From the NCBI RefSeq assembly GCF_003226855.1, contig NZ_CP029820.1:1-64000 (forward strand): a DNA stretch of 64,000 bases. Direction: 5' to 3'. Shown piece after piece: positions 1 to 64,000 of the stretch. The stretch comes from Blattabacterium sp. (Cryptocercus kyebangensis). GTDB taxonomy: Bacteria; Bacteroidota; Bacteroidia; Flavobacteriales; Blattabacteriaceae. How positions within the stretch are numbered: position 1 is the first letter of the stretch; each line of letters opens with the position of its first letter. The notes under the pieces were generated by a model. The model was not told where the DNA came from. It saw only the letters and a program-made list of their open reading frames with translations, and searched no databases. The position numbers were made by a program, and so were the translations under genes.

Positions 1-1038
1 ATGGGTTTAGTTGATTTGATAAATAATTTATTTAATCAAGAAATAGCTATAGATTTAGGGACAGCAAATACTCTTATCATGCATAACAATAAAGTTATTG
101 TAGATTTGCCTTCAATAATAGCTATAGATGTAAGAACTAAAAAAGTATTAGCTGTAGGAGAAGAAGCAAAAAAAATGCAAGGGAAAACACATGATAATAT
201 TAAAATATACAAACCATTAAAAGACGGAGTCATTGCCGATTATCAAGTTGCAGAACTTATGATAAGAGAATTTATAAAAAAAGTTCCTGGTATTAATAAA
301 AAATTTTTTACTCCATCATTAACTATGGTTATTTGTATACCGTCCGGAATAACAGAGGTAGAAAAAAGAGCCGTAAAAGATTCTGCACAACATCTTAATG
401 CAAAAGACGTTTATTTAATTGAGGAACCTATGGCCGCTGCTATTGGTTCTGGAATATCGGTAACCAAAGCTGAAGGAAATATGATTATTGATATTGGTGG
501 GGGTACTACAGAATGTGGAGTAATAGCTTTAGGTGGAATCGTTTGTCAAAAATCTATTAAAATAGCTGGAGATGTTTTCACTAATGATATAGCCTATTTT
601 CTTAGAACTAAATATAATTTATATATTGGAGAAAGAACGGCAGAAAAAATTAAAATAGACATTGGAGCGGCTATAGAAGCAATTGATAATCCACCAGAAA
701 ATATTCGTATACAAGGAAGAGATTTACCAACAGGAAAACCTAAAGAAATGAATATTTCTTATAAAGAAACTATTCCTGCACTTGATAAATCTATTCTAAG
801 GATTGAAGATGCGGTTATGGAAACCCTTTCTAGCACTCCACCAGAACTTGCGGCAGATATTTACAAAACGGGTATATATATGGCTGGTGGAGGTTCTCTT
901 TTAAGAGGGTTAGATAGAAGAATATCTAAAAAAACAGGGCTTTCTGTTTCTTTAGTAGAAGATCCTTTGAGAGCTGTAGTAAAAGGGACAGGTGTTGCTT
1001 TGAAAAATATTGATAAATTCACATTTTTAATGAAATAA
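1..1038 (+). CDS. mreB: Rod shape-determining actin homologue MreB
   Basis: Bacterial actin homologue that assembles membrane-bound filaments and guides the cell-elongation peptidoglycan machinery. At 345 residues it is full length for the family. The first phosphate loop IDLGTANT lies at residues 17-24, the second, DIGGGTT, at 164-170, and the adenosine-binding AGGGS at 295-299. The ATG sits on the first base of the window, so no upstream signals are visible; the N-terminus (short amphipathic lead, then QEIAIDLGTANT) looks like a natural MreB start. It heads the mreB-mreC-mreD-PBP2-rodA cluster, with mreC beginning 19 bases after its stop. The assignment is secure; only the start cannot be tested against upstream sequence. 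Confidence 0.96.
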   Translation: MGLVDLINNLFNQEIAIDLGTANTLIMHNNKVIVDLPSIIAIDVRTKKVLAVGEEAKKMQGKTHDNIKIYKPLKDGVIADYQVAELMIREFIKKVPGINKKFFTPSLTMVICIPSGITEVEKRAVKDSAQHLNAKDVYLIEEPMAAAIGSGISVTKAEGNMIIDIGGGTTECGVIALGGIVCQKSIKIAGDVFTNDIAYFLRTKYNLYIGERTAEKIKIDIGAAIEAIDNPPENIRIQGRDLPTGKPKEMNISYKETIPALDKSILRIEDAVMETLSSTPPELAADIYKTGIYMAGGGSLLRGLDRRISKKTGLSVSLVEDPLRAVVKGTGVALKNIDKFTFLMK

Positions 1039-1057
1039 TGAAATATAAAATATTATT

Positions 1058-1882
1058 ATGCGTGATTTTTTTCTAAAATGGCGTTTTTTTATTTTATTTA
1101 TTTTATTAGAATCTACAGCTCTTTTTCTCTCTTTTTCAAAAAATAATTTTCATCAAAATATTGATATAGGTTCTTCCAATTTTATTATTGGAAATATTTA
1201 TGAATCTATTTATAGATTACGTCATTATTTTTTCTTAGATATTGAAAATGAGAAACTTATAAACGAAAATGCAAAATTACGTCATTTTATTATATCCTCT
1301 AAAATAAAGAAATTTACTAGGGATTTTAAAAAAAAGAATATAGATTATTTACAACAATATATTTATACTCCTGTAAAAATTATCAACAACAGTATATATG
1401 AACAAGAAAATTATATAACTATTAATAAAGGAAGTTTAGATGGAATTAAAACAGATATGGGAATAATATTATCTTATGGAATAGCAGGAATAATTATAAA
1501 AACTTCCCCCCATTTCAGTATAGCTATTTCTCTCTTAAATCCAAAAATTAAAGTTAATGCTAGATTAAGAAAAAATAAATATTTTGGAACAGTAAGTTGG
1601 GATGGAATAGACCATGAATATATTGTTTTATACGATATTCCTAGACATTCTATTTTTTATAAAGGAGAAATAGTAGAAACAGATGGAAAATCTTCTACCT
1701 TTCCTGAAGGAATACCGATTGGTAGAGTTACTTGTTATAGATTCGATGAAAAAGATGCAAATTATGTAATAAAAGTAAAACTTTTTGAAAATTTTTCTAC
1801 CATAGAAAATGCTTATGTTGTGAAAAACTTATTCAAAAAAGAATGGAACGATATTCAACTTTATAAAGTTGAACATAAATAA
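1058..1882 (+). CDS. mreC: Rod shape-determining protein MreC
   Basis: Bitopic inner-membrane scaffold linking MreB filaments to PBP2 and RodA. The 274 residues show a cytoplasmic lead, one transmembrane segment at about residues 8-26, a charged helical stretch at about 60-95 that fits the dimerising coiled coil, then the beta-rich periplasmic MreC core with its conserved glycine turns (SLDGIKTDMGIIL, near 127-140, and a PEGIPIGRV segment near 220). Its TAA shares one base with the ATG of mreD, so the two are translationally coupled. The gene is intact. Confidence 0.9.
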   Translation: MRDFFLKWRFFILFILLESTALFLSFSKNNFHQNIDIGSSNFIIGNIYESIYRLRHYFFLDIENEKLINENAKLRHFIISSKIKKFTRDFKKKNIDYLQQYIYTPVKIINNSIYEQENYITINKGSLDGIKTDMGIILSYGIAGIIIKTSPHFSIAISLLNPKIKVNARLRKNKYFGTVSWDGIDHEYIVLYDIPRHSIFYKGEIVETDGKSSTFPEGIPIGRVTCYRFDEKDANYVIKVKLFENFSTIENAYVVKNLFKKEWNDIQLYKVEHK

Positions 1883-2397
1883 TGAATTTTATTTTTATTA
1901 GAAAATTTTTCATATATGTTTTTTATATTTTTTTTCTTTGTTTAATTCAAATATCGATATTAAATCCTATATTTTTTGGATGGTATACTTATATTTATAT
2001 ACTTTTTGTATTAACATATCCATATCGTGGAAATAAATGTATATTTTTGTTTTTATCTTTTATAACTGGATGGTTTATAGATAATTGTATGAATACTGGA
2101 GGGAATCATGCTTTTTCTACTACTTTTTCTGCTTTTTTTCGATTAAAATTACTTCAATTTTTTGACGGAAAAAATTTTCTAACAAGAAGTGATTTTTCTA
2201 TTTACGAGTTACCATTTATTCGGAAAATACTTTATATATTTTCATTGGTTTTTGTTCATCATTTTTCATTATTTATGTTAGAAGTATTTAAGGTTTCTTT
2301 TTTTAGTAAAATTATTTTATTGAAAACTATATTTAGCAGTATTTTTACAACAATTTTATGTATTGTATATTTTTTTTTTAGAACAATTAAACATTGA
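1882..2397 (+). CDS. mreD: Rod shape-determining membrane protein MreD
   Basis: Small, very hydrophobic protein of 171 residues with five or six predicted membrane segments and few soluble loops. Sequence alone would not identify it firmly, but its size, topology and place between mreC and PBP2 are those of MreD, which joins MreC in the elongasome. The gene starts on the last base of the mreC stop codon, and its own stop overlaps the TTG start of the PBP2 gene. MreD is poorly conserved across phyla, so the call rests mainly on context. Confidence 0.8.
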   Translation: MNFIFIRKFFIYVFYIFFLCLIQISILNPIFFGWYTYIYILFVLTYPYRGNKCIFLFLSFITGWFIDNCMNTGGNHAFSTTFSAFFRLKLLQFFDGKNFLTRSDFSIYELPFIRKILYIFSLVFVHHFSLFMLEVFKVSFFSKIILLKTIFSSIFTTILCIVYFFFRTIKH

Positions 2398-4304
2398 AAA
2401 AATTACATATATTTTATATTTTATTAAGTTCTATAGGTTTAATTTTTATAATTAGATTATTCTATATACAAATATATACTGAAAAGTATATTTTAAATGC
2501 CTTTAATACATCTATAAAACAAGAAATTATTATCCCTGAAAGGGGTTCTATTTTTGATAGAAATAATAATTTATTAGTTTTTAATAAGTCTATTTATGAA
2601 TTAATAGTAGTTCCCATGTTAATAGATGAAAATTTTAACATTATAGAATTCTGTAATCTTGTAGGAATAGAAAAAGATACTTTTCATAAAAATTTAGATA
2701 AAGCAAAAGCTTATTCTAAATATTTACCTTCTGTTTTTCTTCCTTTTATTTCAAAGGAAAAATTCGCTTCTATACAAGAGAAGCTTTATAAGTATAAAGG
2801 ATTTGATTGGACTAAACGTTCTCTTAGAGATTATAAAGTAGAAAGTTCCGCTAATATTTTAGGATATATAGGGGAAGTAAATCAAAAAAATATCAAGAAA
2901 GAATCGAATTATTATCAAATGGGAGATTTTATAGGATGGGCTGGAGTAGAAAAATCTTATGAAAAAATATTAAGGGGAAGAAAAGGAGTAAAATACTGGA
3001 TTAGAGATAGAAATGGATGTATTATAGGAAGTTATAATAATAAAAAAAATAATGTAAAATCCATTAGCGGAAATGATATTTATTTAACCATCGATTGGGG
3101 ACTACAAAGTTATGCAGAACAACTGATGTATCAAAAAAAAGGAGGTATAGTAGCTATAAATCCTAAAAATGGAGAAATATTATCTTTAGTATCTAGCCCT
3201 ATTAATAATCCTAATTTATTTGTAGGAATACATCGTTCTAAAGAATTTAAAAGGTTAATTAAAAATACAATAGATTATCCATTATTTGATAGAACAACAC
3301 AAGCACGTTATCCTCCAGCATCTCCATTTAAATTGTTAACAGAATTAGCAGGTCTTCAAATGGGAGTAGTAAATACAAATACTCATTTTATATGCTATAA
3401 TGGATTTAAATTGGGAAAAAAAAGAATTCATTGTCATTCTGGATTTCATGGATTTCCAATAGGTATAGAAACGGCTGTTGCTGTATCTTGTAATAATTAT
3501 TTTGCACAAGTTTATAAACGTGTAATTGAAAAATATCCAAAAAATTTAACGAAAAGTGTCAATGAATGGAGTGATATTATTAAAAGTTTTGGATTTGGAA
3601 ATTATTTGTATAACGATTTAGCTACTGGAGAAAAAGGAATAATCCCTTCTGGAGATTATTATAATAAAAAATATGGATATTCCAAATGGAATGCTCTTAC
3701 CATTATTTCAAATAGTATTGGACAAGGAGAAATTAATGTAACTCCTATTCAGTTAGCTAATATGGTTTGTGCTATAGCAAATAAAGGTTTTTTTTATACT
3801 CCACATATTGTAAAATATATTAATCATCAACCTATTTCTAATTCAAATTATACTTTTGCTAAATATACTAAAGTTAAAAGTAAGTATTTTGATTTTATTA
3901 TTCATGGGATGGAAAAAGTTTTTTCAATTGGAACTGGAAAAAGTTTTAAATCTTCAGATATTAGAATGGCTGGGAAAACAGGAACTGCACAAAATTTTAT
4001 TAAAATTAATCATAATACTATTACTCTTCCTGATCACTCTGTTTTCATTTTATTTGCTCCAGTAGAAGATCCTAAAATAGCTATTTCAGTTATAATAGAA
4101 AATGGAGGATTCGGATCTCGTTGGGCTGGTCCTATAGCTAGTCTTATTGCAGAGAAATATATTAATAATAATGTACATAGAAAAAATCTTGAGAAAAAAA
4201 TAATGACTTCAGGATTAAAAATAGTATACGATTCTATAGCAAAAATGAAAAGTTATAGTTATAATAAAAAAAATACAAAAGATTCTATTGATAAAAAGAA
4301 ATAA
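2394..4304 (+). CDS. mrdA: Penicillin-binding protein 2 (peptidoglycan transpeptidase)
   Basis: Class B PBP that cross-links peptidoglycan during side-wall elongation, together with RodA. One transmembrane anchor lies at about residues 5-24, followed by the pedestal domain with the ERGSIFDRN motif. The transpeptidase domain carries all three catalytic motifs: Ser-Pro-Phe-Lys at 310-313 (nucleophile S310), Ser-Cys-Asn at 365-367 and Lys-Thr-Gly at 528-530. At 636 residues it is full length. The start is TTG, overlapping the mreD stop (TTGA), which suggests coupled translation. The last residues overlap rodA by 17 bases. Confidence 0.94.
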   Translation: MKKLHIFYILLSSIGLIFIIRLFYIQIYTEKYILNAFNTSIKQEIIIPERGSIFDRNNNLLVFNKSIYELIVVPMLIDENFNIIEFCNLVGIEKDTFHKNLDKAKAYSKYLPSVFLPFISKEKFASIQEKLYKYKGFDWTKRSLRDYKVESSANILGYIGEVNQKNIKKESNYYQMGDFIGWAGVEKSYEKILRGRKGVKYWIRDRNGCIIGSYNNKKNNVKSISGNDIYLTIDWGLQSYAEQLMYQKKGGIVAINPKNGEILSLVSSPINNPNLFVGIHRSKEFKRLIKNTIDYPLFDRTTQARYPPASPFKLLTELAGLQMGVVNTNTHFICYNGFKLGKKRIHCHSGFHGFPIGIETAVAVSCNNYFAQVYKRVIEKYPKNLTKSVNEWSDIIKSFGFGNYLYNDLATGEKGIIPSGDYYNKKYGYSKWNALTIISNSIGQGEINVTPIQLANMVCAIANKGFFYTPHIVKYINHQPISNSNYTFAKYTKVKSKYFDFIIHGMEKVFSIGTGKSFKSSDIRMAGKTGTAQNFIKINHNTITLPDHSVFILFAPVEDPKIAISVIIENGGFGSRWAGPIASLIAEKYINNNVHRKNLEKKIMTSGLKIVYDSIAKMKSYSYNKKNTKDSIDKKK

Positions 4305-5529
4305 AACATTACTAGGGAATATTGACTGGTATATCGTAATAATTTATATTTTCATGATTTTCTTTGGATGTATGAACCTATGTTCTGTTTCTTATGAAAA
4401 AGCGGAAAAACAATTGATATGGATTATAATAAGTTTTATTTTCATATTTATAGTTTTTTTATTTAAACCAATACATTATAAATATTTTTCTCCATTCTTT
4501 TTTTTATTTACGTTATTTCTTTTGATTGGTGTATTTTTTTTTGGTAAAAATATAAATGGATCAAAATCTTGGTATGTTTTTGGTCCTATTAGTTTTCAAC
4601 CTTCTGAATTATCCAAAATATCTACATCTTTAATGATAGCTCGTATTATGAGTCAGGAGGATATTCAAAAAAATAAAAATACATTATTATATATATCTAT
4701 AATAGTAATATTACCCACATTATTAATATTTTTTCAACCTGATCCAGGTTCTTCTATAGTTTTTTCCTCATTTATTTTAACTTTGTATAGGGAAGGATTA
4801 TCTGTATTTTTTATATTTTATATATTATTTTTAATTTTTTTATTCGTTCTTTCGTTAAATATTTCACCTTGGATTATTGTATTCTTTCTTTTTTTTATTT
4901 TTTTACTTATTTTTTTTGTAAAAAAAAAAAGAACCATAAATGATTTATTGTTTTCTATTTTTTTCTTTATTATTTTTTCTACTTTTGTTTTTATATCTCC
5001 ATTTTTTTATCAAAAATTATTGAAAAAACATCATAAAGACAGGATTAATATCCTATTTAAGAATGAATTCGATAGAAAGTACAGAGAGAATATAGGATAT
5101 AATCTTTTATATTCCAAAACTGCTATTGGTTCTGGAAAATTTTTTGGAAAAGGATATCAAAAAGGGACCATTACAAAAGGAAAATTTGTTCCTGAACAAC
5201 ATACAGATTATATTTTTTGTACTGTAGGAGAAGAATGGGGATTTATAGGAAGTGTTATTTTAATTATATTTTATTTATGGTTTATTAGTCGTATTTATTT
5301 TTTATCGGAAAGACAAAAAGATATTTTTGGAAGAATTTTTGGATATTCTGTAGGGAATATTCTTTTTATTCATATTATCCTAAATTTAGGAATGGTGATG
5401 GGGTTATTTCCAACAATAGGAATTGTTTTCCCATTTTTTAGTTATGGAGGATCTTCTATTTGGTCTTTTACTGTTTTATTATTTATTTTTATTCGATTAG
5501 ATGCTTCAGATCAAACCAGTTTGATCTGA
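4288..5529 (+). CDS. rodA: Peptidoglycan glycosyltransferase RodA (SEDS family)
   Basis: SEDS-family polytopic membrane enzyme that polymerises lipid II into glycan strands for cell elongation, partnered with the PBP2 encoded just upstream. The 413 residues give about ten membrane segments and the family signatures FQPSELSKI (near 104-112), FQPDPGSS (near 149-156), EQHTDYIFCTVGEEWGF (near 306-322) and the C-terminal PTIGIVFPFFSYGGSS. The start is TTG, inside the end of the PBP2 gene. The last codons form one arm of a strong hairpin spanning the stop codon (see 5505-5530). Confidence 0.94.
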   Translation: MIKRNKTLLGNIDWYIVIIYIFMIFFGCMNLCSVSYEKAEKQLIWIIISFIFIFIVFLFKPIHYKYFSPFFFLFTLFLLIGVFFFGKNINGSKSWYVFGPISFQPSELSKISTSLMIARIMSQEDIQKNKNTLLYISIIVILPTLLIFFQPDPGSSIVFSSFILTLYREGLSVFFIFYILFLIFLFVLSLNISPWIIVFFLFFIFLLIFFVKKKRTINDLLFSIFFFIIFSTFVFISPFFYQKLLKKHHKDRINILFKNEFDRKYRENIGYNLLYSKTAIGSGKFFGKGYQKGTITKGKFVPEQHTDYIFCTVGEEWGFIGSVILIIFYLWFISRIYFLSERQKDIFGRIFGYSVGNILFIHIILNLGMVMGLFPTIGIVFPFFSYGGSSIWSFTVLLFIFIRLDASDQTSLI

Positions 5530-5530
5530 A
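5505..5530. terminator. Hairpin spanning the rodA stop codon
   Basis: A perfect 11-bp inverted repeat (TTCAGATCAAA / TTTGATCTGAA) with a four-base CCAG loop covers the last codons and the TGA of rodA. It lies between the convergent genes rodA and yitT and could end transcription in both directions. No long T-run follows on the plus strand, so the terminator reading is inference from position and stem quality. Confidence 0.55.
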
Positions 5531-5557
5531 ATATAATATATATATGAAATCCCCATA

Positions 5558-6409
5558 TTAATGAAAAGGTCTTTTTTTTACCATACCTCCTTGCGTATTT
5601 TTGATATTTTGTGTAATAACAAAAGCTTTAGAATCTATTTTTTCTATTTCTATTTTAAGTTTATTTATTTCTAAGCGAGTGACTATTGTATATATAATAT
5701 TCAAATTTTTCATATTATATCCACTTTTTCCATTATAAATGGTTACTCCAAATCCCAATTTTTTAATCATCCAATGTATTTTCTTTGATTTATCAGTTAT
5801 AATAGTAACACTTGTATATTCTTCTATTCCATCTATAACAAAATCAATAGTTTTAGCGGCTACTAAATAACTTAATATTGAATAAAAGGCTGACTCTATT
5901 GATAAATAAAAAGAAGATATTAAAAAAATAGAAATATTAATTAATATGATAATATCACTTACAGAAAAATAATTTATTTTTCTACTTACATAAATAGCGA
6001 AAACTTCAGTTCCATCTAAAACTCCACCTCCTCTAATAGTTAATCCTATTCCTGAACCTATAAAAAAACCTCCAAAAATAGAAGCTAACATTTTATCTTT
6101 TGTTAAAATTGGAAAATCAATAGTTATTAAAACTAATGATAATAGAAACATAGAAATCAAAGTTTTGATAGCAAAATCATATCCTATATGTTTATATCCT
6201 AAAATAATAAAAGGAAAATTCAAAAAAATTAATAAAAATTGTAATTTTAATGGAGTTAGCATATTTAACAATAAAGAAATACCCATTATCCCTCCATCTA
6301 TAAAAGAATTTGGAATTAGAAAACTTTCTAATCCAAAGGCCACACAGTTTATTCCTAAAAAAATTTGTAGTAGATATTTAAGATTTTTCAAAAAATTTGT
6401 ATCTTTCAT
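5558..6409 (-). CDS. YitT-family membrane protein (DUF2179 C-terminus)
   Basis: Predicted integral membrane protein of the YitT/DUF161 family: about five membrane helices in the first 200 residues, with the conserved glycine-rich loops GGIMGISLLLN and RGGGVLDGTEV, then a soluble DUF2179 domain (IDGIEEYTSVTII onward) that ends the protein. Its substrate is unknown. The frame stays open to an ATG at 6451, but those 14 extra codons lie inside the acceptor arm of the tmRNA gene on the other strand. The ATG at 6409 (MKDTNFLKN) gives a normal N-terminus of 283 residues, so I chose it. It is convergent with rodA. Function remains unassigned. Confidence 0.85.
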   Translation of the reverse strand: MKDTNFLKNLKYLLQIFLGINCVAFGLESFLIPNSFIDGGIMGISLLLNMLTPLKLQFLLIFLNFPFIILGYKHIGYDFAIKTLISMFLLSLVLITIDFPILTKDKMLASIFGGFFIGSGIGLTIRGGGVLDGTEVFAIYVSRKINYFSVSDIIILINISIFLISSFYLSIESAFYSILSYLVAAKTIDFVIDGIEEYTSVTIITDKSKKIHWMIKKLGFGVTIYNGKSGYNMKNLNIIYTIVTRLEINKLKIEIEKIDSKAFVITQNIKNTQGGMVKKRPFH

Positions 6410-6425
6410 TAGAATTTTTTTTAAA

Positions 6426-6820
6426 GGGGCTGATTTTGGAATAGACAGCAAGATTATTTATGAAGGGAAGCATACCGTGTCACGTAAGGTATTACACGTA
6501 AAACAGCGTTACAAATATATAAATGGCGAAAAACAATACGCTTTTGCTGCTTAATGAAATATCATTATAGCTTAATCTGTAAGATACAGAAGTAAAATAT
6601 CTCTCAGGAATTTTTCCTTATAGTTCCTGATATAGAGGTACTCAGAATATAAGGATTAGAAAACGGATGATTCTCAAGTTTTTTAATTATACTTTTGGAA
6701 TCTAGGATTTTATTTTGGATCCAAAGTCCGATTTTAATCTGAAAAAATAAGCTTTGGATAAGTATGTAGAATTCCTTTATATTACTTGTTTGGACGCGGG
6801 TTCAAATCCCGCCAGCTCCA
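6426..6820 (+). ncRNA. ssrA: Transfer-messenger RNA (tmRNA)
   Basis: Ribosome-rescue RNA that frees stalled ribosomes and tags the nascent peptide. The 5' end GGGGCTGATTTTGGA and the 3' end with the T-arm (GCGGGTTCAAATCCCGC) and CAGCTCC form a 7-bp acceptor stem (6426-6432 with 6813-6819, one G-U pair). The discriminator A is at 6820. CCA is not encoded and must be added. The tag frame reads GEKQYAFAA and stops at TAA 6552-6554, with the Gly resume codon at about 6525 (an Asn codon precedes it, so the exact resume codon is inferred). The AFAA end resembles the usual ALAA degron. The 395-base length is normal for a one-piece tmRNA. Confidence 0.95.
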
Positions 6821-6850
6821 CTTTTTATACAAAAATTATTTATTTTTGAA

Positions 6851-8554
6851 TTGTATTGTAAATTATTCTTTATACAAAGAAAAAAAATACAATTTTTTTT
6901 CTATAGTATACTTTCTGGAATTTTATTGGGATTAGGATGGCCTACTAATGGAAATCCACTATTCCTATTCATAGCTTTTATTCCTCTATTATACATAGAA
7001 GAATGTTTGAGTCATTCTTTTTTTTATTCCAAAAAAATTATCTTTTACATTTTTATATTTTCTTTTTTTACTTTTTTAATATGGAATGCTATTTCTACAT
7101 GGTGGTTATCTTATGCAAAGAGACCTAATGGAAATTTTGCTCTAGAAGCTTATTTAATTCCTGTTTTTTTAAATGCTCTATTTATGTCCATTGTATTTAC
7201 TTTTTATTCATGGATAAAAAAAAGTGTAGAAAATAAAAAAATAGGATATATATTCTTGATTTGTGTATGGATATCATTTGAGAAAATGCATTTAGAATGG
7301 GAATTATCTTGGCCTTGGTTGAATTTAGGAAATGGATTTTCTAATCATATAGAATGGATACAATGGTATGAATATACGGGATCTTTAGGAGGAAGCATAT
7401 GGATATGGAGCGTTAATATAGGATTAATGAATTCTATTATAGAATATCAAAAAAGAAATAATAAACTCAATTTATACAAAAAAATTTTTGTAAATATAGG
7501 AAAAATATTTTTACTAATTTTTATTTCAAACTATATATACTGGAAATATGAAGAAAAAAAAGATGGATCTGTAGAGGTCTTCATTTTACAACCTAATATT
7601 GATCCATATTATCAGAAATATAAAATTTCTACGGATAAATTAATTCTTAGATTGAAAAAATTAATAGATGAAAAAATATCTTTTGGAAAAAAAACATTTA
7701 TTATAGCTCCTGAAACTGCTATTCCTGGATATGGGAAAAAAATTTCTATGGAAAATATAGAAAAAGATAGAACTATTTCAATAGTTAGAAATTATCTCAG
7801 TAAATTTTATCCAAAAACAGTATTTATTACAGGTGTAGAATTATACGATTTATATTATAAATGGAATATTAGTAAAACGGCTACTCCCATTTTTTTAGAA
7901 AATGAAAAGAGTATACGATGGTTGGATCTATTTAATTCTATAATCCAAATTGATTTATCTGGAAATATAAAAGTTCATCATAAATCAAAGCTAGTACCAG
8001 CTGTAGAAACTTTTCCTTATAAAAAAATTCTTTTTCCTATATTGGGAGATATTTTACTTAATTTTGGTGGAAGTGTAATGGAACATGGAAAATCGAAAGA
8101 TCCTTTTTCTGATATATTTATACATCCTTATTTTGGAATTAAAGTAGTCCCCATCATTTGCTATGAATCTATTTTTGGAGAATACGTATCTAAATTTATT
8201 AAAAAAAATAATGCAGATTTTATAGTTATCATAACTAATGATGGATGGTGGGGGAGATCACAAGGATACAAACAACACCTCTATTATGCTCGTCTTAGAG
8301 CAATTGAAAATAGAAAATACATAGCTAGATCTTCCAATACTGGAGTATCTTGTTTTATTAATGAAAAAGGAGAAATAATTTCTTCTATTCCTTACGGAAA
8401 AAAAGGAATATTATCCGATAAAGTTAGCATTAATAGAAAACAGACTTTTTATACAAAAAATGGAGATTATCTGGCTAAGATTAGTTTATTAACAGCAATA
8501 ATAATTTTCATTTATACAATAATATTTCGTTTTTATATAAAAAAAAAGATTTGA
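6851..8554 (+). CDS. lnt: Apolipoprotein N-acyltransferase
   Basis: Inner-membrane enzyme that adds the third acyl chain to the N-terminal cysteine of lipoproteins, the last step after Lgt and signal peptidase II. About six N-terminal membrane helices (residues 15-225) precede a carbon-nitrogen hydrolase domain (about 235-520) and one C-terminal helix. The catalytic triad is visible: Glu288 (APETAIPG), Lys378 (HHKSKLVPAVE) and Cys437 (IICYESIFGEYV). At 567 residues it is full length. The start is TTG, 30 bases after the tmRNA; no ATG lies near the N-terminus. Lgt is encoded at 23 kb and a Lol-type permease at 31 kb. Confidence 0.93.
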   Translation: MYCKLFFIQRKKIQFFFYSILSGILLGLGWPTNGNPLFLFIAFIPLLYIEECLSHSFFYSKKIIFYIFIFSFFTFLIWNAISTWWLSYAKRPNGNFALEAYLIPVFLNALFMSIVFTFYSWIKKSVENKKIGYIFLICVWISFEKMHLEWELSWPWLNLGNGFSNHIEWIQWYEYTGSLGGSIWIWSVNIGLMNSIIEYQKRNNKLNLYKKIFVNIGKIFLLIFISNYIYWKYEEKKDGSVEVFILQPNIDPYYQKYKISTDKLILRLKKLIDEKISFGKKTFIIAPETAIPGYGKKISMENIEKDRTISIVRNYLSKFYPKTVFITGVELYDLYYKWNISKTATPIFLENEKSIRWLDLFNSIIQIDLSGNIKVHHKSKLVPAVETFPYKKILFPILGDILLNFGGSVMEHGKSKDPFSDIFIHPYFGIKVVPIICYESIFGEYVSKFIKKNNADFIVIITNDGWWGRSQGYKQHLYYARLRAIENRKYIARSSNTGVSCFINEKGEIISSIPYGKKGILSDKVSINRKQTFYTKNGDYLAKISLLTAIIIFIYTIIFRFYIKKKI

Positions 8555-8558
8555 ATAT

Positions 8559-10094
8559 TTATTCTTTTTTATACATTTTCATTTTTTGATAAGACTTTCC
8601 TATATAATTTATAATATCTTCCGCTATTATAGATTCTTCATTTTTTTCTATTGAAGCTATATCTCCTGCTAAACCATGTAAGTATACACCCATAATACAA
8701 GATTTTTTTGGAGAGTAGCCTTGAGCTAATAAACCTGTAATAATTCCAGTTAGAACATCTCCACTCCCTGCGGTAGACATTCCTGGATTTCCAGTGCTAT
8801 TAAAATAAAGATTTCCATTAGGAGTTGAAATAACGGTATGTGCTCCTTTTAATACAATGTAAATTTTATATTTTTTAGAAAAATTTTTTAATAAATCTAA
8901 TTTTTGATAATCATCTTTCCATGGACCACATAATCTTCTAAATTCTTTTGGATGTGGAGTAAGAATAGTTTTTTCTGGTATAGAATTCATTATTTTTAAT
9001 TGATTGGATAATATATTTATAGCATCTGCATCTATGACCATGGGTATTTTATTCTCTTTATTCTTTAAAAAGAAAGATTCTAATGCATATGCGGTTATAG
9101 TTTTTTCCCCCATTCCCATTCCTATACCTATCGCATTTACATGAATATTAGTAGGAATATTACTGATAAATTTATCTTTGGAATCAGTTTTTATAATAGC
9201 TTCTGGGATAAGAATTTGTAAAATTTGATATCCACAACGTGGTACATATACACTCAATTTTCCAATACCAATTCGAAAACTTGCTTTTGCAGAAAGAGCC
9301 ATAGATCCAATCATTCCATAATATCCTCCAACAAGTAGTCCATGACCATAATTTCCTTTATGAGAAAATTTTTTCCTTTTTTTATATATGGATTTAATAA
9401 AAATATCATCTACATAAAAATTTTTTACACACATTTCATTTGAGTAGGAATCTTTCCATCCGATATTTAACAAATGCCATTTTCCAATATATTTAGCATA
9501 ATCTGATAAAAAAAAAGGTAATTTAGGACTTTGAAAAGTTAATGTATGAGTAGCTTTTATAATCCCTTCAAAATCCTTTTGATTTTTTTCCATAAAAAGT
9601 CCAGATGGAAGATCTATAGAAATAACGGGGATAAATTTATTTTCATTTATATAATGAAAAAAAGATTTCCAATATTTTTTTATTGGTCTGTTCAATCCAG
9701 TCCCAAAAATAGCATCAATAAGTAGACTATTTTTATTGTCTAAAATAGGAAAATTTTCTCCTTTATAAATATTTTTCAATTCTATTCCACCATATTTTAG
9801 TATTTTATTTTTATTGATGATAAATTCTGGAGAAAAATGATTGGAAATATTAAGAATATATACCGTTATTACAGTTCCATATTGAGATAACATTCTTGCC
9901 AAGGATAGTCCATCTCCTCCATTTTTCCCATTTCCTGCTAATAGTATAACTTTTTGAATATTACGATAATGATGAATAATCCAATTAAAACAACTTTTAG
10001 CAGATCTTTCTACTAACTCTATAGAAGAAATATCTTCGTTATCAATACAATATTGATCTATTTTTTTAATTTGATTTAACGAAAGAATTTTCAT
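8559..10094 (-). CDS. nnrD: Bifunctional NAD(P)H-hydrate epimerase / ADP-dependent NAD(P)H-hydrate dehydratase
   Basis: Metabolite-repair enzyme that reconverts damaged hydrated NAD(P)H. Residues 1 to about 215 form the YjeF-N epimerase domain (LLAGNGKNGGDGLSLARML; DAIFGTGLNRPI). Residues about 240-511 form the ribokinase-like dehydratase domain, with HKGNYGHGLLVGG at its start and the ATP-site segment TAGSGDVLTGIITGLLAQG near 440. At 511 residues it matches the fused form. It is convergent with lnt, with only four bases between the two stops, and divergent from the E2 gene. Confidence 0.93.
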   Translation of the reverse strand: MKILSLNQIKKIDQYCIDNEDISSIELVERSAKSCFNWIIHHYRNIQKVILLAGNGKNGGDGLSLARMLSQYGTVITVYILNISNHFSPEFIINKNKILKYGGIELKNIYKGENFPILDNKNSLLIDAIFGTGLNRPIKKYWKSFFHYINENKFIPVISIDLPSGLFMEKNQKDFEGIIKATHTLTFQSPKLPFFLSDYAKYIGKWHLLNIGWKDSYSNEMCVKNFYVDDIFIKSIYKKRKKFSHKGNYGHGLLVGGYYGMIGSMALSAKASFRIGIGKLSVYVPRCGYQILQILIPEAIIKTDSKDKFISNIPTNIHVNAIGIGMGMGEKTITAYALESFFLKNKENKIPMVIDADAINILSNQLKIMNSIPEKTILTPHPKEFRRLCGPWKDDYQKLDLLKNFSKKYKIYIVLKGAHTVISTPNGNLYFNSTGNPGMSTAGSGDVLTGIITGLLAQGYSPKKSCIMGVYLHGLAGDIASIEKNEESIIAEDIINYIGKSYQKMKMYKKE

Positions 10095-10112
10095 TTTTTA
10101 AAATGAATTTGT

Positions 10113-10134
10113 TATTTTTGATTAAGCAAAAATA
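10113..10134. promoter_or_regulatory. Divergent Bacteroidota-type -7 elements between nnrD and the E2 gene
   Basis: The 62-base gap holds TATTTTTG on the plus strand (10113-10120) and CAAAAATA (10127-10134), which reads TATTTTTG on the minus strand. Both match the Bacteroidota -7 consensus TAnnTTTG, and each lies about 30-40 bases from the start codon it would serve. No clear -33 TTG was found at the usual spacing for either, so this is a weak prediction. Confidence 0.35.
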
Positions 10135-10156
10135 ATATATAAAACGATTAATTTAG

Positions 10157-11353
10157 ATGGCCGAGTATAATTTGACTCTTCCATCCATGGGTGAAAGTAT
10201 AGCTGAGGCTACTATCATTCGTTGGTTAAAAAAAGAAGGAGATTATATAAAAAAAGAAGATTTATTAGTGGAAATTTCTACGGATAAAGTAGATTCTGAA
10301 ATTACTTCTCCAGTAAATGGAATATTGAAAAAAAAATTATTTTCTTCAAATGAAGTAGCTAAGGTAGGAAGTTCTATAGCTATTTTGGAAATAGAAGAAA
10401 AAGAAACTTGTACAGAAAAAAGTATACGATTTTATTCTCCTTTTGTACGTACTATTTCTAAAAAAGAAGGAATTAGTTTCTATGAATTAGAATCTATAGA
10501 AGGAACTGGAAAAAAAGGAAGAATTACTAAAAAGGATATTTTAAAATATATTAGAAATAAAAAAGAAAAGAGAATAATTAGGAAAAAGGATTCTATTTTA
10601 TCTTCTACTGGTTTTATGATAAATAAGAGTAAACAAGATGAAACTGAAACCATAGTAGAAATGGATAGAATTCGTAAAATAACTTCATCTCATATGATTT
10701 CCAGTAAAAAGATATCTGCTCATGTAACATCTTTTGTAGAAGCCGATGTTACAAATATCGTAAAATGGAGAGATAAAATGAAGGATATTTTTCATAAAAA
10801 TACAGGAGAAAAATTAACTTTAATGTCTGTATTTGTAGAATGTGTAGTTAAAGCTATAAAAGATTATCCTATGATAAATATATCTGTTAATGGAACTAAT
10901 ATTATAAAAAAAAGAAATATTCATATAGGATTAGCAACAGCATTACCTAATGGTAATCTCATTGTTCCGGTTATTAAAAATGCAGATTCCTATAGTTTGG
11001 GAGGGTTAATAAAAATTATTAATGATTTAATAAAAAGAACTAAATCTAATCAATTAAAACCTGAAGAAACTAAAGGAGGTACATATACCATTAGTAATAT
11101 AGGGAGTTTTGGAAATCTATTTGGAACTCCTATTATACATCAACCTCAAGTTGCTATTATGGGAATAGGATTAATCCAAAAAAAATTGTCTGTTATAGAA
11201 ACCCCAGAAGGAGATTTTATTGGGATAAGACATAAGATTTATTTATCTCATTCTTATGATCATCGTGTAATAGATGGAGTACTTGGTGGAGGCTTTGCTA
11301 AAAAAGTAGCCTTATATTTAGAAAAATTTAAATGTTATACAAGAATAATATGA
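10157..11353 (+). CDS. Lipoyl-dependent 2-oxo acid dehydrogenase E2 (dihydrolipoamide acyltransferase)
   Basis: Core acyltransferase of a 2-oxo acid dehydrogenase complex, moving the acyl group from lipoyl-lysine to CoA. One lipoyl domain (residues 1-75) has its lipoylated Lys44 in STDKVDSE. A peripheral subunit-binding domain lies at about 97-138, then a lysine-rich linker, then the catalytic domain, with His369 and Asp373 in SYDHRVIDG. At 398 residues it has the usual single-lipoyl layout. The N-terminus looks more like the branched-chain/BkdC type of flavobacteria than SucB, but substrate cannot be fixed without its E1 partner, which is not in this window, so I give no symbol. Its stop overlaps the start of ppa. 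Confidence 0.85.
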   Translation: MAEYNLTLPSMGESIAEATIIRWLKKEGDYIKKEDLLVEISTDKVDSEITSPVNGILKKKLFSSNEVAKVGSSIAILEIEEKETCTEKSIRFYSPFVRTISKKEGISFYELESIEGTGKKGRITKKDILKYIRNKKEKRIIRKKDSILSSTGFMINKSKQDETETIVEMDRIRKITSSHMISSKKISAHVTSFVEADVTNIVKWRDKMKDIFHKNTGEKLTLMSVFVECVVKAIKDYPMINISVNGTNIIKKRNIHIGLATALPNGNLIVPVIKNADSYSLGGLIKIINDLIKRTKSNQLKPEETKGGTYTISNIGSFGNLFGTPIIHQPQVAIMGIGLIQKKLSVIETPEGDFIGIRHKIYLSHSYDHRVIDGVLGGGFAKKVALYLEKFKCYTRII

Positions 11354-11841
11354 AAGTAAATTTTGATGCATTCATAGAAATCCCTAAAGGGAGTAGAAAT
11401 AAATATGAATTTGATAAAAAAAATAATTCCATTCGATTAGATAGGGTTTTATATTCTCCTATGAGTTATCCAACAGATTATGGATTCATTCCAAAAACCC
11501 TTTCAAAAGATGGTGATCCATTAGATGTTTTGGTTTTTTTAACAGAACCAACTATTCCAGGATGTTTAATTACAGTAAAACCAATTGGTGTTTTTTTTAT
11601 GAATGATGAAAATGGAGAAGACGAAAAAATTATTTCTGTTCCTATTTCAGATCCAAATTATAATATAATTAACGATATTGATGAAATTTCTTTTCATGCT
11701 AAAAAAGAAATTGAACATTTTTTTCTAGTATATAAAGATTTAGAAAATAAGAAAGTGATAATAGGTGATTGGAAAAATAAAGATATAGCAATTTCTGTTT
11801 ATAAAGAATCTTATTTAAGATATAAAAATCATAAAAACTAA
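11350..11841 (+). CDS. ppa: Inorganic pyrophosphatase
   Basis: Soluble family I pyrophosphatase that hydrolyses PPi from biosynthetic reactions. The signature DGDPLDVLVF carries the metal-binding aspartates, and SPMSYPTDYGFIPKTL is the conserved active-site segment. I start it at ATG 11350, which overlaps the E2 stop as ATGA and gives the normal N-terminus MKVNFDAFIEIPKGS (163 residues). An upstream in-frame ATG at 11332 would add six residues inside the E2 gene and is less likely. It is tail-to-tail with aspS, 11 bases apart. Confidence 0.93.
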   Translation: MKVNFDAFIEIPKGSRNKYEFDKKNNSIRLDRVLYSPMSYPTDYGFIPKTLSKDGDPLDVLVFLTEPTIPGCLITVKPIGVFFMNDENGEDEKIISVPISDPNYNIINDIDEISFHAKKEIEHFFLVYKDLENKKVIIGDWKNKDIAISVYKESYLRYKNHKN

Positions 11842-11852
11842 TTTATATTTTT

Positions 11853-13580
11853 CTATAGATTTAATTCTTTTAATTTTTCTTTCTTTAAAAAAGTAGGAGA
11901 GTTAACCATAACATCTTTTCCAGAATTGTTTTTTGGAAAAGCAATGAAATCTTTTATATTCCCTTTTCCTCCCAAAATAGATGATAATCTATCTAATCCA
12001 AATGCAATTCCACCATGAGGAGGGGCCCCATATTCAAGAGCCTTAATTAAAAATCCAAATTTTGACTTTATTTCTTTTATGGATAATCCTAAATGTTTGA
12101 AAATTAAGTTTTGTATACTTTTATCATGAATACGTATAGATCCACCACCTATTTCCACTCCATTAATAATTAAATCGTAGGATTTGGAACGAATATTACC
12201 TGGAAATTTTTCTAATAAATGAATATCTTCTTTTTTTGGACTAGTAAAAGGATGATGGTAAGATCTATATCTTTTAAATTCCTCATTCCACTCTAAAAGA
12301 GGGGAATCTATAATCCATACAGGTTTGAATATTTGATAATTTTTTAGAATATTTAAGCAATTTGATATCTCTATACGTAACTTATTAAGTTGAGTTTTTG
12401 TTTTTATTTTTTTTCCAAAAAGAAGAAATAATAAATCACCAGGATTAGAATCAATATTTTTTATAATTTTCACCATATTTTCTTTGGTAAATAATTTTTC
12501 TTTTGAAGAAAGAAATGTTTTATCAGGAAAAATTTTTATCCAAAAAATTTCTTGATCTTCTACTTTTGATTTTTTAATTGATTCTATTATTGAATGGATT
12601 TGATCATATGTATAATGACTGCATTTTAGTATGTTAATCCCTATTATGAATTTTTTTGTTTTAAAACATTCAAATTCTTTTTTTGGAATAAAATCATTTA
12701 TATCCAAAAATTTTATTACAAAACGTAGGTCAGGATTTTCTGTCCCATACCTTGTCATTGCATCAGAATAAGTAATACAAGTAAAAGGATCTAATTGAAT
12801 ATTTTTTATTTTTTTGAATAGATATTTAATGAAATATTCAAAAAAAAGTAGTATTTCATTAACCTCTACAAAGGCCATTTCACAATCTATTTGTGTAAAT
12901 TCAATTTGACGATCAGAACGAGAATCTTCATCTCGGAAACATTTTACAATTTGAAAATATTTATCTATTCCTCCTATCATCAATAATTGTTTGAATAATT
13001 GAGGAGATTGAGGTAAAGAATAGAATTTACCGGAATGGATTCTAGAAGGGACTACAAAACTTCTGGCTCCTTCTGGAGTATGGTTTATCAATACAGGAGT
13101 TTCTATTTCTATAAATCCATTTTTAGAAAGAAAGTTTCGGATCTCTAGAGAGATACGATGACGAAATATCAAATTATTTTTTATAGGATTTCTTCGTATA
13201 TCAAGATATCTATATCTCATACGAGATTCTTCATCTCCATCTGTTTTATCTTCTATAATAAAAGGGGGTATAATGGATGGATTCAATATGTCTAGTTTAG
13301 AAACTAAAATTTCTATTTCTCCTGTAGGTATATTACAATTTATAGATTGTCTTTTTACTACTTTTCCATTAACTTTAATGATAAATTCTTTTCCTAAATC
13401 AAAAACCTTTTTTGTTAAATTTTTTGAAAAAACAAGTTGTATTATTCCAAAATAATCTCTGATATCTATAAAAATTAAGGATCCTAAATTTCTTATTTTT
13501 TGAATCCATCCAGACAAAACTACTTTTTTTCCAATATCTTTTTTACATAATTCTCCGCAATTATGTGTTCGGTAAAGCAT
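11853..13580 (-). CDS. aspS: Aspartyl-tRNA synthetase
   Basis: Class II synthetase charging tRNA-Asp. The N-terminal OB-fold anticodon-binding domain (residues about 1-105) starts with MLYRTHNCGEL. Motif 2 is FRDEDSRSDRQIEFTQID, the bacterial GAD insertion lies near 265-400, and motif 3 is GIAFGLDRLSSILGG. The frame is open 19 codons further upstream, but those overlap the end of infB; the ATG at 13580 gives the canonical N-terminus and starts one base after the infB TGA. The protein is 575 residues, full length. It is the last gene of the nusA-infB-aspS group. Confidence 0.94.
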   Translation of the reverse strand: MLYRTHNCGELCKKDIGKKVVLSGWIQKIRNLGSLIFIDIRDYFGIIQLVFSKNLTKKVFDLGKEFIIKVNGKVVKRQSINCNIPTGEIEILVSKLDILNPSIIPPFIIEDKTDGDEESRMRYRYLDIRRNPIKNNLIFRHRISLEIRNFLSKNGFIEIETPVLINHTPEGARSFVVPSRIHSGKFYSLPQSPQLFKQLLMIGGIDKYFQIVKCFRDEDSRSDRQIEFTQIDCEMAFVEVNEILLFFEYFIKYLFKKIKNIQLDPFTCITYSDAMTRYGTENPDLRFVIKFLDINDFIPKKEFECFKTKKFIIGINILKCSHYTYDQIHSIIESIKKSKVEDQEIFWIKIFPDKTFLSSKEKLFTKENMVKIIKNIDSNPGDLLFLLFGKKIKTKTQLNKLRIEISNCLNILKNYQIFKPVWIIDSPLLEWNEEFKRYRSYHHPFTSPKKEDIHLLEKFPGNIRSKSYDLIINGVEIGGGSIRIHDKSIQNLIFKHLGLSIKEIKSKFGFLIKALEYGAPPHGGIAFGLDRLSSILGGKGNIKDFIAFPKNNSGKDVMVNSPTFLKKEKLKELNL

Positions 13581-13581
13581 A

Positions 13582-16239
13582 TCAACTTTTTTTATTATTA
13601 GTAGAAAATTCTTCATAAACCTCAACAATATCTCCATTTCTAATACTATGATAATCTTTGATTCCTAAACCACATTCATAACCTTTAGATACTTCTTTTA
13701 CATCTTCTTTAAAACGTTTTAAAGAAGTAAATTCTCCATTTTGAAATATAACTATTCCTTCTCTAATTAATCTTACTTTTCCTTGACGTAATAATTTTCC
13801 TTCTATTACCATGCATCCAGCTATATTTCCAGTTTTTGAAATTTTAAAAATTTCTCTTATTTCTGCATTCCCTAATATTTTTTCTCTTATTTCAGGGGAT
13901 AACATTCCATCCATAGCTTCTTGAATATCATTAATAATATTGTATATGATTGAATAAGTCCGTATTTCTATATCTTCTTTTTTTGCGATATTTTTGGATC
14001 CATTATTTGGACGAACATTAAATCCTATTATAACTGCATCCGAAGCACTTGCCAATAATACATCAGATTCTGTAATTTGTCCTACTCCTTTATAGATAAT
14101 ATTCACCATAATTGTATTTGTAGATAGTTTTTGGAGTGAATCAGCAATAGCTTCTACAGAACCATCTACATCCCCCTTAAGAATTATTTTTAATTCTTTA
14201 AAATCTCCTAATGCTATACGTCTTCCAATTTCATCTAATGTTAGATGCTTTTGAGCTCTTATATTTTGTTCTCTTTGTAATTGTTCTCTTCTGGAAGCTA
14301 GTTGTTTTGCTTCTTTTTCATCTTTAAAAACTTTAAATTTATCCCCAGCGGTAGGCGCTCCATTTAATCCTAGTATGGTTATAGGTTGGGATGGTCCTGC
14401 TGAATGAATAGATTTTCCACGTTCATCTAAAATATTTTTTACTTTTCCATGATTAATTCCTGCTAATACATAATCCCCTACTTTTAGTGTTCCACCTTGT
14501 AAAAGAATAGTGGTTATATATCCTCTTCCTTTATCTAAAGAAGCTTCTATGACGGTTCCTACAGCAGGTTTATTTGGATTTGATTTTAAATCTAAAAATT
14601 CTGCTAATAAAAGAACTTTTTCCAATAATTTATCCACTCCAGTTCCTAATTTTGCGGATATTTCTTGAGATGGATATTTTCCCCCCCATTCTTCCACTAA
14701 GAAATTTAAATTAGCTAATTGTTCTCTAATTTTATCAGATTTTGCATTTTGTTTATCCATTTTATTGAAAACAAATATCATAGGTACATTAGCCGCTTGA
14801 GCATGACTAATAGCTTCTTTTGTTTGAGGCATTACTTGATCATCTCCTGCAATAACTATAATTGCTATATCTGTAATTTGCGCTCCTCTTGCACGCATAG
14901 CTGTAAAGGCTTCATGTCCTGGAGTATCTAAAAAAGTAATGCTATTATTATTAGAACATTCTACACTATAAGCAGCTATATGTTGAGTAATTCCACCAGA
15001 CTCTCCAGCAATTACATTAGTATTTCTAATATGATCCAATAAAGAGGTTTTTCCATGATCTACATGCCCCATTACAGTAATAATAGGAGGTCTAGGTTTT
15101 AAATTTTCTTCTAAATCTTTATCATCTTGAATTGCTTCTTCTAAATCCAATCCTACAAATTCTACATTATATCCAAATTCATCTGTTACGAGTGTTATTA
15201 TTTCTGCATCTAATCGTTGATTCATAGTAACCATAATTCCTAAGGACATACAAGATATAATTACATCTGTTGCATTTACGTTCATCATAGATGCTAACTC
15301 ATTTACAGTTGTAAATTCTGCTATTTTAAGCGTTTTTTCTTGTTTTTCACTTTCTATTTCATTTTGAAGAATTCTTTTTTCTTTTTTATATTGACGTTTT
15401 TCTTTTCTAATTTTTGAAGCTTTTGATTTTATCCCTTTCGAAGAAAGTTTTTCTAAAGTTTCTTTGATTTGTTTCTCAATTTGATCGTTTGTAATTCCTG
15501 ATTTTTGTGAATGTTTTTTATTTTTTGATTTTTCAATCTTTTTGTAAGAAGAATGTTTTAAATAATTTTTTCTTTCTTTTTCCTGTTTTTTCTTTACAGG
15601 AATATTTTTTATATCTTCGACAAAAATTTCTTTTTTAATTCTTTTTCGTTTTTTTTTAGTTTTATCTTCCTGTCTTATTCTTTTTTTTTCAAATTGAGAT
15701 AAATCAATCCTATCTCCTGTTAACATAACTCCATCTAATTTTTGATAGATAGTATCTATATGTTCAGGTTTTTTATCTTTATTCTGAATGGATTTATAAA
15801 AAGAATCTGGTTTCTTATCTATTTCTCCAATTTTTGTATTATAATATTTTTTATGGGAATCCTTTTTTTTTTCTGTAAAAAATTCTTTTTTTCCATGTTT
15901 TTTTTCTAGTGTATCTATATTTATTTTTCCTATTTTTTTAAAACCAATTAAATTTTCTGATTTTGCACGAATAATTTTAGGAGAGTATTTTGATTTTAGT
16001 AATTCTTCTTTTATTTTCTCTTTCTCTATTTTTTTTTGCAAAAAAACTTTTTCGGAAGCATCTCGTATTTCTTTATAGGGTTTAAATTCTCGTACAAGAA
16101 ATTTGTATACTTTTTCTTCTATTTTTGCATTGGGATTATTTTCTATTTCAATTCCTTTTTGATGCAAAAAATTAACAACTCTTTGTAAGGAAATATTGAA
16201 TTTAGTCAATACGTTTTTTAATCTGATTTTATCAGTCAT
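13582..16239 (-). CDS. infB: Translation initiation factor IF-2
   Basis: GTPase that brings initiator fMet-tRNA to the 30S subunit. It has an N-terminal IF2-N domain (about residues 1-55), then a long lysine/glutamate-rich low-complexity linker to about residue 310, a second IF2-N domain (about 310-380), and the G domain with GHVDHGKTSLLDH, DTPGHEAFT and NKMDK. Domains II to IV follow, with the ILKGDVDGSVEAI segment in domain III. At 885 residues it is normal for Bacteroidota. It lies between nusA (38 bases upstream) and aspS. The linker codons are rich in A runs and so prone to indels, but the frame is intact. Confidence 0.96.
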   Translation of the reverse strand: MTDKIRLKNVLTKFNISLQRVVNFLHQKGIEIENNPNAKIEEKVYKFLVREFKPYKEIRDASEKVFLQKKIEKEKIKEELLKSKYSPKIIRAKSENLIGFKKIGKINIDTLEKKHGKKEFFTEKKKDSHKKYYNTKIGEIDKKPDSFYKSIQNKDKKPEHIDTIYQKLDGVMLTGDRIDLSQFEKKRIRQEDKTKKKRKRIKKEIFVEDIKNIPVKKKQEKERKNYLKHSSYKKIEKSKNKKHSQKSGITNDQIEKQIKETLEKLSSKGIKSKASKIRKEKRQYKKEKRILQNEIESEKQEKTLKIAEFTTVNELASMMNVNATDVIISCMSLGIMVTMNQRLDAEIITLVTDEFGYNVEFVGLDLEEAIQDDKDLEENLKPRPPIITVMGHVDHGKTSLLDHIRNTNVIAGESGGITQHIAAYSVECSNNNSITFLDTPGHEAFTAMRARGAQITDIAIIVIAGDDQVMPQTKEAISHAQAANVPMIFVFNKMDKQNAKSDKIREQLANLNFLVEEWGGKYPSQEISAKLGTGVDKLLEKVLLLAEFLDLKSNPNKPAVGTVIEASLDKGRGYITTILLQGGTLKVGDYVLAGINHGKVKNILDERGKSIHSAGPSQPITILGLNGAPTAGDKFKVFKDEKEAKQLASRREQLQREQNIRAQKHLTLDEIGRRIALGDFKELKIILKGDVDGSVEAIADSLQKLSTNTIMVNIIYKGVGQITESDVLLASASDAVIIGFNVRPNNGSKNIAKKEDIEIRTYSIIYNIINDIQEAMDGMLSPEIREKILGNAEIREIFKISKTGNIAGCMVIEGKLLRQGKVRLIREGIVIFQNGEFTSLKRFKEDVKEVSKGYECGLGIKDYHSIRNGDIVEVYEEFSTNNKKS

Positions 16240-16277
16240 AATAAAAATAAAGATAAAAATTATTTAGCTATAAAAAA

Positions 16278-17534
16278 TTAGGTATTTATATTATTTAATT
16301 CTTCTTCAAATTCTTTTTTTAGAATGGAAATTACTTTCTTTATAATTTTTTCTTCAAGATTAGTTCTTTTACTTAGATCGTTATTTCTATAATTTAAAAT
16401 AGATTTTGCGGTATTTAAACCAACTTGATGAAATTTTTCAAGAACTTCTGGTTCTATCTCATCAGAAAATTCCGTTAATTCTACATCATCTTCATAAGGA
16501 AAATCCCTAAATATATGAATTTTATATCCAGTTAATTGGCTGGCTAATCGTATATTTTGTCCTCCTCTACCAATAGCTTTAGATATTTCTTCTAATTTTA
16601 CATATACATTTACATATTTTTGTTCCTCATTGACTTCCATCATGGATATTTTAGAAGGACTTAAAGCTCTTGTTATATACAATTGTATATTTTCAGTATA
16701 ATTAATAACATCTATATTTTCGTTTTTTAATTCTCTAACAATAGGATGAATTCTAGATCCTTTCATCCCTACACAAGCTCCAACAGGATCTATACGGTCA
16801 TCATAAGATTCTACGGAAACTTTAGCTTTTTCTCCTGGAATCCGTGCCACTTTTTTCACTGTAATTAATCCTTCAGATACTTCTGGGATTTCCAACTTAA
16901 AAAGTTCTTCTAAAAAGGCTTCGTCTTTTCTGGTCAAAATTGCAAAAGGTTTGCTATCTTTCCAATCTACTTTTTTTACCAATACTTTAACTGGATCCCC
17001 TTTACGAAAAAAATCATTTGGAATTTGTTCTTGTTTAGGTAGAACCATTTCATTTTGTTCCTCATCTTTCATTATAATTTGTTTAGGTAAAATATGATAT
17101 ACTTCTACATTAATAATTTCTCCTATTTTACTTTTAATTTTTTTATAGGTATTGGTATTATCATATTCATTTATTTTTGAAAGTAAATTTTGTCTTAAAG
17201 ATAAAATGGCTCTTCTTCCGAGAGATTTCAGTTCTACTTTTTCCGTTACTTCTTCTCCGATTTCAAAATCCATTTCTATTTTACGTGCTGTAGATAATTC
17301 TATTTCCTTATTTGGATCTTTCACCGTCTCATCTTGAACTACTATACGGTTTCTCCAAATTTCTAAATCTCCTTGATCTGGATTCACAATAATGTCATAA
17401 TTTTTAGAAGAATCATATTTTTTTTTTAATACACATCGTATAGATTCTTCTAATATGGCCATTAAACTTACTCTATCTATGTTTTTTTCATATTTAAAAT
17501 CTGAAAAAGAATCTATTAAAGCTTCATTATCCAT
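16278..17534 (-). CDS. nusA: Transcription termination/antitermination factor NusA
   Basis: RNA polymerase-binding factor acting in pausing, termination and coupling to translation. The layout is an N-terminal RNAP-binding domain (about residues 1-125), S1 (about 125-200), then the KH1 and KH2 domains (GACVGMKGSRI and GRGGQNIRLASQLTG), and a short helical tail. Bacteroidota NusA lacks the AR1/AR2 repeats of E. coli, as here. The ATG at 17534 (MDNEALIDSFSDFK) gives the normal N-terminus and 418 residues; an ATG nine codons upstream at 17561 is possible but not conserved-looking. The usual partner rimP is not upstream: a divergent MscS gene follows instead. Confidence 0.94.
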   Translation of the reverse strand: MDNEALIDSFSDFKYEKNIDRVSLMAILEESIRCVLKKKYDSSKNYDIIVNPDQGDLEIWRNRIVVQDETVKDPNKEIELSTARKIEMDFEIGEEVTEKVELKSLGRRAILSLRQNLLSKINEYDNTNTYKKIKSKIGEIINVEVYHILPKQIIMKDEEQNEMVLPKQEQIPNDFFRKGDPVKVLVKKVDWKDSKPFAILTRKDEAFLEELFKLEIPEVSEGLITVKKVARIPGEKAKVSVESYDDRIDPVGACVGMKGSRIHPIVRELKNENIDVINYTENIQLYITRALSPSKISMMEVNEEQKYVNVYVKLEEISKAIGRGGQNIRLASQLTGYKIHIFRDFPYEDDVELTEFSDEIEPEVLEKFHQVGLNTAKSILNYRNNDLSKRTNLEEKIIKKVISILKKEFEEELNNINT

Positions 17535-17714
17535 AATTTTTAAATTTAAAAATTGAATCAAAATTTTTTATCTTTTATCTTTTATAATTTTATAACGTAA
17601 TTCAATATCTATTATATTCTTCAATATACCAAGAAAGGATAAAATTATTGAAAATAACTTATGCTAAGTTAATCTGAATAATAGAGAGTTTTATCTATAT
17701 TTTGAAAAATTATT

Positions 17715-18974
17715 ATGAAAATATTAGAAATATTTAATATTCAATATGAATGGATTTTTTATGAATTTACTCACAATTTTTTTTTAAAAAAATGGAGTAG
17801 TATAGCCGTTATCATAATTGGTAAAATATTTCTATTTACTGGTTTATTAATTACTTTGGAATTTATTTTTAATAGGATAGTTCGTTTTATAGGAAGGAGA
17901 ATTATAAGTTCTACTCATTTTGTTTGGGATAATATATTATATGAAAATAAAGTTTTTGATAGTTTAGCTCATTTTTTTCCATTATCAATTGGATTTATTT
18001 TAATAAAACCATTTTTTAAAAACTATCCTAAAATTATTCTATATCTAGAAAAAATATTCGATATCTTATTTGTATTGATAATTTTACAATCTTTGATTAG
18101 AGTAGTTAATTCAATTATGAGAATTTCTACTAGTGAAAATAATCATCAAACCATTGCAGTACGTTCTTTTTCACAATTATTAAAAATAATATCAGTTATG
18201 TTTTGTGTTTTGGTTATTATTTCCATTTTAACAAAAAATGATCTTATTACGGTTCTTACTAGTTTAGGGGCTATAACAGCTATTGTTATACTAGTTTTTA
18301 GGGATACAATTTTAGGATTTGTATCCGGAGTACAGATGGCTTCCACTAAAATGATCAAAGTAGGGGATTGGATAGGAATTCATAAATACAGTATAGAAGG
18401 GACTGTTATAGAAATCAATTTAACTTCTGCTAAAATAGAAAATTTTGATAAAACTATTACAAGTGTCCCTACTTATGATCTTATATCTACAGCAGTAACT
18501 AATTTTGAGGTGATGCGTAAAAAAAATATACGTAGAATAAAAAGATCTATTTTATTTAGCATACAATCATTTCAGTTTTGTAATTCAGAAAGTTTAGAAA
18601 AATTCCAACATTTTTATTTGATAAAAAATTATATTCACAGAAAAAAAAAAGAAATAGAAATTTTCAATAAAGGTAAAAATATTGATCTTAATATAGATAT
18701 TAATGGAAGAAAATTAACTAATATTGGTATATTTCGTCAATATGCATTATCTTATCTACATCAACATCCTAAAATATCTCAATCGGAGACTTTGATGGTT
18801 AGACACTTAAATCCTACACCTTATGGTCTTCCTGTCGAATTATATTGTTTTACCAATACTTCTGAATCTATAAAATATGAACAAATACAAGCTAGTGTTT
18901 TTGATCATTTATTAACAGCCGCTAAAGAATTTAACTTAAAAGTAACACAAGTAACTACAAACCTTTATCCTTAA
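17715..18974 (+). CDS. MscS-family mechanosensitive ion channel
   Basis: Inner-membrane channel of the small-conductance mechanosensitive family, thought to release solutes on osmotic downshift. There are about five membrane helices in the first 215 residues, the pore-lining one near 175-205 with the glycine/alanine pattern LGAITAIVILVFRDTILGFVSG. The beta domain (GDWIGIHKYSIEGTVIEINLTSAKIENFD) and the cytoplasmic alpha/beta domain follow. At 419 residues, with its two central loops, it resembles the YbdG/MscM subgroup more than E. coli MscS. It is followed 11 bases later by pdxJ. No regulation is visible. Confidence 0.88.
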   Translation: MKILEIFNIQYEWIFYEFTHNFFLKKWSSIAVIIIGKIFLFTGLLITLEFIFNRIVRFIGRRIISSTHFVWDNILYENKVFDSLAHFFPLSIGFILIKPFFKNYPKIILYLEKIFDILFVLIILQSLIRVVNSIMRISTSENNHQTIAVRSFSQLLKIISVMFCVLVIISILTKNDLITVLTSLGAITAIVILVFRDTILGFVSGVQMASTKMIKVGDWIGIHKYSIEGTVIEINLTSAKIENFDKTITSVPTYDLISTAVTNFEVMRKKNIRRIKRSILFSIQSFQFCNSESLEKFQHFYLIKNYIHRKKKEIEIFNKGKNIDLNIDINGRKLTNIGIFRQYALSYLHQHPKISQSETLMVRHLNPTPYGLPVELYCFTNTSESIKYEQIQASVFDHLLTAAKEFNLKVTQVTTNLYP

Positions 18975-18985
18975 AAAAATAAAAT

Positions 18986-19720
18986 ATGGTAAAATTAAGT
19001 GTTAATTTAAATAAAATAGCAACATTAAGAAATGCAAGAGGAGGAAATATTCCAAATCTTTTACAAGTAGCGATAGATATTCAGAAATTTGGAGCAAAAG
19101 GGATTACTATTCATCCACGTCCTGATGAAAGACATATATCCTATAAGGATGTTTATGATATAAAATCTATTATTACAACTGAATTAAACATTGAAGGGAA
19201 TCCTATCAATAAATTCATGAAATTAGTATTGGATATTTTGCCAAATCAAGTAACATTAGTTCCTGATTCAGAAAATGTGATAACATCAAATTCCGGATGG
19301 AATACAATTCTTTATCAGGATTTATTAACTGAAAAAATTAATAAGTTGAAAGATCATGGAATTCGTACTTCTATATTTTTGGATCCAAATCCAAAATTAG
19401 TTTCATCTGCAGCTAATACAGGTGCCGATAGAATAGAGTTATATACTGAAAATTTTGCGATAGGATACGCCAATAAAAAATGGAATTGTATTAATCCTTA
19501 TATTATTACAGCGAAAGAAGCCATGAATCATCATTTATTAGTTAACGCTGGACATGATTTGAATTTAGAAAATATTTCTTTTCTAATTGAAAAAATTCCA
19601 AATATAGAAGAAGTATCTATAGGTCATTCCTTGATTAGCGATTCTCTTTACATGGGATTAGAAAATACAATTCAAACTTATTTAAAAAGAATTTATAAAG
19701 CTTGTAAAAAAAGTAAATAA
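18986..19720 (+). CDS. pdxJ: Pyridoxine 5'-phosphate synthase PdxJ
   Basis: TIM-barrel enzyme that condenses 1-deoxyxylulose 5-phosphate with 3-amino-2-oxopropyl phosphate to give pyridoxine 5'-phosphate. Conserved segments are SVNLNKIATLRNARGG at the N-terminus, ITIHPRPDERHI (phosphate and active-site residues, near 38-49), the IELYTENFA strand and VNAGHDLNLENI near the C-terminus. At 244 residues it is full length. The PLP-forming oxidase PdxH is encoded at 48.8 kb, so both ends of the DXP-dependent vitamin B6 branch are in this window. Confidence 0.95.
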   Translation: MVKLSVNLNKIATLRNARGGNIPNLLQVAIDIQKFGAKGITIHPRPDERHISYKDVYDIKSIITTELNIEGNPINKFMKLVLDILPNQVTLVPDSENVITSNSGWNTILYQDLLTEKINKLKDHGIRTSIFLDPNPKLVSSAANTGADRIELYTENFAIGYANKKWNCINPYIITAKEAMNHHLLVNAGHDLNLENISFLIEKIPNIEEVSIGHSLISDSLYMGLENTIQTYLKRIYKACKKSK

Positions 19721-19734
19721 CAGATTAAAAAATT

Positions 19735-20507
19735 ATGATTTTACATTCTAAAATTTTTGGAAATGGATTTCCAATATTAGTTTTTCATGGATTATTTGGT
19801 AATGGAAAAAATTGGATATCTTTTGCAAAAAAATTTTCTCAAAAATATCAAGTTCATTTACTGGATATTAGAAATCATGGAAAAAGTTTTTTTTCAAAAA
19901 AAATGGATTATGATCTTATATCAAAAGATATATTAGAATATATTCGTCATTATAATTTATTTAAAACGGTATTTATAGGTCATTCTATGGGAGGAAGAGC
20001 CGTTATGAAATTTTCCATGAATTATCCATTAATTCCTAAAAAAATTATAATTGTGGATATTAGCCCTAAGGCTTATTCTTCTAAATATTATAAAAATATT
20101 ATTCAAATATTAAAAAGTGTAAATTTTAATGTTATTAAAACTAGAAAAGATCTTGATCTTTTTTTAAAACCATTGATTCAAAATGTAGAAATTCGATCAT
20201 TTTTTTCCAAATGTACTTACAGAAAAAAAAACGGTAAATTATCTTTTTGTTTTTTCTTATTTGGAATTGAAAAAAATTATCATTCCTTAATTCATAAAGA
20301 AATTAAAGATGGTTGTTATAAACGTCCTGTACTATTTTTACGGGGGGAATATTCTGATTACATTCTTCCTAAGGATTTTTTTTTATAAAAAAATTATTTC
20401 CAAAAGCAAAAATTGTTACAGTGAAAAAATCCAAACATTGGGTTCATGTAGATAATTCTATAGATTTTTACAAAAAAGTATCTGATTTCTTAAACGAAAA
20501 AAAATAA
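19735..20507 (+). pseudogene. Alpha/beta hydrolase with a frameshift at a run of nine T
   Basis: Reads as a YbfF-like alpha/beta hydrolase: oxyanion segment FHGLFGNGKNW near residue 20 and nucleophile elbow GHSMGGRA near 83. The first frame stops at 20386-20388, just after nine T (20376-20384). In another frame the sequence continues to TAA 20505-20507 and supplies the missing end, including KHWVHVD with the expected catalytic His. Ten T (or seven) would join the halves. Either the gene has recently broken, or the full protein is made by polymerase slippage on the homopolymer, or this is a sequencing error. It sits 14 bases after pdxJ. Substrate unknown. Confidence 0.8.
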
Positions 20508-20527
20508 ATCCTAATTAGGATTTATTT
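20502..20527. terminator. 26-bp perfect palindrome downstream of the hydrolase
   Basis: AAATAAATCCTAA and TTAGGATTTATTT form a perfect palindrome that begins inside the hydrolase stop region; it folds as an 11-bp stem with an AATT loop. It ends the mscS-pdxJ-hydrolase group and precedes the aconitase gene. Because it is symmetric it could act on both strands, although both neighbours are on the plus strand. Confidence 0.5.
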
Positions 20528-20576
20528 CAAATAAATACTGCATAATTTCTAAATTTGCAAAAAAAAATCCCATATT

Positions 20577-22853
20577 ATGATCTTGGATATTAATATGATT
20601 CGAAGTTTTTATTCAAATTTAAAATTTAGAATTAGTAAAATTAGAAATAAAATAGGTCGTCCTATGAACTATTCTGAAAAGATTCTATATTCTCATGTTT
20701 CAAATGAAATAGATTTAGATAACCAATATTCTAAGGAATCTTATTTAAATTTTTTTCCGGATCGTCTAGCTATGCAAGATGCTACAGCACAAATGACCAT
20801 TCTTCAGTTTATGAAAACTGGAGAAAATAAAACGAAAATACCTACAACGGTACATTGCGATCATCTTATAAAATCTATAAATGGAGAAGAAGAAGATTTG
20901 AAGGAATCTATAAGAGAAAACCAAGAAATTTATGACTTTTTGAAATCAGCATCCTATAAATATGGAATAGGGTTTTGGAACCCTGGATCAGGAATTATTC
21001 ATCAAATTGTTTTAGAAAATTATGCTTTTCCTGGAGGAATGATGATTGGAACAGATTCTCATACTCCTAATGCTGGAGGATTAGGTATGTTAGCTATAGG
21101 GATAGGAGGAGCAGATGCCGTAGAGGTTATGTCTGGATCCTTTTTAGAATTAAAAATTCCTAAAATTATTGGAGTTTATTTAAAAGGGAATCTAAATGGG
21201 TGGTCTTCTCCTAAAGATGTAATATTAAAATTATCTGGAATTTTAGGTGTTTCAGGAGCTAAAGGTTTTATTATTGAATATTTTGGAGATGGAATAAAAA
21301 ACATTTCATGTACAGGTAAGGCTACTATATGTAACATGGGAGCTGAAGTTGGAGCTACTTCTTCTTTATTCCCATATGATTCAAAAATGAGAAATTTTTT
21401 GGATAAAAGCGGAAGAAAAGAAATATCTGAAATGGCGGACAAATTTAGCCAATTTTTAAAAGCAGATAGAGAAGTATATAAAAATCCATATAAATATTAT
21501 GATAAAATAATAGAAATTGATCTAAATGTATTAGAACCACATATTAATGGACCATTTACTCCTGATCGTTCTATTCCAATTTCTAAAATGAAAGAAGAAG
21601 TGGTCAAAAATAATTGGCCTATCAAAATAGAAGTAGGATTAATAGGCTCTTGTACAAATTCTTCTTATGAAGATCTATCCAAATCCATTTCTATTGTTAA
21701 ACAAGCGAAAAAAAAAAGATTAAAGATTTCTTCTGAATTCTTAATAACTCCAGGATCTGAAAAAGTATATCGTTTGATTAAAAAACAAGGATTTATTTCT
21801 ATTTTTCATAGTATAGGAGCCAAAGTATTTTCTAATTCTTGTGGTCCTTGTATTGGACAATGGAGTAGAAAAGGAAATAATAAAAAAAGGGAAAATACAA
21901 TTATTCATTCTTTTAATAGAAATTTTTCATCCAGAAATGATGGAAATCCTAAAACACATGCTTTTATAGCATCTCCTGAAATTGTTACTGCCTTAATTTT
22001 TTCCGGATATTTAACCTTTGATCCTAGAACAGATAAATTAAAAAATGAAATAGGAGAATATATAAAATTTGAAGAACCAAAATCTATAGATATGCCTATT
22101 TTTAAAAATTATAATTTAAAAGAATTAGGATACGAAAATCCAGAAAAAAATGGAAAAAATATATCTGTAAATATAAATCCAAAATCAAAAAGGATACAGC
22201 CTTTATCTGAATTTTCTTCTTGGAATAGAGAAGATTTATTAAATATTAGACTTTTAATAAAAGTAAAAGGAAAATGTACTACAGACCATATTTCCATGGC
22301 TGGTCCATGGCTTAAATATAGAGGTCATCTTGAGAAGATTTCTGAAAATTTATTGATTGGAGCTGTTAATGCTTTTAATAATAAAGTTAATGAAATAAAA
22401 AATATTGTTACAGGAAATTATGGAACAGTTCCTGATACTGCTAAATTTTATAAATTTAAAAATATTCCAACTTTAATCGTTGGAGATGAAAATTATGGAG
22501 AAGGATCTTCAAGAGAACATGCTGCTATGGAACCACGTTTTTTAGGAGTTCGTATAGTTCTTGTAAAATCTTTTTCCAGAATACATGAAACTAATTTAAA
22601 AAAACAAGGAATTTTAGCTTTAACTTTTTTTCATCCTTCCGATTATTATAAAATTCAAGAGGAGGATATTTTTCATTTCTATATAAAAGATTTTAGTCCT
22701 AAAAAAAGTATTGATGTAGAATTGATTCATAATAATGGAAATACAGAGATGATAAAAGTACAACATTCTTATAATAAAAGACAAATTCAATGGTTTATAT
22801 TTGGTTCTTTTTTAAATTTTATTCGAGAAAAAAATAAAAATAATTTTATATGA
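20577..22853 (+). CDS. acnA: Aconitate hydratase (aconitase, mitochondrial-like type)
   Basis: TCA-cycle enzyme interconverting citrate and isocitrate with a [4Fe-4S] cluster. The cluster ligands are Cys359 (GSCTNSSYED) and Cys422/Cys425 (NSCGPCIGQW). Other signatures are HCDHLIKS, GTDSHTPNAGGLG and the C-terminal swivel domain GDENYGEGSSREHAAMEPR. At 758 residues it is full length and of the roughly 755-residue mitochondrial-like class common in Bacteroidota, not AcnB; the symbol is therefore approximate. Its TGA overlaps the yidD ATG. Cluster supply would come from the Suf genes encoded 2 kb downstream. Confidence 0.94.
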   Translation: MILDINMIRSFYSNLKFRISKIRNKIGRPMNYSEKILYSHVSNEIDLDNQYSKESYLNFFPDRLAMQDATAQMTILQFMKTGENKTKIPTTVHCDHLIKSINGEEEDLKESIRENQEIYDFLKSASYKYGIGFWNPGSGIIHQIVLENYAFPGGMMIGTDSHTPNAGGLGMLAIGIGGADAVEVMSGSFLELKIPKIIGVYLKGNLNGWSSPKDVILKLSGILGVSGAKGFIIEYFGDGIKNISCTGKATICNMGAEVGATSSLFPYDSKMRNFLDKSGRKEISEMADKFSQFLKADREVYKNPYKYYDKIIEIDLNVLEPHINGPFTPDRSIPISKMKEEVVKNNWPIKIEVGLIGSCTNSSYEDLSKSISIVKQAKKKRLKISSEFLITPGSEKVYRLIKKQGFISIFHSIGAKVFSNSCGPCIGQWSRKGNNKKRENTIIHSFNRNFSSRNDGNPKTHAFIASPEIVTALIFSGYLTFDPRTDKLKNEIGEYIKFEEPKSIDMPIFKNYNLKELGYENPEKNGKNISVNINPKSKRIQPLSEFSSWNREDLLNIRLLIKVKGKCTTDHISMAGPWLKYRGHLEKISENLLIGAVNAFNNKVNEIKNIVTGNYGTVPDTAKFYKFKNIPTLIVGDENYGEGSSREHAAMEPRFLGVRIVLVKSFSRIHETNLKKQGILALTFFHPSDYYKIQEEDIFHFYIKDFSPKKSIDVELIHNNGNTEMIKVQHSYNKRQIQWFIFGSFLNFIREKNKNNFI

Positions 22854-23068
22854 ATATTATCCATATTTTTTTATTAAAAAGCATTCGAATTTATCAAATA
22901 GGAATATCTCCATGGATAGGTAAAAATTGCAGATATATACCAACTTGTTCCAATTATATGATTCAATCTTTAACAAAGTATAGTCTTTTTAAAGCTATTT
23001 TAATAAGTTTGAAAAGAATTTTTAGATGTAACCCATGGGGTAATTCAGGATACGATCCTATAAAATAA
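22850..23068 (+). CDS. yidD: YidD membrane protein insertion efficiency factor
   Basis: Small (72-residue) peripheral membrane protein thought to assist YidC-mediated insertion. The family pattern is complete: YQIGISPWIGKNCRYIPTCS with the paired cysteines, then IFRCNPWGNSGYDPI at the C-terminus. In many bacteria yidD lies in rpmH-rnpA-yidD-yidC. Here it has been separated from rpmH (at 35.4 kb) and is coupled to the aconitase stop by a 4-base overlap. Confidence 0.93.
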   Translation: MNIIHIFLLKSIRIYQIGISPWIGKNCRYIPTCSNYMIQSLTKYSLFKAILISLKRIFRCNPWGNSGYDPIK

Positions 23069-23073
23069 AAATT

Positions 23074-23943
23074 ATGTTAAAATATATTAATTGGGATCCC
23101 ATTCATAAATTTATTTTATGGAAAGATTTCTCTATCCATATTTATAGTTTAATGTTTTTCCTATCTTTCGTAATAGGATGGTATATTATGAAATATATTT
23201 ATAGGATAGAAAAGATCCATCAAAAGTATTTGGATTCTTTATTGGTATATACAGTTTTAGGAACTATTATAGGAGCAAGATTAGGACAGATATTTTTTTA
23301 TGACATTTCATATTTTTCGGATCATTGGATAGAAGCTTTTTTTCCTGTAAAAGAAAATTCTTCTAAATTAGGAATAATAAAAGGTTATGAATTTATTGGA
23401 TATAGAGGATTATCTAGTCATGGAGCAACTGTAGGAATTATTTTATCTATTTTTTTTTATAATAAAAAAAAACTTAAAAAATCCTTTTTTTGGATATGTG
23501 ATAGATTATGTATTGTAGCTACATTATCTGCTGTTTTTATAAGAATTGGAAATTTTTTCAATTCTGAAATTGTAGGAAGACCATGCAATTCCTCGTTACC
23601 TTGGTCCGTAAAATTTTTACAAATGGATACAGGATATGGAGAGATAGTTCCTAGGCATCCAACTCAGATATATGAATCTATTGTTTATTTTTTCATTTTT
23701 TTATTTTTATGTTTTTTATATAGAAAAAAAAATATTAGGAATATTACTGGATATATATCTGGAATTTTTTTTATTTTACTTTGGTCTTCTCGGTTTTTAT
23801 TAGAATTTATGAAAGAACCACAAGGAGATGAAATTATAAATATGTACTCTCTAAATACTGGACAATGGCTTAGTCTACCATGCATTATTTTTGGAATATT
23901 TATTCTTTATTTTTCTAGGAAAAAGAAACGTTTTCTTTCATGA
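23074..23943 (+). CDS. lgt: Phosphatidylglycerol-prolipoprotein diacylglyceryl transferase
   Basis: Polytopic inner-membrane enzyme for the first step of lipoprotein maturation, attaching diacylglycerol to the lipobox cysteine. About seven membrane helices are visible. The Lgt signature is clear: the GARLGQIFFYD segment near residues 68-78, the YRGLSSHGATVGII segment (His-containing, near 110-123) and the RIGNFFNSEIVGRPC loop near 157-171. At 289 residues it is full length. Its stop overlaps the start of the following DUF192 gene. It works upstream of Lnt (6.9 kb). Confidence 0.94.
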   Translation: MLKYINWDPIHKFILWKDFSIHIYSLMFFLSFVIGWYIMKYIYRIEKIHQKYLDSLLVYTVLGTIIGARLGQIFFYDISYFSDHWIEAFFPVKENSSKLGIIKGYEFIGYRGLSSHGATVGIILSIFFYNKKKLKKSFFWICDRLCIVATLSAVFIRIGNFFNSEIVGRPCNSSLPWSVKFLQMDTGYGEIVPRHPTQIYESIVYFFIFLFLCFLYRKKNIRNITGYISGIFFILLWSSRFLLEFMKEPQGDEIINMYSLNTGQWLSLPCIIFGIFILYFSRKKKRFLS

Positions 23944-24449
23944 AAAAAACAAAAATTTTATTTTTATTTATTTTATTTTTCTTTTCTTCTGAAAGAAGTG
24001 AAAATGAAGATTCCTTATTTTTTGATGTAGGAGATCAATTAGAGATTGAATTTTTAAAACATGGAGAATTGTATATGAAAAATGAAAACTTTTTTATAAA
24101 GAAAATTGATGTAGAATTAGCTAATAAAGATATAGAAATAAAAAATGGATTAATGTATAGATCTTTTCTAAAAGAAAATAGAGGAATGTTATTTTTTTTA
24201 ACCAATAAAGAAGAGATTCATAAAATAAATATGAAAAATATGCGAATTCCATTAGATATTGTTTATATTGATTATTTTAATACCGTCGTTTTTATAAATA
24301 AATTTGTTTATCCTATGAATAGAATAGAAGAACTTAATATTCCTAGAATAAAATATATTTTGGAAATCAATGCTGGAATGGCAGATAAGTGGGGAATAAA
24401 ACAAGGAACAACAAAAATTTTATTAACAAATACAGATAAAAAATATTGA
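23940..24449 (+). CDS. DUF192-family exported protein
   Basis: The N-terminus (residues 1-18: MKKTK, then a hydrophobic stretch) looks like a signal peptide or anchor without an obvious lipobox cysteine. Residues about 50-165 match the DUF192 fold, with ANKDIEIKNGLMYR, GMLFFLTN and an MKNMRIPLDIVYID stretch, the most conserved family block. The function of DUF192 proteins is not established. It overlaps lgt by four bases and ends just before a hairpin that separates it from the Suf operon. 169 residues, intact. Confidence 0.85.
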   Translation: MKKTKILFLFILFFFSSERSENEDSLFFDVGDQLEIEFLKHGELYMKNENFFIKKIDVELANKDIEIKNGLMYRSFLKENRGMLFFLTNKEEIHKINMKNMRIPLDIVYIDYFNTVVFINKFVYPMNRIEELNIPRIKYILEINAGMADKWGIKQGTTKILLTNTDKKY

Positions 24450-24461
24450 ATATTATTTAAC

Positions 24462-24482
24462 TTTAAATTTCAAAAATTTAAA
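24462..24482. terminator. A/T hairpin between the DUF192 gene and the suf operon
   Basis: TTTAAATTT and AAATTTAAA form a 9-bp inverted repeat around a CAA loop, starting 12 bases after the DUF192 stop. The stem has no G-C pairs, so it is weak, but the position supports a transcript boundary before the Suf genes. Confidence 0.35.
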
Positions 24483-24496
24483 AAATTATAATCATT

Positions 24497-24826
24497 ATGG
24501 TTTGTATATCTGATCAAGCTAAAAATAAATTGATTTCCATTATGAAAGAAGAAGGTCTTTCTAATGATTTTTCTTTCGTAAGATTTGGTGTTAAAAGTGG
24601 GGGATGTTCTGGATTATCCTATGAACTTACTTTTGATGAAAAAAAGAAAAAAGAAGATAAACTTTTTCAGTATGAAGGAATAAAAATATTAGTAGATGAA
24701 AATAGTTTTCCTTATTTAGTTGGAATAACATTAGAATACTCAGGAGGATTGAATGGAAAAGGATTTTACTTTAAAAATCCTAATGCTAAACATACTTGTG
24801 TATGTGGGAAAAGTTTTTCATCCTAA
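24497..24826 (+). CDS. sufA: A-type iron-sulfur carrier (SufA/IscA/ErpA-like)
   Basis: Carrier that receives an Fe-S cluster from the SufBCD scaffold and passes it to apoproteins. The three conserved cysteines are present: Cys37 in KSGGCSGLSY, and Cys101 and Cys103 in TCVCGKSF at the C-terminus. At 109 residues it is normal for the family. It leads sufB-sufC-sufD-sufS, with 15 bases to sufB. Bacteroidota often keep only one A-type carrier, so it may serve all targets; whether it is strictly SufA or ErpA-like cannot be told from sequence alone. Confidence 0.9.
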   Translation: MVCISDQAKNKLISIMKEEGLSNDFSFVRFGVKSGGCSGLSYELTFDEKKKKEDKLFQYEGIKILVDENSFPYLVGITLEYSGGLNGKGFYFKNPNAKHTCVCGKSFSS

Positions 24827-24841
24827 TTATATTTCTATTTT

Positions 24842-26278
24842 ATGAAAAAAAGGAATAAAATATTGGATAATTTTACTAGTTCTGAATATAAATATGGATT
24901 TTATACTCCAATAGAATCGGATAAAATTCCAGCAGGATTAGATGAAAATGTTATTCGAAAAATATCAGAAAAAAAAGAAGAACCAATATGGATGTTAAAT
25001 TGGAGGTTAGAATCCTATTCTATATGGAAAAAGATGAAAGAACCAAATTGGGCAAATATAAAATATGAAAAACCCAATTTTCAAGAAATAAGTTATTATT
25101 CTTCTCCAAAAGAAAAAATAGATCTAGATAATTTAAATAAAATGGATCCAGAATTATTAGATACATTTAATAAATTGGGAGTTCCTATAAAAAAAAATAT
25201 TTCTAGTATTGCTACAGATATAGTATTAGATTCCGTTTCTTTGGTTACTACATTTCAAAAAAAATTGGAGGATTATGGAATTATATTTTGTTCTATCAAT
25301 GATGCTTTGAAAAAGTTTCCAGATCTTGTGAAGAAATATTTAGGTACTGTAGTTTCAAAAAAAGATAATTTTTATGCCGCTCTTAATTCAGCTGTATTTT
25401 CAGATGGATCTTTTTGTTACGTCCCAAAGGGAATTCGATGTCCTATGGAATTGTCTACATACTTTCGTATTAATGAAAATGGAACTGGTCAATTTGAAAG
25501 AACTTTAATTATTGCAGATAAAGACTCTTATGTTAGTTATTTAGAAGGTTGCACAGCTCCACAAAGAAAAGAAAATCAATTACACGCTGCTGTAGTAGAA
25601 ATTATTGCTTTGGAAAATTCTGAGATTAAATATTCTACTGTTCAAAATTGGTTCCCTGGAAATAAAGAAGGTATAGGAGGTATTTTCAATTTTGTTACAA
25701 AACGTGGATTATGTGAAAAAAAAGCTAAAATATCTTGGATACAAGTAGAAATGGGGTCTTCTATTACTTGGAAATATCCATCTTGTATTCTAAAAGGAGA
25801 TTTTTCTATTGGTGAATTTTATTCTTTAGCCTTAACCAAAGATTTTCAACAAGCAGATACAGGGACTAAGATGATTCATATTGGAAAAGAAACGAAAAGT
25901 GTAATTATATCAAAGGGGATTTCTTCTGGAAAGTCTAAAAATAATTATAGAGGATTAGTTAAAATTTCTTCTAAAGCTATAAAATCACGTAATTATTCTC
26001 AATGTGATTCCTTATTAATAGGGAATAAATGTCAGGCACATACTTTTCCATATATAAATGTATATAATTCTAATTCTCAAGTAGAACACGAAGCTACTAC
26101 TTCAAAAATTGGAGAAGACCAAATTTTTTATTGTAATCAACGAGGAATTGATACAGAAAAAGCAATTTTTCTTATTATAAATGGTTTTAGTAATGAAGTT
26201 TTGAAAAAATTACCAATGGAATTTGCAGTGGAAGCTCAAAATCTTTTGGAAATTTCTTTAGAAGGATCTGTTGGGTAA
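24842..26278 (+). CDS. sufB: Fe-S cluster assembly scaffold SufB
   Basis: Beta-helix subunit of the SufBC2D scaffold complex on which Fe-S clusters are built. The conserved C-terminal half is intact: [19 protein letters not shown] near residue 238, the [12 protein letters not shown] block, and [18 protein letters not shown] followed by [23 protein letters not shown]. At 478 residues it is full length. The gene lies second in the Suf operon, 25 bases before sufC. Confidence 0.95.
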
Positions 26279-26303
26279 TGAAAAAATATTTTAAACAACT
26301 TAT

Positions 26304-27074
26304 ATGTTGATTATAAATAATTTACATGTTTCTATAGAAGAAAAAAAAATTCTTAATGGAATTAATTTGAAAATTAATTCAGGAGAAATTCATGTAATTA
26401 TGGGACCTAATGGTTCTGGAAAAAGTACATTAGCTTCCGTTATTGCAGGAAAAAAAGAATATAATATAATTGAAGGAAATATTTTTTTTCAGAATAAAAA
26501 TTTAATGAATTTTTCTCCAGAAGAACGTGCCCATTTGGGAATTTTTTTATCTTTTCAACATCCAGTGGAAATACCAGGAATTTCTGTAATTAATTTTATT
26601 AAAACGGCTATTAATGCATCTCGTAAAGCAAGAGGATTAGATAAAATGCCCGCTAAAGAGATACTTTTTAAAATGAAAAAAAAATCTGTTCTTTTAAATA
26701 TTGAAAAAGATTTTTTTTATCGATCTTTAAATGAAGGATTTTCAGGAGGAGAAAAAAAAAGAAATGAAATATTTCAAATGTCTATGTTAAATCCCTTATT
26801 GTCTATTTTAGATGAAGTAGATTCAGGATTAGATATAGATTCATTACGTATTGTTTCAAAAGGAATTAATAAGTTAAAAAATAATAAAAATTCTATTTTA
26901 ATTATTACTCATTACAAGAGATTATTAGATTATTTATTTTCAGATTATATTATGCATGTTTTATATGATGGAAAAATAGTTAAATCCGGAAATAAACAAT
27001 TAGCTGATAAATTAGAAAAAGAAGGATATAATTGGGTTAAAAATGAAAAAAAAAAAAATTATTTGTCTAATTAA
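26304..27074 (+). CDS. sufC: Fe-S assembly ATPase SufC
   Basis: ABC-type ATPase of the SufBCD complex; its ATP cycle drives scaffold rearrangement. Walker A GPNGSGKST near residues 34-42, the Q-loop in LSFQHPVEIPG, the signature FSGGEKKRNEI near 146-156, and Walker B LSILDEVDSGLDID near 166-179. At 256 residues it is normal. The lysine-rich tail ends in a run of A that could be slip-prone, but the frame is intact. Confidence 0.95.
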   Translation: MLIINNLHVSIEEKKILNGINLKINSGEIHVIMGPNGSGKSTLASVIAGKKEYNIIEGNIFFQNKNLMNFSPEERAHLGIFLSFQHPVEIPGISVINFIKTAINASRKARGLDKMPAKEILFKMKKKSVLLNIEKDFFYRSLNEGFSGGEKKRNEIFQMSMLNPLLSILDEVDSGLDIDSLRIVSKGINKLKNNKNSILIITHYKRLLDYLFSDYIMHVLYDGKIVKSGNKQLADKLEKEGYNWVKNEKKKNYLSN

Positions 27075-27083
27075 TTAGATTCA

Positions 27084-28391
27084 ATGTTATTAAAAGATAG
27101 AATTATCTCATCATTTTCAGAAATAAATTCTGATCTAAAATCTTCCTACTTATCCAGATTACGAGATCAATCGATCAATATTTTTAGGGAAAATGGGTTT
27201 CCCTCTACTGAAAATGAAGAATGGAGAAAGACGAATATAAATTCAATTATTAATCAGGATTATAAGATTTTTTCGAAAGAAAAAAAAATTCTAGAATATC
27301 ATAAAATCGAAGAAATGGTTTTTCTAAAAGAAAAAAAATCTTTTCTTCTTATTTTTATTGATGGAGAATATAATTCTTTCCTATCTCATAGATATAATAA
27401 TAATGAGAATAGAAGAAAAGATATTATTTTATCCAATATATCTTCACAAAAAGAAGAAAAAATTAAGAATTTTTATGGTAAATTATCACGTAAATATGAT
27501 GCTTTTAATACTTTAAATACCATTTTTTCAAATGACGGAGGATATATTTATATTCCTAATAATATTTCTTTAAAAACTCCTATAGAAATATTACATATTT
27601 ATACAGGAGTAGAATCAAAAATTCTATTAAATCCAAGAAATTTAATTATAGTAGGGGAATCATCTAAGGTTAAAATTATTGAACATCATAAATCTTTAAA
27701 AAGACATTTATTATTTAGCAATTCTGTTAGTGAAATTTATGCGTTTAATAATAGTCAAATAGAATATTATAAAATTCAAGATGATATAAAAGGAGATAAT
27801 TTGATAGATAATACTTTTTTTCAACAAAACGTACATAGTAAATGTTCAGTTCATACTTTTTCTTTTCAAGGGACCTTTATCAGAAACAACCTGAATTTTT
27901 ATTCTATCGGAGAAAATACTTCTTCTTCTTTATATGGAATTTCTCTTTTATCAGGAAAACAATTAATAGATCATCATACATTAATAGATCATTTATATTC
28001 AAATTCTTATAGTTTTCAATTATACAAAAGTATTTTATTAGAAAAATCTAAAAGCATTTTTAATGGAAAAATACTTGTTGAAAAAGGAATAAAAGGAATT
28101 AATGCTTTTCAGAAAAGCAATAATATTCTTCTTTCTGATGAAGCTTGTATATATGCAAAACCTCAATTAGAAATATTTTCTGATGAGGTGAAATGTTCAC
28201 ATGGTTGCACTATTGGAAGTTTTCATGAATCTGATTTATTTTATTTTCAATCAAGAGGAATTCCAGAAAAAGATGGTAAAATTTTATTATTACTTTCTAT
28301 TTTAGAGGAAGTATTAAAACCTATTAATATTTTAAAATTGAAAAATATGATTTCTAATAAAATAAAAAAAAAATTAGGCATATATTTATAG
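27084..28391 (+). CDS. sufD: Fe-S cluster assembly protein SufD
   Basis: Second beta-helix subunit of the SufBCD complex, paralogous to SufB, needed for iron acquisition by the scaffold. Conserved features are the N-terminal FPSTENEEWRKTNI segment, the central VGESSKVKIIEHH strand, and a C-terminal ending of CSHGCTIGSFHESDLFYFQSRGI with the family His/Cys. At 435 residues it is full length. It is followed after three bases by sufS. Confidence 0.94.
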   Translation: MLLKDRIISSFSEINSDLKSSYLSRLRDQSINIFRENGFPSTENEEWRKTNINSIINQDYKIFSKEKKILEYHKIEEMVFLKEKKSFLLIFIDGEYNSFLSHRYNNNENRRKDIILSNISSQKEEKIKNFYGKLSRKYDAFNTLNTIFSNDGGYIYIPNNISLKTPIEILHIYTGVESKILLNPRNLIIVGESSKVKIIEHHKSLKRHLLFSNSVSEIYAFNNSQIEYYKIQDDIKGDNLIDNTFFQQNVHSKCSVHTFSFQGTFIRNNLNFYSIGENTSSSLYGISLLSGKQLIDHHTLIDHLYSNSYSFQLYKSILLEKSKSIFNGKILVEKGIKGINAFQKSNNILLSDEACIYAKPQLEIFSDEVKCSHGCTIGSFHESDLFYFQSRGIPEKDGKILLLLSILEEVLKPINILKLKNMISNKIKKKLGIYL

Positions 28392-28394
28392 TAT

Positions 28395-29630
28395 ATGTTT
28401 TCAAAAGAAAAAATTAAAGAAATTCGAGATCAATTTCCAATTTTAAAAAAAAAAATTTATTCAAATTCCTTAGTATATATAGATAATGCAGCTACTACTC
28501 AAAAACCTTTTCAAGTAATTAAAGCTTCAGAAGCTTATTATTCCACCATGAATTCTAATATTCATCGAGGATTACATTTTTTAAGTCAAGAATCTACTTT
28601 TTATGTAGAAAATGTAAGAAAAAAAATTCAAAAATTTATTCATGCGAAACATTCTTCAGAAATAATTTTTACAAAAGGAACTACAGAGTCTATTAATTTA
28701 GTAGCTTATAGTATTAGTTTTTTGATAAAAAAAGGAGATGAAATAATTATTTCCTATCTTGAACATCATTCTAATATTGTTCCATGGCAAATTCTTTGTT
28801 CAAAAAAAGAAGCTTTATTAAAAATAATACCAATTAATCAAGATGGTTTTTTACAATTAGAAGATTTTAATTTTTTAATTTCAGAAAAGACAAAAATTGT
28901 AGCAATTAATCATATATCCAATGTTTTAGGAATAATAAACCCTGTAAAAAATATTATTGATAAATCTCATGAATATGGAGCATTAGTTTTAATTGATGGG
29001 GCTCAAGTCCCATCTAATTTAGATTTAGATGTACAAGATTTAAATGCTGATTTTTATGCATTTTCCGCTCATAAAATGTATGGACCTACTGGGGTGGGAA
29101 TTTTATATGGAAAGAAAAAGGTATTAGAGGCTATTGATCCTTATCAAACTGGAGGTGAAATGATTAATAAAGTAAGCTTTGAAACAACCACTTATTCTAA
29201 TTTGCCATTTAAGTTTGAAGCTGGAACTCCAAATATAGAAGGAATTATTGTATGGGGAGAGGCTATAGACTTTGTAGAAAAAATAGGAGTAAAAAATATA
29301 CAAGATTATAAAGGGAAGCTTTTAAGCTATGCTATAAAACTTTTAAGTAGAATAGATGGGATCCAATTATATGGAGTAAGTGATTTAAACAAAAAATCTA
29401 GTATTATATCCTTTAATTTAAGTAAATTACATTGTTTTGATGTTGGAAGTATTTTAGATCGTTTTGGAATTGCTGTACGGACTGGTCATCTTTGTGCTCA
29501 GCCTTTGATGAATTTTTTTAATGTAACAGGAATGATTCGTGCTAGTTTTTCTATATATAATACTTTTGAAGAAATAGATTATTTATTTGATAGTATTTTA
29601 AAAGCAAAAAAATTCTTATTAAAGCATTAA
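28395..29630 (+). CDS. sufS: Cysteine desulfurase SufS (class II)
   Basis: PLP enzyme that removes sulfur from cysteine for the SufBCD scaffold. The PLP lysine is Lys227 in FSAHKMYGPTGVG and the persulfide cysteine is Cys367 in RTGHLCAQPLM. The N-terminal YIDNAATTQKP is the type II signature. At 411 residues it is full length. No sufE or sufU sulfur acceptor is encoded next to it, so the acceptor must be elsewhere in the genome. Last gene of the Suf operon, 7 bases before rplU. Confidence 0.95.
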   Translation: MFSKEKIKEIRDQFPILKKKIYSNSLVYIDNAATTQKPFQVIKASEAYYSTMNSNIHRGLHFLSQESTFYVENVRKKIQKFIHAKHSSEIIFTKGTTESINLVAYSISFLIKKGDEIIISYLEHHSNIVPWQILCSKKEALLKIIPINQDGFLQLEDFNFLISEKTKIVAINHISNVLGIINPVKNIIDKSHEYGALVLIDGAQVPSNLDLDVQDLNADFYAFSAHKMYGPTGVGILYGKKKVLEAIDPYQTGGEMINKVSFETTTYSNLPFKFEAGTPNIEGIIVWGEAIDFVEKIGVKNIQDYKGKLLSYAIKLLSRIDGIQLYGVSDLNKKSSIISFNLSKLHCFDVGSILDRFGIAVRTGHLCAQPLMNFFNVTGMIRASFSIYNTFEEIDYLFDSILKAKKFLLKH

Positions 29631-29637
29631 AAATTAT

Positions 29638-29982
29638 ATGATATACGCAATTGTGAATATTTTTGGGAATCAATTTAAATTGATTGAAAATAAATATATT
29701 TATGTTCTTCGTCTTACTTCTATGAAGTTAGGAGAAAAAATATGGTTAAATCAGGTTTTTCTCTTTTATAAAAATGGATTAACAAAGATAGGTACTCCTT
29801 TTTTAGAAAATATAAATATTCAAGTAGAAATTTTGCAACATTTAAAAGGAGATAAGATAATTGTATTCAAAAAAAAAAGGAGAAAAGGATATAAAGTAAA
29901 AAATGGATTTAGACCGTTATTTACAAAAATTAAAGTAATTTCTTTTTCAGAATTAGAAAATAAAAATATAAAAAAATTATAA
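29638..29982 (+). CDS. rplU: 50S ribosomal protein L21
   Basis: Large-subunit ribosomal protein binding 23S rRNA. MIYAIVNIFGNQFKLIENK is the usual N-terminus and FKKKRRKGYKVKNGFRP the conserved basic motif near residues 79-95. At 114 residues it is slightly longer than E. coli L21 (103). It pairs with rpmA six bases downstream, the usual rplU-rpmA arrangement, and may be co-transcribed from the Suf operon. Confidence 0.95.
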   Translation: MIYAIVNIFGNQFKLIENKYIYVLRLTSMKLGEKIWLNQVFLFYKNGLTKIGTPFLENINIQVEILQHLKGDKIIVFKKKRRKGYKVKNGFRPLFTKIKVISFSELENKNIKKL

Positions 29983-29988
29983 TTTATA

Positions 29989-30243
29989 ATGGCTCATAAA
30001 AAAGGTTCAGGAAGTTCTAGAAATGGTCGTGATTCAGAAGGTCGAAGATTAGGAATAAAGATATATGGAAATCAATTTGTTAAATCAGGAAACATTATTG
30101 TTCGTCAACGTGGGACAAAACATCATCCTGGAACAAATGTAGGAATTGGAAAAGATCATACTTTATATGCTATAAAAACAGGATTTGTAATTTTTAAAAG
30201 AATAAAAAAAAACAAGTCCATTGTATCTGTTATATCAAAATAA
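29989..30243 (+). CDS. rpmA: 50S ribosomal protein L27
   Basis: Large-subunit protein whose N-terminus reaches the peptidyl-transferase centre. It begins directly with [16 protein letters not shown], with no cleavable extension of the Firmicutes type, and has the [15 protein letters not shown] core. At 84 residues it is full length. A tRNA gene starts 9 bases after its stop, so the two are probably co-transcribed. Confidence 0.96.
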
Positions 30244-30251
30244 TGGAATGA

Positions 30252-30325
30252 GGCTGGGTAGTTCAATAGGATAGAGCAACAGTTTCCTAAACTGTAAGTT
30301 GTGGGTTCGAATCCCTCCCCGGTCA
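30252..30325 (+). tRNA. tRNA-Arg (anticodon CCT)
   Basis: Cloverleaf: acceptor GGCTGGG with CCCGGTC, D-arm GTTC/GAGC, anticodon stem ACAGT/ACTGT around loop TTCCTAA with CCT at 30286-30288, and T-loop TTCGAAT. The T-stem has one mismatch (T-T at the second pair). CCA is not encoded. CCT reads AGG arginine codons. It follows rpmA closely on the same strand. Confidence 0.9.
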
Positions 30326-30343
30326 CATAAAACATGAAAAAAA

Positions 30344-30417
30344 TGGTCCCAGCTGGATTTGAACCAGCGACCTCCTGATTATGAGTCAGATGCTCTAACC
30401 GACTGAGCTATGGGACC
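30344..30417 (-). tRNA. tRNA with anticodon CAT, probably tRNA-Ile2 (lysidine)
   Basis: The minus strand folds into a perfect cloverleaf: acceptor GGTCCCA/TGGGACC, D-arm AGCTCAGTCGGTTAGAGC, anticodon loop CTCATAA, T-arm GCTGG TTCAAAT CCAGC, discriminator A; CCA is not encoded. CAT can mean Met or Ile2. The C4-G69 and C5-G68 acceptor pairs and the GGTCGCTGG T-arm region match tRNA-Ile2 as read by TilS, and the third pair is U-A rather than the C-G favoured by MetRS. I lean to Ile2; elongator Met is the alternative. Confidence 0.85.
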
Positions 30418-30506
30418 TAAAAATACAATTTTACAAAAAAATTTTATTGATTCAAAAAAAAACTATACTTTTTTTAGTAAATTTAAGTTAGAAAACTTTT
30501 AGAATC

Positions 30507-30830
30507 ATGGATTCCATTAAAAATAAAAAAATATCTTCAATATTTTATACGGAAATAGCAGAAATACTTCATCAAGAATTTAATAATGAAAATAGAGAAG
30601 GATTTTTAATTACCTTGACTAAAATTTGTATTAATACCGATATGAGTTTAATAAAAGGATATATAGCTATATACCCTTTTTTAAATAAAAATTTTTTGAA
30701 AAGAATTCGATTAAAATCTGGATTTTACAGAAAATTATTATCTAAAAAACTTAGATATCGTGTAAAAAAAATACCAAAATTGGATTTTCGTTTTGAAAAT
30801 TCTTTTTCAATAAAAAACTTGATTGAATAA
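30507..30830 (+). CDS. rbfA: 30S ribosome-binding factor A
   Basis: KH-like assembly factor for the 30S subunit. It shows SIFYTEIAEILHQE at the N-terminus, LITLTKICINTDMSLIKGYIAI in the middle, and KLSKKLRYRVKKIPKLDFRFENS toward the end, the family's RKIP(E/K)LxF block. 107 residues, slightly short but complete. It is followed six bases later by the Lol-type permease gene, an order common in Bacteroidota. Confidence 0.92.
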   Translation: MDSIKNKKISSIFYTEIAEILHQEFNNENREGFLITLTKICINTDMSLIKGYIAIYPFLNKNFLKRIRLKSGFYRKLLSKKLRYRVKKIPKLDFRFENSFSIKNLIE

Positions 30831-30836
30831 TTTTTC

Positions 30837-32042
30837 TTGAGCCCTTCTTTTTACATAGCTATACGCTATTTCTTTTCTAAAAAAATAACTAATATTGTTA
30901 ATATTATTATTTTTTTGTCTACTCTATCTCTTAGTATATCTACATTTTCTCTATCTTCTATTTTATCTGTTTTTTCAGGATTAGAAAATTTAAATATTAA
31001 ATTTTATCAAATTAATTATCCTGATATAGTCCTTACTTCTTTCAAAGAAGAAAATATTTTCATAAATGATAGAATATTGAAAGAAAAAATGAAATCTATA
31101 AAAGGGATATTTTCTTTTTCTAAAACTATGGAAAAAATAGTGTATTTATATTATAAAAATAATAAATATTTTTTTCATTTAAAAGGAGTGGATTCCGAAT
31201 ATGGAAAAGTTATGAAAAATTTTAAAAAAATTATCTTTATAAAAGATGATAAATTATCTTATAACCAATTGAATATATATATAGGATTATCTTCTTTTTT
31301 CCCTTTTTTTCCATTATTGTTTATTGATAAAATAGAAAAAAATCCTATAAAAATTATTTGTTTTTTTTTTGATAAGAAAAAAAAAACTTATACCCCATTT
31401 ATTATACAAAGAAGAGTAAGAATAAAAGGACTATTTCATTTTAGTCAAGAAGTAGATAAAAAATATTTATTTTGCGATATTTCTGAAATTCAAAAATTAA
31501 TTCAAAAAAAAACTTTTCAATCCCTAGAAATAAAAATTCATAAAGGTAAAAATATAAATAATATAAAAAATCTTTTGAAAAAAAAATTCGGATCTAAATT
31601 TATGATAAAAACACGTATGGAAAAAGAAAAATCTTTTTCCAAAGTTATTAATACGGAAAAAATGTTTATCTATTTTTTATTATTTTTAATAACTTTAATT
31701 GCTGGTTTTAATTTAATTAGTGCTATTTTCATATTACAATTAGATAAGAGAGAAAATATTTTTATTTTATGGAGTTTTGGTTATTCTTTATATAGAATCA
31801 AAAAAATTTTTTTTCATATAGGAATTATTATTACTTTTTCTGGATGGTTTTTGGGAATATGTATATCATATGTTATATCTATGTTGCAAGATAGATATCA
31901 TATTTTTAAAATTGGAGGAAAATTTCCTTTTCCAGTAAAATTTACAATAGGAGATTTTTGTATGACGACATGTATAATTTTAACAATAGGTGTAATCATA
32001 TCTTTTTTTTCATCTAAAAGAATGAGTTATTTATTTATCTAA
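30837..32042 (+). CDS. Lipoprotein-releasing ABC transporter permease (LolC/LolE/FtsX family)
   Basis: Membrane subunit of the transporter that lifts mature lipoproteins from the inner membrane. It has an N-terminal transmembrane segment (about residues 15-45) after the typical FYIAIRYFFSKK lead, a periplasmic MacB-like domain (about 50-270) and three C-terminal membrane helices, the FtsX domain (about 275-400). 401 residues. The start is TTG six bases after rbfA. No ATPase partner (LolD) is in this window. The last 12 bases overlap the end of rnz on the other strand. Bacteroidota have one LolC/E-type gene, so I do not choose between C and E. Confidence 0.85.
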   Translation: MSPSFYIAIRYFFSKKITNIVNIIIFLSTLSLSISTFSLSSILSVFSGLENLNIKFYQINYPDIVLTSFKEENIFINDRILKEKMKSIKGIFSFSKTMEKIVYLYYKNNKYFFHLKGVDSEYGKVMKNFKKIIFIKDDKLSYNQLNIYIGLSSFFPFFPLLFIDKIEKNPIKIICFFFDKKKKTYTPFIIQRRVRIKGLFHFSQEVDKKYLFCDISEIQKLIQKKTFQSLEIKIHKGKNINNIKNLLKKKFGSKFMIKTRMEKEKSFSKVINTEKMFIYFLLFLITLIAGFNLISAIFILQLDKRENIFILWSFGYSLYRIKKIFFHIGIIITFSGWFLGICISYVISMLQDRYHIFKIGGKFPFPVKFTIGDFCMTTCIILTIGVIISFFSSKRMSYLFI

Positions 32043-32954
32043 ATAGTATTTTTTTAAAGGTTCTGATGCTACCACATTATAAAAAATTTCTTTTGCTTCT
32101 TTTTCAAAATCTTTAATATTTGGAAACCTATTAGAATAGTGCCCTAGTAGTAATTTTTTTACTTTAGCTTTTTTCGCTATATAAGCAGCTTGGTTAGCTG
32201 TGGAATGCCCTGTATTGATAGCTCTTATTTCTTCTGTTTTTAGAAAAGTTGATTCATGATATAATAAATCTATATACTTTATATGATCAATAATAGGAGA
32301 ATAGTAGGAAGTATCTGAACAAAAAGCATAAGATAATATTTTAGGAGGATCAAATGTTAGTTGATAATTTGGTATTATTCTTCCTTCGTTAGTTTTAAAA
32401 TTTTTTCCAAGTTTTAAGTCCTTATAATTTACGATATTAATATCAGGAATTTTTTTTATTTCTTCCATATTTAATTTTCTATTACTAAGTTTTTCTTTAA
32501 AAAGAAATCCATTAGCGTAAATTCTGTGTTTTAATGGAATAGTATAAACTTCTATTTTATCGTTTTCCATAATTTTTTCTTCTTTATTAGAAGATAATTC
32601 TATGTAATCTATAAAGTATTTTATTCGTGTATAAGACCATTTAAAGTGAGTCTCAATAATTTCTTTTAATCCTTTTGGAGCGTAAATATTTACTGATTTT
32701 TCTCTTCCTAATAAATGAAAAGTAGAAAGTAATCCAATTAGTCCGAAAAAATGATCTCCATGTAAATGAGAGATGAATATATGTATTATTTTATTAAATT
32801 TTATTTTTGCTTTTCTTAATTGAACTTGTGTTCCTTCTCCACAATCAATAAGAAAAACATATCCTTTCATTTCTAATATTTGAGCTGTTGGATAAAATTT
32901 TTTAGTTGGAATTGAAGAGTGACACCCTAAAATGGTTAATGAAGGTTTTTTCAT
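32031..32954 (-). CDS. rnz: Ribonuclease Z
   Basis: Metallo-beta-lactamase fold endonuclease that trims the 3' trailers of tRNA precursors. The HxHxDH zinc motif reads SHLHGDHFFGL at about residues 62-72, with GHSTANQAA and GHYSNRF supplying later ligands; CGEGTQVQLRK is the usual early segment. At 307 residues it matches the short bacterial form. None of the tRNA genes here encode CCA, so a 3'-trimming enzyme followed by CCA addition is required. Tail-to-tail overlap of 12 bases with the permease gene. Confidence 0.94.
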   Translation of the reverse strand: MKKPSLTILGCHSSIPTKKFYPTAQILEMKGYVFLIDCGEGTQVQLRKAKIKFNKIIHIFISHLHGDHFFGLIGLLSTFHLLGREKSVNIYAPKGLKEIIETHFKWSYTRIKYFIDYIELSSNKEEKIMENDKIEVYTIPLKHRIYANGFLFKEKLSNRKLNMEEIKKIPDINIVNYKDLKLGKNFKTNEGRIIPNYQLTFDPPKILSYAFCSDTSYYSPIIDHIKYIDLLYHESTFLKTEEIRAINTGHSTANQAAYIAKKAKVKKLLLGHYSNRFPNIKDFEKEAKEIFYNVVASEPLKKYYLDK

Positions 32955-33101
32955 TAAAAATAATATTGGTGATAATTCATGAATTTTATCATCTTTTTAA
33001 AAGCTATGATTCTATGACTTATTTTATTTTTTTATAAATATTTATATTTTAGAAAAAATAGATTTTTATCTATATAAAATCAGATCCAAATCCATTATTT
33101 C

Positions 33102-33914
33102 TCATAATTTTTTCTTTTTTTTAAAAAGAAAAACACAGCCAATAGTTGTGATTAAACTAATAATGGAAATGAACCAAAAATTAAAATTTTTCTGTTTTGA
33201 AAAAAGTTCTTCATTTTTAATGAAAAAAAACATGGTAAATAAGGCGAAAGCATTGTTAAATATATGTAATAAAATACAGTCTATTATGGAAGTTGTTGTA
33301 AAATAAATGAATCCTATAAAACTTCCAATAAAAAGTCCACCTACAAATTGCCATGGATTCATGTGAGTTAATCCAAATAAAAAAGAAGAAAATAAAATAG
33401 CTTTAATTGGATGTATTTTATTTTTTAACATTCCATTTAAAATAATTCCTCTAAAAAGAACTTCTTCACATATAGGAGCTAGTAATACGGTTGTAGAGAA
33501 AAATGGAATTGGATTTTTTACTTCTTCTTTAAAGAAATCTTCAATTTCTTTATACATATTTCCTAATAATTCTCCATCTTTTGGAACAAATGAAGAAATA
33601 TAGTCATTCAATATAATTATACAAAACATTACACAAAAAAGAACTAAATAAATATACCATGGAGATATTTTAAATGATAATTCTATAATGAGATTTTTCT
33701 TTTGTGCTTGATAAGAAACGAAAATAAACAAAAAAATAAATGGAATTGTATACGATATAGAAAATATCATACTTTCAGGTAAATTTATAGCAATCAATAA
33801 TTTTCTAAAAATTATATTGAAAAAATTTAAAACAGTAAATGCTAAAATTAAAAGAAAAGCTTCAGTATAACTTATTTTAAAATAATTCTTCATAAGAAAT
33901 AAAATTTCATTCAA
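33102..33914 (-). CDS. CPBP-family intramembrane metalloprotease
   Basis: Polytopic membrane protein (270 residues, about eight helices) with the CPBP (Abi/CAAX protease) motifs: EEVLFRG near residues 146-152, a second motif, FGLTHMNPWQ, near 185-194, and a third, HIFNNAFALF, near 216-225. These contain the catalytic Glu pair, Arg and His residues of Rce1-like glutamate proteases. The target is not known; bacterial members often process peptides or act in immunity to bacteriocins, but nothing nearby suggests a partner. Gene intact. Confidence 0.87.
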   Translation of the reverse strand: MNEILFLMKNYFKISYTEAFLLILAFTVLNFFNIIFRKLLIAINLPESMIFSISYTIPFIFLFIFVSYQAQKKNLIIELSFKISPWYIYLVLFCVMFCIIILNDYISSFVPKDGELLGNMYKEIEDFFKEEVKNPIPFFSTTVLLAPICEEVLFRGIILNGMLKNKIHPIKAILFSSFLFGLTHMNPWQFVGGLFIGSFIGFIYFTTTSIIDCILLHIFNNAFALFTMFFFIKNEELFSKQKNFNFWFISIISLITTIGCVFLFKKKKKL

Positions 33915-34164
33915 TTCCTAAAATTACTTTTACTAGAGTTAGTATAATATTTAGTATTATGTAGTATTATACACATATTTTTACGAAAGTCTAGTATTTT
34001 TACTTTATAGAATTTTACAAATCATATGTTTAATTAATTTAATATTTTTTGAATTCAATCATTTTTCAATTGTATTTTTGTGATAAACAAAAAAATGAAA
34101 GGTAAAACAATTTTTTTTAAAAAATCGGATAATTCATTCAAGATAAAAAATAATAAAATCTATT
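33915..34164. other. 250-base intergenic region between divergent genes
   Basis: Holds the start regions of the CPBP protease (minus) and the M14 peptidase (plus). Very AT-rich, with a loosely repeated AGTATTAT element at 33940-33975. I see no tRNA, no open frame of note and one likely promoter (next entry). Confidence 0.6.
34049..34080 (+). promoter_or_regulatory. Bacteroidota-type promoter for the M14 peptidase gene
   Basis: TTG at 34049-34051 and TATTTTTG at 34073-34080 match the -33 and -7 elements of the Bacteroidota housekeeping promoter (TTG and TAnnTTTG) with a 21-base spacer. The start codon is 85 bases further on, a plausible leader length. Confidence 0.45.
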
Positions 34165-35343
34165 ATGTTCTATTTTGATCTAGATACTTTGTTTAGATCT
34201 TATAATTCTCTTATTAAGGATGATACTATAACCTCTTCTAGAATTTTTAAATATTCTAAATTATTGAAAATGGTCAAGAAATACGAGAATATATGTTCTA
34301 TTATACCCGTAGGATTTTCCATAGAAGAAAGAATAATTTTCAAATTTCAATGGGGTAAGGGGGATTTTAAAATTTTTATTTGGTCCCAAATGCATGGGAA
34401 CGAAACTACAGGTACAAAATCGATGTTTGATATTTTTCATTTCTTTTCAAAAGAAAAAAATCACGATTTAGTTAGATTTTTAAGGAAAAAATTAACTATT
34501 TTATTTATTCCAATGTTAAATCCTGATGGTTCTGAAAAATTTCAAAGGAGAAATGCTGTAAATATAGATTTAAATAGAGATGCTATTCGTTTACAATCTC
34601 CAGAAATTAAGATATTATTTCATGAAATAAAGAAGAGTAACCCCCATATTTTATTTAATTTGCATGATCAAAAAAGTATTTATAATATTGGAAATAAATA
34701 TTTCAATCCAGCTATTTTATCATTTTTATCTCCTTCAGTGGAAGGAGATAAAAAAATAACTGATAAAAGAAAAAAATCGATGGGTTTAATATATTCTATT
34801 GAAAAAAAAATGAGAGGTATATTACCAAATATAGGTTCTATAGGAAGATTTTCCGATAAATTATATCCTACAGCTACTGGGGATAATTTTCAAAAATTAG
34901 GTTATCCTACTATTCTTTTTGAAGCAGGATGTTTGCCTAAAGATACTCAAAAAGAGATAGTTAGAAAATATAATACTTTTTCTATTCTTTTAGGTTTTTA
35001 TTTTCTTTCTACTAAGGAAAGTAATCTTGAAAAAGAATACAAATCTTATTTTTCTATTCCTGAAAATAAAAATAATTTATTTGATAAAATTTATAGAAAA
35101 GTTCAAATAGAAAAGGGTAAATACCAATTTTTGGTTGATATAGGAATTAGGATTATAGAGAAATTTGATCCTATACAAAAAAATATTAATTTGGTTTCCA
35201 AGATTGTTGATATAGGAGATTTATCTCATTTTTTTGCATATGAAGATACTATTTTTAATGGAAAAAAGTTTTATAGAAAAAGAAAAAAAGAAGGTGAAAA
35301 TTTTCCAGAAATTGGAGATCAAGACTTATTTAATATTTTTTAA
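34165..35343 (+). CDS. M14-family zinc carboxypeptidase-like protein
   Basis: Matches the peptidase M14 fold: the zinc motif HGNE at SQMHGNETTGTKSM (residues about 75-88), the substrate-binding NPDGSEKFQRRNAVNIDLNRDA segment (about 117-138) and the later zinc-ligand histidine in FNLHDQ. FEAGCLPKD, near residue 252, lies where the catalytic Glu is expected. 392 residues with a C-terminal extension past 290 that I do not recognise. No signal peptide is evident, so it is probably cytoplasmic. Substrate unknown. Confidence 0.82.
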   Translation: MFYFDLDTLFRSYNSLIKDDTITSSRIFKYSKLLKMVKKYENICSIIPVGFSIEERIIFKFQWGKGDFKIFIWSQMHGNETTGTKSMFDIFHFFSKEKNHDLVRFLRKKLTILFIPMLNPDGSEKFQRRNAVNIDLNRDAIRLQSPEIKILFHEIKKSNPHILFNLHDQKSIYNIGNKYFNPAILSFLSPSVEGDKKITDKRKKSMGLIYSIEKKMRGILPNIGSIGRFSDKLYPTATGDNFQKLGYPTILFEAGCLPKDTQKEIVRKYNTFSILLGFYFLSTKESNLEKEYKSYFSIPENKNNLFDKIYRKVQIEKGKYQFLVDIGIRIIEKFDPIQKNINLVSKIVDIGDLSHFFAYEDTIFNGKKFYRKRKKEGENFPEIGDQDLFNIF

Positions 35344-35345
35344 CT

Positions 35346-35495
35346 TTATTTTCTAAAATTAGAAACTGTTAATTTTTTTCTATTTTTTTTTCTTCTTCTA
35401 GATAGAAGATTTCTACCATTTTTTGTATTCATACGTTTTAGAAACCCATGAATATTAACTTTTTTTCTATTAGAAGGTTGATAAGTTCTTTTCAT
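35346..35495 (-). CDS. rpmH: 50S ribosomal protein L34
   Basis: Short gene of 49 codons: [19 protein letters not shown] at the N-terminus, then the [18 protein letters not shown] block, which is the standard L34 pattern. The end is three bases from the M14 peptidase stop on the other strand. No rnpA, yidD or dnaA neighbour is present; yidD lies 12 kb away, so the classical origin-linked cluster is broken up. The RNase P protein gene is not in this window. Confidence 0.95.
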
Positions 35496-35520
35496 AAAAA
35501 ATTTTAAAAATTAAAATATT

Positions 35521-35895
35521 TTATATTATTTTTTTTATAATAATGGTTTCTAATTGTTCTTCTATTATAAAGATTTTTTTATTATTTTTTTCTATAATTT
35601 CAATATAATAAATCATGGGAAAAGGTTTTTCTTTAAAAAGTTTTTTTTGAAAAAAGATATTTCCTTTTTTAAAAATATTTGATTTTATAAAAATAGGATT
35701 GCAAAATATAGTGTTTTTTTTACATTTTTGTATATTATTTTTGTTTATTTCAATTATTATTTTTTTATTTTTTATATTATTATTCAATATTTTTTGATGA
35801 TAAGAGGTCGAAGTATTACGATAAGAATAGTATAAAATTAAAATACCAATAATAAAACCTGTTAAAAAAAAAGAAAAACGCCTCATAAGATTCAT
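35521..35895 (-). CDS. Small single-pass membrane protein of unknown function
   Basis: 124 residues; a basic N-terminus and one transmembrane helix (about 7-24, FFLTGFIIGILILYYSY), then a lysine/isoleucine-rich soluble part with two cysteines near 58 and 65. I do not recognise a catalytic motif. It loosely recalls DUF4258-type proteins of flavobacteria that start with a similar membrane segment, but that is a weak memory match. The start could be either ATG (35895 or 35886). It lies upstream of rpmH on the same strand. Confidence 0.6.
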   Translation of the reverse strand: MNLMRRFSFFLTGFIIGILILYYSYRNTSTSYHQKILNNNIKNKKIIIEINKNNIQKCKKNTIFCNPIFIKSNIFKKGNIFFQKKLFKEKPFPMIYYIEIIEKNNKKIFIIEEQLETIIIKKII

Positions 35896-36156
35896 GATCT
35901 ATTACAAAAATATATTTGGCAATTCCTAAATTACATAAAGTTTTTGAATATCAAATTCATTGATTATAAAATTGATTTTTGATATCGAGTATAATATATA
36001 TATTATTGATATATAATAATTTGAAAAATTATATTAGAATCAAATTCATAAATAATTTACTAAAATTATTTTAATAAATGTGATAAAAGTTAGTTATAAA
36101 AAACTAAAAGTATAGGGAGTCAACTCCTCCCCCTAATTTTTAATATTAATTAATTT
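35896..36156. other. 261-base intergenic region upstream of lpxC-fabZ
   Basis: Divergent upstream region of the small membrane protein and lpxC-fabZ. It is nearly all A and T except for a compact G/C patch at 36114-36133 with the inverted repeat GGAGT-CA-ACTCC (36116-36127) followed by CCCCC, 24 bases before the lpxC start. Just before it, TAGTT/AACTA forms another short stem. I see no gene here. Confidence 0.5.
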
Positions 36157-37428
36157 ATGTTGGATAAGCAAAAAACCATTGCAAAAAAAATTTCTTTGAA
36201 AGGAATAGGGTTATACACTGAAAAAAAAGTTACTATTACTTTTAAACCAGCTCCAGAACATACAGGGTTTATTTTTGTTAGAACGGATATAAAAGGTAAT
36301 CCTTGTATGAAAGCCAATCTTTCCTTTTTATTAAATGAAACAGAAAAAGGAATTATTCTAGAAAATAATGGATTGAAAATTCGAACTAGTGAGCATGTAC
36401 TTGCCGCTTTGACAGGTATGGATTTAGACAATGTTATTATAGAATTAGATAGTATTGAATCTCCTATAATGGATGGATCTTCCAAATATTTCGTAGAAGC
36501 CATTGAAAAAGCTGGAATTATAGAACAAAATGCAGAAAGAAAATATTTTTCAATAAAAGAAATTATATCTTATGAAGATTCAAAAACAGGAGGAGAAATT
36601 ATTGCTTTACCTTCTAGAAAGTTTGAAATAGTAATCCTAATGGATTTTGATTCAGAATTTATTGATACACAAAATGCTGTATTAAAACATTTAAATCAAT
36701 TCCAGAAAAAAATAGCAAGTTCAAAAACTTTTTGTTTCCTTTATGAAAAAGAAGGAAAAATTTTGAATCAAAAAGATTTATTTTCTTTACATTACACTTC
36801 TAACGAAATAGCTAAACATTATCTTTTAGATATTATTGGTGATTTAACTTTAATAGGAGTAAAATTAAAAGGTAAAATAATAGCTTATAAACCATGTCAT
36901 CATATAAATACTCAATTTGCAAAAAGATTGATAAAAAAAATTAAAATATTCAAAAAAAAAGATATTCCTAAATTTGATTTAACAAAAAATCCTCTATTTG
37001 ATATAAAAAGTATTATGAAAATTTTACCTCATAAACCTCCATTTCTTTTAGTAGATAAAATTATAGAATTAAAAGAAAATTATGTAATAGGAGTAAAAAA
37101 TGTCACTATGAATGAACCTTTTTTTATGGGACATTTTCCTAAAGAACCAATAATGCCTGGAGTTTTACAGATAGAAGCTATAGCACAAGTAGGAGGGATT
37201 CTAGTTTTAAACAAACTAAAAAATCCAGAATCTTATTCTACATATTTTTTAAAAATAGACAAAGTAAAATTTAAACAAAAAGTAGTTCCTGGAGATTTAC
37301 TAGTTTTTCAAGTAGATTTGTTAGAACCTATAAGGAGAGGAATTGTTCATATGCAAGGAAAAGGTTATGTAAATAAAAAACTGGTAGTTGAAGCAGAAGT
37401 ATTGGCAAAAATAATGAAAATTGATTGA
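36157..37428 (+). CDS. lpxC: Bifunctional LpxC deacetylase / FabZ hydroxyacyl-ACP dehydratase fusion, LpxC part shortened
   Basis: The fusion is typical of Bacteroidota: residues 1 to about 275 are LpxC, the zinc deacetylase committing UDP-acyl-GlcNAc to lipid A; about 280-423 are FabZ, a fatty-acid dehydratase. FabZ looks complete (LPHKPPFLLVD; MGHFPKEPIMPGVLQIEA). LpxC keeps the zinc ligands His80, His221, Asp225 and the His248 general acid, and Thr191-Phe192. However, only 30 residues separate Thr191 from His221, against 47 in E. coli (Thr191 to His238), so most of Insert II is gone, and the residue after the zinc His is Tyr222 instead of Lys. The protein is 423 residues, below the roughly 460 usual for the fusion. 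Confidence 0.9.
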   Translation: MLDKQKTIAKKISLKGIGLYTEKKVTITFKPAPEHTGFIFVRTDIKGNPCMKANLSFLLNETEKGIILENNGLKIRTSEHVLAALTGMDLDNVIIELDSIESPIMDGSSKYFVEAIEKAGIIEQNAERKYFSIKEIISYEDSKTGGEIIALPSRKFEIVILMDFDSEFIDTQNAVLKHLNQFQKKIASSKTFCFLYEKEGKILNQKDLFSLHYTSNEIAKHYLLDIIGDLTLIGVKLKGKIIAYKPCHHINTQFAKRLIKKIKIFKKKDIPKFDLTKNPLFDIKSIMKILPHKPPFLLVDKIIELKENYVIGVKNVTMNEPFFMGHFPKEPIMPGVLQIEAIAQVGGILVLNKLKNPESYSTYFLKIDKVKFKQKVVPGDLLVFQVDLLEPIRRGIVHMQGKGYVNKKLVVEAEVLAKIMKID

Positions 37429-37484
37429 TTTTTTTAAATTCCTATTAGATAAAGAAAAAATTTGGAACATTAAATTTTAATAAA

Positions 37485-38054
37485 ATGTATACAAATATCA
37501 AAAAAGGATTGTATATATTACACAATAATGAAATATACAAAATAATTGATTTTCTTCATGTCAAACCAGGTAGGGGATATGCTTTTGTAAGAACTAAATT
37601 AAAAAATATTATTACAGGTCATATTTTAGAAAATAATTTTTCAGCTAAACATAAAATAAAAAAAGAAAAAATCGAATCCGATTCGTATTGTTATTTATAT
37701 AGATATGGTAACTTATTTCATTTTATGAATACCAAAAGTTATGATCAGATACAAATTGAAAAAAAGTTAATGAAAAATATAGAATTCTTAAAAGAAGGAA
37801 TGAAATTCACTATTTTTTTTCATGTTAAAAATAAAAATAATAAAATTTTTTTATTTATAAAAATCCCCCCTACAGTTATTTTAAAAGTTAAATATACAGA
37901 ATCTGTAAAAAAAGGAGATACTATTAATAATGCTAGTAAAATTGCTGTTTTAGAAACAGAAAATAAATTATTAGTTCCTTTATTTATAGACTCTGGAGAA
38001 TACATTAAAATTAATACGGATAGTAAATCCTATATAGAAAGAGTTAGAAAATAA
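37485..38054 (+). CDS. efp: Elongation factor P
   Basis: Three-domain tRNA-mimic that relieves ribosome stalling at polyproline. Domain I (residues 1-62) has the loop VKPGRGYAFVRTKL; domains II and III follow, ending with TDSKSYIERVR, close to the usual family C-terminus. At 189 residues it is full length. The tip residue, lysine in the E. coli-type loop (PGKG), is Arg30 here (codon AGG). No modification enzyme (EpmA or EarP) is seen in the window. Otherwise the protein looks intact. Confidence 0.93.
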   Translation: MYTNIKKGLYILHNNEIYKIIDFLHVKPGRGYAFVRTKLKNIITGHILENNFSAKHKIKKEKIESDSYCYLYRYGNLFHFMNTKSYDQIQIEKKLMKNIEFLKEGMKFTIFFHVKNKNNKIFLFIKIPPTVILKVKYTESVKKGDTINNASKIAVLETENKLLVPLFIDSGEYIKINTDSKSYIERVRK

Positions 38055-38055
38055 T

Positions 38056-38077
38056 AAATAAAATATGTATTTTATTT
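38056..38077. terminator. A/T hairpin after efp
   Basis: AAATAAAATA and TATTTTATTT form a perfect 10-bp inverted repeat with two central bases, starting two bases after the efp stop. All pairs are A-T, so stability is modest. It separates efp from sucD. Confidence 0.35.
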
Positions 38078-38118
38078 TAATAGATATAAAATTATATCAG
38101 AATATCAGATAAAGAATT

Positions 38119-39006
38119 ATGAGTATCTTGATAGATAAGAACATTCGAGTTATTGTACAAGGGTTAACTGGAAAAGAAGGCTTGTTTCATACTGAAAGGA
38201 TGATAAATTATGGGACTAATATAGTTGGAGGGGTAACTCCTGGTAAAGGAGGTAAGATTTATTTAGGAATTCCTATTTTTAATACTATGTATGATGCTGT
38301 TAATAATACTGGAGGTGATGTAAGTGTTATTTTTGTTCCTTCTTTATTCGCATCAGATGCTATTATGGAAGCAATCAGTATGAATATTAGAGTAATTGTA
38401 TGCATAACTGAAGGAATTCCAGTTTCAGATATGATTCGAGTAAAATATTTTTTAAAAGGAAAAAAATCACGATTAATTGGTCCAAATTGTCCTGGAATTA
38501 TTTCCTCGGAAAAATCAAAAGTTGGAATTATGCCTAATCTAGTTTTTAATAAAAAAGGAGGAGTAGGTATTGTATCCAGATCTGGAACACTTACTTATGA
38601 AGCCGCAGATCAAATAGTAAAATATGGATATGGAATTTCTACGGCTATTGGTATAGGAGGAGATTCTATTATTGGAATTAATATACAAGAAATTTTAGAG
38701 TTATTTTTGAAAGATGAGGAAACAAAATGTATTGTTATGATTGGAGAAATAGGTGGAAAATTAGAAATTGATGCTGCAGAATGGATAAAGAAATCAAAAA
38801 ATAAAAAACCAATAATAGGATTTATAGCAGGTCAAACAGCTCCTAAAGGACGTACAATGGGTCATGCTGGAGCTATTATAGGAAAAACATCAGAAACTGC
38901 AAAAGTAAAAATGGATATTATGAAAAAATGCGGAATACATATTGTTTCCTCTCTTGCATATATAGGAATGAAGGTAAATGAAATTCTTCATGAAAAAGAA
39001 AAATAA
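38119..39006 (+). CDS. sucD: Succinyl-CoA ligase (ADP-forming) alpha subunit
   Basis: TCA-cycle enzyme making succinate, CoA and a nucleoside triphosphate. The CoA-binding Rossmann domain starts with VQGLTGKEGLFHTERM; the phosphorylated histidine is His249 in TMGHAGAII. The SRSGTLTYEAADQI segment near 155-168 is conserved. 295 residues, full length. The beta subunit (sucC) is not in this window, unlike the usual sucCD pair. The last A of the TAA is also the first base of the pth start codon. Confidence 0.95.
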   Translation: MSILIDKNIRVIVQGLTGKEGLFHTERMINYGTNIVGGVTPGKGGKIYLGIPIFNTMYDAVNNTGGDVSVIFVPSLFASDAIMEAISMNIRVIVCITEGIPVSDMIRVKYFLKGKKSRLIGPNCPGIISSEKSKVGIMPNLVFNKKGGVGIVSRSGTLTYEAADQIVKYGYGISTAIGIGGDSIIGINIQEILELFLKDEETKCIVMIGEIGGKLEIDAAEWIKKSKNKKPIIGFIAGQTAPKGRTMGHAGAIIGKTSETAKVKMDIMKKCGIHIVSSLAYIGMKVNEILHEKEK

Positions 39007-39575
39007 TGGATAGATTTTTAATAACTGGATTAGGTAATCCAGGTAAATTATATCAAAAAACAAGACATAATTTAGGTTTTTTTATTTTAGATCAAATATC
39101 AGAAAAATATTTTTTTTCTTTTTCTCAAAAAAAATTAGGGTCTCTTTCAGAATTCATTTTTCAAGAAAAACAAATTTTTTTTCTAAAACCTTCTACTTAT
39201 GTTAATGAAAGTGGTTTATCTGTTAAATATTGGATGAACAAAAAAAAAATACTATTAAAAAATATTCTTATAATATCTGACGATATTTATCTTAATTTTG
39301 GAAATATTCGTTTAAGAGGAAAAGGAGGTGATGGTGGACATAATGGATTGAAAAGTATTGAAAAAGAATTAAAAAGTTCTCATTATGCACGTCTTCGTTT
39401 TGGGATTAAAAATGATTTTTCTAAAAAAATAAATTATGTATTAGGAATTTGGAATAAAAATGAATTGAAAAATATACTTAATAGATTAGAAATAAGTATT
39501 AATGTAATATTTTCATTTACTTTAAATGGATTACAAAAAACAATGAATTTATTCAATAAAAAAAATTTAGAATAG
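39006..39575 (+). CDS. pth: Peptidyl-tRNA hydrolase
   Basis: Recycles peptidyl-tRNAs that drop off the ribosome. The N-terminal ITGLGNPGKLYQKTRHNLGFF carries the catalytic His in RHN, the KPSTYVNESG segment holds the substrate-contact Asn, and GKGGDGGHNGLKSIE completes the active site. 189 residues, normal. The start overlaps the sucD stop. Confidence 0.95.
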   Translation: MDRFLITGLGNPGKLYQKTRHNLGFFILDQISEKYFFSFSQKKLGSLSEFIFQEKQIFFLKPSTYVNESGLSVKYWMNKKKILLKNILIISDDIYLNFGNIRLRGKGGDGGHNGLKSIEKELKSSHYARLRFGIKNDFSKKINYVLGIWNKNELKNILNRLEISINVIFSFTLNGLQKTMNLFNKKNLE

Positions 39576-39681
39576 TATATAAGTATAAATTTTATAGAAG
39601 ATATGAGTATTATGATTTCTATTAAATTAGTTCGAATTTATTCAAGGTTATCATTAATAGAGTAAAAATAATAAATTATGT

Positions 39682-41475
39682 ATGCATTACATTCGTAACT
39701 TTTGTATCATTGCACATATAGATCATGGAAAAAGTACTTTAGCTGATCGTTTATTAGAATTTACAAAAACAGTTCCAGAAGGATATAGACATCAATTGCT
39801 TGATGATATGGATTTAGAACGAGAACGAGGGATTACTATTAAAAGTCATGCTATTCAAATGGAATACAAATATAAAAATCAGGAGTACAAATTGAATTTA
39901 ATAGATACTCCAGGGCATGTGGATTTTTCCTATGAAGTATCACGTTCAATTTCTGCTTGTGAAGGGGCTCTATTAGTTGTAGATTGTACTAAAAGTGTAC
40001 AAGCACAAACTATATCTAATCTTTATTTAGCATTAAAAAAAAATCTTGTAATTATTCCAATTTTAAATAAAATTGATTTATCTAATTCAAGATCTGAAGA
40101 TGTTATAGAAGAAATTATAGAACTAGTAAAATGTAAATCGGAAGATATTATTTCTGTTAGTGCTAAAAATGGATTGGGAATTAAGGATGTTTTAGATAAA
40201 ATTGTCACACATATTCCTCCTCCAAATGGAGATAATAAGGCCCCCCTACAAGCAATGATTTTTGATTCTTTTTATAATTCATTTACTGGAGTAGTTGCTT
40301 ATTTCAGAGTAAAAAATGGAATCATACAAAAGGGGCAAAAATTGCGTTTTATGTCTACAGAAAAAATTTATTGTGCTTATGAAATAGGTATTCTTAAATT
40401 AAAACGTATTTCTAAAAATAAGATTGAAGCAGGAGATGTAGGCTATGTAGTTTCTGGAATTAAGAATACTTATGAAGTAAAAGTAGGAGATACGATTACT
40501 GATGCTAAAAATCCATCTTTAAAAGCTATAAGTGGATTTGAAGAAGTAAAACCTATGGTTTTTGCTAGTATTTATCCTATAAATTCTGATAAGTATGAGG
40601 AATTACGATCTTCTATAGAAAGATTGCAATTGAATGATGCCTCTCTTACTTTTAGTTCTGAATCTTCACCTGCTTTAGGATTTGGATTTCATTGTGGTTT
40701 TTTAGGTGTCCTTCATATGGAAGTTGTGAAAGAACGTCTTGAACGTGAATATGGAATTACTGTCATTATTACCATTCCTAATGTTTCTTATAGAGTTTTT
40801 ATGAAAAAAAAATTAAATAAGGTTATTATTGTGAATAACCCTTCAGATTTTCCAGAAATGGAAAAAATACAAAGAATAGAGGAACCTTATGTTTTAGTTT
40901 CTGTTATTACCAAAGAAAATTTTATAGGGAATGTGATATCTTTATGTATAGGAAAAAGAGGAAATATGATTGGAGATCAACATTATTTAACCTCTTGTAG
41001 AATTAAAGTTACATTTGAAATTCCTTTATCTGAAATAATATTTGATTTTTATGATAAATTAAAAACAATATCTAAAGGATATGCCTCTTTTGATTACCAT
41101 TTTTTAGGTTATAAAAATTCTGATTTAAAAAAAATTACTGTATTAATTAATCATCAAAAGGTAGATCCTTTATCTCTTTTAGTCCATAAAGACAAAGTTT
41201 TTTTTATAGCAAGAAAAATATGTAAAGAGTTATCAATTCTGATTCCAAAACATCAATTTAGTATACCTATTCAAGTTTCTGTTTCTGGAAAGATTATTGC
41301 TAGAGAAACTATTAAATCCCTAAGAAAAAATGTAACTGCTAAATGTTATGGAGGGGATGTTTCTAGAAAACGAAAACTTTTGGAAAAACAGAAAAAAGGA
41401 AAGAAAAAAATGCGTCAGATAGGAAAAGTTGAGATTCCTTCATCTACTTTTGTAAATTTTTTAAAAATTAATTAA
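39682..41475 (+). CDS. lepA: Elongation factor 4 (LepA), back-translocation GTPase
   Basis: Ribosomal GTPase resembling EF-G. The G domain has AHIDHGKSTLADRL, the RERGITIK switch I, DTPGHVDFSYE and NKIDL. The LepA-specific C-terminal domain (about 485-597) ends with KCYGGDVSRKRKLLEKQKKGKK and then the IPSSTF block. 597 residues, full length. An ATG four bases upstream (39678) is out of frame; the ATG at 39682 gives the canonical start MHYIRNFCIIAH. It stands alone after a 106-base gap that shows no other feature. Confidence 0.96.
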   Translation: MHYIRNFCIIAHIDHGKSTLADRLLEFTKTVPEGYRHQLLDDMDLERERGITIKSHAIQMEYKYKNQEYKLNLIDTPGHVDFSYEVSRSISACEGALLVVDCTKSVQAQTISNLYLALKKNLVIIPILNKIDLSNSRSEDVIEEIIELVKCKSEDIISVSAKNGLGIKDVLDKIVTHIPPPNGDNKAPLQAMIFDSFYNSFTGVVAYFRVKNGIIQKGQKLRFMSTEKIYCAYEIGILKLKRISKNKIEAGDVGYVVSGIKNTYEVKVGDTITDAKNPSLKAISGFEEVKPMVFASIYPINSDKYEELRSSIERLQLNDASLTFSSESSPALGFGFHCGFLGVLHMEVVKERLEREYGITVIITIPNVSYRVFMKKKLNKVIIVNNPSDFPEMEKIQRIEEPYVLVSVITKENFIGNVISLCIGKRGNMIGDQHYLTSCRIKVTFEIPLSEIIFDFYDKLKTISKGYASFDYHFLGYKNSDLKKITVLINHQKVDPLSLLVHKDKVFFIARKICKELSILIPKHQFSIPIQVSVSGKIIARETIKSLRKNVTAKCYGGDVSRKRKLLEKQKKGKKKMRQIGKVEIPSSTFVNFLKIN

Positions 41476-41487
41476 AAATTTTTCAAT

Positions 41488-42510
41488 ATGTCCATAATTA
41501 AAATAGGAATAAATGGTCTTGGAAGGATAGGAAAATTGGTTTTAATATCTGCTTTAAATAAAACTGATATTGAAGTAGTATCCATCAATGATTTGGTATC
41601 CATAGAATATTTAGCTTATATATTAAAATATGATTCTGTTCATGGTCCTTTTAAAGGAGATATTCGTATAGAAAATGATAATTATTTGATTTTAAACGAA
41701 AATCGTATAAAAGTAACTAATGAAAAAAATCCTGAAAATTTAGAATGGGGAAATTTAGGAGTCAATTGTGTAGTTGAATCTACTGGTCTTTTTTTAACGA
41801 AAAGGTTAGCTGGAGTACATTTACAATCAGGAGCTAAAAAAGTAATATTATCGGCTCCTCCAAAAGAGGATGATATTCCTATGTATGTAATGGGGGTTAA
41901 TCATGATACTATTAATCCAGATCAAGATATTGTATCTAATTCATCTTGTACTACTAACTGTTTAGCTCCAGTTGTTAAAGTATTGAATGATAATTTTGGA
42001 ATATTGGAAGGATTGATGACTACGATACATGCTTCTACTGCAACTCAAAAAATAGTAGATTCTGTTTCCTCCAAAGATTGGAGAGCAGGGAGGTCTTCCT
42101 TAATTAATATGATTCCATCATCTACTGGTGCAGCAAATGCTGTTGGGAAAATTATACCTAGTTTAAATGGAAAGTTAACTGGAATGGCTTTTCGAGTTCC
42201 TATTTCAGATGTATCTGTATTAGATTTAACCGTTCGTTTAAAGATTCGTACTACTTATGACTGTATTAAATGTTGCATGAAAAAAGAATCTAAAACTACA
42301 TTAAAAGGGATATTAGGATATACAGAGGAAGCGGTTGTTTCTACAGATTTTATAGGAGATAAAAGAACTTCTATTTTCGATGCTAGTTCAAGTATTATGT
42401 TAAATCCTACTTTTATAAAAATAGTTTCATGGTATGATAATGAAGTAGGTTATTCCACTAAACTAGTAGATCTTATTCATTATATTTTTTCTCGTTATTA
42501 TGGAATATGA
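41488..42510 (+). CDS. gapA: Glyceraldehyde-3-phosphate dehydrogenase
   Basis: Glycolytic/gluconeogenic NAD enzyme. Rossmann motif [13 protein letters not shown], catalytic Cys154 in [13 protein letters not shown], and the C-terminal [17 protein letters not shown]. At 340 residues it is normal. Its last 13 bases overlap the end of the convergent HsdR-N orphan gene. No other glycolytic genes are beside it. Confidence 0.96.
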
Positions 42511-42929
42511 TTTAAAAATAAAAACCTTTTATTATATTTATCCGTTTTAAAAACTAAATTTTTTATACCATTGCTGATCATTAGATATGGAGCTTTTATT
42601 TTTCTATTATATTTAGAAATTTGATCGAAAATTTTTTGTGTTAATAAAATATTAGGAGCTTTACATTCAATAAGTATATGTGGTTTTTTATTAAAATGAA
42701 CTAAAATATCTAATCTTTTAGATAGTTTATTAATCTGAAAAGGATGTTCCACCCATATATTAGAATTTTTGTAATTTTTTATTTTTTTTAGTAAAAAAAT
42801 TATATATTGGCGGATCATTTCCTCTTTGGTAAATGGATAAAATTTTTTTCTAATTACACAAAATATATAAGTTTTATTCTTTGTTTTTTTTAAATGTAAA
42901 TGATTGAAAAAAAAATCAAAAAAATACAT
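42498..42929 (-). CDS. Orphan HsdR N-terminal (PD-(D/E)xK nuclease-like) domain protein
   Basis: A 143-residue single-domain protein matching the type I restriction HsdR N-terminal family found as an orphan across Bacteroidota. The nuclease-like core is visible: [10 protein letters not shown] (candidate Asp) and [12 protein letters not shown] with the E-x-K pair, then [20 protein letters not shown]. There is no helicase part, no hsdM/hsdS and no methylase nearby, so it is not a restriction system. Its function is unknown. Divergent from trxB (29 bases) and overlapping gapA at its end by 13 bases. Confidence 0.82.
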
Positions 42930-42958
42930 ACAAACTAAAGATAAAAAAAATATTATTT

Positions 42959-43897
42959 ATGTCAAAAAAAATAATGGATTGTGTAATTATTGGATCTGGC
43001 CCTGCTGGATATTCTGCTGCTATATATGCTGCTCGTGCAGATTTAAATCCTATCCTTTTTCTAGGATTTCAACCTGGTGGTCAATTAACATCCACTACGA
43101 ATGTGGATAATTATCCTGGATTTCCAGTTGGAATTAGTGGAAATGAACTTATGAAAAATTGTAAGAAACAAGCAGAGCGTTTCAATACCCTTATTATTCA
43201 TAAAACTATTACTGAAGTATATTTATCTAATAAAAAAGGAGGAGTTCATTGTATTAATATAGAAAATAAAGAAAATATAGAAAGCAAGGGAATCATCATC
43301 GCTACAGGATCCCATCCTAAATTTTTGGGAATAGATAAAGAAAAAAAATTTATGGGATTGGGAGTTTCTTTTTGCGCTACTTGTGATGGTTTTTTTCATA
43401 AAGGAAAAGATGTAGTAGTTATAGGAGGAGGTGATACGGCTTTAGAAGAAGCTAGCTATTTATCCAAAATTTGTAAAAATGTATATTTATTGGTTAGAAA
43501 AAGTTATTTAAAAGCATCTAAAGCTTTACAACATCATATTTTCAAAAAAAAAAATATAAATATTTTTTTTTGTTCTCAAATTATAGAAATTATTGGAGAT
43601 AATTTCTTAGAAGGAATTAAAATAATGAATAATAAGGATAAAACTAGTAAAATCCTTTTTATTAGTGGTCTATTTATTGCCATAGGTCATTCTCCTAATA
43701 CAGAACTATTTCAAAATAAACTTAATCTAGATAAAAATGGTTATATTATTGTAGAAAAAGGAAGTACTTGTACGAGTAAACCAGGTGTGTTTGCGGCAGG
43801 GGATGTTCAAGATCCTATATATCGTCAAGCTATTACTTCAGCTGGGACTGGATGTATGGCTGCTTTAGATTTGGAAAGGTATTTATATTTGTATTAA
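42959..43897 (+). CDS. trxB: Thioredoxin reductase
   Basis: FAD/NADPH flavoprotein reducing thioredoxin. FAD motif IIGSGPAGYSAAIYAAR (residues about 10-26), redox pair Cys139/Cys142 in CATCDGFF, NADPH-binding VIGGGDTALEEASYL, and C-terminal GVFAAGDVQDPIYRQAITSAG. 312 residues, full length. Start at the ATG giving MSKKIMDCVIIGSG; the second Met (MDC) is an alternative. Confidence 0.95.
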   Translation: MSKKIMDCVIIGSGPAGYSAAIYAARADLNPILFLGFQPGGQLTSTTNVDNYPGFPVGISGNELMKNCKKQAERFNTLIIHKTITEVYLSNKKGGVHCINIENKENIESKGIIIATGSHPKFLGIDKEKKFMGLGVSFCATCDGFFHKGKDVVVIGGGDTALEEASYLSKICKNVYLLVRKSYLKASKALQHHIFKKKNINIFFCSQIIEIIGDNFLEGIKIMNNKDKTSKILFISGLFIAIGHSPNTELFQNKLNLDKNGYIIVEKGSTCTSKPGVFAAGDVQDPIYRQAITSAGTGCMAALDLERYLYLY

Positions 43898-43925
43898 TAA
43901 TTTAAGTTTTTTCATTTTTTTATAC

Positions 43926-45386
43926 ATGAAAGAAAACTATCATTTTTTCCATTTTTTAATTTCTCATGCCAAAAATTATGGTTTTGTTTTTCCATCTAGT
44001 GAGATTTATGGAGGAGTAAATGCTATTTATGATTATGGACAATATGGAATAGAATTAAAAAATAATATTAAAGAATATTGGTGGAAATCTATGACTCAAC
44101 TTCATGAAAATATAGTTGGGCTGGATACTTCTATACTTATGCATTCCGATATTTGGAAAGCTTCTGGACATATTGAAAAATTTAATGAGTTTTTAATTGA
44201 CAATAAAGATTCTAAAAAAAGATATCGTCCTGAGGTATTAATTAGAGAATATTTGAATTTAATATATAATAAAAATAAAGGGAACTTAGTAAGTAATCCT
44301 AAAGAAAAAATATTATTTCGTATGTATCAATCCTTAAAAAAAAAGGATTTATTAGATATTCGTGCTTTAATTGATGAATTAAATATTTCTGATCCTGTAT
44401 TATGTGGATCTCGTAATTGGACAAATATTCGTTTATTTAATATGATGTTTAAAATTGAAGAGGAAAAAGGAAATATATTATATCTTCGTCCGGAGACTGC
44501 TCAGGGAATATTTTCTAATTTTTTAAATGTAAAAAATTCTAGTAGAATGAAGATCCCTTTTGGAATTGCTCAAATAGGAAAATCATTTCGTAATGAAATT
44601 ATTGCTAGAAAATTTATTTTTCGTATGCGTGAATTTGAACAAATGGAAATGCAATTTTTTATTCTTCCTGAAGAAGAAATGAAATGGTATGAATATTGGA
44701 AAAAAAATAGGTTAAAATGGCATTTGGAATTAAATTTAGGAAATAAAAAATATCAAATACGTGATCATGATCAACTTGCTCATTATGCTAGTTTTGGATC
44801 GGATATAGAATTTAATTTTCCTTTTGGATTTAAAGAAATAGAAGGAATACACTCCCGAAGAGATTTCGATTTAAAAAGACACGAAATTTTTTCAAAAAAA
44901 AAATTAAGAGTTTTTGGAAAAAAAAAGAATTTGGGAAATTATATTCCTTATGTAATAGAAACTTCATTAGGATTAGATCGTCTTTTTTTAGCTATATTTT
45001 CTAATTCTCTTAAAAAAGAAAAACTAGAAAATGGAAATCAACGTATTGTCCTAAAATTTCCACCTTATTTATCTCCGGTTAAAGCGGCTATATTTCCATT
45101 AGTTTTAAAAGATGGATTGCCTGAAATGGCAAAAAAAATATTTAATAATCTTAAAATGGATTATCAATTGGTTTATGATCAAAAAGAATCTATTGGAAAA
45201 CTTTATAGAAGACAAGATTCTATTGGGACTCCTCTTTGTTTTACTATAGATTATGATACTGTAAAAACAAATACAGTAACTATGAGAGATAGAGATTCTA
45301 TGAAACAAAAAAGAGTTCATATAAAAAATATTTCTAAAATTATAGAAGATGTAACTGGTATCCGAAGAATTTTGAGAAAATTATAA
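43926..45386 (+). CDS. glyS: Glycyl-tRNA synthetase (dimeric class II)
   Basis: Single-chain alpha2 GlyRS of the eukaryote/Bacteroidota type, not the alpha-beta GlyQS form. Motif 2 region LRPETAQGIFSNFLN and FGIAQIGKSFRNEI, REFEQMEMQFF, and the motif 3 segment PYVIETSLGLDRLFLA; the C-terminal anticodon-binding domain follows from about residue 385. 486 residues. It is convergent with pheT. Confidence 0.94.
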   Translation: MKENYHFFHFLISHAKNYGFVFPSSEIYGGVNAIYDYGQYGIELKNNIKEYWWKSMTQLHENIVGLDTSILMHSDIWKASGHIEKFNEFLIDNKDSKKRYRPEVLIREYLNLIYNKNKGNLVSNPKEKILFRMYQSLKKKDLLDIRALIDELNISDPVLCGSRNWTNIRLFNMMFKIEEEKGNILYLRPETAQGIFSNFLNVKNSSRMKIPFGIAQIGKSFRNEIIARKFIFRMREFEQMEMQFFILPEEEMKWYEYWKKNRLKWHLELNLGNKKYQIRDHDQLAHYASFGSDIEFNFPFGFKEIEGIHSRRDFDLKRHEIFSKKKLRVFGKKKNLGNYIPYVIETSLGLDRLFLAIFSNSLKKEKLENGNQRIVLKFPPYLSPVKAAIFPLVLKDGLPEMAKKIFNNLKMDYQLVYDQKESIGKLYRRQDSIGTPLCFTIDYDTVKTNTVTMRDRDSMKQKRVHIKNISKIIEDVTGIRRILRKL

Positions 45387-45403
45387 ATATAATATTATAA
45401 TTT
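45378..45403. terminator. A/T hairpin between convergent glyS and pheT
   Basis: AAATTATAA and TTATAATTT form a 9-bp inverted repeat with an 8-base loop between the two stop codons. It could end both transcripts, but all pairs are A-T. Confidence 0.3.
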
Positions 45404-45404
45404 A

Positions 45405-47483
45405 TTAAGAAATTTCTCTAATTTTTGATCCTAATTTATTTTTTAGAAATTTTTCTATTTTTTTCATTAAATCATTAATAATAATATCGGTTAATGTTTC
45501 ATCTTTACTTTCAAAAAAAAAACTTATAGTATAAGATTTTTTTGATTTTGGTAAATTTTTTCCTTCATATAAATCGTATATTTCTATTTTTTTAATTAAA
45601 TCCTTTTCCATTTTTTTTATTAATTGATAAACTTTTTCAAATGGAATTTTTTTGTCAATTAATAATGATAAGTCTCTTTTGGAAGTAGGATATTTAGAAT
45701 ATGGAATAAAAATTATTTTTTTTTCTTTAACAATAGAAATGAAATATTCCCAATCAATTTCTGCATAGAATATTTCTATATTTTTAGATATATTTTTTTT
45801 AATTTTTCCTAATTCTACAAGATTTTTATTTTTATATCTAATGGATATATTTTCTTTAAAAATAGGATGAATAGAGGATGTTTGAGTATAATAGTAAATT
45901 CCTATTCTTTTAAAAACTTGTTCTATAATCCCTTTTAAATAAAAAAATCCATCATTTTTATTTTCTATAGTTTTTTTACTTTTTTTTTCTATTTCTGATA
46001 CAGCAATACTAAGACATGTTTTTTCTAAAAATTGATGATTTTTTCTATAATAGATTTTTCCAAATTCAAAAAATTTTATATTGTTATTTCCTCTATTATA
46101 ATTATATTTTATGCTATCTATTATTCCAAATAATAGAGTTGAACGCATTGAATTATAATATTTATTTATAGGATTAATAATATTAATTGATTCTCTATCA
46201 AAAAAAGAATTTAATAAAAAAGAATCTGAATTTTGATTTCTCATAGGAGTATTTATAATTTCTTGAAATCCATAATTGACCAACTGATTAAAAATAACTT
46301 TTTGTATTTCTTCTTTTGTTTTATAAAAAAAATTAGGAATTGAATATATTTTTATTTTACTGGATTTTTTTATTTGGTTTATTCCATAAATACGCAATAT
46401 TTCTTCTATTAAATCTATTTCTCTTTGCACATCTATTCGATAAGGAGGGACAACTACTAATAAGGATTTTTCATCTTCTGAAAGAATGAAAATTTCAAGT
46501 AATGATAAAATTTTTTTTATTTTTTCTTTAGAGATATTTTTTCCAATAATATCCATAATTTTTTTATAACGAAGTTTTATTTTTAATGGAAAGATTGGAT
46601 TTGGATAAAGATCCACTATATCCGAACTTATTTTACATTTTATAATTTCTTTTAGAAGAGAGGCCATCCTTTGTAATGCATATACTGTTTGAGTAGGATC
46701 TACTCCTTTTTCAAATAGAAATCTATCATCTGTTTTTATTATATGTTTTATTCCAATAGAACGAATATCAACAGGATTAAAATAGGCACTTCCTAAAAAA
46801 ATATTTTTTGTTTTTATACTAATATTTGAATTATGACTACTTATAATTCCAGCTATAGATAAAGTATTTTTTGTATCAGATATAATTAAATCTTTTTCGT
46901 TTAATTCTCTTTTAATATTATCTTCAGATTTAAAATCAATCTTATTTTGTGCATTTTTAATAATAATTTTTTCTCCTTTTATCTGATCCATATCAAAAAT
47001 ATGTATAGGTTGACCTAATTCATGCATCACAAAATTTTTTATATCTATTACATTATTTATAGATTTTATTCCGATTGATTTTAATTGATCATTTAACCAA
47101 TCTGGAGATGAATCTATTTTTATTTTAGAGAGTGCTACTCCAGAATATCTTCTGCATTTTTTTTCTTCTTCAATCAATATTTTAAAACAATATTTATTGA
47201 TATCTTTTTTGTAATTATTTATTATAGGTTTTGATAAAACAGTTTTATATCCACGATAAGTTAGAATAGCATATAAATCACGAGCGATTCCATAATGACT
47301 CATAGCATCGGAACGATTAGGTGTAAGATCTATATCTAGAATAGAATCTTCTCTATTACTTCCTATAGTAATTTTTCTTACACTTTTTACCGATAACCCA
47401 ATATCGGTTAATATGTTAGATATTTTTTTCGAACTAAGATTAACGGAAATGTATTTTTTAAGCCAATTATATGATATTCTCAT
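45405..47483 (-). CDS. pheT: Phenylalanyl-tRNA synthetase beta subunit lacking the tRNA-binding OB-fold domain
   Basis: Beta chain of the alpha2-beta2 PheRS. The first about 38 residues (MRISYNWLKKYISVNLSS onward, then DIGLSVKSVRK) are normal, but the sequence then goes directly to DIDLTPNRSDAMSHYGIARDL. The EMAP/OB-fold tRNA-binding domain, about 105-110 residues that sit between these blocks in other bacteria, is absent. The B3/B4 editing core, B5 (near 285-355), the synthetase-like domain and the C-terminal anticodon-binding (FDX-ACB) domain (about 600-692) are recognisable. 692 residues versus about 800 usual agrees with one clean deletion. Starts 4 bases inside the end of dnaN. Confidence 0.93.
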   Translation of the reverse strand: MRISYNWLKKYISVNLSSKKISNILTDIGLSVKSVRKITIGSNREDSILDIDLTPNRSDAMSHYGIARDLYAILTYRGYKTVLSKPIINNYKKDINKYCFKILIEEEKKCRRYSGVALSKIKIDSSPDWLNDQLKSIGIKSINNVIDIKNFVMHELGQPIHIFDMDQIKGEKIIIKNAQNKIDFKSEDNIKRELNEKDLIISDTKNTLSIAGIISSHNSNISIKTKNIFLGSAYFNPVDIRSIGIKHIIKTDDRFLFEKGVDPTQTVYALQRMASLLKEIIKCKISSDIVDLYPNPIFPLKIKLRYKKIMDIIGKNISKEKIKKILSLLEIFILSEDEKSLLVVVPPYRIDVQREIDLIEEILRIYGINQIKKSSKIKIYSIPNFFYKTKEEIQKVIFNQLVNYGFQEIINTPMRNQNSDSFLLNSFFDRESINIINPINKYYNSMRSTLLFGIIDSIKYNYNRGNNNIKFFEFGKIYYRKNHQFLEKTCLSIAVSEIEKKSKKTIENKNDGFFYLKGIIEQVFKRIGIYYYTQTSSIHPIFKENISIRYKNKNLVELGKIKKNISKNIEIFYAEIDWEYFISIVKEKKIIFIPYSKYPTSKRDLSLLIDKKIPFEKVYQLIKKMEKDLIKKIEIYDLYEGKNLPKSKKSYTISFFFESKDETLTDIIINDLMKKIEKFLKNKLGSKIREIS

Positions 47484-48628
47484 ATTATTACGGACATAAT
47501 TAATATTAGGATTGATTCTTCTTTTTTTGTATTAGAATATGGTCTCATAATACCACTTTTATTTGAATTACAAAATTCAAAACTAATAAAATCTTCATTA
47601 AAAGAAGATAATGTTTCTATCAGGAACTGAGAATTAAAAGCCATTTTAATATATCCACCTTTAAATTCTTCATAAATAGATTTACATTGAATTTTTGAAT
47701 AACTGGGAATGATAGGATCTTCCTCATAAATTTTTAATTTATTATTCTTTAAATGAAATCGAATAAGACTTATTTTTTTTTTAGAAAAAATAGAGATTCT
47801 TTTAATAGAATTTAGGAATAAAAGACGATTGACAATGAATAATATATCTTTATTTTTAGGAATAACAGAGTTAAAATCTGGATATTTTTCATCAATAAAC
47901 TTACATAAAAAAATTTTATTTTTAAAGTGAAATTTAATTATATCAATTTTGTTATACTCAATGGTCACAATACTTTTTTCATTTTCTTCATTTAGAATAT
48001 TTTGAAGAATCTTAAGAGATTTTTTATGGATAGTAAATTTAATAGAATAATTAAACCTAATATGATTTATGGTATATTTTACTAATTTATAAGTATCCGT
48101 AGCTACAAAAGTAGATCCATGTGGAGAAAAATGAAAAAAAACTCCATTCATAATAGGAGTTAAATATTCATTTCCGGTTGCAAATAAAGTTTTTTTTAAA
48201 ATTTTCAAAAGTATTTTTGAATATAAAATAATTTTACTAGTTTTTTTTACTATCAATAAAGTATTTGGATCACTATTTATAGAGTTTATCATCTCATTAG
48301 AGATACTAGGAATAGGGTAATTCCCCTGTTTAGAATAAATATTAAGTATATTTTTTTCTTTTTTTATAAGAATAGGTTCTTCCGGAAAAGTATTTAAAAG
48401 ATCTATCATCAATTTTGGATGAATAGCTATTTTTTCTTTTGAATTTTTTTTTACACATACTTGTATTTCTGTAGTAATAATGTTATTTTCTGAATCCGAA
48501 ATCATAATGATCAACTTTTCTCCGAAAATTTCAAAAATAAAATATTCTGAATTATTTCTAGGATTTATAATTTTATGTAAAACACATAATTTTTGTAAAA
48601 GAGAAAAGCTAGAAACAAAAAAATGCAT
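47480..48628 (-). CDS. dnaN: DNA polymerase III beta subunit (sliding clamp)
   Basis: Ring-shaped processivity clamp. Three repeated clamp domains fit 382 residues: the first to about 120, the second with ATGNEYLTPIMNGVFFHFSPHGSTFVATDTYKLV (near 160-195), and the third to the end, finishing with a hydrophobic ILILIMSVII tail. It is not adjacent to dnaA, and its 3' end overlaps pheT, an unusual neighbour. A tRNA gene lies just upstream on the same strand, so the three may be co-transcribed. Confidence 0.93.
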   Translation of the reverse strand: MHFFVSSFSLLQKLCVLHKIINPRNNSEYFIFEIFGEKLIIMISDSENNIITTEIQVCVKKNSKEKIAIHPKLMIDLLNTFPEEPILIKKEKNILNIYSKQGNYPIPSISNEMINSINSDPNTLLIVKKTSKIILYSKILLKILKKTLFATGNEYLTPIMNGVFFHFSPHGSTFVATDTYKLVKYTINHIRFNYSIKFTIHKKSLKILQNILNEENEKSIVTIEYNKIDIIKFHFKNKIFLCKFIDEKYPDFNSVIPKNKDILFIVNRLLFLNSIKRISIFSKKKISLIRFHLKNNKLKIYEEDPIIPSYSKIQCKSIYEEFKGGYIKMAFNSQFLIETLSSFNEDFISFEFCNSNKSGIMRPYSNTKKEESILILIMSVII

Positions 48629-48653
48629 GTTATACTTTTTTTTTAAAACAGAA

Positions 48654-48727
48654 TAGCGTGAGGGGGAATTGAACCCCCGACCTCTGGGTTATGAATCCAA
48701 CGCTCTAACCATCTGAGCTATCACGCC
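48654..48727 (-). tRNA. tRNA-Met (anticodon CAT, probably elongator)
   Basis: The minus strand folds as acceptor GGCGTGA/TCACGCT, D-arm AGCTCAGATGGTTAGAGC, anticodon loop TTCATAA and a T-arm GGGGG TTCAATT CCCCC; discriminator A, no encoded CCA. The G2-C71 and C3-G70 acceptor pairs are those favoured by MetRS, and the 5' G1 rules against a typical initiator tRNA. The other CAT tRNA at 30.4 kb looks like Ile2. One mismatch (A-C) closes the anticodon stem. Confidence 0.88.
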
Positions 48728-48825
48728 TTATATTCTTATAATATAGAAAAAATCATAAATTTATAAAAGAAAAATTGCAAAAAAATTAAAGTTAATCTAT
48801 TTTTTATTAATACATTTTTAATATT

Positions 48826-49488
48826 ATGACTTTTGATTTAAGTAACTATAGAAAAATTTATCAAAAAAATAATTTGATCGAATCTGATGTTCCATCAGAT
48901 CCTTTAAAATTATTTCATAATTGGTTTCAAGAAGAAAAAAATATTCATAAAGTATATAAAATAAATGAAGAGCCTAATGCTATGTCTATTTCAACTATAG
49001 GGAAAGATGGAGTTCCTGAAACTAGAATTGTTTTGTTAAAAATGTACTCTAAAGAAGGTTTTGTATTTTATACAAATTATTATAGCTTTAAAGGAAGATC
49101 TATTCAAAAAAATCCAAAAGCATGTATCTCTTTTTATTGGCCAAATACAGAAAGACAAATTCTTATTCAAGGAGATGTTCTAAAAATATCAAAAAATAAA
49201 TCGGATGAATATTTTTATAAAAGACCCAAAGAAAATCAAATAGGATGTTGGGCTTCGAAACAAAGTGTCATTATTCCATCTAAAGAATATTTATTTATTC
49301 AGTATCAAAAATGGAATCATTTTTTTAAAATACATATGATAAAACGTCCTTTTTATTGGGGAGGATATATCGTAAAACCTTATAAAATGGAATTTTGGCA
49401 GGGAAGGCCAAAAAGACTTCATGATAGATTAATTTATAGTTTAGAAAAAAAAAGTAATAAATGGAAATTATATCGATTATCTCCATAA
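48826..49488 (+). CDS. pdxH: Pyridoxamine/pyridoxine 5'-phosphate oxidase
   Basis: FMN enzyme making pyridoxal 5'-phosphate, the last step of the vitamin B6 route. It has AMSISTIGKDGVPETRIVLLK near residue 45, FYTNYYSFKGRSI (FMN phosphate contacts), and the C-terminal PYKMEFWQGRPKRLHDRLIY. 220 residues, full length. With PdxJ at 19 kb it suggests that PLP is made in this organism. Confidence 0.95.
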   Translation: MTFDLSNYRKIYQKNNLIESDVPSDPLKLFHNWFQEEKNIHKVYKINEEPNAMSISTIGKDGVPETRIVLLKMYSKEGFVFYTNYYSFKGRSIQKNPKACISFYWPNTERQILIQGDVLKISKNKSDEYFYKRPKENQIGCWASKQSVIIPSKEYLFIQYQKWNHFFKIHMIKRPFYWGGYIVKPYKMEFWQGRPKRLHDRLIYSLEKKSNKWKLYRLSP

Positions 49489-49495
49489 AATAATA

Positions 49496-49528
49496 AGAAG
49501 ATAAAGTGATCCAACCACCTTATCTTCT
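49496..49528. terminator. Bidirectional terminator between pdxH and the HU gene
   Basis: AGAAGATAA and TTATCTTCT form a 9-bp stem that extends inward past one mismatch by GTG/CAC, around a short loop. It lies exactly between the convergent pdxH and HU genes. It has more G-C pairs than most intergenic stems here. Confidence 0.6.
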
Positions 49529-49543
49529 GTTATGAAAAAAAAA

Positions 49544-49810
49544 TTATAAATTCGTTAATTCTGCCCCTATTTTGAATTTAGCAACCTTTTTTCCTGGAAT
49601 AAAAATTTTTTTTCCTGTTCTAGGATTAATTCCATTTCTTGGATTCCTGTTTATAACAGAAAAGGTTCCAAATCCAATCAAGGTAACTTTATCTCCTTTT
49701 TTTAGGGATTCAATTATGGTTTCAATAAATGCATCTGTAATGTTTTTCGCTTTTATTTTTGTAATCCCTGTTTTTTCAGCTATTGAATTCACCAATTCTG
49801 TTTTGTTCAT
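49544..49810 (-). CDS. hup: HU-family nucleoid protein
   Basis: Small DNA-bending dimer protein of 88 residues. MNKTELVNSIAEKTGITK is the usual N-terminal helix, and VTLIGFGTFSVINRNPRNGINPRTGKKIFIP gives the beta arm with the intercalating proline (NPRTGK). It may be the main nucleoid protein of this reduced genome. A -7-like element lies 59 bases upstream. Confidence 0.94.
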   Translation of the reverse strand: MNKTELVNSIAEKTGITKIKAKNITDAFIETIIESLKKGDKVTLIGFGTFSVINRNPRNGINPRTGKKIFIPGKKVAKFKIGAELTNL

Positions 49811-49868
49811 TATACAATTAATTTAATTTTAATTAACTATAAAACAACATTTTTATAATTAACGATAG

Positions 49869-49876
49869 CAAATATA
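49869..49876 (-). promoter_or_regulatory. Candidate -7 promoter element for the HU gene
   Basis: CAAATATA on the plus strand reads TATATTTG on the minus strand, an exact TAnnTTTG match, 59 bases before the HU start codon. A -33 TTG is not seen at the usual distance (only CGA at 49896), so this is tentative. Confidence 0.3.
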
Positions 49877-49913
49877 ATGGATAAATATGGATGACCGAAT
49901 AAAAAATTTATTT

Positions 49914-50870
49914 TTATCGAACAAAAAGGTTTTTTCTTATTTTTATTCCGTTAATTAAATTCTTTATATCCATTTTTTTTTTCCCCTCTATTTGTCCTTC
50001 AATAATAGAGATAAACCCTTCTTTTACAGAAATTTTCATTTCATATGACGAAAGAATTACAAATCCAATTGGAAAAGAATGTATTTCCCTTATTTTTTTA
50101 ACAATGAAAATCTTAAACCTAACGAATATTTTTTCATTAAAAAATAAAAATGTCCATGCTGTAGGATAAGGACTAAGTCCTCGTATTTTATTATAAATAA
50201 CTTCTATAGAATTTTCTTTCCAAAAAATTCTACAATCTATAGGAGATATTTTTGGAGCATATTTTAATGGTGAAGAAATAATATATTTTTGAATTTTTGG
50301 TTTTATTTTTTTTTGAAGAATACCTTCTAATGTTTTTATGATCATAGATCCACTAAATTTTTTTAATTTATTTTCAAGTTCTCCAGCTGTTTCTTCCTTT
50401 TCTATTTTTATTTCTTTTTGTAAAAGGATTTTTCCATAATCGACTTGATTATTGACAAAAAAAGTGGTTAATCCAGTTTTATTTTCTCCATTAATAATTG
50501 CCCAATTAATAGGAGCTGCTCCTCTATATTGTGGTAGAAAAGAGGCATGTAGATTTAAGGTTCCCATTTTTGGATTTCCCCAAACTTCTTTAGGTAAAAT
50601 TCGAAATGAAACTATAATTTGTATATCTGCATTCCATATTTTTAAATTCTTTAAAAAAAAAGGATCTATAAGATTTTTTGGTTGTAGAATAGGAATATGA
50701 TTTTCTAATGCATATTTTTTTACAGATGTATTTCTTTTATTTTTATTGAAAATAGAATCAGGATTTGTAATTATTCCTACAATATTATATTTTCTAATAG
50801 ATAGTTCTTTTAAAGAAAAAAGAGAAAAAGGAGTAGAACCTATAAATACAATTCTAGGAAACTTTTTCAT
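49914..50870 (-). CDS. fmt: Methionyl-tRNA formyltransferase
   Basis: Formylates initiator Met-tRNA with 10-formyl-THF. N-terminal RIVFIGSTPFS, the active-site signature LNLHASFLPQYRGAAPINW (Asn/His, near 109-127), and the C-terminal tRNA-binding domain from about 205. 318 residues, full length. Its presence implies formylated initiation is kept. Confidence 0.95.
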   Translation of the reverse strand: MKKFPRIVFIGSTPFSLFSLKELSIRKYNIVGIITNPDSIFNKNKRNTSVKKYALENHIPILQPKNLIDPFFLKNLKIWNADIQIIVSFRILPKEVWGNPKMGTLNLHASFLPQYRGAAPINWAIINGENKTGLTTFFVNNQVDYGKILLQKEIKIEKEETAGELENKLKKFSGSMIIKTLEGILQKKIKPKIQKYIISSPLKYAPKISPIDCRIFWKENSIEVIYNKIRGLSPYPTAWTFLFFNEKIFVRFKIFIVKKIREIHSFPIGFVILSSYEMKISVKEGFISIIEGQIEGKKKMDIKNLINGIKIRKNLFVR

Positions 50871-50995
50871 ATATGAATAATATTAAACTATTTTATTTGT
50901 AATTTAAATTCACTAATTTTATCTTGTAATATTGTAATAGAAAATAGTTCATTGATTTTTGAAAATCAAACCTAAACAATGATTTATCAAATTTT

Positions 50996-51027
50996 CAAAT
51001 ATAATTCAAATAAATATCAATAGACAA
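50996..51027 (-). promoter_or_regulatory. Candidate Bacteroidota promoter for fmt
   Basis: On the minus strand TATATTTG (50996-51003) is preceded by TTG (51025-51027) with a 21-base spacer, matching the -7/-33 pair. It lies about 126 bases before the fmt start and within the region upstream of the DUF2795 gene on the other strand. Confidence 0.3.
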
Positions 51028-51033
51028 TAAAAT

Positions 51034-51267
51034 ATGTATTGGACTTTAGAATTAGCTTCTCATTTAGAAGATGCTCCTTGGCCCGCAACAAAGGATGAAT
51101 TAATCGATTTTGCTATTCGAACTGGTGCTCCACTGGAAGTTGTGGAGAATCTTCAACAGTTAGAAAATGGAGAAGGAGAAATTTTTGAATCTATAGAAGA
51201 TATATGGGCGGATTATCCACGTGATGATGAAGATTTTTATTGGAATAGAGATGAATATGAACTTTGA
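51034..51267 (+). CDS. DUF2795-family protein conserved in Bacteroidota
   Basis: A short acidic protein of 77 residues: MYWTLELASHLEDAPWPATK, DELIDFAIRTGAPLEVVENL, and an acidic aromatic tail ending DEDFYWNRDEYEL. The DELIDFAIRTGAP segment matches DUF2795. Function is unknown. It is very well conserved despite the AT bias of the genome, which implies selection. It lies 36 bases before secA, an order I recall for other Bacteroidota. Confidence 0.88.
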   Translation: MYWTLELASHLEDAPWPATKDELIDFAIRTGAPLEVVENLQQLENGEGEIFESIEDIWADYPRDDEDFYWNRDEYEL

Positions 51268-51303
51268 ATGAAAATTACGAACTACGTTTAATCATTATAC
51301 TTG

Positions 51304-54300
51304 ATGAGTTTTTTTGGAAATATATTAAAAAAATTACTAGGAAATAAAAATGAAAAGGACCTTCAAGAGGTTAGAAAATTTTTAATTCATATTAAAGAAG
51401 AAGAGAAAAAAATGTCATCGTTATCTGATGATGAATTAAGAAATAAAACTCAAGAGTTTAAAGATACTATAAAATCCTCTACGAAAAAATTTTATGAAAA
51501 GGAAAAATTTTTTATAAAAAAAATACAAGAAAAGTCTTGTAATATATTTTCTTTGGAAGAAATACAATTAAATAAAGAAAAAATTAAGGAAGAATGTTAT
51601 AAAGTAGAACAAAAAGTATTAATGAATCTTTTATCAAAAGCTTTTGCTGTTATTAAAGAAACAGCTAAACGTTTTAAAGAAAAAAAGCAACTTATAGTAA
51701 AATTAACGGTTTTTGATAAAGAATTATCAAAAATTAAACCTTACGTTTTATTAAAAAATAATATGGCTATTTGGAAAAATAGATGGGATGCATGTGGAAA
51801 ATCTGTAGTTTGGGATATGGTTCACTATGATGTTCAATTAATGGGTGGAATAGTTCTTCATCAAGGAAAAATAGCCGAGATGGCTACTGGAGAAGGAAAA
51901 ACTTTTGTAGCTACTTTATCCGCTTATTTAAATGCTCTTTCTGGAAGAGGAGTTCATATTGTAACAGTAAATAATTATTTATCTAAAAGAGATACCAATT
52001 GGATGGCTCCTTTAATGGAATTTCATGGATTAAGAGTAGAGTGTATTGATGATTATCCATCTTCTAATATTTATATGCGTAAGAAAGCTTATAAAGCGGA
52101 TATTACTTATGGAACCAATAACGAATTTGGATTTGATTATTTACGTGATAATATGGTTTCATCTAAAGATGAATTGGTTCAAAGAGAATTAAATTACGCT
52201 ATTATAGACGAGATTGATTCTGTTTTAATAGATGAAGCGCGTACTCCTTTAGTTATTTCAGGTCCAGTTCATTCACATAATGATAATAAAGAGGAATTTT
52301 ATTTGTTAAAGAATAAAGTAGAAGATATTTTAAATAAGCAAAATGTAGAAGTTAAAAACTTTTTTTATGAATCTAAAAATTTAATTAAATCTGGAGATAA
52401 AAGATTAGGAGGATTTAAACTTTTTCAAGCATATCGAGGATTACCAAAGAAAAAATCCTTAATTAAATTTTTAAGTGAAGATAAGAATCGTCTAATTTTA
52501 CAAAAAATAGAAAGTTATTATTTACAAGATAATGGAAGAGAGATGTATAAAGTAGATAAAGATCTTTATTTTGTAATAGATGAAAAAAACAATACTGTGG
52601 AATTAACGGATAAAGGAATTGAATTTTTGTCTAAAAATGTAGAAGATATAGGATTTTTTGTATTACCTGATATTAATTTAGAAATTACTGAATTAGAAAA
52701 AAAATCTTTTCCTAAAGAAAAAGAAATAAAAGAGAAAGAAAAACTTTTAAATAATTTTACGGTTAAATTACAACGTATACATACAATAAATCAACTTCTT
52801 AAGGCCTATACTTTATTTGAAAGAGATATAGATTATGTAGTACTAGAAGGAAAAGTCAAAATAGTAGACGAACAAACTGGTCGTATAATGGAAGGAAGAC
52901 GTTATTCAGATGGGATTCATCAAGCTATTGAAGCAAAAGAACATGTAAAAATAGAATCTTCTAGTCAAACTTTTGCAACCATCACTTTACAAAACTATTT
53001 TAGAATGTATAAAAAGATATCTGGAATGACCGGAACAGCAGAAACAGAATCTGGAGAATTCTTTCACATTTATAAATTAGATGTTATAGTGATTCCTACA
53101 CATAGGAAAGTAAAAAGAATGGATTTACAAGATCTTGTTTTTAAAACAAAACGTGAAAAATATAATGCTATTATAGAAAAAATTATTTATTTATCTAAAT
53201 ATGAGAAACGTCCGGTCCTTGTTGGAACAACTTCTGTTGAAGTATCTGAATTTCTTAGTAGAGCTTTAAAATTTAGAAAAATAGAACATAATGTTTTAAA
53301 TGCAAAACTTCATGATAAAGAAGCAGAAATTATAGAAAAAGCGGGGCTACCTGGATCTGTAACTATAGCTACTAATATGGCTGGTAGAGGAACGGATATA
53401 AAAATTTCAAAAGAGGTGGTAAAATATGGAGGATTGTACGTTTTAGGAACTGAAAGACATGATTCTAGAAGAGTGGACAATCAGTTAAGGGGGCGTTCTG
53501 GACGTCAAGGCGATCCAGGATGTTCTCAATTTTATGTATCTCTGGAGGATAATTTAATTCGTTTATTTATAGATTCAGAAAGATTATCTAAATTAATGGA
53601 TCGTTTTGGACATAAAGAAGGTGATATCATCCAACATCCTTTGTTGACGAAATCTATAGAAAGAGCACAAAAAAAAATAGAAGATAACAATTTTAGTATT
53701 CGAAAACGTTTGTTAGATTATGATGATGTTATTAATAAACAACGAGAGTTTATTTATAAAAAACGTAGAAATGCTTTGTGTGGAGAAGATCTTAGTTTAG
53801 ATATTTCTAATATGGTATATGTTTTATTGGATATTATGATATTGTTGAATAAGTCTTTAAATGATTTTAAAAATTTGGAATATGAATTTTTTCAAATTTT
53901 TGGTATTGATTTTCCTATAGAAGAAAGTGAATTTTTTTTGTGTAAAGAACGAGATTGTATCAATAAAATACATGATTTGATTATAGATTTTTATGAGAAA
54001 AAAAAAGAAAGAATGATGGATCAAGAAATTTATCCTATTGTATCCAATATTTTTGAAAAAAATAGGACAGATTGTAAAATTAAAATAACATTTACAGATG
54101 GAGTTACTAATATTAGCTCTGCATATAACTTAAAAGAAAGTTATAAGAATCGTGGGATATCGTTATTATCTATATTTGAAAAAAAAACTATATTGTGTTT
54201 TCTAGATGAAAAGTGGAAAGAACATTTACGGGAAATGGATAATTTACGATATTCGGTACAAAATGCCGTTTTTGAACAAAAAGATCCTCTTATAGTTTAT

Positions 54301-54588
54301 AAACAAAATGCTTTTAATTTATTTCAAGAAAGAGTTTATGAAATTAATAGAAAAATTATTTCTTTTTTTCTAAAATCTACTATAATGAAAAATAATATTT
54401 TATGTATTCCAAAAAATAATAGAATAATAGATCTTTTTTTTAATGAAAAAAATGGGAAAAAATTGGGGAGAAATAATAGAATTATTATCCGTCATTTAGT
54501 TACAGGAGAAACTAGAAATATAAAATTTAAACAGGCAGATTTTTTCTTGGAAAATGGAGAGTGGATCATAGAAGAGGATCCTTTTTAG
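51304..54588 (+). CDS. secA: Protein translocase ATPase SecA
   Basis: Motor ATPase driving proteins through SecYEG. Walker A MATGEGKT at residues 193-200, DEAD-type motif in AIIDEIDSVLIDEAR, the preprotein cross-linking domain after it, then NBD2 with TNMAGRGTDIKIS and QLRGRSGRQGDPG. The C-terminus is a short basic and beta-rich segment ending EWIIEEDPF, with no Cys-rich SecB/zinc domain. At 1094 residues it has the long Bacteroidota form. I start at ATG 51304; a TTG at 51301 would add one residue. Confidence 0.95.
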   Translation: MSFFGNILKKLLGNKNEKDLQEVRKFLIHIKEEEKKMSSLSDDELRNKTQEFKDTIKSSTKKFYEKEKFFIKKIQEKSCNIFSLEEIQLNKEKIKEECYKVEQKVLMNLLSKAFAVIKETAKRFKEKKQLIVKLTVFDKELSKIKPYVLLKNNMAIWKNRWDACGKSVVWDMVHYDVQLMGGIVLHQGKIAEMATGEGKTFVATLSAYLNALSGRGVHIVTVNNYLSKRDTNWMAPLMEFHGLRVECIDDYPSSNIYMRKKAYKADITYGTNNEFGFDYLRDNMVSSKDELVQRELNYAIIDEIDSVLIDEARTPLVISGPVHSHNDNKEEFYLLKNKVEDILNKQNVEVKNFFYESKNLIKSGDKRLGGFKLFQAYRGLPKKKSLIKFLSEDKNRLILQKIESYYLQDNGREMYKVDKDLYFVIDEKNNTVELTDKGIEFLSKNVEDIGFFVLPDINLEITELEKKSFPKEKEIKEKEKLLNNFTVKLQRIHTINQLLKAYTLFERDIDYVVLEGKVKIVDEQTGRIMEGRRYSDGIHQAIEAKEHVKIESSSQTFATITLQNYFRMYKKISGMTGTAETESGEFFHIYKLDVIVIPTHRKVKRMDLQDLVFKTKREKYNAIIEKIIYLSKYEKRPVLVGTTSVEVSEFLSRALKFRKIEHNVLNAKLHDKEAEIIEKAGLPGSVTIATNMAGRGTDIKISKEVVKYGGLYVLGTERHDSRRVDNQLRGRSGRQGDPGCSQFYVSLEDNLIRLFIDSERLSKLMDRFGHKEGDIIQHPLLTKSIERAQKKIEDNNFSIRKRLLDYDDVINKQREFIYKKRRNALCGEDLSLDISNMVYVLLDIMILLNKSLNDFKNLEYEFFQIFGIDFPIEESEFFLCKERDCINKIHDLIIDFYEKKKERMMDQEIYPIVSNIFEKNRTDCKIKITFTDGVTNISSAYNLKESYKNRGISLLSIFEKKTILCFLDEKWKEHLREMDNLRYSVQNAVFEQKDPLIVYKQNAFNLFQERVYEINRKIISFFLKSTIMKNNILCIPKNNRIIDLFFNEKNGKKLGRNNRIIIRHLVTGETRNIKFKQADFFLENGEWIIEEDPF

Positions 54589-54613
54589 AAACATCCTATT
54601 GTTTTAATTAGAA

Positions 54614-55207
54614 ATAAAACGTATATTTTTTATCATAATTTTATTCTTGGTTTTTTGTTATTTTGGGATAAGTTTCTTTTCCATAAGAAAAAACTATGAT
54701 AATATTGATGAAATTCCATATAATAAATTTGGGGTTGTTTTAGGGACTTCTAAATATTTACATGGAGGAGGTATAAATGCCTATTTTAAATATAGAATAG
54801 ATGCCGCTTATTTTCTTTTTTTTCATAAAAAGATCCGTTATATTATCGTTAGTGGAGATAATAGAGAAAAAAATTATAATGAACCAAAAATGATGAAAAA
54901 AGAGTTAATGAAAAAAGGGATTCCAGATTATTTTATATATGAAGATTTTTTTGGAATTAGTACTATACATTCTGTATTAAGGGTTTATAAAATTTTTAAT
55001 CAAAAAAAGTTTACCATTATTTCTCAAAAATTTCATAATGAAAGAGCTATTTTTATTGGAAATTGTTTAGGATTAGATGTCATAGGTTTTAACGCAAAAA
55101 ATCTAACTTTTGATTTTAAAATACAGATTAGGGAAATTTTCGCTAGGATTAAAGCTATATGGGATATTTTTTTTTGTTGTTTAAAACAAATAAATCAAGA
55201 TAAATAG
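54614..55207 (+). CDS. SanA/YdcF-like DUF218 membrane protein with apparent ATA start
   Basis: The soluble part matches the SanA/DUF218 family: GVVLGTSKYLHGGGINAYFKYR, IIVSGDNREKNYNEPKMMKK, and TIISQKFHNERAIFIGNCLGLD. Such proteins have an N-terminal membrane anchor and are linked to envelope integrity, mechanism unknown. The first standard in-frame start, TTG 54647, lies in the middle of the anchor. The frame is open upstream, and reading from ATA 54614 as Met gives MKRIFFIIILFLVFCYFGIS, a natural basic-plus-hydrophobic anchor. Stop codon TAA at 54605-54607 sets the limit. The end overlaps menD by 13 bases. The start is inference; from TTG it would be 186 residues. Confidence 0.75.
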   Translation: MKRIFFIIILFLVFCYFGISFFSIRKNYDNIDEIPYNKFGVVLGTSKYLHGGGINAYFKYRIDAAYFLFFHKKIRYIIVSGDNREKNYNEPKMMKKELMKKGIPDYFIYEDFFGISTIHSVLRVYKIFNQKKFTIISQKFHNERAIFIGNCLGLDVIGFNAKNLTFDFKIQIREIFARIKAIWDIFFCCLKQINQDK

Positions 55208-56877
55208 GATAAATATTGTTTTAATATTTCTGCATTATTAGATTTTTGAGTATTTATTTCTAAAAGAAAAGGTCTATCCGATTTATTCCAAAAATAATAC
55301 AAACTTTTTTTTAAAGAAAATTTATCGGATACTATTTCATATTTCCAATTATGCATTTCACAAATTTTTTTTGCAGTAAAAAAATGTTTTGTTTCAAAAA
55401 AATTGAAAATATTTTTAGAAATTTTTTTTTCTGAAAGGAATCTAAAAATATTACCTCCTCCATTGTTCATAAGTATAATACGGAAATTGTTCGGTGTATA
55501 ATTATTCCATAAAGCATTACTATCATAAAAAAAACTTATATCTCCAATAATTAGAGTAACTATTTTTTTACTTTTTACAGCATAACCTATAGCAGTAGAA
55601 ACACAACCATCTATTCCTGAAGTCCCTCTATTACAATAAGACTTTACAGAATATTTTTTTTTATCAAAAAGTTGATAATACCGTATTATAGTACTGTTTC
55701 CTAATTGTAAAATAGAATAGTTAGGAATGGATTTAAATATCCAAAATAAAACTTTAAGATCTGAAAAACTTTTTTCTTTTTTTAAAAAAAAGTTATTTTT
55801 TTTTCTCCTTTCTTTTCTCAACCTTTCCCATTTACATCTATAATCGGAAGATTGTAAAATATTTTCATGAAATATTTTGAAAAAAAATTCTGGATTTATT
55901 GACCAAAAAGTAGTTAAATTGTAATAGGTATCTGGATAATTTTTTATATTTTCCCCTATATGCCAATGATATAAAGGTGGATATTTTCTCAAAAAAAATT
56001 TTATCTTTTTGGATATAATATTTACACCAATGGTTAATAAAATATTTGGTTTTAAATTAATCCATTCTTTATTTTTTATACTAAAAAGAAGTTGATCTAT
56101 ACATGAAAAAAATAATTTTCCGTACAAATGAGATGTACTTTCGGTAAAAATGACTATAGAAGGATCCATACTTAATTCTTTTAAAATTTTTTTCAATTTT
56201 TTTTCTGGATTATATAATCCTAATAAAATCATTTTTTTTTTGGATTTTTTCCATATAAATTTTTCTTTTTTATAATATTTAGGTTTTTCAATATAATTTT
56301 TTACAGGTAAGGTTTTTATGATTTTAGGTTTTACTTGTAAAAAATCTGTAGTCTCATAAAGAGGTTCTGAAAAAGGAATATTAATATGTATAGGTCTTTT
56401 TTTTAAAATACATTTATTAATTGATTCATTGATCAATCTATCATTATACCATAATCCCAATTTAGATTCTTCTTCTGTTAATTGAATAGAGGATTCTACA
56501 TGATTTTGAAAAATATTTTCTTGATAAATAGATTGTCCTTCAAGAATATCTATAATTTTTTTGGGTCTATCTGCAGTAATAAAAATAAGTGGAATATTTT
56601 GATAAAAGGCTTCTGTAACTGCAGGATAGTAATTTACTACGGAAGAACCAGAAGTACAACTAAGAACTACAGGCTTTTTTATTTTTTGCGCTATCCCTAA
56701 AGCAAAAAATCCAGCACAACGTTCGTCTACAATACTATAAGTCTTGAAGGAATCATGCTGTGTAAAATGGATTATTATTGGAGCATTCCTAGAACCTGGA
56801 GATATTATCATATGAAATATTGATTTTGATATCAATATTTCACCTAAACTTTGTACTATTTTTTTATTCGAATACAT
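55195..56877 (-). CDS. menD: Menaquinone synthesis enzyme MenD (SEPHCHC synthase)
   Basis: ThDP-dependent enzyme joining isochorismate and 2-oxoglutarate in menaquinone synthesis. Conserved segments: IISPGSRNAPIIIHF (residues about 24-38), DERCAGFFALGIAQ with the ThDP Glu near 52, SCTSGSSVVNYYPAVTEA, RPHINIPFSEPLYE-like block, and the ThDP motif GDISFFYDSNALWN near 440-453 with the following NGGGNIF. 560 residues, full length. Last gene of speA-speB-cmk-fabG-menD; other men genes are not in the window. Confidence 0.93.
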   Translation of the reverse strand: MYSNKKIVQSLGEILISKSIFHMIISPGSRNAPIIIHFTQHDSFKTYSIVDERCAGFFALGIAQKIKKPVVLSCTSGSSVVNYYPAVTEAFYQNIPLIFITADRPKKIIDILEGQSIYQENIFQNHVESSIQLTEEESKLGLWYNDRLINESINKCILKKRPIHINIPFSEPLYETTDFLQVKPKIIKTLPVKNYIEKPKYYKKEKFIWKKSKKKMILLGLYNPEKKLKKILKELSMDPSIVIFTESTSHLYGKLFFSCIDQLLFSIKNKEWINLKPNILLTIGVNIISKKIKFFLRKYPPLYHWHIGENIKNYPDTYYNLTTFWSINPEFFFKIFHENILQSSDYRCKWERLRKERRKKNNFFLKKEKSFSDLKVLFWIFKSIPNYSILQLGNSTIIRYYQLFDKKKYSVKSYCNRGTSGIDGCVSTAIGYAVKSKKIVTLIIGDISFFYDSNALWNNYTPNNFRIILMNNGGGNIFRFLSEKKISKNIFNFFETKHFFTAKKICEMHNWKYEIVSDKFSLKKSLYYFWNKSDRPFLLEINTQKSNNAEILKQYLSYLS

Positions 56878-56888
56878 TTTAAAAAAAA

Positions 56889-57623
56889 TTAAATCATTCC
56901 TCCATTAACATTAAATACAGATCCAGTAATATAATTAGATAAATCAGAAGCTAGAAATAAACTGCAGTTAGCTACATCTTGAGGGCTCCCAGGTCTGTTT
57001 AATGGAATTTTATTAATCCAATTTTCCTTTATTTTTGATTGAATATGCGAATTCATTTTCGTAGAAATATAGCCAGGAGCTATAACATTACAACGAATAT
57101 TCTTTTTCCCTAGTTCTTTAGCTATTGATTTAGTAAATCCTATAATTCCTGCTTTAGATGCTGAATAATTAGATTGTCCAGAATTTCCGGTTATTCCTAT
57201 AACAGAGCTCATATTAATGATACTTCCATTTTTTTGTTTTATCATAGGAAATATCACATATTTAGTTATATTGAAAATAGAATAAATATTAGTTCTAATA
57301 ACTTGATCCCAATCTTTTTCCGACATTCTAAATAAGAAATTATCTTTTATAATTCCTGCATTGTTCACTAATATATCTATACATCCAAATTTTTCTACAA
57401 CTTTTTTAACCAAATTTTTTGAAGAATTTAAATTTTTTAGATCAATTTCGTATGAAATAACAGAATCTCCCAATTCATAGGATAATTTTTGGGCATTTTT
57501 TTTTGAAGAAAAAAAGGTAAAAATAACCTTTGCCCCATTTTTTACAAATGTTTTTACAATAGATTTTCCAATATCTCCTGAACCACCTGTAACTATTGCT
57601 ATTTTTCCATTTAAAAGTTTCAT
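56889..57623 (-). CDS. fabG: 3-oxoacyl-[acyl-carrier-protein] reductase FabG
   Basis: NADPH-dependent short-chain dehydrogenase for fatty acid elongation. Cofactor motif TGGSGDIGKSI near residue 12, NNAG at 87-90, catalytic Ser140, Tyr153 and Lys157 (NMSSVIG; YSASKAG), and the C-terminal GSVFNVNGGMI. 244 residues, normal. It overlaps the end of cmk by 4 bases. With FabZ fused to LpxC at 36 kb it shows the type II fatty-acid cycle is kept. Confidence 0.93.
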   Translation of the reverse strand: MKLLNGKIAIVTGGSGDIGKSIVKTFVKNGAKVIFTFFSSKKNAQKLSYELGDSVISYEIDLKNLNSSKNLVKKVVEKFGCIDILVNNAGIIKDNFLFRMSEKDWDQVIRTNIYSIFNITKYVIFPMIKQKNGSIINMSSVIGITGNSGQSNYSASKAGIIGFTKSIAKELGKKNIRCNVIAPGYISTKMNSHIQSKIKENWINKIPLNRPGSPQDVANCSLFLASDLSNYITGSVFNVNGGMI

Positions 57624-58333
57624 ATATAGTTTTTATTTTTTTTACAAAATCTAATATTTTCTATTAATTGAAGAACGATGTTTAATTGTTTTTCAGGACT
57701 AATAAATGTATTATCTATTTCTATAGAATCTGTTGATTTTTTAAGTGGAGAAATTTTTCGATATAAATCCATCATATCTCTATAAAAAATATTTTTTTTT
57801 ACTTCTTCATAAGAAATTTTTTTTCCTTTTTTTTTAAGATATTCAAATCTTCTATGAGAACGAACATCTATAGATCCCTTCATAAAAATTTTCAATTCCG
57901 ATTTAGGAAAAATATTAGATCCTATATCTCTCCCATCCATAACAATTCCTTTTTTATTTCCAAAATTTCTTTGTATGACTGTTAATTTTTCTCGAATTTC
58001 TGGAATTCTAGCTATTAAACTAACTTTATTGGTTACTTTGATTGACCGTATTTCAGATTGAACATTTTCTTTATTTAGAAGGATCTCTGTTTTATTTAAT
58101 TTATTATTCCATTGAAATTGAAAATTTATATTGTTCAAAAAAGGAAGAAAATTTTTGATATTCCATAAATCACTATGGAAAATTTTTTTTCTAATAGCTA
58201 ATAATGTTATACTTCTATACATTGCTCCGGTATCTATATAGGTATATTTTAATTTATTAGAAAGATCTTTAGCTAAAGTACTTTTTCCAGAAGCTGAGTA
58301 TCCATCTATAGCTATAATAATTTTTCGATTCAT
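57620..58333 (-). CDS. cmk: Cytidylate kinase
   Basis: Phosphorylates CMP and dCMP. P-loop IAIDGYSASGKSTLAKDL (Bacteroidota variant of the GPxGSGKST loop), YIDTGAMYRSITL, and GRDIGSNIFPKSELKIFM; the lid region follows with RFEYLKKKGKKISYEEV. 237 residues, full length. It overlaps speB by 4 bases at its start and fabG by 4 at its end, indicating coupled translation. Confidence 0.94.
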   Translation of the reverse strand: MNRKIIIAIDGYSASGKSTLAKDLSNKLKYTYIDTGAMYRSITLLAIRKKIFHSDLWNIKNFLPFLNNINFQFQWNNKLNKTEILLNKENVQSEIRSIKVTNKVSLIARIPEIREKLTVIQRNFGNKKGIVMDGRDIGSNIFPKSELKIFMKGSIDVRSHRRFEYLKKKGKKISYEEVKKNIFYRDMMDLYRKISPLKKSTDSIEIDNTFISPEKQLNIVLQLIENIRFCKKNKNYI

Positions 58334-59199
58334 GATGGAGAAGAAATTAATTCGTATTTATATGATAATAATTTATAGTAGAGTTTAACGGATAAAAAAT
58401 CTGTAGAAAAATCTTTTTCATTTGGTAAAAGTTCAACAATATCAAACCCTATAATTTGTTTACTTTCAAAAACCATTTTCAAAAATTTTAAAGTTTCGTA
58501 CCAAAAAAAACCTCCTGGTTCTGGAGTCCCTGTAGAAGGAGCTATACTTGGATCAAAAACATCAACATCTATACTTATAAATACATTCTTAGATAATCTT
58601 TGAATCGCTTTTTTCATCCATAAATCATTTTTATATATTTCATGAAAATAAAAAACATTATCATTTTGGATATAACTTTTTTCTAGTATATCCATACTTC
58701 TAATTCCTATTTGTATAATCGGATATTTTTTTGAGGCTTCATACATAGAACAAGCGTGGTTATAAGGATCTCCATTGTATATAGGACGTAAATCTGTATG
58801 TGCATCCATATGAAGAATACTCATATCAGGATATTTTTCTCCAAATGCTCGAATGCTTCCTATCGATATGGAATGTACTCCTCCGATAAGAGTTACAAAT
58901 TTTTTTTTTAAAAGATATTTTTTGGTAATATAGTATACTTTTTCTATCATTTTTTTGGAAGAAAATGAATAATTACTTATAGGATAAGAAATAAATATAC
59001 CTCTTTTGTAGACCTCAGAATTAGTTTCTATATCATATAATTCCATATGTTCTGATGCAGATAAAAATGCTTTAGGACCTTTTTTAGATCCTTTTTTCCA
59101 TGTCCCTGTATAATCATATGGAACAGGAATAAGGACAATTTTTGCTTTTTCAAGAGTAGCATATTTTTTAGGAATTCCAGCAAAAGTTTTTCTTTTCAT
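58330..59199 (-). CDS. speB: Agmatinase / arginase-family ureohydrolase
   Basis: Binuclear manganese hydrolase. Metal ligands are all visible: GGVHSISIG, the HMDAHTDLRPIYNGD block (near 130), NHACSMYEAS, and ISIDVDVFDPSIAPSTGTPEPGG. 289 residues. Its position 16 bases after the arginine decarboxylase gene points to agmatine as substrate, giving putrescine and urea; an arginase role cannot be excluded from sequence alone. In Blattabacterium-like symbionts the urea would be food for urease. Confidence 0.9.
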   Translation of the reverse strand: MKRKTFAGIPKKYATLEKAKIVLIPVPYDYTGTWKKGSKKGPKAFLSASEHMELYDIETNSEVYKRGIFISYPISNYSFSSKKMIEKVYYITKKYLLKKKFVTLIGGVHSISIGSIRAFGEKYPDMSILHMDAHTDLRPIYNGDPYNHACSMYEASKKYPIIQIGIRSMDILEKSYIQNDNVFYFHEIYKNDLWMKKAIQRLSKNVFISIDVDVFDPSIAPSTGTPEPGGFFWYETLKFLKMVFESKQIIGFDIVELLPNEKDFSTDFLSVKLYYKLLSYKYELISSPS

Positions 59200-59215
59200 A
59201 AAAAAAATATTATTT

Positions 59216-60607
59216 TCAATAACCTAATATTTTTAATATTTCTTCAGGACTTTGTGAATAGCGAAATATTTTATATACTAAGTTTTTTTTTTCATTATAA
59301 TTGATTAAAATATGAATTGGTTGTGGAATTAGACAATGATGGACTCCCCCATATCCACTTATTGTATCTTGATATGCTCCCGTATTAAAAAATCCAATAT
59401 AAAGCGGAATTTTTTCACGAAAACAGGGAAGATATATGGCATTCATATGTTGTTCTGAATTATAATAATCATCACTATCACAGGTTAACCCCCCTAAAAA
59501 TACTCTTTCATAAGAATCATTCCAACGGTTAATTGCCATCATGATAAATCGACGACTTATAGCCCAAGTATCCGGAAGTGTAGTCATAAAAGAGCTATCT
59601 ATCATATTCCATTTTTCCCTATCATTTTGTCTTTTTTGATTAAGTATTTTATAGATAATTCCCCCACTTTCTCCTACTGTATAGGCTCCAAATTCAGTAT
59701 ATATATGTGGTTCTGAAATATTCTCATCTTGACAAAATTTTTTTATTTGATAAACAATTTCATTGATCATGTATTCATAATCGTATTTAAATGACATAGA
59801 TGTTTTAATAGGAAAACCTCCTCCTATATTTAGGATATCTAATTCAGGTGCAATTTTTTTTAATCTAGCGTAAATATGTAAACATTTAAAAAGTTCATTC
59901 CAGTAATAAGCGGTATCTTTTATTCCTGTATTGATGAAAAAATGCAACATTTTTAGTTCTACTTTTGAATTATTTTTTATTTTATTCAAGTAAAAAATAA
60001 GAATATCTTTATATCCTATTCCTAATCGAGAAGTATAAAATTCAAATTTTGGTTCTTCTTCAGAGGCTATTCGTATACCTAACTTAAATGGATAATGAAT
60101 AAAAAAGCTCAGTTTTTCCAATTCATCGGAATTATCTAATATTGGAATAGTGTTATAGAAACCATTGTTTATTAATTCTGATATATTTTCTATATAATTA
60201 TGAGTTTTGAATCCATTACAAATAACTTCAATGTTTTTATTTGTTTTTCCTTTTTGATAAAGATTCTTAATGATTTCTATATCATAAGCATATGAAGTTT
60301 CAATGCTAATATTATTTTTTAATACTTCTTCCAATATGAAAGAAAAATGAGAACTTTTTGTACAATAACAATAGGTATATTTGTTGTTATATCGATTAGA
60401 ATGAATTGCTTTTTCAAACCATTTTTTTGCTTTTTGTATGTTATGAGAAATTTTTGGTAAATAGGTAAATTTTAATGGAGTTCCATATTTTTGAATTAGA
60501 TCTATTAATGGAATTCCATGAAATTCTAAAAAATTATTTTTAATAGCAAATTCCTCTGTAGGAAAATCAAAAGTTTGATCTATAAGATCGGAATATCTAA
60601 TTTTCAT
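59216..60607 (-). CDS. speA: Biosynthetic arginine decarboxylase (flavobacterial type)
   Basis: PLP fold III decarboxylase converting arginine to agmatine. The PLP lysine lies in CYCTKSSHFSF near residue 84; the glycine-rich phosphate loop is LNIGGGFPIK near 263-272; and the C-terminal GGLTCDSDDYYNSE carries the active-site cysteine. The 463-residue length fits the shorter flavobacterial form and not the roughly 630-660-residue E. coli SpeA. It starts the speA-speB-cmk-fabG-menD group, 41 bases downstream of prfB. Confidence 0.92.
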   Translation of the reverse strand: MKIRYSDLIDQTFDFPTEEFAIKNNFLEFHGIPLIDLIQKYGTPLKFTYLPKISHNIQKAKKWFEKAIHSNRYNNKYTYCYCTKSSHFSFILEEVLKNNISIETSYAYDIEIIKNLYQKGKTNKNIEVICNGFKTHNYIENISELINNGFYNTIPILDNSDELEKLSFFIHYPFKLGIRIASEEEPKFEFYTSRLGIGYKDILIFYLNKIKNNSKVELKMLHFFINTGIKDTAYYWNELFKCLHIYARLKKIAPELDILNIGGGFPIKTSMSFKYDYEYMINEIVYQIKKFCQDENISEPHIYTEFGAYTVGESGGIIYKILNQKRQNDREKWNMIDSSFMTTLPDTWAISRRFIMMAINRWNDSYERVFLGGLTCDSDDYYNSEQHMNAIYLPCFREKIPLYIGFFNTGAYQDTISGYGGVHHCLIPQPIHILINYNEKKNLVYKIFRYSQSPEEILKILGY

Positions 60608-60648
60608 TGAATAAAATTAAGAGAGTAGAAAAATTTTTAATTTATTTT

Positions 60649-61740
60649 CTATTTTTCTATTTTTTTGTTATATACCATAAATTTTTTAAGAAAAATATCT
60701 ATTTCTCCATCCATTACGGAATGAATATTTGTAGTTTCATAACCCGTTCGTAAATCTTTTACTAATTTATAAGGATGCATGATATAATTTCGTATTTGAG
60801 ATCCCCATTCTATTTTTTTTTTTTCAGATTCTATTTTATTTTTTTTCTCATTTTTTTTTTGAATCTCTATTTCAAATAATCTAGATTTAAGAAGATGTAA
60901 AGCTCTTTGTCTATTTTGTATTTGTGAACGAGATTCTGTATTTTCAATAGTAATTCCAGTTGGAATATGACGTAATCTAACTCCTGTTTCTACTTTATTG
61001 ACATTTTGTCCTCCTGATCCAGAAGATCGAAAAGTACTCCAATGAATATCAGATATTTTTATATCAATTTTGATATTTTTATCTACTGAAGGATATACAT
61101 AAACAGAAGAAAAAGAAGTATGACGTTTTGAATTATTATCAAATGGAGATATACGGATTAATCTGTGTACACCATTTTCTCCTTTTAAATATCCAAAAGC
61201 ATATATCCCTTTGAATTCTAAAATAATGGATTTTATACCCGTAATATCTCCAGGAATGAGATGAATATTTTTAACAAAGTATTTCTTTTTTTCCCCCCAC
61301 ATTATATACATTCTCATTAACATTGAACTCCAATCACAGCTTTCAGTTCCTCCTGCTCCAGAAGAAATTTGTAATATAGCATTAAAACTGTCTTCTTCTT
61401 CCGAAAGAAAGTTTTTTAATTCTAAATCTGATAGTAATTTTTTGGTTTTATGTAATTGAATTTGAAGTTCTTTTTCAAGATTTTCTTCTTTAGAGAGAGA
61501 AAAAATAATTTCTAATTCTTCTAGAGAATTTTTTAATTCAACAAAATCTTTTATGCATGTTTTCATAGCATGCAAACGTTTTATAAAATTTTTGGATTCT
61601 TTATAATTATTCCAAAAATTAGGTTTTAAAATTTTTTTTTGTTCTTTATCAAGATATTCATTTATTTTATCGAGGTTAAGAACCTTATGAATCCTATTAA
61701 TTCTTTCTGAAATGGATTGTATTTCTTCCTTTGTGATCAT
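60649..61740 (-). CDS. prfB: Peptide chain release factor 2, without the programmed frameshift
   Basis: Reads UGA and UAA stop codons. The stop-recognition tripeptide SPF lies in IRISPFDNNS, and the catalytic GGQ is at residues 243-245 in SGSGGQNVNKVETGV. 363 residues, normal. In most bacteria the N-terminal region carries an internal TGA and a +1 frameshift (CTT TGA C); here the region near codon 22 reads CTT AAC CTC GAT in one continuous frame, so autoregulation by frameshift is absent. Upstream is a 173-base gap to clpB, with one -7-like CAAAAATA at 61799. Confidence 0.95.
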   Translation of the reverse strand: MITKEEIQSISERINRIHKVLNLDKINEYLDKEQKKILKPNFWNNYKESKNFIKRLHAMKTCIKDFVELKNSLEELEIIFSLSKEENLEKELQIQLHKTKKLLSDLELKNFLSEEEDSFNAILQISSGAGGTESCDWSSMLMRMYIMWGEKKKYFVKNIHLIPGDITGIKSIILEFKGIYAFGYLKGENGVHRLIRISPFDNNSKRHTSFSSVYVYPSVDKNIKIDIKISDIHWSTFRSSGSGGQNVNKVETGVRLRHIPTGITIENTESRSQIQNRQRALHLLKSRLFEIEIQKKNEKKNKIESEKKKIEWGSQIRNYIMHPYKLVKDLRTGYETTNIHSVMDGEIDIFLKKFMVYNKKIEK

Positions 61741-61913
61741 GATACGAAAATAAATTAATTTAAGGTATAGAATCCAAAAATTATGTAAAAAGTAAATACA
61801 AAAATATTTCTATAAAAATTGAAAAATAAAATAAATAACAATATATATTATCTTAGAATTTTTCAATTGTAATTGTATTAAAATTTTGAAATAAAAAATT
61901 AATTTCTATAATT

Positions 61914-62302
61914 ATGAACTTCAATAAATTTACTATAAAATCTCAAGAAATAATACAAAATTCGCAACATATTGCTTTAAAAAAGAATCAACCTACTATT
62001 GAAAATGCACATATTCTAAAAAAATTGAATATAAATCATCAATCAATAATGATAAAGTTAGATAGTATTATATCTTCTTATCCTAAAATAAAATATTGAT
62101 TTGGATTCCTATTACTAAAAATTTAAGTAGTAATGTTATACAAATGTTTAAAATAGAAGAATCCTATGCAAAGATTTTGATAAATAAATTTATTTATAGA
62201 GAACATATTTTATATGAAATTTTTACAAAATCGTATATAATTTCTCAATTATTCATAAATAAAGGATTTACATAAAAAAATATTCAAAAAATTATTGAAG
62301 AT
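61914..62302 (+). pseudogene. clpB: Broken N-terminal domain of clpB
   Basis: The N-domain of ClpB begins normally (MNFNKFTIKSQEIIQNSQHI), but about 15 residues present in relatives are missing after ENAHIL. The frame then ends in TGA at 62097-62099. The homologous sequence resumes in another frame at about 62090 (IPITKNLSSNVIQMF, then a YREHILYEIF segment like SIEHLILAIF), and that frame is cut by TAA at 62273-62275. Downstream of this stop the same frame runs through the ATG at 62303 into the intact core. So this is a remnant with an internal deletion, a frameshift and a nonsense codon. The first ORF of 61 codons may still be translated. Confidence 0.85.
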
Positions 62303-64000
62303 ATGAGAAAAAAAAGTAGTAATGTAGTTTCTAAAACAGAAGAAAATACTTATAATTCTTTGGATAAATATGCAAAAAATCTTAATGAATGGGCAAATAA
62401 AGGAAAATTAGATCCTGTTATTGGACGTGATGAAGAAATACGTAGAGTTTTACAAATATTATCTAGAAGAACAAAAAATAATCCTATTTTAATTGGAGAA
62501 CCAGGAGTTGGAAAAACGGCGATAGCTGAAGGATTAGCACATCGTATTATTAACGGAGATGTTCCAGATCATTTAAAAAATAAACAAGTTTTTTCTTTAG
62601 ATATGGCTTCTATCATTGCAGGAGCTAAATATAAAGGGGAATTTGAAGAACGTCTAAAATCTGTTATCAAAGAAGTAATATCTTCAAATGGAGAGATTAT
62701 TTTATTTATTGATGAAATTCATACATTGGTAAATTCAGGTGGTGGAGAAGGATCTATGGATGCTGCAAATATTTTAAAACCGGCATTAGCAAGAGGGGAA
62801 CTACGTGCTATAGGAGCCACTACTTTGAATGAATATCAAAAATATTTTAAAATAGATAAAGCTCTAGAAAGAAGATTTCAACAGGTATATATTGAGGAAC
62901 CCTCTATAACAGATTCTATATCTATTTTACGTGGTATTAAAGAAAAGTATGAAAGCTATCATAAAGTAAGAATTCAAGATAAATCTATTATCTCTGCAGT
63001 AGAATTATCTCAACGTTATATTAACGAACGTTTTTTACCAGATAAAGCTATTGATCTTATTGATGAAGCAGCTTCAAAAATAAGGATGGAAATAAATTCT
63101 AAACCAGAAAAATTAGATGTTTTACATAGAAAAATAATGCAAATGGAGATTCAAATAGAGGCTATAAAAAGAGAAAAGGATGAAAAACAATTAATTTTTT
63201 TAAAAAAAGAATTAGATAAATTGAATGAAGAAAAAAGAAAATTTCAAGCTCAATGGCAAAGTGAAAAAGATTTGGTAGAAGGAATACAAAAATCTAAAGA
63301 TAAAATAGAAAATTTTAGATTTGATTCGGAACAAGCAGAAAGATCAGGAAATTATGGAAAAGTAGCTGAATTGAGATATGGAAAAATAAAAGAAGAAGAA
63401 AATAAGGTAAAATTATTCGAAATAGAATTAAAGAAAAAAGAGGATAAAGGGGTAAAAATAATTCAGGAAGAAGTATCTAAAGAAGATATAGCTCAGGTTG
63501 TTTCTAAATGGACCGGAATTCCAATTAAAAAGATGTTACAAAGTGAAAAAGAAAAGTTATTGTTTTTGGAAAAAGAATTACATCAAAGAGTAATAGGGCA
63601 AAATGAAGCTATTAAATCTATTGCAGATGCTATACGTCGTTCTAGAGCTGGACTTCAAGATGAAAAAAAACCTATAGGATCTTTTCTCTTTATGGGTAGT
63701 ACAGGCATTGGAAAAACGGAACTTGCTAAAACGTTGACTGAATATCTTTTTGATAATGAGAAAAATATGGTACGTATCGATATGAGTGAATATCAAGAAC
63801 GTCATTCTGTAAGTAGACTTATTGGAGCTCCTCCTGGATATATCGGTTATGATGAAAGTGGACAATTAACAGAATCTATACGTAGAAGACCTTATTCGGT
63901 CATTTTATTAGATGAAATAGAAAAAGCCCATTCTGATGTATTTAATATACTTTTACAAGTATTAGATGATGGAAGATTAACAGATAATAAAGGTAGAATT
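62303..64000 (+). CDS. clpB: Chaperone ClpB core (AAA+ disaggregase), N-domain-less, runs past the window end
   Basis: ATP-driven protein disaggregase acting with DnaK. From ATG 62303 the frame is open for 566 codons to the last base. First AAA+ domain: Walker A GEPGVGKT at 65-72 and Walker [11 protein letters not shown]; middle coiled-coil domain with [12 protein letters not shown] near 285-300; second AAA+ domain: Walker A GSTGIGKT at 465-472 and [10 protein letters not shown]. This start falls near the internal initiation site that gives the natural short ClpB isoform (about residue 149) in E. coli. The N-terminal substrate domain upstream is broken (previous entry). The 3' end is outside the window. 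Confidence 0.9.

Follow-up and report, generated by a model that had tools for sequence, protein, structure and literature searches.

The window, which is the whole stretch of 64,000 nucleotides from Blattabacterium sp. (Cryptocercus kyebangensis) that we analysed, holds an open frame in which an LpxC-derived half is joined to a FabZ half, followed by two genes which we take to be efp, a name we assume from the layout in the 1.3-Mb relative G053, and, presumably, sucD (Table 1). Domain searches placed a FabA-like/FabZ domain at aa 290–414, C-terminal to the LpxC part, and the FabZ half exceeded the cut-offs for the 3-hydroxyacyl-ACP dehydratase FabZ in both TIGR01750 (163.1 bits, cut-off 155.15) and NF000582. 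In the Pfam search the LpxC part passed PF03331 (219.1 bits, cut-off 27), with profile positions 1–189 and 221–267 aligned and the stretch between them missing. With 168.9 bits against a cut-off of 187.25, the LpxC half stayed below the threshold of the LpxC equivalog TIGR00325.

The known LpxC/FabZ fusion of Bacteroidota (NF009667) agrees with the gene in the window in its two domains and their order, and the neighbours efp and sucD are found as in G053. Unlike this known fusion, the gene in the window is devoid of the Insert II motif, of His19 and Lys239 and of its partner genes, in addition to the low equivalog score. The fusion is noted in PMC3087551 and, in the case of Chlorobium, in PMC516016.

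Table 1. Position of the fusion gene, of its diagnostic residues and of the downstream genes in the window.
Feature	Position	Strand	Basis or comparison
lpxC/fabZ fusion gene, 423 aa	36157..37428	+	Open frame; NF009667 bifunctional LpxC/FabZ, 599.9 bits, cut-off 465
LpxC-derived half, about aa 1–278	36157..36990	+	PF03331 E 1e-64, two pieces; AlphaFold2 model vs 2ves_C
Y20; His19 in free-living LpxC (79/79)	36214..36216	+	Genus fusions: Tyr 36/37, Lys 1/37
E79-H80, retained (Glu78 and the zinc ligand His79 in E. coli)	36391..36396	+	37/37 genus fusions
T191-H221, Insert II remnant without GG-x-x-x-x-A-I-V strand	36727..36819	+	30 vs 71 residues; pLDDT low at 193–213
H221-Y222-L-L-D225; zinc ligands His238 and Asp242 retained, Lys239 replaced by Tyr	36817..36831	+	Alignment
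D229 (E. coli Asp246), retained here	36841..36843	+	Only 3/37 genus fusions have Asp246
H248 (E. coli His265), retained here	36898..36900	+	8/37 genus fusions in total
FabZ half, aa 281–423	36997..37428	+	TIGR01750; FabZ in 49/49 genus genomes; structure match
Junction lpxC/fabZ to efp	37429..37484	+	lpxA sits here in G053; absent from window
efp (presumed), next gene of old lipid A cluster	37485..38054	+	tblastn match at corresponding G053 place
sucD-like gene, rate control	38119..39006	+	In G053, second lpxD-like gene between efp and sucD-like gene

Insert II and the active site

As a yardstick we chose the corresponding LpxC/FabZ fusion of free-living flavobacteria (79 sequences, L034–L112) and of G053, in preference to E. 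coli LpxC. The distance from T191 to the zinc-binding histidine is 71 residues in all 79 free-living sequences and in G053, against 47 in E. coli. In the window, the distance from T191 to H221 (E. coli His238) is 30 residues, a spacing that a previous sequence-only reading of this DNA had given and that the alignment confirms, so that about 41 residues are gone relative to the free-living fusions. The stretch reads TFCFLYEKEGKILNQKDLFSLHYTSNEIAKH here, and TFSFLHELETLLEHGLIKGGDLNNAIVYVDK...NEAARH in a free-living relative. That the GG-S-D-A-I-V strand of Insert II is missing, which had also been claimed, holds for every fusion of the genus: all 79 free-living sequences are invariant in the GG and A-I-V columns, the GG columns are gaps in 37/37 Blattabacterium fusions, and the acyl-tunnel motif of Insert II is absent throughout. 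Across these 37 fusions the spacing ranges from 19 to 53 residues, with 30 and 31 in the nearest genomes G001 and G042. Because the motif is lost in every one of these fusions, we conclude that the loss of Insert II is ancestral to the genus, the length having changed further since.

The passages of PMC10254716 that describe E. coli LpxC list Met195, Ile198, Phe212 and Val217 as lining the acyl tunnel, His79, His238 and Asp242 as holding the zinc, and Lys143, Lys239, Lys262 and His265 as forming the phosphate pocket. Judged by these passages the missing strand belongs to the acyl tunnel, in agreement with the proposal that it helps to line the acyl-chain passage. All three zinc ligands are present in the window (H80, H221 and D225) and the FabZ half is over its cut-off; both had been described as intact, and rightly so. 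The residue after the zinc histidine is Tyr (Y222), likewise as described, in place of the Lys found in all 79 free-living sequences. Two changes extend the list: His19 has become Tyr (Y20), so that Tyr stands at both of these substrate-pocket positions, and Cys has taken the place of Gly in the KPGH motif (KPCH).

We assume catalytic or substrate roles for Glu78, Asp246, His19 and Thr191. Within the genus, Glu78 and His79 are kept in 37/37 fusions, His238 in 36/37 and Asp242 in 35/37, the remaining two having Glu. His19 and Lys239 are retained in none of the 37, Asp246 in 3, His265 in 8, Thr191 in 11 and Lys262 in 13. At least one of T191, D246 and H265 is lost in 34/37 fusions and all three in 23/37. 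Only the present genome, G001 and G042 have all seven chemistry residues (E78, H79, T191, H238, D242, D246 and H265), and of the ten residues scored these three are missing just His19 and Lys239, besides the insert. The replacements at T191 and Lys239 vary freely in the genus, and at two positions that are fixed in the free-living sequences nearly all fusions of the genus share a different residue (Y for H at 20, C for S at 193).

For a column test, the residue sets were fixed beforehand from the roles assumed for these residues and parsimony steps were counted on the tree. The four zinc and Glu78 columns change less than random columns that are invariant in the free-living sequences (P 0.025), and the seven catalytic or substrate columns change more (P 0.005). 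Taking residue class (hydrophobic or polar) as a rough stand-in for core versus surface, we found that lobe 2 has kept its hydrophobic invariants at the level of FabZ and has lost the polar ones, and that lobe 1 has kept its polar invariants as well as FabZ has (mean steps 1.93 and 1.38, P 0.64).

The AlphaFold2 model of the protein has a mean pLDDT of 79.7 and a pTM of 0.60, with low confidence at 193–213, the site of the former insert; 28 of the 30 rows of its alignment are free-living LpxC, which biases the model toward the LpxC fold. Model residues 2–262 match P. aeruginosa LpxC (2ves_C; Z 30.8, 2.3 Å, 251 residues), and residues 278–423 match H. pylori FabZ (2gll_A; Z 23.2, 1.9 Å, 145 residues). 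In the predicted fold of both lobes and in the zinc ligands the LpxC half is like the solved deacetylases of P. aeruginosa and E. coli, from which it differs in the absent acyl-tunnel strand and in the replaced phosphate-pocket residue Lys239.

The lipid A pathway

Profile searches for LpxA, LpxB, LpxD, LpxK and KdtA, with LpxH outside the search set, were run on 68 family genomes, of which 49 belong to the genus; both controls, E. coli and Bacteroides ihuae, were positive in all five. None of the five enzymes was found over its cut-off in any of the 49 genus genomes, and each was found in 1/68 family genomes, always G053. An intact lipid A pathway, which the sequence-only reading had suggested looking for, is hence absent from 49/49 genus genomes in these searches, and the LpxC half is an orphan of its pathway. 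Matches to the LpxA model below the cut-off occur in 46/49 genus genomes, of which the one in the present genome was identified: this weak TIGR01852 match fits serine acetyltransferase best (TIGR01172, E 1.3e-43, itself below cut-off), and we rejected it as a hidden LpxA. FabF is over its cut-off in 49/49 genus genomes, so that FabZ has a pathway to serve.

The locus order in G053 is lpxD, lpxC/fabZ, lpxA, efp, a second lpxD-like gene and sucD, and that in the window is lpxC/fabZ, efp, sucD. The two lpxD-like genes of G053 (L185, 3191–4186 and 6935–7960), which flank lpxC/fabZ-lpxA-efp, are both over the PF04613 cut-off.

An LptD_2-type outer-membrane protein, recognised by PF19838 (E 9.4e-36 in G027, L186:494–2812), has relatives in 36/49 genus genomes, which is odd given that the lipid A enzymes searched for are absent. 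The copy in the present genome lies outside the window (G000:C1:630527–632866, minus strand), with 57% identity and a frame of 795 codons. There is no significant association between this protein and the LpxC half (present in 29 and absent in 8 genomes with the half, against 7 and 5 without it; Fisher P 0.26). Loss of LptD as a sign of lost LPS export was considered and dropped; PF04453 matched, among the 68 genomes, the LptD_2 protein of G027 alone and is a poor probe in this phylum, having missed G053 and the control Bacteroides ihuae.

In the 2013 metabolic model of Blattabacterium (PMC3819652), all lipid IVA activities are orphan except EC 3.5.1.108, which is treated there as an annotation error, the gene being re-assigned to EC 4.2.1.58 and 4.2.1.59. 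The 2012 model describes two strains as unable to completely synthesise LPS (PMC3287516). Term searches of PMC6128925, PMC9603385 and PMC6039017 gave no mention of lpx or fabZ, and no description of an orphan LpxC under selection in Blattabacterium came up in the literature searched, which leaves out most subscription papers.

Selection on the LpxC half

Pairwise codon models were fitted to 17 close pairs of fusion-keeping genomes, covering 31 of the 37 fusions (G001, G046 and G027 were used twice; G044, G003, G028, G036, G011 and G023 are in none). With dS saturated in some pairs, the LpxC core gave a median dN/dS of 0.106 (range 0.049–0.169), and w=1 was rejected in 17/17 pairs, the smallest LRT being 28.6. 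The medians were 0.064 for lobe 1, 0.144 for lobe 2, 0.467 for the Insert II remnant and 0.036 for FabZ; among the control genes they were 0.070 for sucD, 0.062 for lepA (16 pairs) and 0.098 for pth (16 pairs), and the upstream carboxypeptidase-like gene gave 0.093. Neutral in-frame evolution simulated at the observed dS of four pairs gave w of 0.49–2.14 and mean amino-acid identities of 0.17–0.66 for the core, against observed identities of 0.80–0.95. The core of the LpxC half is under strong purifying selection, and on the strength of dN/dS and the simulated neutrality we reject pure frame-holding.

In absolute terms every part, FabZ included, has a higher dN/dS in the symbionts than in the free-living bacteria (0.036 vs 0.007 for FabZ), as expected for a symbiont, and relative rates are thus the informative measure. 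We compared the substitution rates of the two halves, a check the sequence-only reading had proposed. Relative to FabZ, dN of the LpxC core in the genus is 1.81, near the 1.61 of 26 free-living pairs, and dN of Insert II is 10.6 in the genus vs 0.92 in the free-living pairs. From this we conclude that the core is still selected and that the insert alone has been released. The dS of the LpxC half is similar to that of the neighbouring genes, which argues against constraint at the DNA level as the cause of the low dN/dS.

Repeated loss of the LpxC half

The LpxC half stands in a stop-free frame in 37/49 genus genomes and is broken or gone in the other 12 (G002, G004, G007, G008, G009, G015, G016, G017, G024, G030, G033 and G039). 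The FabZ part was matched in 49/49, including all 12 without the LpxC half, so that the genus has FabZ both with and without the N-terminal LpxC-derived domain. On a five-protein tree, in which some nodes are weakly supported, the 12 genomes form 8 groups, corresponding to at least eight losses if loss is irreversible. The LpxC half is dispensable over evolutionary time. In 10 of the 12 LpxC-less genomes (G030 and G015 are outside this set) the FabZ frame starts 26–53 residues ahead of its LPH motif and often includes a fragment of the former LpxC tail. No clear pattern of rate change in FabZ after LpxC loss emerged from 17 comparisons; with FabZ standing alone in 12 genomes, this indicates that FabZ does not need the LpxC module. 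The proposal that the LpxC half is held in frame only because FabZ lies downstream hence stands in part: the half is dispensable and FabZ is kept in all 12 genomes that lost it, but the word "only" is contradicted by the dN/dS of the core, which lies far below the neutral simulations.

In G041 (L168) the LpxC frame is open, with His238 replaced by Cys, His19 by Lys and DGSS by DYSY; the score is the lowest among the main LpxC matches (129 bits), and the sister genome G019 is intact. This is likely decay in progress.

Discussion

Pseudoenzymes are folded relatives of enzymes that are retained without the reaction of their family. With moderate confidence we read the LpxC domain of Blattabacterium as a module of this kind, folded, zinc-holding and idle, and kept for the sake of FabZ. 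The ancestor of the genus would have lost LpxA, LpxD, LpxB, LpxK and KdtA, and its LpxC the acyl-tunnel insert, His19 and Lys239. The LpxC domain could probably not simply be dropped, because it forms one polypeptide with FabZ, whose fatty-acid pathway persists, and may thus have stayed on as an enzymatically idle module. Its core, first lobe and zinc site would have been preserved by selection, most likely because FabZ would suffer if the domain fused to it were unfolded or lacked its metal. The half would then have been shed only once FabZ could be translated from its own start, at least eight times. As in pseudoenzymes generally, the fold and core are selected and catalytic residues are lost in most of the genus; differing from these, the present genome still has its chemistry residues, and no scaffolding or regulatory partner was seen for the candidate module. 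Inactivity as LpxC, one of two possibilities raised before, is what the sequence data point to, with partners in 0/49 genomes and both the insert motif and Lys239 lost in 37/37 fusions. The loss of LpxC activity, the occupancy of the zinc site and folding or support of FabZ as the selected property are what we infer from these data. Four observations run counter to the pseudoenzyme reading. All seven chemistry residues are intact here, in G001 and in G042, where the chemistry may still be possible. The polar conservation of lobe 1 would seem to exceed the apparent needs of folding alone. FabZ persists by itself in 12 genomes without a clear shift in rate, and the LptD_2-type protein is kept in 36/49 genomes, which is unexpected where lipid A is missing.

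A new task outside lipid A, for which the zinc-bearing domain tethered to FabZ would serve as a hydrolase on another substrate or would have a binding or regulatory role in fatty-acid synthesis, strikes us as unlikely, although the preserved polar residues of lobe 1 and the zinc site would allow for it. Lobe 1 is as constrained (0.064) as sucD (0.070) and lepA (0.062) and retains its polar invariants at the level of FabZ; Glu78 and His79 are kept in all 37 fusions, His238 in 36 and Asp242 in 35 (with Glu in two), and the replacements at positions 20 and 193 are near-fixed in the genus. On the other side stand the at least eight losses of the half, the absence of T191, Asp246 and His265 together from 23/37 fusions and the free variation of the residues that replace T191 and Lys239; no candidate substrate or partner was found.

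We give even less credit to a passive, functionless LpxC half that is kept open only by read-through into FabZ. The missing lipid A pathway, the erosion of Insert II and of active-site residues and the repeated loss would all fit, but w=1 was rejected in 17/17 pairs, the core identity of 0.80–0.95 contrasts with 0.17–0.66 under neutrality in four pairs, and the rate relative to FabZ hardly differs from that in free-living bacteria.

That the protein is a working LpxC with altered acyl specificity, the other possibility raised before, appears very improbable. All seven chemistry residues are kept here, and this genome is among the 36/49 with an LptD_2-type protein; against it, the insert motif, Lys239 and His19 are lost, the weak LpxA-like match fits serine acetyltransferase best, and LpxA, LpxD, LpxB, LpxK and KdtA, which would make or use the substrate, were not found in this genome. 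Without a known substrate for the LpxC half, the idea of a changed specificity fails. A sequencing or assembly error behind the short LpxC, for which we found no support, can practically be dismissed, as G001 and G042 have nearly the same gap (30 and 31 residues) and the motif is lost in all 37 fusions.

Read as a pseudoenzyme module, the LpxC domain offers a natural experiment on how gene fusion shapes gene loss, in which an enzyme of a dead pathway escapes deletion through its fusion with an essential one and is kept folded by selection after losing its former task. The graded series within one genus, with the chemistry residues complete, eroded, decaying or gone, allows a direct test of what becomes of a fused pseudoenzyme. 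For annotation, "LpxC" in Blattabacterium does not indicate that lipid A is made, and the published renaming to FabZ activities as an annotation error overlooks a second domain under selection.

Two further observations concern the neighbouring frames. An efp frame was found at the locus in 30/50 loci searched (37485–38054 in the window; L136–L185), with mere remnants in some others, so that efp, judged at this locus, seems to have been lost repeatedly in the genus. A hypothetical frame of 124 aa upstream of the fusion (35521–35895, minus strand) is recognisable in just 7/50 loci and seems to be decaying across the genus.
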